A stretch of DNA of 21,335 nt, taken from the IMG/VR virus record IMGVR_UViG_3300036944_000046, positions 1 through 21,335 of that record. One strand, 5' to 3'. Of the stretch, positions 1 to 21,335 are shown piece by piece. How positions within the stretch are numbered: position 1 is the first letter of the stretch; each line of letters begins with the position of its first letter. Position numbers and translations under genes: made by a program. The stretch comes from a virus. A model generated the notes under the pieces. That model made no database searches and had not been told where the DNA came from. It saw only the letters and a program-made list of their open reading frames with translations.

Positions 1-2
1 AA

Positions 3-716
3 GTAATTGAGCCGTATATCGATCAGTCCTATGCCGAACTCGCAGTCTATGTGAATGCGTTTGAACAAAAGATGCGGATGAAGCGTGAAGCGATTGCTAA
101 CAAAGGCATCTGGACTGGCAAGAAGCACTACATGCTGAATGTTTACAACAACGAAGGCGTCCAGTATAACGAGCCACAGTTGAAGATGGTTGGCATTGAA
201 GCAGTCAAATCATCCACACCAGCAGCCTGCCGCGACAACATCAAAGATGCTATCAAGATCATCATGAACAAATCTGAACCAGAGTTGGTCAAGTTTGTTC
301 AAGATTTTCGCGGTGAGTTCCGCAAGATGCGGTTCGACCAAGTGGCATCACCACGTGGTCTGAATGGTATGAATAAATACAAAAACAGCACCACCGGCTG
401 GGAGAAGGGTACGCCTATTCATGTTCGCGGCGCGCTTGTCTATAATCAGATGATTGACAGACATTCCCTACAGAAGAAGTTAGAGAAAATTCGTGACGGC
501 GATAAGATCAAGTTCTGCTACCTGTTGACGCCCAATCCGTCGCGCGAAAATGTAATAAGCATTCCAGATACTTTACCAGAAGAGTTCTTCCTTGAAGACT
601 ACATCGATTATGAACTCCAATTTGAGAAAGTATTTGCTGGTCCCCTTCGGTCTATTACCGATGTGATCGGTTGGAATCTTGAAGAAAAAAGTACACTAGA
701 AGGATTCTTTGGATGA
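3..716 (+). CDS. 43: DNA polymerase, T4 gp43-like family B, C-terminal part (5' end outside window)
   Basis: Replicative DNA polymerase of the phage replisome. The frame is open from base 3 with no in-frame start needed (GTG at 51 is internal), so this is the last 237 residues of a roughly 850-900 residue enzyme. The segment KKHYMLNVYNNEGVQYNEP, followed by LKMVGIEAVKSSTP, matches the thumb region of T4 gp43 (established family knowledge), and HVRGALVYNQ matches the downstream HIRGVLTY block. The protein ends STLEGFFG, the place and style of the T4/RB69 gp43 C-terminal peptide that docks on the sliding clamp. The stop TGA (714-716) overlaps the ATG of the next gene. The codons for TLEGFF are part of a 17-bp repeat found again at 1222-1238. 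The polymerase and exonuclease active sites lie outside the window. Confidence 0.95.
   Translation, partial: VIEPYIDQSYAELAVYVNAFEQKMRMKREAIANKGIWTGKKHYMLNVYNNEGVQYNEPQLKMVGIEAVKSSTPAACRDNIKDAIKIIMNKSEPELVKFVQDFRGEFRKMRFDQVASPRGLNGMNKYKNSTTGWEKGTPIHVRGALVYNQMIDRHSLQKKLEKIRDGDKIKFCYLLTPNPSRENVISIPDTLPEEFFLEDYIDYELQFEKVFAGPLRSITDVIGWNLEEKSTLEGFFG
694..710 (+). repeat. 17-bp direct repeat, copy 1 (cassette left edge)
   Basis: The sequence cactagaaggattcttt is identical at 694-710 and 1222-1238, 528 bp apart. Here it encodes the polymerase C-terminal residues (T)LEGFF and also carries the AGAAGGA ribosome binding site of the gene starting at 713. Confidence 0.95.
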
Positions 717-1213
717 TTGTTTCTAAAATGAAACTATACAATATGGAGATATGTGACTCTCTTAAAGAGATAATTTTTATATTAAACAGTGATTTTGAAA
801 AGCAGCATATACCTAAGATTAGCGAAGAGTTTAATAAGAAGGGTCGGTCTTTGATATCTCCGAAATCTTTAAATGCTGGATATTCTGAATCATTTAATAA
901 AATGGGGTTTGTTAAATACCGTCCTTTCAAAGACAGTTCATGTGAGATAGACTTTTTTAAAGATGGTGTAGGAATAGAAATTCAATTCGGTAAGTATTCG
1001 TATATAATATATGATATCTATGCGAAACTAAGACCGTGTTTCTTTAATGATACACTCAAGTATGGCATTGAAGTTGTTCCTACTAAAGCAATGTGTGATA
1101 AAATGTCTAACGGCGTCGGCAACTTTGAGACAGAAGTTAAGAAATTAGATAGATGCTCTATCGACTTTCCTTTGGCTATTCTCGGTATTGAAACGACAAA
1201 TGAAACAGTATAA
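713..1213 (+). CDS. BglII/BstYI-family type II restriction-endonuclease-like nuclease (PD-(D/E)XK)
   Basis: Predicted dsDNA endonuclease of 166 residues. The core CEIDFFKDGVGIEIQFGKYS has D80, E89 and Q91. This is the same D-x8-E-x-Q spacing as the BglII catalytic residues D84, E93 and Q95. The following GIEVVPTK, MSNGVG and FPLAILGIE blocks also fit the BglII/BstYI family as I remember it. BglII itself is longer (about 220 residues), so this is a compact member. The ATG at 713 overlaps the polymerase stop and has AGAAGGA 8 bases upstream; Met6 (728) is an alternative start. The gene is visibly more AT-rich than its neighbours, no methyltransferase lies beside it, and it is bracketed by exact direct repeats, all suggesting recent acquisition. 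The nearest methyltransferase gene is at 16537. Cleavage specificity is not shown by the protein sequence alone. Confidence 0.78.
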   Translation: MIVSKMKLYNMEICDSLKEIIFILNSDFEKQHIPKISEEFNKKGRSLISPKSLNAGYSESFNKMGFVKYRPFKDSSCEIDFFKDGVGIEIQFGKYSYIIYDIYAKLRPCFFNDTLKYGIEVVPTKAMCDKMSNGVGNFETEVKKLDRCSIDFPLAILGIETTNETV

Positions 1214-1221
1214 GTTAACCT

Positions 1222-1238
1222 CACTAGAAGGATTCTTT
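1222..1238 (+). repeat. 17-bp direct repeat, copy 2 (cassette right edge)
   Basis: Identical to 694-710. It is noncoding here and provides AGAAGGA (1226-1232), 8 bases before the ATG at 1241, the same spacing as for the gene at 713. Confidence 0.95.
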
Positions 1239-1240
1239 TC

Positions 1241-1510
1241 ATGACAGACTTTGAGATAAACGACTTCGGCTTTAGTGCAGTATCAGAAGAAGAATTGGAA
1301 TCGGTACAAAATGTCGAAACCATTCTTACTGAATATGACGCGAAACTTAATGCTTTACAGGATCGATTAGATGGTGTATACTCAGCTATAAAGCCTCTGC
1401 TAAAACACTTGAAAGATAGCCCAAATAAAGACTATATCTATTGGCCTAATCGCCTTGAGAAGATATCTGAATTTGAAGAAAAATTACTCGAACTCTATAA
1501 AGGGAAATAA
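1241..1510 (+). CDS. Small conserved T4-like protein upstream of uvsX, function unknown
   Basis: An 89-residue acidic protein. It opens MTDFEINDFGFSAVSEEELESV. A helical, probably coiled-coil stretch follows (roughly residues 20-55), and it ends with a conserved-looking KDYIYWPNRLEKISEFEEKL block. I recall similar short proteins with a YIYWPNR motif between gene 43 and uvsX in T4-like phages of environmental bacteria, but no function is known to me. Start ATG 1241 has AGAAGGA at 8 bases, inside the direct repeat. Its coding sequence ends one base before the uvsX ATG at 1512, so the two are probably translated together. Before insertion of the nuclease cassette its ATG probably overlapped the polymerase stop. 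Confidence 0.85.
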   Translation: MTDFEINDFGFSAVSEEELESVQNVETILTEYDAKLNALQDRLDGVYSAIKPLLKHLKDSPNKDYIYWPNRLEKISEFEEKLLELYKGK

Positions 1511-1511
1511 T

Positions 1512-2594
1512 ATGTCATTAATGGACAAAATGATAAAAAACAGTACAATCAAGCTAACGTCTGCTATTGGAGACTCGAAGGTCTTCGGTAAGAAAGAGAT
1601 GGCACAAACGCCTGTGCCGATGATTAACGTTGCTCTTTCTGGTCGCGTAGACGGCGGACTTGTTCCTGGTTTGTTGATGCTTGCTGGACCATCGAAACAC
1701 TTCAAGTCTGCATTTGCCTTGCTGATGGTTGCAGCTTATCAGAAAAAGTATCCAGAAGCCGTGGTCCTGTTTTATGACTCCGAGTTTGGTACACCTCAAG
1801 CGTATTTCGAATCATTCGGCATCAATATGGAACAAGTGATTCATACGCCGATTACCGATGTTGAACAATTGAAGTTTGATATTATGAAGCAACTTGATGG
1901 TATTGAGAAAAAAGACCGCGTGGTTATCGTTATCGATTCGATTGGTAACTTGGCTTCAAAGAAAGAAGTCGAAGACGCAATGAATGAGAAATCTGTAGCC
2001 GATATGAGCCGCGCAAAGCAGATGAAATCATTGTTCCGTATGGTGACACCTCACCTGAACCTCAAAGATATCCCATTAATCGCAGTCAATCACACATACA
2101 AAGAGATTGGTCTGTATCCGAAAGATATCGTGTCAGGAGGGACTGGTGCTTACTATTCAGCGGATGCTATCTGGATCATCGGTCGTCAACAAGAGAAAGA
2201 TGGTAACGAGATTGCTGGCTATAACTTCGTCATCAATATTGAGAAGTCGCGCCACGTCCGCGAGAAGTCGAAAATCCCGATTATGGTGACATTCGAAGGC
2301 GGCATTATGAAGTGGTCTGGTCTACTTGAAGTCGCAGAAAAAGGCAAGTTCATTCTTAAACCAAAAGTTGGATGGTATCAGCCAATTGATCCTGAAACTG
2401 GTGAAATTCTTTCTGAAAAACTATTGCGCGCCAAGGATATCGTGAATAACGGCGAGTTTTGGAAGATGATGTTTGAAAAAACAGCGCTTGCAAATTACAT
2501 CAAAATGCAGTATACTATGGGTACAAAGTCTTTGATGAATGAGGACGATCAGGTACAAGAATATAGCGATGATGAGGAAGATGAAGACGAATGA
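1512..2594 (+). CDS. uvsX: UvsX, RecA-like recombinase
   Basis: Strand-exchange protein for recombination-dependent replication and repair. The 360 residues contain Walker A GPSKHFKS at 59-66 (T4 UvsX has the same GPSKxFKS form), Walker B VVIVID at 137-142, and the L1/L2-region sequence NHTYKEIGLYPKDIVSGGTG. The C-terminus is strongly acidic (YSDDEEDEDE), as in RecA/UvsX proteins, where it tunes DNA binding. The start is ATG 1512 with upstream AGGGAAAT; the frame is open 57 bases further upstream, but that extension runs back into the previous gene and lacks similarity. The last four bases overlap the helicase start (ATGA, 2591-2594), so translation is likely coupled. Its partner genes uvsY and 32 are not in this window. 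Confidence 0.97.
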   Translation: MSLMDKMIKNSTIKLTSAIGDSKVFGKKEMAQTPVPMINVALSGRVDGGLVPGLLMLAGPSKHFKSAFALLMVAAYQKKYPEAVVLFYDSEFGTPQAYFESFGINMEQVIHTPITDVEQLKFDIMKQLDGIEKKDRVVIVIDSIGNLASKKEVEDAMNEKSVADMSRAKQMKSLFRMVTPHLNLKDIPLIAVNHTYKEIGLYPKDIVSGGTGAYYSADAIWIIGRQQEKDGNEIAGYNFVINIEKSRHVREKSKIPIMVTFEGGIMKWSGLLEVAEKGKFILKPKVGWYQPIDPETGEILSEKLLRAKDIVNNGEFWKMMFEKTALANYIKMQYTMGTKSLMNEDDQVQEYSDDEEDEDE

Positions 2595-4000
2595 TTGAGA
2601 AAACAATTTTATCTGGATTAATTTACAACGAAACATATATTCGCAAGGTCATACCATTTCTAAAGGATGAATATTTTGATAATCTGGATGAAAAACTTAT
2701 CTTTCAGAATATCAAGACGTACATTGACAAATACAACGGGCTTCCCACAAAGGAAGCCCTGCGTATTGCAGTAGAAGAAAATGAGAAACTAAATGAAGAC
2801 CGTTACAAGAGTGTCAATGTTGTCATTGATAATCTTGACTATGATTCGAATACCGATATCGGATGGATTGTCGAAAAAACTGAAAAGTTTTGCCAAGACA
2901 AAGCACTGTATAACGCGGTGCGTGAATCTATTCTTGTCCTTGATAGCAAGAACTCCGAACTCGAACGCGGTTCTATTCCAGAACTTTTGACGAAGGCTTT
3001 GGGTGTCTCGTTTGACAGCAACATCGGTCACGACTTCATTGAAGATGCCGAAGAACGATTCGACTTCTATCATATGAAAGAAGAAAAGATTAAGTTTGAC
3101 CTTGAAATGTTCAACAAGATCACAAAGGGTGGGCTGTCTAAGAAATCTTTGAGCATTTGTCTTGCTGGTACTGGTGTTGGTAAATCTCTATTCATGTGCC
3201 ATTGCGCAGCGGCAAACATGATGTTTGGTTTGAATGTGCTGTATATCACAATGGAAATGGCAGAAGAACGTATTGCCGAACGCATTGACGCAAACTTGCT
3301 GGACTTCACTCTTGACGAATTACGCGACATTCCAAGAGAAGCATACCAGAAGCGTCTTGCAAGAGTGAAATCGAAAACGAATGGTAAGTTGATTGTGAAA
3401 GAATATCCAACAGCGTCTGCTGGTTCTGGGCATTTTAGACACCTATTGAATGAACTTCGTCTAAAGAAGAACTTTAGTCCAGATGTGATCTATATCGATT
3501 ACCTCAACATCTGTATGAGTTCACGCCTCAAAGTCAGTGCAAACGTAAACTCCTACACTTACATCAAGGCTATCGCAGAAGAACTTCGTGGTCTTGCTGT
3601 AGAGTTTAACGTGCCGATCATGTCTGCAACACAAACCACTCGCTCTGGTTTTGGTAACTCTGATGTTGGTCTTGAAGATACTTCCGAATCGTTTGGTCTA
3701 CCTGCGACTGCTGACTTTATGTTTGCGCTTATCTCAAGCGAAGAACTCGAACAACTTGGTCAAATCATGGTGAAGCAGTTGAAGAACCGCTGGGGTTCGA
3801 TTGACCACTACAAGCGTTTCACTGTAGGCATTGACCGATCAAAGATGAAACTGTTTGACGCAGAAGACTCCGCGCAAGATGGTATTATGGATGATCGACC
3901 TGTTATGGGCAATACCGAATTTGGTGGCAGACAGGAAGAAGAAGAAGCAACAGTGTTTAGACCACGTGGTCGTAAACCAAACTTTGATGGATTGAATTGA
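2591..4000 (+). CDS. 41: Replicative DNA helicase, T4 gp41-like (DnaB family)
   Basis: Hexameric 5'-3' helicase that unwinds the fork and works with the primase (here at 15503). It is 469 residues. An N-terminal helical domain (about 1-110) starts MIEKTILSGLIYNETY, typical of gp41. The RecA-like ATPase domain has Walker A AGTGVGKS at 192-199, then TMEMAEERIAERIDA (DnaB motif), DVIYIDYLNIC as Walker B near 296-306, and the SATQTTRSG motif. The C-terminal tail is acidic then basic (QEEEEATVFRPRGRKP). ATG overlaps the uvsX stop. A perfect 8-bp GC-rich inverted repeat lies inside the coding sequence at 2738-2759. Confidence 0.96.
   Translation: MIEKTILSGLIYNETYIRKVIPFLKDEYFDNLDEKLIFQNIKTYIDKYNGLPTKEALRIAVEENEKLNEDRYKSVNVVIDNLDYDSNTDIGWIVEKTEKFCQDKALYNAVRESILVLDSKNSELERGSIPELLTKALGVSFDSNIGHDFIEDAEERFDFYHMKEEKIKFDLEMFNKITKGGLSKKSLSICLAGTGVGKSLFMCHCAAANMMFGLNVLYITMEMAEERIAERIDANLLDFTLDELRDIPREAYQKRLARVKSKTNGKLIVKEYPTASAGSGHFRHLLNELRLKKNFSPDVIYIDYLNICMSSRLKVSANVNSYTYIKAIAEELRGLAVEFNVPIMSATQTTRSGFGNSDVGLEDTSESFGLPATADFMFALISSEELEQLGQIMVKQLKNRWGSIDHYKRFTVGIDRSKMKLFDAEDSAQDGIMDDRPVMGNTEFGGRQEEEEATVFRPRGRKPNFDGLN
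2738..2759 (+). repeat. Inverted repeat inside the helicase gene
   Basis: GGGCTTCC (2738-2745), a 6-base loop cacaaa, then GGAAGCCC (2752-2759): a perfect 8-bp stem near codon 50-56. No U-run follows, so it is not a classical terminator. It may be an RNA hairpin or simply coding coincidence (G-L-P-T-K-E-A-L). Confidence 0.6.
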
Positions 4001-4200
4001 TGGCTTACATTTCAAGAAACAACCAGTTGATAGAGAACACAACTGGGCAAGTCGTATACAAATCTGAGGTTCAAGATGAATTGAGGTCGATGTGCAGAAC
4101 GCTAAATCTTGGCGGAGGGTTCAATGGATTTACACCATCGTTCTTCTGTTATGAGTATTCCATAACAAAAAAGTCGCCAGATAAACTGACGACCTTTTAA
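4000..4200 (+). CDS. Small ORF after helicase, function unknown
   Basis: 66 residues, starting MAYISRNNQLIENTTGQVVYK with ATG 4000-4002 overlapping the helicase TGA by one base. The C-terminus (ITKKSPDKLTTF) is encoded by a hairpin that looks like a terminator, so the tail may carry little functional constraint. I do not recognise the protein. The overlap and same-strand position support expression as the last gene of the polymerase-helicase operon. Confidence 0.55.
   Translation: MAYISRNNQLIENTTGQVVYKSEVQDELRSMCRTLNLGGGFNGFTPSFFCYEYSITKKSPDKLTTF
4169..4198 (+). terminator. Probable Rho-independent terminator of the replication operon
   Basis: AAAAGTCG / CGAC(C)TTTT stem with an inner CAG-ATAAA-CTG hairpin: 4-bp GTCG/CGAC, one mismatch, 3-bp CAG/CTG, then cTTTT. 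It overlaps the stop codon of the small ORF. Moderate strength. Confidence 0.5.
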
Positions 4201-4210
4201 TGGTAGAGAT

Positions 4211-4330
4211 GTGTGGTCAGGCGGAACCCCACCGGCATTCTTGATGCGACCCTGACTTTTCCTTGTGTGAACTCAAAACTCACTCTTGCCTCTTACGTTG
4301 CGACCGTATTTACACGCACCCACACGACTA
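4211..4330 (+). ncRNA. Structured noncoding stretch, possible RNA element
   Basis: A gap of 223 bases (4201-4423) has no convincing gene. Within it GTCAGG (4216-4221) pairs with CCTGAC (4251-4256). Inside are two further small hairpins, CGG/CCG (4222-4224 with 4232-4234) and GCAT-tcttg-ATGC (4235-4247), and TTTT follows at 4257. GTGTGG (4211-4216) can also pair with CCACAC (4320-4325), though not together with the first stem at base 4216. It is more GC-rich than the surroundings. No tRNA cloverleaf could be built. It could be a small RNA, a processed leader or a second terminator. Confidence 0.35.
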
Positions 4331-4354
4331 TTTAGTATTTTTGTAATTTCACTC

Positions 4355-4383
4355 TTGACAAATATTTCAAAATATGATATATT
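4355..4383 (+). promoter_or_regulatory. Sigma70-type (early) promoter
   Basis: TTGACA (4355-4360), 17-base spacer, TATATT (4378-4383). It is placed about 40 bases before the gene at 4424 and downstream of the helicase operon terminator. Confidence 0.75.
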
Positions 4384-4423
4384 TGCATCTAAATACACTT
4401 ATAACAATGGGAGGGAATATACT

Positions 4424-4591
4424 ATGCAGAAGTCGCACAATCTAAAAGATTTGATCCTAGAAGCAATCACTGAGGCACGTATCATGGAATGCGCCCGTGA
4501 TGTGTATGATGAAAACAATGTGTTGCTGACTGCGATGCGTCTGTCTGGTGCACCATACTCTTTCATCCAAGAAGTCGCAAACAGACATTAA
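4424..4591 (+). CDS. Small protein, function unknown
   Basis: 55 residues, starting MQKSHNLKDLILEAITEAR and ending SFIQEVANRH. The ATG at 4424 follows a GGGAGGG ribosome binding site (4410-4416) and lies just downstream of a sigma70-like promoter. Upstream in-frame codons back to 4286 run through promoter sequence and are not coding. It is predicted all-helical. The LILEAITEA segment resembles a phage prohead protease cleavage signature (hydrophobic-x-E before A), but its likely early expression makes a capsid role doubtful. I do not recognise it. Confidence 0.6.
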   Translation: MQKSHNLKDLILEAITEARIMECARDVYDENNVLLTAMRLSGAPYSFIQEVANRH

Positions 4592-4611
4592 TTTAATATA
4601 AGGAACAAAAA

Positions 4612-5457
4612 ATGCTTCTATGGCCAGATGGCAACATAAATTCAGAATATTCGAAAAAACTTATTGACGCCAAAACAACAAATGATCATAACTTTTGGAA
4701 CGTGTTACGAGAAGTTATTGCGTATGATTTTAAAACAAACAATTTAGATAGATGCAAAGTTTGGGCGTCAACTTCTTTGGTGCCTCTCCTTTCGTCTAAT
4801 AACAAGTTCGCAGAAATTTATCACGCTTGCTTAAATACTTTAACTACCGAACATGCAGAATTGTATCATAACGCTATGAGTGAGCCTATGGTAGGATGCA
4901 CTCTAGAAGATTTCAATATTTCATTCAGAATGTTTTCTGATAGAAATTATTCCATGAATCGTATGCAGTTATTGTATCATCTTTTGATTTCTGGATGGAA
5001 TGTTAGTAACTTGAATAGCATCAACTCTATTGTAGAAATAGGCGCTGGAATGGGGGAACTCACTGATGTTGCATACAAGTTAGGCTTCAATGGCAAATAT
5101 AGTATTTTTGATTTTCCAGAATTACTCAATTTGCAGCGACATATTCATCGTGGCGTAGGACTCAATGATGTGGAATATTTGTCTGAGTTTGAAGATTTTC
5201 CTGTTGCTGACTTGGGTATCGCGACATTCTCTTTCACTGAAATGCCAATCGAACAGAGAGAGCGGATCATCAACACTATGGCAAAAACTAAAAATTGGAT
5301 CATAGCGTATTCCAACTTTATCTTTGGACTAGACAATGATGCTTACATCAAAAACGTTTTTGTTGAAAAATTTCAAAACCACGATATCTCGTTTATAGAT
5401 ATTCCCTTCATGCCGTGGGATGGTGGCTCAAAATATTTAGTGATAAAGAGCAAATAA
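4612..5457 (+). CDS. SAM-dependent methyltransferase, sugar O-methyltransferase-like
   Basis: 281 residues. The Rossmann-fold SAM-binding motif I is VEIGAGMGEL at 141-150. Following strands read KYSIFDFPELLNLQRH (motif II-like acidic residue after a strand) and DLGIATFSFTEMP (motif IV-like), and the protein ends GGSKYLVIKSK. The overall pattern, including FRMFSDRNYSMNRMQLLYHL before motif I, resembles putative sugar O-methyltransferases found in surface-polysaccharide and phage contexts. The substrate cannot be read from sequence. It is AT-rich and uses codons unlike the core genes, suggesting acquisition from a bacterial glycan cluster. RBS AAGGA lies 8 bases before the ATG. It could modify host surface glycans (blocking superinfection) or virion or DNA sugars. 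Confidence 0.7.
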   Translation: MLLWPDGNINSEYSKKLIDAKTTNDHNFWNVLREVIAYDFKTNNLDRCKVWASTSLVPLLSSNNKFAEIYHACLNTLTTEHAELYHNAMSEPMVGCTLEDFNISFRMFSDRNYSMNRMQLLYHLLISGWNVSNLNSINSIVEIGAGMGELTDVAYKLGFNGKYSIFDFPELLNLQRHIHRGVGLNDVEYLSEFEDFPVADLGIATFSFTEMPIEQRERIINTMAKTKNWIIAYSNFIFGLDNDAYIKNVFVEKFQNHDISFIDIPFMPWDGGSKYLVIKSK

Positions 5458-5460
5458 CAC

Positions 5461-5489
5461 TTGACAATGCCAAACGAATCGTGTAGTCT
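5461..5489 (+). promoter_or_regulatory. Sigma70-like promoter, weaker -10
   Basis: TTGACA (5461-5466), 17-base spacer, TAGTCT (5484-5489). The context aCTTGACAa closely resembles the element at 4355. It precedes the gene at 5519 by about 30 bases. Confidence 0.5.
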
Positions 5490-5518
5490 TTAACTGAATG
5501 ACAGAACGGAGAAAACAC

Positions 5519-5956
5519 ATGAACATCGACCGCAGTGAAATTTCTGACTTGTATAAAGATGCATACGGCACTCGCCCTACTGCTGGCACCATGGCGCATG
5601 TCAATGCTATGTCAGACGCGGAATACGAAGGGTTTGCCGCAAGTCTCATGGAAGAACTCAGTGCGAGTATAGACCGCGAAGACCTTGCAGAAAAAGAAGG
5701 CGTGGAAATTATAAATCAGCGTCTTCTGGGCATGATGGCAGATTACAATATCAGTCTGTCAAAAGCCATTGAATGGGACTTCGAATCGTTTGGCTCTTCT
5801 GTCAATGATCTATACGAAGAGGGTGGCGATGGGTATGTACAATATCAATTTGAGTTTTATCTTTGGCAAAACGGCATTCACAAATTCGATAACGTAAAGC
5901 ACTACACGGACATCTTTATGGGCAGAAAAGACGATCTGATCCTTGTCAAGAAATGA
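5519..5956 (+). CDS. Hypothetical phage protein, function unknown
   Basis: 145 residues, acidic, predicted mostly helical; starts MNIDRSEISDLYKDAYGTRP and ends MGRKDDLILVKK. I chose ATG 5519 because GGAG (5508-5511) is correctly spaced; the in-frame ATG at 5498 would place this site inside the coding region. The MNxxExxDLYKDAYGTRP type of opening looks familiar from phage hypotheticals, but I know no function. It sits alone between a sigma70-like promoter and a strong terminator, so it is probably a single-gene early unit. Confidence 0.75.
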   Translation: MNIDRSEISDLYKDAYGTRPTAGTMAHVNAMSDAEYEGFAASLMEELSASIDREDLAEKEGVEIINQRLLGMMADYNISLSKAIEWDFESFGSSVNDLYEEGGDGYVQYQFEFYLWQNGIHKFDNVKHYTDIFMGRKDDLILVKK

Positions 5957-5977
5957 AAACGCCTTCGGGCGTTTTTT
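5956..5977 (+). terminator. Rho-independent terminator
   Basis: AAAACGCC-TTCG-GGCGTTTT followed by TT: an 8-bp stem with a stable UUCG tetraloop and U-run, immediately after the stop of the gene at 5519. It separates the early-type block from the late block. Confidence 0.92.
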
Positions 5978-5982
5978 CTGTT

Positions 5983-5990
5983 TATAAATA
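5983..5990 (+). promoter_or_regulatory. T4-type late promoter
   Basis: Exact TATAAATA, the T4 late promoter -10 consensus read by the gp55 sigma factor, directly after a terminator and 62 bases before the virion gene at 6052. Confidence 0.8.
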
Positions 5991-6051
5991 ACATAGATGG
6001 AGTTATTCTCGCAAATGAATTAGAATAAACATGTAAAAGGCGGCAGAAATA

Positions 6052-7563
6052 ATGTCAAATCTTGGTAATTTTTTTACTCTGATCGCAGAAGAAGAAAAAA
6101 AGAAGAAGATCGAACTCGAAGATAAGTTAGTGAAAGCTAAGGCTGAACAGGAGATTATCGAATCTCTTGGCAAACTTCTGAGCAATATGGCAGAGAATGC
6201 GCCGCAAATTGTAACTGAACAAGTCGCTGAACAAGTCGTAGTAGAGCAAAAACAAACCACTGAACAAGTCGTAGAAGAAATTAAAGAGGCTGATCTGGGA
6301 CTTATTGGTGGTAATACATCAACAAAGACGATTGATCCTCTTACACCATTAAATCAAAAGTTTGTCACATTTGATGATCTTCAAAAGCATTACAAGACAT
6401 ACATTGCCAGAATACAACAGCAACTATCAACTATGGGTGGTGGCGGTGAAGTTAATCTTCGGTATTTAGATGATGTGAATCGTGGCACCATGAGTGCTAA
6501 CAATGATAACTGGGTTATGGAATATGACGCGACCACTAAGAAAGCGCAGTTTACAGAGAACATTGGTCCCGTAAAGACACTCAAACTAAACACTGCTGGT
6601 CCAGATATTACTCCTGTGCCAGGAATGTTGTCGTGGAACACAGCCGAAGATTGTATGAACATCTATCAAAATGATGGTTCTGTTTTACAGACAGGTTTGG
6701 AATCATATATCCGAGTCCATAATCATACTGCTACGCCTTTATTGAATGGTCAAGTTGTTAAATTTGCTGGTGTTGATGATGGTGCTCTTGGAGTTCCAAT
6801 TGCCGATTTAATGACTGGCAATGAACTTCAAGATCCATTATTTTTGATTGGTGTTATCACAGCAGATATTGCCAGTGGTGAAACTGGTAGAGCGACAATA
6901 CTTGGTGATGTTCGTGGTCTTAATACAACCGGTTCTTCGGTAGGTCAAACATGGGCAATAGGCGATCTTCTTTGGGTTCATCCCACGCTTGCTGGTAAAT
7001 TAACAAACATCAAACCGACTGCACCTGACCTTACGATTTCAGTAGCGGCTGTTATGACTATTCATGCAACAGAAGGCGTAATATTAGTTCGTCCAAATTT
7101 TGCTCCTCGTTTGAGTTACGGCACATTCCTAAACACTGGCGACCATGTTGCTACCGCAGCAAATACTCCAACAAATATTCCGATTGATACTGTTACAAAG
7201 TCTCGTGGATTTACTTTAACTGGCACGACTGATAGTAGAATAACTTGTTCAATATCTGGTTTATATAACTTTGGAGTATCATATCAGATTACGTCCACTA
7301 ACTCCTCGGCTAAGGATATTTACTTTTGGATTCGTCGTAATGGAGTCGATCAACCATTCACAACTAGAAAACAATCCATTACAGGTAACGATGTATATCA
7401 AACATTTGCTTGTAACTGGACAGTAAGTCTTACTGCTGGACAATATGTGCAGTTGATGTGGGCAGTATCTGATGTTGCTGTTAGGTTAAGACATGAGGAC
7501 GCAACAGCTTTCGCTCCATCATCCCCAGCGGTATTATTGACAGTCACAGAAGCTGCACTGTAA
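6052..7563 (+). CDS. Virion structural protein, fibre-like with C1q-like C-terminal jelly roll
   Basis: 503 residues. The N-terminus (SNLGNFFTLIAEEEKKKK) resembles leaders of T4-like structural proteins and contains an I-A-E site like prohead protease targets. A charged coiled coil (about 10-85) contains tandem TEQV/AEQV repeats. Then GGGGEVNLRYLDDVNRGT, a motif seen in T4-like cyanophage fibre-like proteins, and a beta-rich middle (IRVHNHTATPLLNGQVVKF). The last 130 residues (SGLYNFGVSYQI ... YFWIRRNG ... LTAGQYVQLMW) read like a C1q/TNF-like trimeric jelly roll, often a receptor or carbohydrate-binding tip. Expression is probably late from 5983. It could be a neck/whisker or short-fibre protein; the exact location is unknown. 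Confidence 0.7.
   Translation: MSNLGNFFTLIAEEEKKKKIELEDKLVKAKAEQEIIESLGKLLSNMAENAPQIVTEQVAEQVVVEQKQTTEQVVEEIKEADLGLIGGNTSTKTIDPLTPLNQKFVTFDDLQKHYKTYIARIQQQLSTMGGGGEVNLRYLDDVNRGTMSANNDNWVMEYDATTKKAQFTENIGPVKTLKLNTAGPDITPVPGMLSWNTAEDCMNIYQNDGSVLQTGLESYIRVHNHTATPLLNGQVVKFAGVDDGALGVPIADLMTGNELQDPLFLIGVITADIASGETGRATILGDVRGLNTTGSSVGQTWAIGDLLWVHPTLAGKLTNIKPTAPDLTISVAAVMTIHATEGVILVRPNFAPRLSYGTFLNTGDHVATAANTPTNIPIDTVTKSRGFTLTGTTDSRITCSISGLYNFGVSYQITSTNSSAKDIYFWIRRNGVDQPFTTRKQSITGNDVYQTFACNWTVSLTAGQYVQLMWAVSDVAVRLRHEDATAFAPSSPAVLLTVTEAAL
6215..6271 (+). repeat. 12-bp tandem and interspersed repeat in coding sequence
   Basis: ctgaacaagtcg occurs at 6215-6226, directly again at 6227-6238, and at 6260-6271, encoding x-EQV units in the coiled-coil linker of the fibre-like protein. 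Length variation by slippage is plausible. Confidence 0.85.
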
Positions 7564-7624
7564 GCTATGTCATAGCCGAATACCGAGTATACCCAAATAA
7601 CTATAGACTTCCGAGTGATAATAT

Positions 7625-7658
7625 GATAAATATAGTTGTTGTCAATGGAGACAACTAT
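7625..7658 (+). promoter_or_regulatory. Late-type promoter with adjoining inverted repeat
   Basis: GATAAATA (7625-7632) is one mismatch from the late consensus. ATAGTTGT (7632-7639) and ACAACTAT (7651-7658) form a perfect 8-bp inverted repeat that begins on the last base of the promoter box, so it could be a protein-binding site or a hairpin at the start of the message of the DUF1127 gene at 7678. Confidence 0.55.
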
Positions 7659-7677
7659 ACACATCACAGAGGTTAAA

Positions 7678-7905
7678 ATGACTAACACACTTACACTTAC
7701 ACAAAGCATTTTTGTGAAGGCTTATAACTCAATCCAAAACTTCATGACTAAGTTGTCAGAACGTAAGGCTAAAGTAAAACTTGTTAAAAAGACTGTTAAA
7801 CAACTTAATGAACTAACAGACCGTGAACTGCGCGATATCGGACTTTCACGTTATGATATTGAACAGGTCGCAAAAGAATACATGAACGAACTTAACTCAA
7901 AATAA
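7678..7905 (+). CDS. DUF1127 domain small protein
   Basis: 75 residues, basic. After an N-terminal amphipathic helix and a KKTVKQLNELT linker comes TDRELRDIGLSRYDIEQVAKE, the signature of DUF1127 (YjiS-like) proteins: L..L.DR.LRDIGL.R.DIE. The family is abundant in alphaproteobacteria, where small members are linked to RNA turnover and to phosphate, nitrogen or carbon metabolism. A phage copy may modulate host RNA metabolism (inference). ATG 7678 has AGAGG 6 bases upstream; the in-frame extension to 7636 crosses the inverted repeat and was rejected. The gene has its own late-type promoter and strong terminator, a moron-like unit. Confidence 0.85.
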   Translation: MTNTLTLTQSIFVKAYNSIQNFMTKLSERKAKVKLVKKTVKQLNELTDRELRDIGLSRYDIEQVAKEYMNELNSK

Positions 7906-7930
7906 TTCAATAAATCTGTATTGGATCGAA

Positions 7931-7965
7931 AAAAGGCGGGCTTAATGCCCGCTTTTCTTTTTTTT
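7931..7965 (+). terminator. Rho-independent terminator
   Basis: AAAAG-GCGGGC-TTAAT-GCCCGC-TTTTCTTTTTTTT: a 6-bp GC stem extended by AAAA/TTTT with a long U-rich tail, 25 bases after the DUF1127 stop. Confidence 0.95.
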
Positions 7966-7972
7966 ATAAATA
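7965..7972 (+). promoter_or_regulatory. T4-type late promoter
   Basis: Exact TATAAATA, directly abutting the terminator U-run and 50 bases before the ATG at 8023. Confidence 0.82.
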
Positions 7973-8022
7973 CTGTTAATGTAGTATAGACTTAGGTAAA
8001 CCTACAACAATATGAGGTTAAA

Positions 8023-10233
8023 ATGGAAAAATCTAAAACTAAGAAGCCTGTAAGCAAGGTCTCTGAAAAAGAGTTTGTTAAAAACACTGTAGAACTCAAC
8101 CCAAAACTACAAGAAGAATCGGGAAAGACCGCAGTCGTAAGTTTGGTCGAAATGAGTCCACCGACAATTAGTCACGAAAAGATAGCCAACAAAGTTGCAG
8201 AGATAGCAAAAGCAAATGGCGCTACACCTATCATTTATCTTTCACATTCACGAGACGCGAAGAAAAACCCACTGTCATATGAAGACAAGTATATGTTCGC
8301 TCGTGCCGCATTTGGACCAATGATCCAAAAATCAAATCCCAAAACAGCAATTCAAGTAATGCAAGAACTTGATAAGAAATACAGCGATGTTATTTTTGTT
8401 GTAGGTGATGACCGCATCGTGGAGTTTAAAACTCTATTGAACAAGTATAATGGCAAAGATTACAATCTAAATTCAATCAAAGTCGTATCCGCTGGTGAGC
8501 GCGACCCCGATGCCGAGGGAGTCGAAGGTATGAGAGCCGCAGCCGCTTCAGGTGATGACGCTGCTTTCAAATCTGGTTTACCCAAGAAACTGCAAAAACT
8601 TGCACAAGAAGTCTATGACATGGTCCGCGCTGGCATGAAGATCACAGAAGAACTTGAAAACGAGGGTCTTCTGAATGAAGCCGTTCTAAATCTTGCGCAA
8701 CGCCGCAGACGCGGACTTATCATGCGCAGATTCAAAACAAAAATTGCAGCAGCCCGTAATAGAGCAAAGCGCAAAATGGCAGGCACAGGTGCGCTAGAAA
8801 TTCGCGCTAGAAAAGCTGCTATCAATTCTATCCGCAAAAAAGTTGCTGGCACCAAGGGCGCAGATTACGCAAATCTTTCTCCGTCAGAAAAGATGATGAT
8901 CGATAAGAGAGTTGCGCAACGCCACGCTATCATAGGTCGTATCGCCCAAAAACTTATGCCGAAAGTTCGTAAGGCTGAGAGAGAAAGATTCACAAGTCAG
9001 AACGCCAAAAAGAACGAGGCTTTTGAAGCAGTGTTTGGTGGTGAGCAAAAGACATACAAGAGATACCATCAGTTATACAACGGCGATAAGACAGTCAAGC
9101 ACGATGGTAGATTTAAATTCTACAAGCAGAAAAAAGTTAAGATGGAAGACACGGATTATTCCGATGCTCTCGCTCTTATCGAACAAGTCGCGAATGATGT
9201 TTACAATAGCGTCCAACTAGACGAAAGCAAAATCGTAAATGCTTTGTTCGAAAAGTCAGAAAACTCTGGACTATCTCTTACTGAAATTTCGAATGCATAT
9301 TCTGCTGGAGTAAATTCGTGGAATAAAGCATCGCCATTCGAAACACCATCACAACAAGGCTTTGCCAATGTCAGTGCTGTTATCGCAGAAAAGAAGTATC
9401 AAGACACTGGCGACAATTCCGTTATTTGGAAGAGTCCAAACACAGTCAAAGGCACACAAGCACATCAACTTGGTGTTGGTCTGAGCCTGAAGCAAATGAT
9501 GCAACACGCCCTTTCAAATCGCGACATGGACATTGACGGCGATGTTGACAGTCTAGACAAGAAAACTCCTGCTGATATTGCTGGTAATGAAAAAGACATT
9601 ACCAAGAAAATGAAAGCGAAGAACGATGCAGAAGCCAAGCACACAAAATCAGGCAAAGCGTTTGAAAGCCTATGGGACAACATTCGCAAGAGACGCGCAA
9701 AGGGCCTCGCTCCTTTGAAGCCAGGAGAAGCTGGATATCCAAAAACGCTTGACATTGGTGAAGAGGGCGGTGCTGGTGAAGAAGGCACCGACAAACTTGT
9801 GAAGAAGTATAAGAAAGATACTCCAAATCAGTCTGTGAATGAAGCATTCGAAAACATGCTAAATGAAGAAACTCAATGCGCTCTTATCACACGAGAAGAC
9901 ATTCGTGAACTCGAAAAGTTTGCTGATGGGCTGCTTAAAGACTATGGTATTGATGTAGAGTTTACAAGACATTTCGGTGATCGTATGTCCGATGAACGTA
10001 ACGTACCATGTATCAATGTGCAAGAGTTGAAAGACTTCTTCCGCAAAGTGTATAACAACAAAGGTATGAAAATCAAAGGCAATCGTGGCATCGAAGCCAT
10101 TCTGAAAGATATGCAGAAAAGCCTCAACATGCCCGTTGTTATCGACTACAGAAATGGCGAAGTAGAGTTGACCTTCAAAACAATCATGCGTAAGAAGAAT
10201 TTCACTAGCCCGAACAAAGTCATATCGTATTAA
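8023..10233 (+). CDS. Large T4-like protein: nucleotidyltransferase-like N-terminus with basic core domain
   Basis: 736 residues, modular. Residues about 35-190 resemble cytidylyltransferase-like folds (LVEMSPPTISHEKIANKV, a variant of the HxGH-type motif region, then VIFVVGDDR). T4-like cyanophage homologues are commonly called cytitidyltransferase. Residues about 215-340 form a very basic helical domain (LNLAQRRRRGLIMRRFKTKI ...), suited to nucleic-acid or core binding. Residues about 415-455 (NAYSAGVNSWNKA..ETPSQQGFANV) resemble a segment of the protein at 11401. Near 500 is the EF-hand-like DMDIDGDVDSLD. A conserved C-terminal domain (about 625-736, TRHFGDRMSDERNVPCI) ends the protein. 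The HxGH position reads ISHE, so catalysis is uncertain. Late promoter 7965; RBS GAGG. Several xNEA sites could be prohead protease targets, suggesting an inner-capsid protein. Confidence 0.75.
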   Translation: MEKSKTKKPVSKVSEKEFVKNTVELNPKLQEESGKTAVVSLVEMSPPTISHEKIANKVAEIAKANGATPIIYLSHSRDAKKNPLSYEDKYMFARAAFGPMIQKSNPKTAIQVMQELDKKYSDVIFVVGDDRIVEFKTLLNKYNGKDYNLNSIKVVSAGERDPDAEGVEGMRAAAASGDDAAFKSGLPKKLQKLAQEVYDMVRAGMKITEELENEGLLNEAVLNLAQRRRRGLIMRRFKTKIAAARNRAKRKMAGTGALEIRARKAAINSIRKKVAGTKGADYANLSPSEKMMIDKRVAQRHAIIGRIAQKLMPKVRKAERERFTSQNAKKNEAFEAVFGGEQKTYKRYHQLYNGDKTVKHDGRFKFYKQKKVKMEDTDYSDALALIEQVANDVYNSVQLDESKIVNALFEKSENSGLSLTEISNAYSAGVNSWNKASPFETPSQQGFANVSAVIAEKKYQDTGDNSVIWKSPNTVKGTQAHQLGVGLSLKQMMQHALSNRDMDIDGDVDSLDKKTPADIAGNEKDITKKMKAKNDAEAKHTKSGKAFESLWDNIRKRRAKGLAPLKPGEAGYPKTLDIGEEGGAGEEGTDKLVKKYKKDTPNQSVNEAFENMLNEETQCALITREDIRELEKFADGLLKDYGIDVEFTRHFGDRMSDERNVPCINVQELKDFFRKVYNNKGMKIKGNRGIEAILKDMQKSLNMPVVIDYRNGEVELTFKTIMRKKNFTSPNKVISY

Positions 10234-10243
10234 GGAGAATGAA

Positions 10244-11116
10244 ATGAGTTTTGAATTTAAGCAAGAACATTTAGCGGCAATGATTCCAACTAACAAAAAT
10301 GTAGCTAAGTGGCACAAGGCTATGTTGGAAATATTTCCCAAGTACGAAATCAATACGCCAAATCGTATCGCGGGTTTCGTAGCACAATGCGCCCACGAAT
10401 CGAACAACTTCAATTCACTCGAAGAGAACTTGAACTATTCTGAAGCACAATTGCTAAAGGTATTCGCTCGTTATTTTGGACCATCACCGAAGCGTAATGC
10501 TGCTGAGTATGCGAAAAATCCAGAAAAGATTGCGAACTACGTTTACATGGACGAGTTCCGTGTATCTAAGATGGGTAACGTAAAAACAGGTGATGGTTGG
10601 TTGTTTCGCGGTCGTGGCTTGAAACAGTTGACCGGTCGTGAAAACTACACAAACTTTGGTAAGAGCGTTGGTATGACAGCCGAAGAAGCCGCAGTATATG
10701 TGGCGACAGAAAAGGGTGCTATTGAGTCTGCTTGCTGGTTCTGGAATACAAAGAAACTCAATGCAGTTGCTGATGCTGGTGATATCGTAAAGATGACAAA
10801 GATCATCAATGGCGGTGATATTGGTCTTGCAGACCGTAAAAAGCGCTATGAAGCAGCAATCGCTATCCTCGGTGGCAAAGTTTCGTCTGCGCCTGCGCTT
10901 AGAGTTGTTTCTTCTGGTGGTCTTGATCTTAACGCCACGCTTAATGTTGGATCGACTGGAGCGACAGTGAAAGCACTTCAAGAAAAACTTGGCATCGAAG
11001 TCGATGGCACATTCGGACTAGGAACAAAGCGCGCCGTAAAAAATTGGCAAGCAAAGAACGGATTAGTCGCAGACGGCACAGCAGGACCAAAAACATTAGA
11101 AAAATTGTTAGGATAA
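10244..11116 (+). CDS. Endolysin: GH19 chitinase-like lysozyme with peptidoglycan-binding domain
   Basis: 290 residues. The GH19-like catalytic domain spans about 1-210. CAHESNNFNSLEENLNYS places the general-acid Glu at E52 and the second acidic pair at E60/E61; FRGRGLKQLTGRENY (about 122-137) and ESACWFWNTKKLN are further GH19 motifs. A PG_binding_1 domain occupies about 225-289 (LNVGSTGATVKALQEKLG ... VDGTFGLGTKRAVKNWQ). No signal peptide is seen, so it needs a holin; the coiled-coil membrane protein at 14997 is a candidate. RBS AAGGAGAA lies 6 bases before the ATG. GH19 with C-terminal PG-binding is an uncommon endolysin layout in classical T4 but usual in phages of environmental proteobacteria. 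Confidence 0.9.
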   Translation: MSFEFKQEHLAAMIPTNKNVAKWHKAMLEIFPKYEINTPNRIAGFVAQCAHESNNFNSLEENLNYSEAQLLKVFARYFGPSPKRNAAEYAKNPEKIANYVYMDEFRVSKMGNVKTGDGWLFRGRGLKQLTGRENYTNFGKSVGMTAEEAAVYVATEKGAIESACWFWNTKKLNAVADAGDIVKMTKIINGGDIGLADRKKRYEAAIAILGGKVSSAPALRVVSSGGLDLNATLNVGSTGATVKALQEKLGIEVDGTFGLGTKRAVKNWQAKNGLVADGTAGPKTLEKLLG

Positions 11117-11120
11117 TCAA

Positions 11121-11414
11121 ATGAAAAACTTTAGCGAATTTGTCACAGAAGCCTATGATGAATATGGCATGTATATGGGCAACGATGACTACGAAGACGA
11201 AGAAGGTTACCAAGACGAAGGTGAATACGATTATGAAGGCGACATGGCAATGAGCCAACTTCGCACAATCATTCGTAACGCTGAAGCGATGCTTGGTATG
11301 ATGGAAAGAGACACAAATCTTCCTGAGTGGGTCCAGTCTAAGATAACTCTTGCCGAAGATTATGTCGTGTCATCCTCTAACTATCTTATGAGCCGATACG
11401 ATGAGAACTTTTAA
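11121..11414 (+). CDS. Acidic protein with capsid-targeting-like leader
   Basis: 97 residues. The N-terminus MKNFSEFVTEA closely resembles the T4 internal-protein capsid-targeting sequence MKTYQEFIAEA (established for IPI), with V-T-E before A as a potential prohead protease cut. A highly acidic Tyr-rich stretch follows (about 12-40, repeated YEDEEGYQDEGEYDYEG) and then a helical C-terminal half. Start ATG 11121 lies 4 bases after the endolysin stop. It ends inside the next gene (14-base overlap). Likely a packaged internal head protein; function after injection unknown. Confidence 0.65.
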   Translation: MKNFSEFVTEAYDEYGMYMGNDDYEDEEGYQDEGEYDYEGDMAMSQLRTIIRNAEAMLGMMERDTNLPEWVQSKITLAEDYVVSSSNYLMSRYDENF

Positions 11415-12198
11415 ATCATTCCTAGAAGAAAGCGCAGATGCGGGTTTAAAAGCGAAAGCAGATAAATCTGGTGTATCTCTTTCGGTACTCAAAAAAGTGT
11501 ATAGTCGTGGTGTTGCGGCTTGGAACTCAGGTCATCGACCAGGAACTACTCCGCAACAATGGGGTATGGCTCGTGTGAACTCTTATATCACAAAAGGTAA
11601 AGGCACTTACTATGGCGCTGATCAAGACCTTCACGAAGAAGAGTTGAACGAAGAAGTTCCAAAAGATAAAGAATCTGGTTTACCAAAAGTGTATGTCGCT
11701 GGACTATCTCCTTCCACCGCAAAGGCAAGAGCGGCGCATTGGAACAAGATGGATAAAAAAAGCGACAGTGATCCTACAGCATATGAACCCGCACCTGGTG
11801 ATGCGACAGCAAAAACAAAAACAAGCAAACATACATTGAAATACCGTCAGATGTATGGCGAAGAACATACCAATTGCGGCACACCAAACTGCTGTGGTCA
11901 GTGCAACGAAGAACTGATTATCGAAGAATCAGAATACGAAGGTCGTAAAGTAAAGCTAAACGATCCCTTTCGTCTTCCCACTGGCTCTAAGAGCAAGTTC
12001 GGCGTCTATGTCAAAAACGATAAAGGTAATACTGTAAAAGTGACGTTTGGTGATCCGAACATGGAAATCAAACGAGACGATCCAGGTCGTCGTGCATCTT
12101 TTAGAGCAAGACACGGCTGCGATAACCCTGGTCCAAAATGGAAAGCAAAGTACTGGTCGTGTATGCAATGGCGCGCTGGTGCTAAAGTAGACGATTGA
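11401..12198 (+). CDS. T4-like virion-associated protein with capsid-targeting-like leader and Cys-rich region
   Basis: 265 residues. MRTFKSFLEES resembles a capsid-targeting leader with L-E-E before S as a possible protease site. Residues about 24-75 (VLKKVYSRGVAAWNSGHRPGTTPQQWGMARV) match the segment shared with the 8023 protein. Residues 157-170 are Cys-rich (NCGTPNCCGQC), possibly metal-binding. The C-terminal segment RRASFRARHGCDN..KWKAKYWSCMQW is a motif I recall from T4-like environmental phages; its function is unknown. The start overlaps the previous gene and has no clear Shine-Dalgarno site, implying translational coupling. Confidence 0.7.
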   Translation: MRTFKSFLEESADAGLKAKADKSGVSLSVLKKVYSRGVAAWNSGHRPGTTPQQWGMARVNSYITKGKGTYYGADQDLHEEELNEEVPKDKESGLPKVYVAGLSPSTAKARAAHWNKMDKKSDSDPTAYEPAPGDATAKTKTSKHTLKYRQMYGEEHTNCGTPNCCGQCNEELIIEESEYEGRKVKLNDPFRLPTGSKSKFGVYVKNDKGNTVKVTFGDPNMEIKRDDPGRRASFRARHGCDNPGPKWKAKYWSCMQWRAGAKVDD

Positions 12199-12204
12199 TA
12201 AATA
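12197..12204 (+). promoter_or_regulatory. Late-type promoter
   Basis: GATAAATA, one mismatch from the late consensus, overlapping the stop codon of the previous gene and 26 bases before the ATG at 12230. A strong AAAGGAG site follows. Confidence 0.5.
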
Positions 12205-12229
12205 TACAGAACAAACAAAGGAGTTTAAA

Positions 12230-13270
12230 ATGGCATTAGATCCAGTTAATCCGAAGGCGCTAAAAGGCAAATTCAAAGACCGCGAAGACAAAGATATCGA
12301 CAACGATGGTGATACAGATTCTTCAGACGAATATCTACACAAGCGCCGTCAAGCCGTTTCAAAGGCGATTGGCAAAAAAGTAGAAGAAGCCAAGATGACG
12401 CCTGACGAAATGAAGAAGGCACTTGCTTCTGATAAAGCAAAAGCACAATCGAAAGACAAAGTTTCTTTGAAGAAGCCACCTTTCAAGATGGATGAAGAAG
12501 CCGAACAAATTGATGAGTTGTCTAAAGATACTCTTAAAAGTTATCGTGATAAATCTAAGGAAAGCTCAAAAGAACTTGGCGCAAAGTTGGATTCTGCGCC
12601 AAAAGACGTAATGGGTGGCATTAAATCTAAAGATCGTCCTACTCTAGATAAACTACAAAATAGAGTTCGCGGACAGCGAGTGTCTTATAAAAAATTAAAC
12701 GCAGAAGAAGCCAAGATGACGCCTGACGAAATGAAGAAGGCGCTCGATTCTGATAAAGCAAAAGCACAATCGAAAGACAAAGTTTCTTTGAAGAAGCCAC
12801 CTTTCAAGATGGATGAAGCAGTGAACGAAAAACAGATCAGAAAAGACCTTGATTCTGGAATGTCACATGATGTTGTTATCGGCAAACATGCCAACAAGAA
12901 AACAACTAACACCGACGAAATCCGTAAAGTGATCAAGCAACATGCTTTTGATAAGCGCATGAAAAAAGAATCAGTCGTGTTAAAAGCCCTGCGCCGTATA
13001 TCAGAAGCAAAAGACGCATACACTGTAGCCCACAAAACATTCTCTTCAGCCGTTCAACACGCAGAAGAAGTTGCTAAAAAGCGCGGCTTCGAAATTGATC
13101 CAGAAGAATGGGATCGCAAAGTATCTATGGGTCCTCGTAAACCTGGAACTGGTAAGACAAACTCATACAAGATCGACCTTATGAAAGATGGTAAAGAAGT
13201 GAAGCAAAAACTTAACATGCAAGTTTACTATGACGAAGGTCGCTACGAACTTAATATGTACATTTCTTAA
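12230..13270 (+). CDS. T4-like structural-type protein with EF-hand-like motif and recent internal duplication
   Basis: 346 residues, very rich in Lys and Glu. Near the start (about 21-40) is DKDIDNDGDTDSSDEYLHKR, an EF-hand-like calcium loop common in T4-like phage proteins. Two copies of a 116-bp unit (EEAKMTPDEMKKAL ... KPPFKMDE) lie at codons 51-90 and 158-197, with 3 base differences. The C-terminal domain (about 262-346, KDAYTVAHKTFSSAVQHAEEV ... YYDEGRYELNMYIS) is a conserved ending I recall from environmental T4-like phages, preceded by RRISEAKDA, a possible prohead protease site (I-S-E before A). AAAGGAG precedes the ATG. Probably an inner-capsid protein processed during maturation; this is inference. 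Confidence 0.7.
   Translation: MALDPVNPKALKGKFKDREDKDIDNDGDTDSSDEYLHKRRQAVSKAIGKKVEEAKMTPDEMKKALASDKAKAQSKDKVSLKKPPFKMDEEAEQIDELSKDTLKSYRDKSKESSKELGAKLDSAPKDVMGGIKSKDRPTLDKLQNRVRGQRVSYKKLNAEEAKMTPDEMKKALDSDKAKAQSKDKVSLKKPPFKMDEAVNEKQIRKDLDSGMSHDVVIGKHANKKTTNTDEIRKVIKQHAFDKRMKKESVVLKALRRISEAKDAYTVAHKTFSSAVQHAEEVAKKRGFEIDPEEWDRKVSMGPRKPGTGKTNSYKIDLMKDGKEVKQKLNMQVYYDEGRYELNMYIS
12382..12497 (+). repeat. 116-bp direct repeat, copy 1
   Basis: Near-identical to 12703-12818 (3 differences), offset 321 bases, so the reading frame is preserved. Confidence 0.95.
12703..12818 (+). repeat. 116-bp direct repeat, copy 2
   Basis: Second copy of 12382-12497. The differences fall in the codons GCA/GCG, CTT/CTC and GCT/GAT (one amino-acid change, Ala to Asp). 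Confidence 0.95.
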
Positions 13271-13292
13271 CCCAGAAAAAGGAGAAACCAAA

Positions 13293-14036
13293 ATGGCACT
13301 ATGGGGAAACAAAGACACTAAGGCTGTAACAGGCACAGTTGATGTAGCAAACTCTTCTGCTACTGTAACTGGTACAGGAACAGCGTTTACTACCGAACTC
13401 AAAGTAGGTAATTCACTTGTTATTGCAACAGTACCATACGGTATCGTGGCAATTGCAAATACTACATCACTTACACTTGCAAGCGTTTATGCTGGCTCAA
13501 CAGCATCTGGTCTTACAGTAACTGCAAACGAATCACCTGCATCTGTTCCGAATGCTGATAAAGCAAAAGTTTTTGGTGTTGACACAACAGAAGCGGCAGA
13601 AACAAGACAGATCACATCTGCTGGTTGGGTTCTACAAACAACAGGTTCAGGCGGTCGTGCAGGTCGCGTTTCATACGAAACACTTGTCGCTATGGGCACA
13701 ATTTCTGGCGATGCTGAAGACACGGCATTCCCAGATGCGACAATCACCATTGTCACACAGCCTGTCAACCGTTCTGTAACAGCACCTGCAGGCACGACAT
13801 TCGTAGTGGCAGCGACTGCAACACAAAGCGCGACAATTGTTTACGATTGGGAAGTATCGACAAATGCTGGTTCTACATGGGCAAACGCAACAGGCGGCGT
13901 ATACTCAGGAGCAGATTCAGCAACTCTAACTATCTCGGACTCGACTGGTCTAACTGGTTATCTATACCGTTGTAACCTAACGGCAACTGGAGCAACAGCG
14001 AAAACAACTACATCAGCATCACTAACTGTAGCGTAA
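13293..14036 (+). CDS. Virion protein with C-terminal Ig-like domain
   Basis: 247 residues, rich in Thr, Ala and Val, almost all beta. MALWGNKDTKAVTGTVDV is a start I recall from T4-like cyanophage structural proteins. Residues about 20-85 form a small beta domain (VTGTGTAFTTELKVGNSLVI). A Gly-rich linker QTTGSGGRAGRVSYETLV follows, and residues about 155-247 form an Ig-like domain (ITIVTQPVNRSVTAPAGTTF ... YDWEVSTNAGSTW ... LYRCNLTATGA). Ig-like domains on phage virions aid weak attachment to surfaces (family knowledge). ATG 13293 has AAAAAGGAGAA upstream; the frame is open further upstream, but that part overlaps the previous gene. A terminator follows directly. Confidence 0.78.
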   Translation: MALWGNKDTKAVTGTVDVANSSATVTGTGTAFTTELKVGNSLVIATVPYGIVAIANTTSLTLASVYAGSTASGLTVTANESPASVPNADKAKVFGVDTTEAAETRQITSAGWVLQTTGSGGRAGRVSYETLVAMGTISGDAEDTAFPDATITIVTQPVNRSVTAPAGTTFVVAATATQSATIVYDWEVSTNAGSTWANATGGVYSGADSATLTISDSTGLTGYLYRCNLTATGATAKTTTSASLTVA

Positions 14037-14044
14037 TAAATACT

Positions 14045-14076
14045 ATGGAGAGGGATCAATCTTCCTCTCCATTTTT
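14045..14076 (+). terminator. Rho-independent terminator
   Basis: ATGGAGAGG (14045-14053) pairs with CCTCTCCAT (14064-14072) around a 10-base loop, then TTTT. It closes the late block. Confidence 0.93.
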
Positions 14077-14098
14077 CTGAAACAGTGTGGGACGTAAC

Positions 14099-14473
14099 AT
14101 GATACTTGACGAAACTTCATTTTTAATATATGCCGCAAGGCATTACGACATGAAAAAGTCGTCTGGTATCGAAGAATTTAATGATGATCTTAAAAAGTTC
14201 CAGTATCTCAAAAGACTCTTCAAGAGATACGAAGAAAACGGCGACCTCAAAGTGAGATTGATTCTAAATCATCTAATCATATTATACAACTGTTTCGGTC
14301 CATATGCAACCAATTTGTTGTTCTTTAAGTTAAAAGATCAGCACCAATACTTAAAGCCCTTCGTCATGTTCCTGAACTATATGCCAGATGTGATAGAATA
14401 CGAAGAAGTAAGACTCCTAAATTCCGACATCCCTTTAGATTTAAACATAGTAAAAGAATTGAGAAAAATATGA
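14099..14473 (+). CDS. Conserved T4-like protein of unknown function
   Basis: 124 residues from ATG 14099; GTG 14087 in the same frame is possible but has no better ribosome site. The pattern MILDETSFLIYAARHYDMK, FNDDLKKFQYLKRLFKRY, LKVRLILNHLIILYNCFG and LKPFVMFLNYMPD matches a small protein I recall as conserved across T4-like cyanophages and related phages, without known function. Predicted all-helical and soluble. It overlaps the next gene by 4 bases (ATGA at 14470-14473). Confidence 0.8.
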   Translation: MILDETSFLIYAARHYDMKKSSGIEEFNDDLKKFQYLKRLFKRYEENGDLKVRLILNHLIILYNCFGPYATNLLFFKLKDQHQYLKPFVMFLNYMPDVIEYEEVRLLNSDIPLDLNIVKELRKI

Positions 14474-15000
14474 TCGACCTATTCTTCCTATACATGTTTA
14501 TCAAGAGACTTGTGACGCCTTTCGATCAATGGAAAGCGTTTGAAGCGGGCATTATTGACGCTGAAGGCAATATCATCAAAGCACCAGAAGTTCGCCAGCG
14601 CACAATCAAAGACCGTGAAGCGTTTACAAAGTTTGATCTGATGGTTCTGAAGTTGAAGAAACTTCTTGCCAAAATTCCAGGTGGGCAAACTCGCTTTGCG
14701 ACATATGCCGCTGCACTTTGGCTAATCAAAGAACACAAAAATCCCGATGCACCTATTCTGAATGAACAGGCTACAATCAATTCGATCACTGGTTACCTGA
14801 GACACATCGAAGAGCATCACGACATTAACACAAGATTTGAAGACTTACTTGCAGAAGACGGCACAATGTCTGCTGGCGGTGGACAGATTGCTGGTATCGG
14901 CGTTGGACCACAGGGTGAACCCGGTTTCACTCCCGCAAACATGAAGAAGTATAAGAAAAGCAACCAGCCTTTAAAAAGATTTAAGGATATCGTAAAATGA
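14470..15000 (+). CDS. Conserved T4-like protein, probable structural, unknown function
   Basis: 176 residues. A hydrophobic N-terminus (MIDLFFLYMFIKRLVTPFD) leads to a conserved-looking core (FEAGIIDAEGNIIK; AFTKFDLMVLKLKKLLAKIP; QTRFATYAAALWLIKEH). Next comes a Gly-rich segment SAGGGQIAGIGVGPQGEPGF and a basic tail. The core resembles proteins I recall in environmental T4-like phages next to the gene at 14099. The Gly-rich GGGxIAG.GVGPQGEP segment resembles a processed or flexible linker. It overlaps both neighbours by 4 bases, so it is part of a coupled three-gene unit ending at 15446. Confidence 0.7.
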   Translation: MIDLFFLYMFIKRLVTPFDQWKAFEAGIIDAEGNIIKAPEVRQRTIKDREAFTKFDLMVLKLKKLLAKIPGGQTRFATYAAALWLIKEHKNPDAPILNEQATINSITGYLRHIEEHHDINTRFEDLLAEDGTMSAGGGQIAGIGVGPQGEPGFTPANMKKYKKSNQPLKRFKDIVK

Positions 15001-15446
15001 CCGAAGCAGAATTAAAAACCGATGTTGAATTAGTCAAGCGCGATGTTGCCACTATGCAAAATATGATGTCAAAACTGGACACTGCAATTGACAAGATTGC
15101 GGATGTTTCAAATGGCATTTCAAAAATACTTGCCGTCCACGACCAAGCTATTGATACACTCAGAGTGTCCGTCGAAGAGAGAAAAAGATTGTCTGAGAAA
15201 GAAGTAGAATTGTTACACAAGCGTATAACCGAAATGAAAGACGAAAACACAGAAGGACGCAAGGCGAATCATGCCGAACTCCTTGCTGCGATCAAGGACA
15301 TGGACAAGACCAACCAGTCAGAAATTACCGCACTGTCTGAAAGAGTTGCGTTGCTAGAGAAGTGGAAGTGGGCAGTCGTGGTAGGCGCTACAGTCGCTGG
15401 CTATTTTCTTTCGAAAATGCCTGCGTTAGCCGCACTTTTTAGTTGA
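14997..15446 (+). CDS. Coiled-coil protein with C-terminal membrane segment, holin/XhlA-like
   Basis: 149 residues. A long helical coiled coil (about 1-118) is followed by LLEKWKW and one hydrophobic membrane segment (about 125-147, AVVVGATVAGYFLS...). The order coiled coil, LEKWKW, single membrane helix resembles XhlA-type hemolysin accessory proteins and holin-like proteins of phages. With the GH19 endolysin lacking a signal peptide, this is a plausible lysis partner, but an inner-membrane tether or spanin-like role is also possible. ATG overlaps the previous stop by 4 bases; the stop overlaps the TTGACA of the next promoter. Confidence 0.6.
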   Translation: MTEAELKTDVELVKRDVATMQNMMSKLDTAIDKIADVSNGISKILAVHDQAIDTLRVSVEERKRLSEKEVELLHKRITEMKDENTEGRKANHAELLAAIKDMDKTNQSEITALSERVALLEKWKWAVVVGATVAGYFLSKMPALAALFS

Positions 15447-15470
15447 CAGGATTTTTCCGTAGTGTATAAT
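15443..15470 (+). promoter_or_regulatory. Consensus sigma70 promoter of the primase-thyX-nrd operon
   Basis: TTGACA (15443-15448), 16-base spacer, TATAAT (15465-15470): both hexamers match the consensus perfectly. The -35 box overlaps the preceding stop codon TGA. It gives a leader of about 25 bases before ATG 15503 and is probably an immediate-early promoter used by host RNA polymerase. Confidence 0.9.
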
Positions 15471-15502
15471 CATCTTATGTGATTAGCATATATGGAGTAG
15501 TG

Positions 15503-16537
15503 ATGAATTATATCGATCTCAAGTATACGAATCTTCTGTCAAATAGACTTGAGAGATTTTCAATCAAAGATACGAATCCATACAGAGTAAACTTTAGATG
15601 CCCTTTGTGTGGAGACTCAGCTAAGTCAAAAAGTAAGACACGTGGATGGATACTCGAAAAGAATAACGCTGCACTCATGTATTGCCACAACTGTGGTGCT
15701 TCCATGGGTCTGCGCAAGTTTCTCGAAAAAGTTGATCCAATTCTATACAACGATTATATCATTGATACTCGACTCGACAAAGATATTCTTAAAAAACAAG
15801 TTCAAGAGTTAACTTCGCCATTAGATACACTGACACACAAGGTACCCAATTTCAAAAAGAGTGGGTCGCCTTTGTTGTCTATTCGAAAGATTAGTCAATT
15901 GAAAGGTGGTCATCCTGCGAAGACTTACATAGAGAACCGACAGATACCAGCGAACCAACACTATAAGTTATACTATGCACCTAAGTTCAACGAGTGGGTA
16001 AACAGTATTATTCCAGGTAAACTGCCAGAACAAGAAAGAGATGCACCAAGACTGATACTGCCGTTCATTGATGACAAAGGAAATCTATTCGGTTTTCAAG
16101 GTAGAGCGTTTGATAAATACTCGCTGCGCTATATCACAATCATGATCAATCCCACAATGCCAAAGATATTTGGTTTAGATACTGTTGACTTCGAAAGGAA
16201 GTATTATGTTGTTGAAGGTCCTATTGATAGTCTTTTTCTTGATAATGCAGTGGCCATGGCTGGCGCTGATGGTTCTGGTTCTGGGCTTTCTCATATAGAG
16301 AATGCGATTATGGTGTTTGACAACGAGCCTCGAAACAAAGAAATATGTTCTCGTATGGAGAAATGTCTTGACAAAGGCTACAAAGTTTGCATATGGCCGA
16401 CGAATGTGGTTGACAAAGATATCAATGATATGATATTATCGAATATAAACAACGCTGACGTCCAGCTTATTATTGACCAAAACACATACTCTGGATTACA
16501 AGGCAAATTAAAACTCACTTATTGGAGAAAATGTTAA
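15503..16537 (+). CDS. 61: DNA primase, T4 gp61-like
   Basis: 344 residues. Makes RNA primers for lagging-strand synthesis with the gp41 helicase. A zinc-binding domain has CPLC (C33, C36) and CHNC (C61, C64). The TOPRIM-type catalytic core shows YYVVEGPIDSLFL near 233-245 and the metal-binding IMVFDNEP near 270. ATG 15503 is preceded by GGAG (15494-15497); the longer GTG start at 15479 would sit on the transcription start. The C-terminus LTYWRKC is encoded by the left copy of a 20-bp repeat and the stop overlaps the methyltransferase ATG by one base. Confidence 0.93.
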   Translation: MNYIDLKYTNLLSNRLERFSIKDTNPYRVNFRCPLCGDSAKSKSKTRGWILEKNNAALMYCHNCGASMGLRKFLEKVDPILYNDYIIDTRLDKDILKKQVQELTSPLDTLTHKVPNFKKSGSPLLSIRKISQLKGGHPAKTYIENRQIPANQHYKLYYAPKFNEWVNSIIPGKLPEQERDAPRLILPFIDDKGNLFGFQGRAFDKYSLRYITIMINPTMPKIFGLDTVDFERKYYVVEGPIDSLFLDNAVAMAGADGSGSGLSHIENAIMVFDNEPRNKEICSRMEKCLDKGYKVCIWPTNVVDKDINDMILSNINNADVQLIIDQNTYSGLQGKLKLTYWRKC

Positions 16538-16540
16538 TGA
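16521..16540 (+). repeat. 20-bp direct repeat, copy 1 (cassette left edge)
   Basis: attggagaaaatgttaatga is identical at 17649-17668, offset 1128. Here it encodes the last primase codons (YWRKC stop), supplies the GGAG ribosome site and contains the ATG of the methyltransferase. Confidence 0.96.
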
Positions 16541-17649
16541 CGGCAACACTCATGTTGGGAAATTGTCTAGACAAAATGAAAGACATTGATGACAACAGTG
16601 TTGATAGTATTGTCACTGATCCTCCGTACGGGCTATCTTTTATGGGAAAGAAGTGGGACTATGATGTTCCCTCTACTGAAATTTGGGAAGAAGCATTTCG
16701 CGTTTTGAAACCAGGTGGATTTCTTTTATCATTTGCTGGCACAAGAACTCAGCATCGCATGGCTATTCGCATTGAAGACGCGGGCTTTGAAATCCGTGAT
16801 ATGATTGCATGGATTTACGGAAGTGGGTTTCCGAAATCTATGAATATCGGTAAGGCGATTGATGATGTAAAACAATGGGAAGGTTGGGGCACTGCACTCA
16901 AGCCTGCATTAGAGCCGATTACAGTTGCAAGAAAGCCGATAGAAGAAAAGAATGTTGCTGCTAATGTGTTAAAATATGGCACTGGTGGTATCAATATTGA
17001 TGCGAGCCGTGTTAAAATTGATCCAGAACTTGATGCATCACAAATTAGAACACTTAATAGTAGTGCTAGATATGACGATACAAATGGACAAACTTGGGGA
17101 ATGAATAAAGATAAAAGTGGTACACCACGTGTATTCCAAGTAGTCAGAGAAGAATGTCGTTTCCCTGCGAATCTGATCCACGACGGAAGCGAAGAAGTCA
17201 CAGAACTTATGGGAGAATCTGCGCGTTTCTTCTATTGTCCCAAAATTTCAAAGGCAGATCGTGATGAGGGATTGGATGCGTTTGAAGAAAAATCGATTGG
17301 CGGTAAAGGCAACGGCATCCGCAGAGTGTGTTCCAAATGCGGAGCATCTTCTCTTGAAGCGCATACTTGTCATTGCGAAGAAAAAGATTGGATTAATCCA
17401 TCAACTAAAAGGAATAATCATCCAACCGTCAAACCAACTGATCTAATGCGGTATCTAGTTCGTATGGTAACACCAAAAGACGGCACCGTTCTTGATCCAT
17501 TTATGGGGTCTGGTTCTACAGGCAAAGCCGCAAAGTTGGAAAGATTCAACTTTATCGGCATAGAACTTGATGCTGAATATTTTGAAATTGCAAAAGCAAG
17601 AATAGAAGATGTCAAAGAAGAAACAACACTAGAAGAATTTTTTAAATAA
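16537..17649 (+). CDS. DNA methyltransferase, beta-type amino-methyltransferase (m6A or m4C)
   Basis: 370 residues. Catalytic motif IV TDPPYG is near the N-terminus (DPPY 28-31), and the SAM-binding motif I DPFMGSGSTGKAA is near the C-terminus (about 318-330), followed by FNFIGIELDAEYFEIAKARI. This order defines the beta group. DPPY favours N6-adenine, but N4-cytosine enzymes cannot be excluded. A central insert carries VCSKCG..HTCHCEE, a likely zinc ribbon, next to the target-recognition region. It ends TTLEEFFK, similar to the polymerase tail STLEGFFG. ATG 16537 has GGAG 9 bases before it; TTG 16522 and ATG 16531 are less likely. It may protect phage DNA against host restriction or pair with the nuclease at 713 (inference). 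Confidence 0.88.
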   Translation: MTATLMLGNCLDKMKDIDDNSVDSIVTDPPYGLSFMGKKWDYDVPSTEIWEEAFRVLKPGGFLLSFAGTRTQHRMAIRIEDAGFEIRDMIAWIYGSGFPKSMNIGKAIDDVKQWEGWGTALKPALEPITVARKPIEEKNVAANVLKYGTGGINIDASRVKIDPELDASQIRTLNSSARYDDTNGQTWGMNKDKSGTPRVFQVVREECRFPANLIHDGSEEVTELMGESARFFYCPKISKADRDEGLDAFEEKSIGGKGNGIRRVCSKCGASSLEAHTCHCEEKDWINPSTKRNNHPTVKPTDLMRYLVRMVTPKDGTVLDPFMGSGSTGKAAKLERFNFIGIELDAEYFEIAKARIEDVKEETTLEEFFK

Positions 17650-17668
17650 TTGGAGAAAATGTTAATGA
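17649..17668 (+). repeat. 20-bp direct repeat, copy 2 (cassette right edge)
   Basis: Identical to 16521-16540. It starts on the last base of the methyltransferase stop codon and carries GGAG and the ATG of thyX. Confidence 0.96.
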
Positions 17669-18354
17669 AAGTAAATTTGGTAGGGTCGACTGAGCCAAAG
17701 ATCATCGGTATTGATAATCTTGAAGAGTTCATTGCTTACTGCGCGAAGGTAAGCAATCCTCAATTTCAAACGGATTTTACCAACTCGAAAAAACTACTCG
17801 CTTATCTAATCGAACACAGACACTGGAGCCCATTTGAAATGGCTTCAATCACACTTGAAATTGAAACGACCCGTGACATTGCAAGACAAGTTTTGCGTCA
17901 TCGGTCGTTTTCTTTTCAAGAATTTAGCCAGCGCTACAAAGAAGTCAGCGCTATCGAAAACCCCTTTGTTGTCCGTGAAGCGCGTTATCAGGACAATAAG
18001 AATCGCCAAGACTCGGTTGAGTTGAACATGGATCGACCATATGACCGTGATATCGACCGAACATGGCGCTCAAAACAACAACAACTCAATCACGAAACAA
18101 AAATCGCTTACCAGTGGGCATTAGATAATGGCATAGCAAAAGAAGTCGCTAGGGCTATTCTACCCGAAGGCAATACAGTATCGCGTCTCTATATGCAGGG
18201 GAATATGCGTTCTTGGATACACTATATAGAATTACGATCTGGTAATGGGACCCAGAAAGAGCATATGCTTCTCGCGCACGAATGTGCAAGAGCGATTGCA
18301 CCAGTATTTCCCATGATTACGCAGTTTATCACAGAAAGCAAAGAGGCACACTAA
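17665..18354 (+). CDS. thyX: Flavin-dependent thymidylate synthase ThyX
   Basis: Converts dUMP to dTMP using FAD, NADPH and methylenetetrahydrofolate, feeding phage DNA synthesis with NrdA/NrdB. It is 229 residues. The ThyX signature RHRxxSxxxxSxR is present exactly as R78-H79-R80, S83, S88, R90 (RHRSFSFQEFSQR). ILPEGNTVSRLYMQGNMRSW and HYIELRSGNGTQKEH are further conserved blocks around the substrate Arg residues. ATG 17665 uses the GGAG inside the right copy of the 20-bp repeat. The nrdB start follows one base after the stop. Confidence 0.97.
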   Translation: MKVNLVGSTEPKIIGIDNLEEFIAYCAKVSNPQFQTDFTNSKKLLAYLIEHRHWSPFEMASITLEIETTRDIARQVLRHRSFSFQEFSQRYKEVSAIENPFVVREARYQDNKNRQDSVELNMDRPYDRDIDRTWRSKQQQLNHETKIAYQWALDNGIAKEVARAILPEGNTVSRLYMQGNMRSWIHYIELRSGNGTQKEHMLLAHECARAIAPVFPMITQFITESKEAH

Positions 18355-18355
18355 A

Positions 18356-19327
18356 ATGCTATTCGAAGAACAAATTTCAAGAAAGCCAGATCAGTATCCG
18401 TGGACCAAACAGTTCATTGACGCTATCTGGCAAGGTTTCTGGACTCCCGACGAGTTCAATTTTCGCTCAGATTACTCCCAATTCAAAAGTGATCTGTCAC
18501 CAGAAGAACAACAAATCATTGTCCGCACTTTGTCTGCTATTGGTCAGATCGAAGTTGCGGTAAAAACTTTCTGGGCTGATATCGGGCGTCATATGCCCCA
18601 TCCATCTATTCGTGATTTAGGTTTCGCGATGGCAAACTCAGAAGTCATTCACAACCTGGCATATGAGAAACTTCTTGATGTTCTACACTTGAGCCATGTG
18701 TTTGAAGAGAATCTAAACGAGCCAGTAATCAAAGGTCGCGTAAACTACCTACGCAAATACAACAAGAAAATTTACAAAGACGCAAAGCAGCAATACATCT
18801 ATTCGATCATCCTGTTTACTCTGTTTGTAGAGAATGTGTCACTTTTCAGCCAGTTCTACATCATTATGCATTTCAATCGGAATCGTGCCGTTCTGAAAGA
18901 TTGTGCCCAACAAGTCCAATACACTCGTAATGAAGAAATGCTCCACGCTCAGGTAGGTGTGAAGTTGATTAACACACTGCGCGAAGAATATCCAGAACTG
19001 TTTGACGCGGAACTTGAAGCGCGTATCGGTCTTGAATGCCTCGATTCGATCAAAGCTGAAAATAATGTAATCGACTGGATCATGTCTGACTATTCTATTC
19101 CAGGTTTGAATGCTGACATTCTCAAGAGTTTCATGGCAAAGCGTATGAAAGACTCGCTGAATCAAATTGGATTCGATTCAAGCGCTATCACATACAACCA
19201 AGATCATATCAATCAGACATACTGGTTCGATGAAGAACTTCTTGGTGCAAACATGACTGACTTTTTCCAGAAGCGTCCTGTAGAATACGCTAAAGGTAAA
19301 GGCATCGATGCCGACGATTTATTTTAA
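18356..19327 (+). CDS. nrdB: Ribonucleotide reductase class I beta subunit NrdB
   Basis: Dimetal radical-generating subunit, 323 residues. The metal ligand series includes E66 (GQIEVAVKTFW), E96 and H99 (NSEVIHNLAY), and the later VENVSLF and EEMLHAQ Glu/His ligands. Tyr103, four residues after H99, matches the radical tyrosine position (Glu-x-x-His-x-x-x-Tyr), so a standard tyrosyl radical is expected. The first ligand being Glu in QIEVAVKTFW is a subclass feature. ATG 18356 has GAGG upstream, just after thyX, and nrdA follows 11 bases after the stop. Confidence 0.95.
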   Translation: MLFEEQISRKPDQYPWTKQFIDAIWQGFWTPDEFNFRSDYSQFKSDLSPEEQQIIVRTLSAIGQIEVAVKTFWADIGRHMPHPSIRDLGFAMANSEVIHNLAYEKLLDVLHLSHVFEENLNEPVIKGRVNYLRKYNKKIYKDAKQQYIYSIILFTLFVENVSLFSQFYIIMHFNRNRAVLKDCAQQVQYTRNEEMLHAQVGVKLINTLREEYPELFDAELEARIGLECLDSIKAENNVIDWIMSDYSIPGLNADILKSFMAKRMKDSLNQIGFDSSAITYNQDHINQTYWFDEELLGANMTDFFQKRPVEYAKGKGIDADDLF

Positions 19328-19338
19328 GGGAAACGAAA

Positions 19339-20982
19339 ATGGGATTTAACTGGTTAAACGAAGACTCACGAACATTTCTCTCGCGCGGATACATCGATGG
19401 CAACATGACAGCCGAAGAGCGCGTAAGAGAAATTGCAAAGACCGCAGAGAACATTCTGGATAAAGAAGGCTTTGCTGACAAGTTCTACGACTATATGAGT
19501 CGTGGATTCTATTCACTATCTTCTCCCGTATGGAGCAACTTTGGCACGAAAAAGGGTTTACCTATTTCGTGTAATGGAGTATACATTGATGACTCCATCG
19601 AATCGATTTTGTATAAAGTAGGTGAAGTCGGAACACAGACAAAGATGGGCGCTGGCACATCTGGATATCTTGGCGGTATCCGTGCGCGTGGTTCAGAAAT
19701 CAAATCTGGTGGCAAAGCTGACGGACCTGTCCACTATGCCAACTTGTTCGAAACAACTGTAGATATTGTAAGTCAAGGCAACGTCCGTCGTGGTTCTATG
19801 GCAGTCTATCTTGACATTGATTCGCCTGACATCATGGAGTTTCTTGAAAGCCGTGAAGAAGGTTCGTCTATCAAGAACCTGAGTCTCGGTGTCTGTATTC
19901 CAGATTACTGGATGGAAGAAATGATTAATGGTGATGTTGAAAAGCGCACTGTATGGGCAAGAGTGCTGCGCAAGCGCCGCGAATCGGGTTACCCTTACTT
20001 GTTCTTCTCTGACACTGTTAACAACAATCGTCCTCAAGTCCTCAAAGACAAGAACATAAAAATCTATGCGTCAAATCTTTGTTCTGAGATTGCACTGCCT
20101 TCTTCTTCTGATGAGTCGTTTGTTTGTAATCTAGCGTCTATGAACTGCTTGACGTTTGACGAATGGCAGCACACAGATGCTGTAGAGACAATGATCTGGT
20201 TCCTTGATGCTGTTATGGAAGAGTATATCGAAAAGACTCGTAACGTCAAATTCATGGAGTCTTCACACAACTTCGCTGTCCGTTGGAGAGCGTTGGGTCT
20301 AGGACAACTTGGATGGCACACTTATCTCCAGTCGAAGATGATTGCGTTCGAATCGTTTGCTGCACACATGGAAGCAATCAAGATCAGCAAGTTTATTGAT
20401 GACAAATCTCTTATCGCCACAAAAGAACTGGCTATTGAATATGGTGAGCCAGAAGGCATGTTGGGATACGGACAGCGCAATCTCACTCGCACTGCGATTG
20501 CTCCTACGACTTCTAGCAGCTTCATTCTTGGTCAGGTGTCTCCAGCAAATGAGCCGCTTGCAGCAAACTACTTTACGAAAGATTTGGCAAAGGGCAAGTT
20601 CACTTTCAAGAACCCAGCCCTCACTAAACTTCTTGACGAAAAGGGTAAGAACACTTTCGAAGTTTGGGAAACGATATTGAAGCGTGGTGGCTCTGTCCAG
20701 CACCTTGATTTTCTAACACAAAACGAGAAAGACGTATTCAAGACATTCTCGGAAATCACGCCTCTGGCTGTTGTTCAACAAGCGGCTGCAAGACAGAAAT
20801 ATATTGACCAAGCGCAGTCGCTAAATATTTTGATCCATCCAGACGTGTCAGCCAAAGATGTAAATGCATTGATCATTGAAGGCTGGAAACTTGGGATTAA
20901 AACATTCTACTACCAACGTTCGGCTAATCCAGCACAAGAGTTGGTTCGTGATATCATGAACTGCCAAAGTTGTGAAGCGTAA
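19339..20982 (+). CDS. nrdA: Ribonucleotide reductase class I alpha subunit NrdA, short form without ATP-cone
   Basis: Catalytic subunit, 547 residues against 761 for the E. coli enzyme. Active-site cysteines are C78 (PISCNG) and C263 (FVCNLASMN). The N-x-C-x-E triad is N246, C248, E250 (SNLCSEI). The radical-relay tyrosine pair appears as FYYQRS near the C-terminus, and the C-terminal CQSC (C542, C545) is the re-reducing pair. The N-terminus begins directly with the catalytic-domain region, so the allosteric activity (ATP-cone) domain is missing and dATP shut-off is probably absent, useful for a phage. AAGGGAAA precedes the ATG. Confidence 0.95.
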   Translation: MGFNWLNEDSRTFLSRGYIDGNMTAEERVREIAKTAENILDKEGFADKFYDYMSRGFYSLSSPVWSNFGTKKGLPISCNGVYIDDSIESILYKVGEVGTQTKMGAGTSGYLGGIRARGSEIKSGGKADGPVHYANLFETTVDIVSQGNVRRGSMAVYLDIDSPDIMEFLESREEGSSIKNLSLGVCIPDYWMEEMINGDVEKRTVWARVLRKRRESGYPYLFFSDTVNNNRPQVLKDKNIKIYASNLCSEIALPSSSDESFVCNLASMNCLTFDEWQHTDAVETMIWFLDAVMEEYIEKTRNVKFMESSHNFAVRWRALGLGQLGWHTYLQSKMIAFESFAAHMEAIKISKFIDDKSLIATKELAIEYGEPEGMLGYGQRNLTRTAIAPTTSSSFILGQVSPANEPLAANYFTKDLAKGKFTFKNPALTKLLDEKGKNTFEVWETILKRGGSVQHLDFLTQNEKDVFKTFSEITPLAVVQQAAARQKYIDQAQSLNILIHPDVSAKDVNALIIEGWKLGIKTFYYQRSANPAQELVRDIMNCQSCEA

Positions 20983-21000
20983 TAAGAAAGGAATAAAGAA

Positions 21001-21165
21001 ATGAATAAAGAAGACATCTCATGCAAAAACTGTGAAGCAGAATTTTACATCGAAACTTTCACAGAGATTTTGTTCTGCCCTCACTGCGGACACGAATTAG
21101 ATTTGATTGACGAAGATGATTTGATGTTCGCTGATGATATTCTAGAACTTGATTTTGACGAATAA
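21001..21165 (+). CDS. Small zinc-ribbon protein
   Basis: 54 residues. SCKNCEAEFY ... LFCPHCGHEL gives two CxxC knuckles (C8, C11 and C26, C29), a classical zinc ribbon, followed by a very acidic C-terminus (LIDEDDLMFADDILELDFDE). AAAGGAAT stands before ATG 21001. It lies 18 bases downstream of nrdA. Such small ribbons in T4-like phages may bind nucleic acid or act as adaptors; the function is unknown. Confidence 0.8.
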   Translation: MNKEDISCKNCEAEFYIETFTEILFCPHCGHELDLIDEDDLMFADDILELDFDE

Positions 21166-21335
21166 CACCGAAACTCCAGAAGATATCGTTTGGAAAAACA
21201 TAAATCCGAACGATATCTGGGTTTTAGATAAACTCATTGTGTCCCGCAAAATGGGACACAATTGTGGTCCAGTGGGACTTGCTGTTTCGCAACCGAACAA
21301 CTATATCGTAAGACCATGTGTCAATATGTTGGGTC
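21155..21335 (+). CDS. Conserved T4-like protein, 5' part (continues beyond window)
   Basis: Open to the window end, 60 codons visible. Start is TTG 21155 (or TTG 21149), overlapping the zinc-ribbon gene; an in-frame stop at 21143 excludes anything longer. The visible protein reads TPEDIVWKNINPNDIWVLDK followed by LIVSRKMGHNCGPVGLAV and NNYIVRPCVNMLG. I recall a protein with the pattern W..DK.I.SRK.G..CGP.G..V....YIVRP..N..G in T4-like environmental phages, function unknown. The conserved pattern supports translation despite the non-ATG start. Confidence 0.65.
   Translation, partial: MTNNTETPEDIVWKNINPNDIWVLDKLIVSRKMGHNCGPVGLAVSQPNNYIVRPCVNMLG
21236..21262 (+). repeat. 10-bp perfect inverted repeat
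   Basis: ATTGTGTCCC (21236-21245), 7-base loop gcaaaat, GGGACACAAT (21253-21262). It lies inside the coding frame starting at 21155 (L-I-V-S-R-K-M-G-H-N). No U-run follows. Confidence 0.8.

Follow-up and report, generated by a model that had tools for sequence, protein, structure and literature searches.

The question raised by this locus is how a gene for a nuclease of the restriction-enzyme type came to lie directly behind the DNA polymerase gene of a T4-like phage, and whether it spreads there as a mobile gene. The window, which denotes the whole analysed virus contig of 21,335 bp, had been described in an initial annotation as carrying an exact 17-bp repeat on both sides of a BglII-like gene with the active-site pattern D80, E89, Q91, the left copy being the 3' end of the polymerase gene and the right copy the leader of the next gene. 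All of these features were recovered (Table 1).

Table 1. Features at the two insertion sites of the window and at the neighbouring genes
Feature	Position	Strand	Remarks
3' part of DNA polymerase gene 43	3..716	+	ends ...STLEGFFG-stop, clamp-binding-type tail; PHROG 262 E=2e-91
Left copy of 17-bp repeat	694..710	+	polymerase tail codons and Shine-Dalgarno GAAGGA serving the nuclease
Solitary BglII/BstYI-family nuclease, 166 aa	713..1213	+	D80/E89/Q91; PF09195, BstYI 1sdo, AlphaFold model
Right copy of 17-bp repeat	1222..1238	+	leader/Shine-Dalgarno for next gene; +1 frame: ...LTSLEGFFS-stop
89-aa gene, no function assigned	1241..1510	+	in empty relatives directly after polymerase
uvsX recombinase	1512..2594 (start ~1512)	+	PHROG 97 E=2e-85
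Left copy of exact 20-bp repeat	16521..16540	+	
N6/N4-type DNA methyltransferase (DPPY)	16531..17649	+	ends ...TTLEEFFK; PF01555 E=1.6e-36
Right copy of 20-bp repeat	17649..17668	+	leader/start of next gene, thymidylate synthase ThyX-like

The junction behind gene 43 and its empty counterparts

The two copies of the repeat CACTAGAAGGATTCTTT lie 528 bp apart, start to start, and the repeat is longer than expected by chance, the longest repeat in 500 first-order-Markov resamples of positions 1-1300 comprising 8-13 bp. The TGA of the polymerase gene overlaps the ATG of the nuclease gene, while the small 89-aa gene begins 27 bp past the nuclease stop, so that an overlap is present at the upstream side only. 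In a second occupied contig (L084) the right repeat copy is identical and the nuclease is identical over the part covered.

Searches with the polymerase end and the small gene revealed five contigs with an empty polymerase/small-gene junction (L085, L086, L004, L005 and L006), and no PF09195 protein was found elsewhere in these contigs. Empty sites, which the initial annotation had proposed to look for by aligning this junction, therefore exist, and the nuclease is not carried by all relatives. The polymerase end of L085 and L086 showed 100% protein and 97.7% DNA identity to the window, and the gap from polymerase to uvsX amounted to 271 bp compared to 799 bp in the window, a difference of exactly 528 bp. 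The polymerases of L004, L005 and L006 were 91%, 86% and 86% identical, and all three junctions were empty.

The length to be excised had thus been predicted correctly. The polymerase end expected after excision, LEGFFS, was not recovered, since all five empty junctions read ...LEGFFG-stop, and the small gene's ATG overlaps this TGA; therefore, the left copy keeps the ancestral polymerase end. Likewise, of the supposed junction between gene 43 and uvsX only the gene 43 side holds true, because the 89-aa reading frame lies in between. The proposal that the gene entered without damage to its neighbours is in agreement with the data: with the stop/start overlap restored by the insert and a second copy of the leader with the ribosome-binding site supplied, neither neighbour is harmed.

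The contig L087 (3285-4255) encodes a polymerase 52% identical to that of the window, while the next two genes are 81-84% identical. Based on these identities, recombination appears to have taken place right at the polymerase/small-gene junction.

Family, methylase partners and positions of the nuclease

The nuclease matched the Pfam family Endonuc-BglII (PF09195) with an E-value of 3.2e-13 and 50.2 bits compared to a cut-off of 26, and phmmer matched it to BstYI (1sdo) with an E-value of 5.6e-18; NCBIfam contained no family for it. D80, E89 and Q91-F-G-K-Y95 belong to the residues that are invariant in an alignment of 33 sequences. An AlphaFold2 model built on this alignment reached a pLDDT of 92.2 and a pTM of 0.88, and its best Foldseek matches were BstYI, BglII, OkrAI and BamHI. 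By structural alignment, BstYI resulted in a Z of 22.5 with an rmsd of 1.6 over 161 of the 166 residues, followed by BamHI with 18.4, BglII with 17.8 and the next unrelated structure with 5.4. By profile, predicted fold and catalytic residues, the protein is a BglII/BstYI-family nuclease. The structure prediction suggested by the initial annotation thus gave a fold of the BstYI/BglII/BamHI type, and the lack of a PD-(D/E)XK fold, which would have spoken against its reading, was not observed. In the nuclease of the window, a stretch of about 35 residues is missing that separates the N-terminal helices from the catalytic core in BstYI-like phage enzymes.

Enzymes of this family are usually accompanied by an SPPY (N4-type) methylase. 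In a cellular sample of 80 bacterial and archaeal loci, kept from more than 540 matches, such a methylase adjoined the nuclease in 56 of the 59 loci with enough flank, and the same was observed for 16 of 19 such loci from other phages; these values understate the adjacency, as the motif filter overlooked at least one real case (L205). No SPPY methylase was found beside the nucleases of the window, L002 and L209, or in the shorter flanks of L213. In the window, no adjacent cognate methyltransferase is present within 15 kb downstream, the upstream view comprising 711 bp, and the 172-kb contig of L209 (G016) showed neither a PF01555 match nor a convincing methylase motif. The L187 nuclease adjoins methylases, a Dam-type one and another, of DPPY type. 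Between this nuclease and the second methyltransferase lies a 191-aa reading frame (L187:5605-6180) with a weak Pfam match to S-AdoMet lyase (E=0.003, below the cut-off).

In the phylogenetic tree, the nucleases of the window, L187 and L002 form one clade (support 100/99), the exact depth of L002 being unsure due to its long branch. L209 groups with L213 in another clade, which lies within the methylase-paired enzymes (100/93 with L219). Judged from this tree, the T4-like nucleases appear to have left restriction-modification at least twice, and each of the two solo lineages holds several insertion sites.

Altogether, the T4-like nucleases occupy five positions among core genes: between gene 43 and the small gene-uvsX pair in the window, behind gene 43 and the Dam-type methylase in L187 (four contigs, 65% identical), between genes 47 and 46 in L002 and L003 (45%), directly upstream of gene 43 in the 172-kb contig of L209, and between genes 44 and 62 in L213 and L214, where a NUMOD3-HNH homing endonuclease follows. 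Stop/start overlaps with the neighbours were found at both ends of the insert at the L002, L209 and L213 sites; at L187 the upstream overlap is present and the next gene begins 73 bp past the nuclease stop. Empty alleles were found for four of the five positions. Besides the junction of the window, these are 47/46, which is empty with a gap of 0 in the close L002 relatives L108-L110 (gp47 99% identical), 44/62, which is empty in L398 and L399 (gap of 3) and contains other inserts in close relatives, and the position upstream of gene 43, where the nuclease is present in one of about 70 loci and nearly all others show 0-22 bp.

The 47/46 junction is shared with other genes. Its alternative occupants comprise HNH-like genes in L179 (Pfam, below the cut-off) and in L112 and L183 (recognised by eye only), endonuclease-VII genes in L171, L174 and L176, and Mom-family modifiers in L142 and L165 (Pfam). 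Across L106-L185, kinase-like genes were also found at this place, and many of the proteins inserted there end in tails of the LEAFL/LEEFF type.

The left flank of the L002 nuclease (104 bp) diverged by 19% from the lineage of L002 itself, compared to 1-2% just upstream and 0% on the right side. The same stretch differed by only 7.7% from L180, L181 and L184, which elsewhere in gp47 are 16-31% different. Since this flank is nearer to the latter than to its own lineage, a short donor flank arrived together with the gene. For the window no such tract can be assigned: the divergence of 9.6% right of the insertion compared to 2.2% shows no clear asymmetry against the background between the window and its empty relative G009, and the higher value was not taken as a sign of a donor tract because 9.6% lies within the range found elsewhere between the two genomes.

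RGATCY content and presumed mode of spread

If the nuclease has a BstYI-like specificity, RGATCY would be its likely target. Among 32 degenerate palindromes, RGATCY was the most depleted in all four carrier contigs, with observed compared to expected numbers of 2 to 11.6 in the window, 0 to 10.2 in G002, 0 to 10.0 in G012 and 0 to 92.2 in G016, amounting to 2 compared to 124 for the pooled carriers. Both remaining sites of the window are AGATCC. The pooled gene-43 loci showed no depletion (311 compared to 338), nor did DLP_6, S-SM1 and C48C1, and the methylase-paired phage DC1 was partly depleted (9 compared to 30.5). In G016 (172,580 bp), RTCGAY (0 of 79) and YCCGGR (0 of 59) are wholly absent as well.

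This depletion was not accepted as proof of specificity, because the window's empty relatives show depletion as well (5 compared to 16.8, 3 to 11.8 and 0 to 12.3), as does phiM12 (KF381361 1-49990, L562; 0 compared to 30.4), in which no gene annotated in that range is named as a BstYI-like nuclease. With regard to the target, the depletion in the carriers is suggestive only; it fits a BstYI-like specificity and would explain how a nuclease without methylase is tolerated. In the clade of the window it is older than the insertion, and it may originate from host restriction. No RGATCY was found near the junction of the window, and no target site was specifically destroyed by the insertion.

The mobility of the nuclease gene is well supported by the comparison of occupied and empty junctions. 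We assume that it encodes a free-standing, methylase-less BstYI/BglII-type nuclease and spreads in a homing-like manner as a mobile gene of T4-like phages, and assign a probability of roughly 0.5 to this reading, in which cleavage and homing are the presumed parts. In a mixed infection, a co-infecting phage whose DNA is unprotected would be cut by the enzyme, presumably at RGATCY-like sites missing from the carriers, and recombination-dependent replication would mend the breaks from carrier DNA, by which the gene would spread. The five core-gene sites, the hot spot that HNH and endonuclease-VII genes also use and the co-transferred flank strengthen the earlier suggestion of a homing-like element as far as genome comparison can do so.

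With a 6-bp recognition site, a nuclease would cleave competitor DNA at many places, which agrees better with killing than with site-directed homing. The enzyme could be a weapon that degrades the DNA of the host or of RGATCY-bearing competitor phages, while the carrier, its own sites being purged, remains safe and the gene, moved by ordinary recombination, is kept as beneficial. The absence of RGATCY from 172 kb of G016 with 92 expected and no methylase found points in this direction, as do the depletion preceding the insertion in the window's clade, by which such a nuclease would be tolerated, and the clamp-type tail of the L187 nuclease. However, core-gene junctions have been entered repeatedly, including a hot spot of homing endonucleases, a flank was co-transferred, and occupancy at the L209 site is as low as one in about 70. 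These points argue against a weapon, and we regard this explanation as quite conceivable and yet rather doubtful.

Returning to the homing-like reading, an extended form can be put forward tentatively: a lineage of type II enzymes would have been freed from restriction-modification at least twice, yielding methylase-free mobile nucleases of T4-like phages whose carriers are protected by the complete, genome-wide loss of recognition sites and which spread in a homing-like manner into coupled core-gene junctions.

Free-standing nuclease genes in core-gene junctions of phages are of a known kind (PMC2988022, PMC10448857), and the free-standing homing endonucleases of T4 belong to the GIY-YIG (seg) and HNH (mob) types (PMC2988022). 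Like these, the present nuclease is a lone gene between conserved core genes, which is present or absent among close relatives, shares a hot spot and, in L002, has a foreign flank. It differs from them in its fold and in its expected target, which is short and palindromic, and cleavage and biased inheritance are in its case presumed.

PD-(D/E)XK is listed among the fold classes of homing endonucleases (PMC6083498), with I-SspI being cited as an example (Zhao et al. 2007, cited in PMC10448857). I-SspI and the nuclease of the window have in common that a mobile gene uses a restriction-enzyme fold. I-SspI is intron-encoded and derives from another PD-(D/E)XK branch, whereas the gene of the window is intergenic and stems from a family of true type II enzymes. 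With BstYI and BglII (PF09195) the nuclease shares the fold, the catalytic residues D-x8-E-x-Q, the GKY motif and the core, while it comprises 166 instead of 203 aa, has no adjacent SPPY methylase and is encoded between phage core genes. The Burkholderia phages DC1 and BcepIL02 likewise encode a BstYI-like nuclease, which forms a complete restriction-modification pair with an adjacent methylase, in contrast to the solitary one described here.

No description of free-standing insertions of the BglII/BstYI type was found in the open-access literature searched, which agrees with the initial annotation. Since PD-(D/E)XK homing endonucleases are known, its term of an undescribed class has to be narrowed to an undescribed variant. 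What is new, judging from the genomes compared, is that a true restriction enzyme of the BstYI/BglII type occurs without its methylase at five positions and in two lineages. If this holds true, the restriction enzymes of bacteria would be linked to the homing endonucleases of phages, a short-site restriction enzyme would survive without a protecting methylase in genomes purged of its sites, and the restriction enzyme alone as a selfish mobile gene would become a directly testable question. Furthermore, the junctions would show, as a natural before and after, how a gene enters overlapping operon junctions with the translational coupling intact.

A second insertion and the origin of the repeats

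Apart from a few blocks, the window and the empty relative G009 are collinear at 93-98%; one such block, at about 16.5-17.6 kb, corresponds to the methyltransferase gene. This insertion of 1128 bp, about 15 kb from the nuclease, is flanked by an exact 20-bp duplication, ATTGGAGAAAATGTTAATGA, which spans the next gene's leader and start and is single-copy in G009 and G003. Both contigs lack the nuclease as well as the methyltransferase, and no PF01555 match was found anywhere in them.

The 17-bp duplication is most simply explained if repair synthesis switched templates and returned to the leader. For both inserts, repair synthesis would exit the recipient in the start region, copy the donor gene and re-enter slightly upstream. 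Flanking repeats as a trait of the nuclease family were rejected: the repeat at the 47/46 insertion comprises 9 bp, and none is significant at L209, L187, L213/gp62 and most other 47/46 inserts. The 17-bp repeat is thus, by this comparison, a feature of the insertion event in the window and not of the nuclease family.

Another origin of the right copy has to be considered. Read in the polymerase frame, which is +1 relative to the nuclease, it forms a second clamp-peptide end, ...KLTSLEGFFS-stop, placed like the tail ...NNIENFFE of the L187 nuclease. It could therefore be a clamp-binding tail of the nuclease itself, which arose as a copy of the polymerase end and has since shifted out of the reading frame, in which case there would be no target duplication. 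C-terminal tails similar to the clamp-binding peptide of gp43 (PIP box, described in PMC3012046) recur in these genomes and were found in the polymerase (LEGFFG) and methyltransferase (LEEFFK) of the window and in the Dam (LDAFFG), second methyltransferase (LDSFFE) and nuclease (IENFFE) of L187. However, what is duplicated at the methyltransferase insertion, which parallels this one, is a 20-bp leader and not a tail, and the exact identity of 17 out of 17 bp demands recent copying anyway, so that this origin is considered rather unlikely.

The shared absence of both inserts from G009 and G003, together with their leader duplications, could also indicate that the nuclease and the methyltransferase were gained together as the two parts of a split restriction-modification system. 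This is improbable, since the methyltransferase belongs to a DPPY family that is very common in phages (more than 590 viral matches, PHROG 67), while the partners of the nuclease family are of the SPPY type, and since no methylase was found in G016 and yet another insertion (4574-5440) distinguishes the window from G009. As its similarity to the partners of BstYI-like enzymes is only generic, the methyltransferase was not accepted as the cognate partner. Restriction-modification genes are cited as inserting with variable long target duplications (Nobusato et al. 2000, cited in PMC3031569). As far as that citation describes them, those insertions resemble the present ones in joining nuclease or methylase genes with direct target duplications of variable length, and differ in that they concern bacterial restriction-modification genes, while here single phage genes are inserted and the duplications are confined to translation leaders. 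Classical transposition with target-site duplication, to which the direct repeats flanking the two inserts (17 and 20 bp) might point, is highly improbable, since no inverted repeats were found at positions 400-2000, neither insert contains a transposase, each consisting of one gene, and the repeat length is unequal between the two inserts and 9 bp or absent at other sites.

Two further differences to G009 were observed. At 4574-5440, the window contains 867 bp with a reading frame of 281 aa, for which no Pfam family was found at E<=0.01, instead of 5 bp in G009; the flanking repeats of this block are not convincing. At 12230-13270, a reading frame with an internal duplicated segment (MTPDEMKKAL...KSKDKVSLKKPPFKMDE) differs in length between the window and G009.
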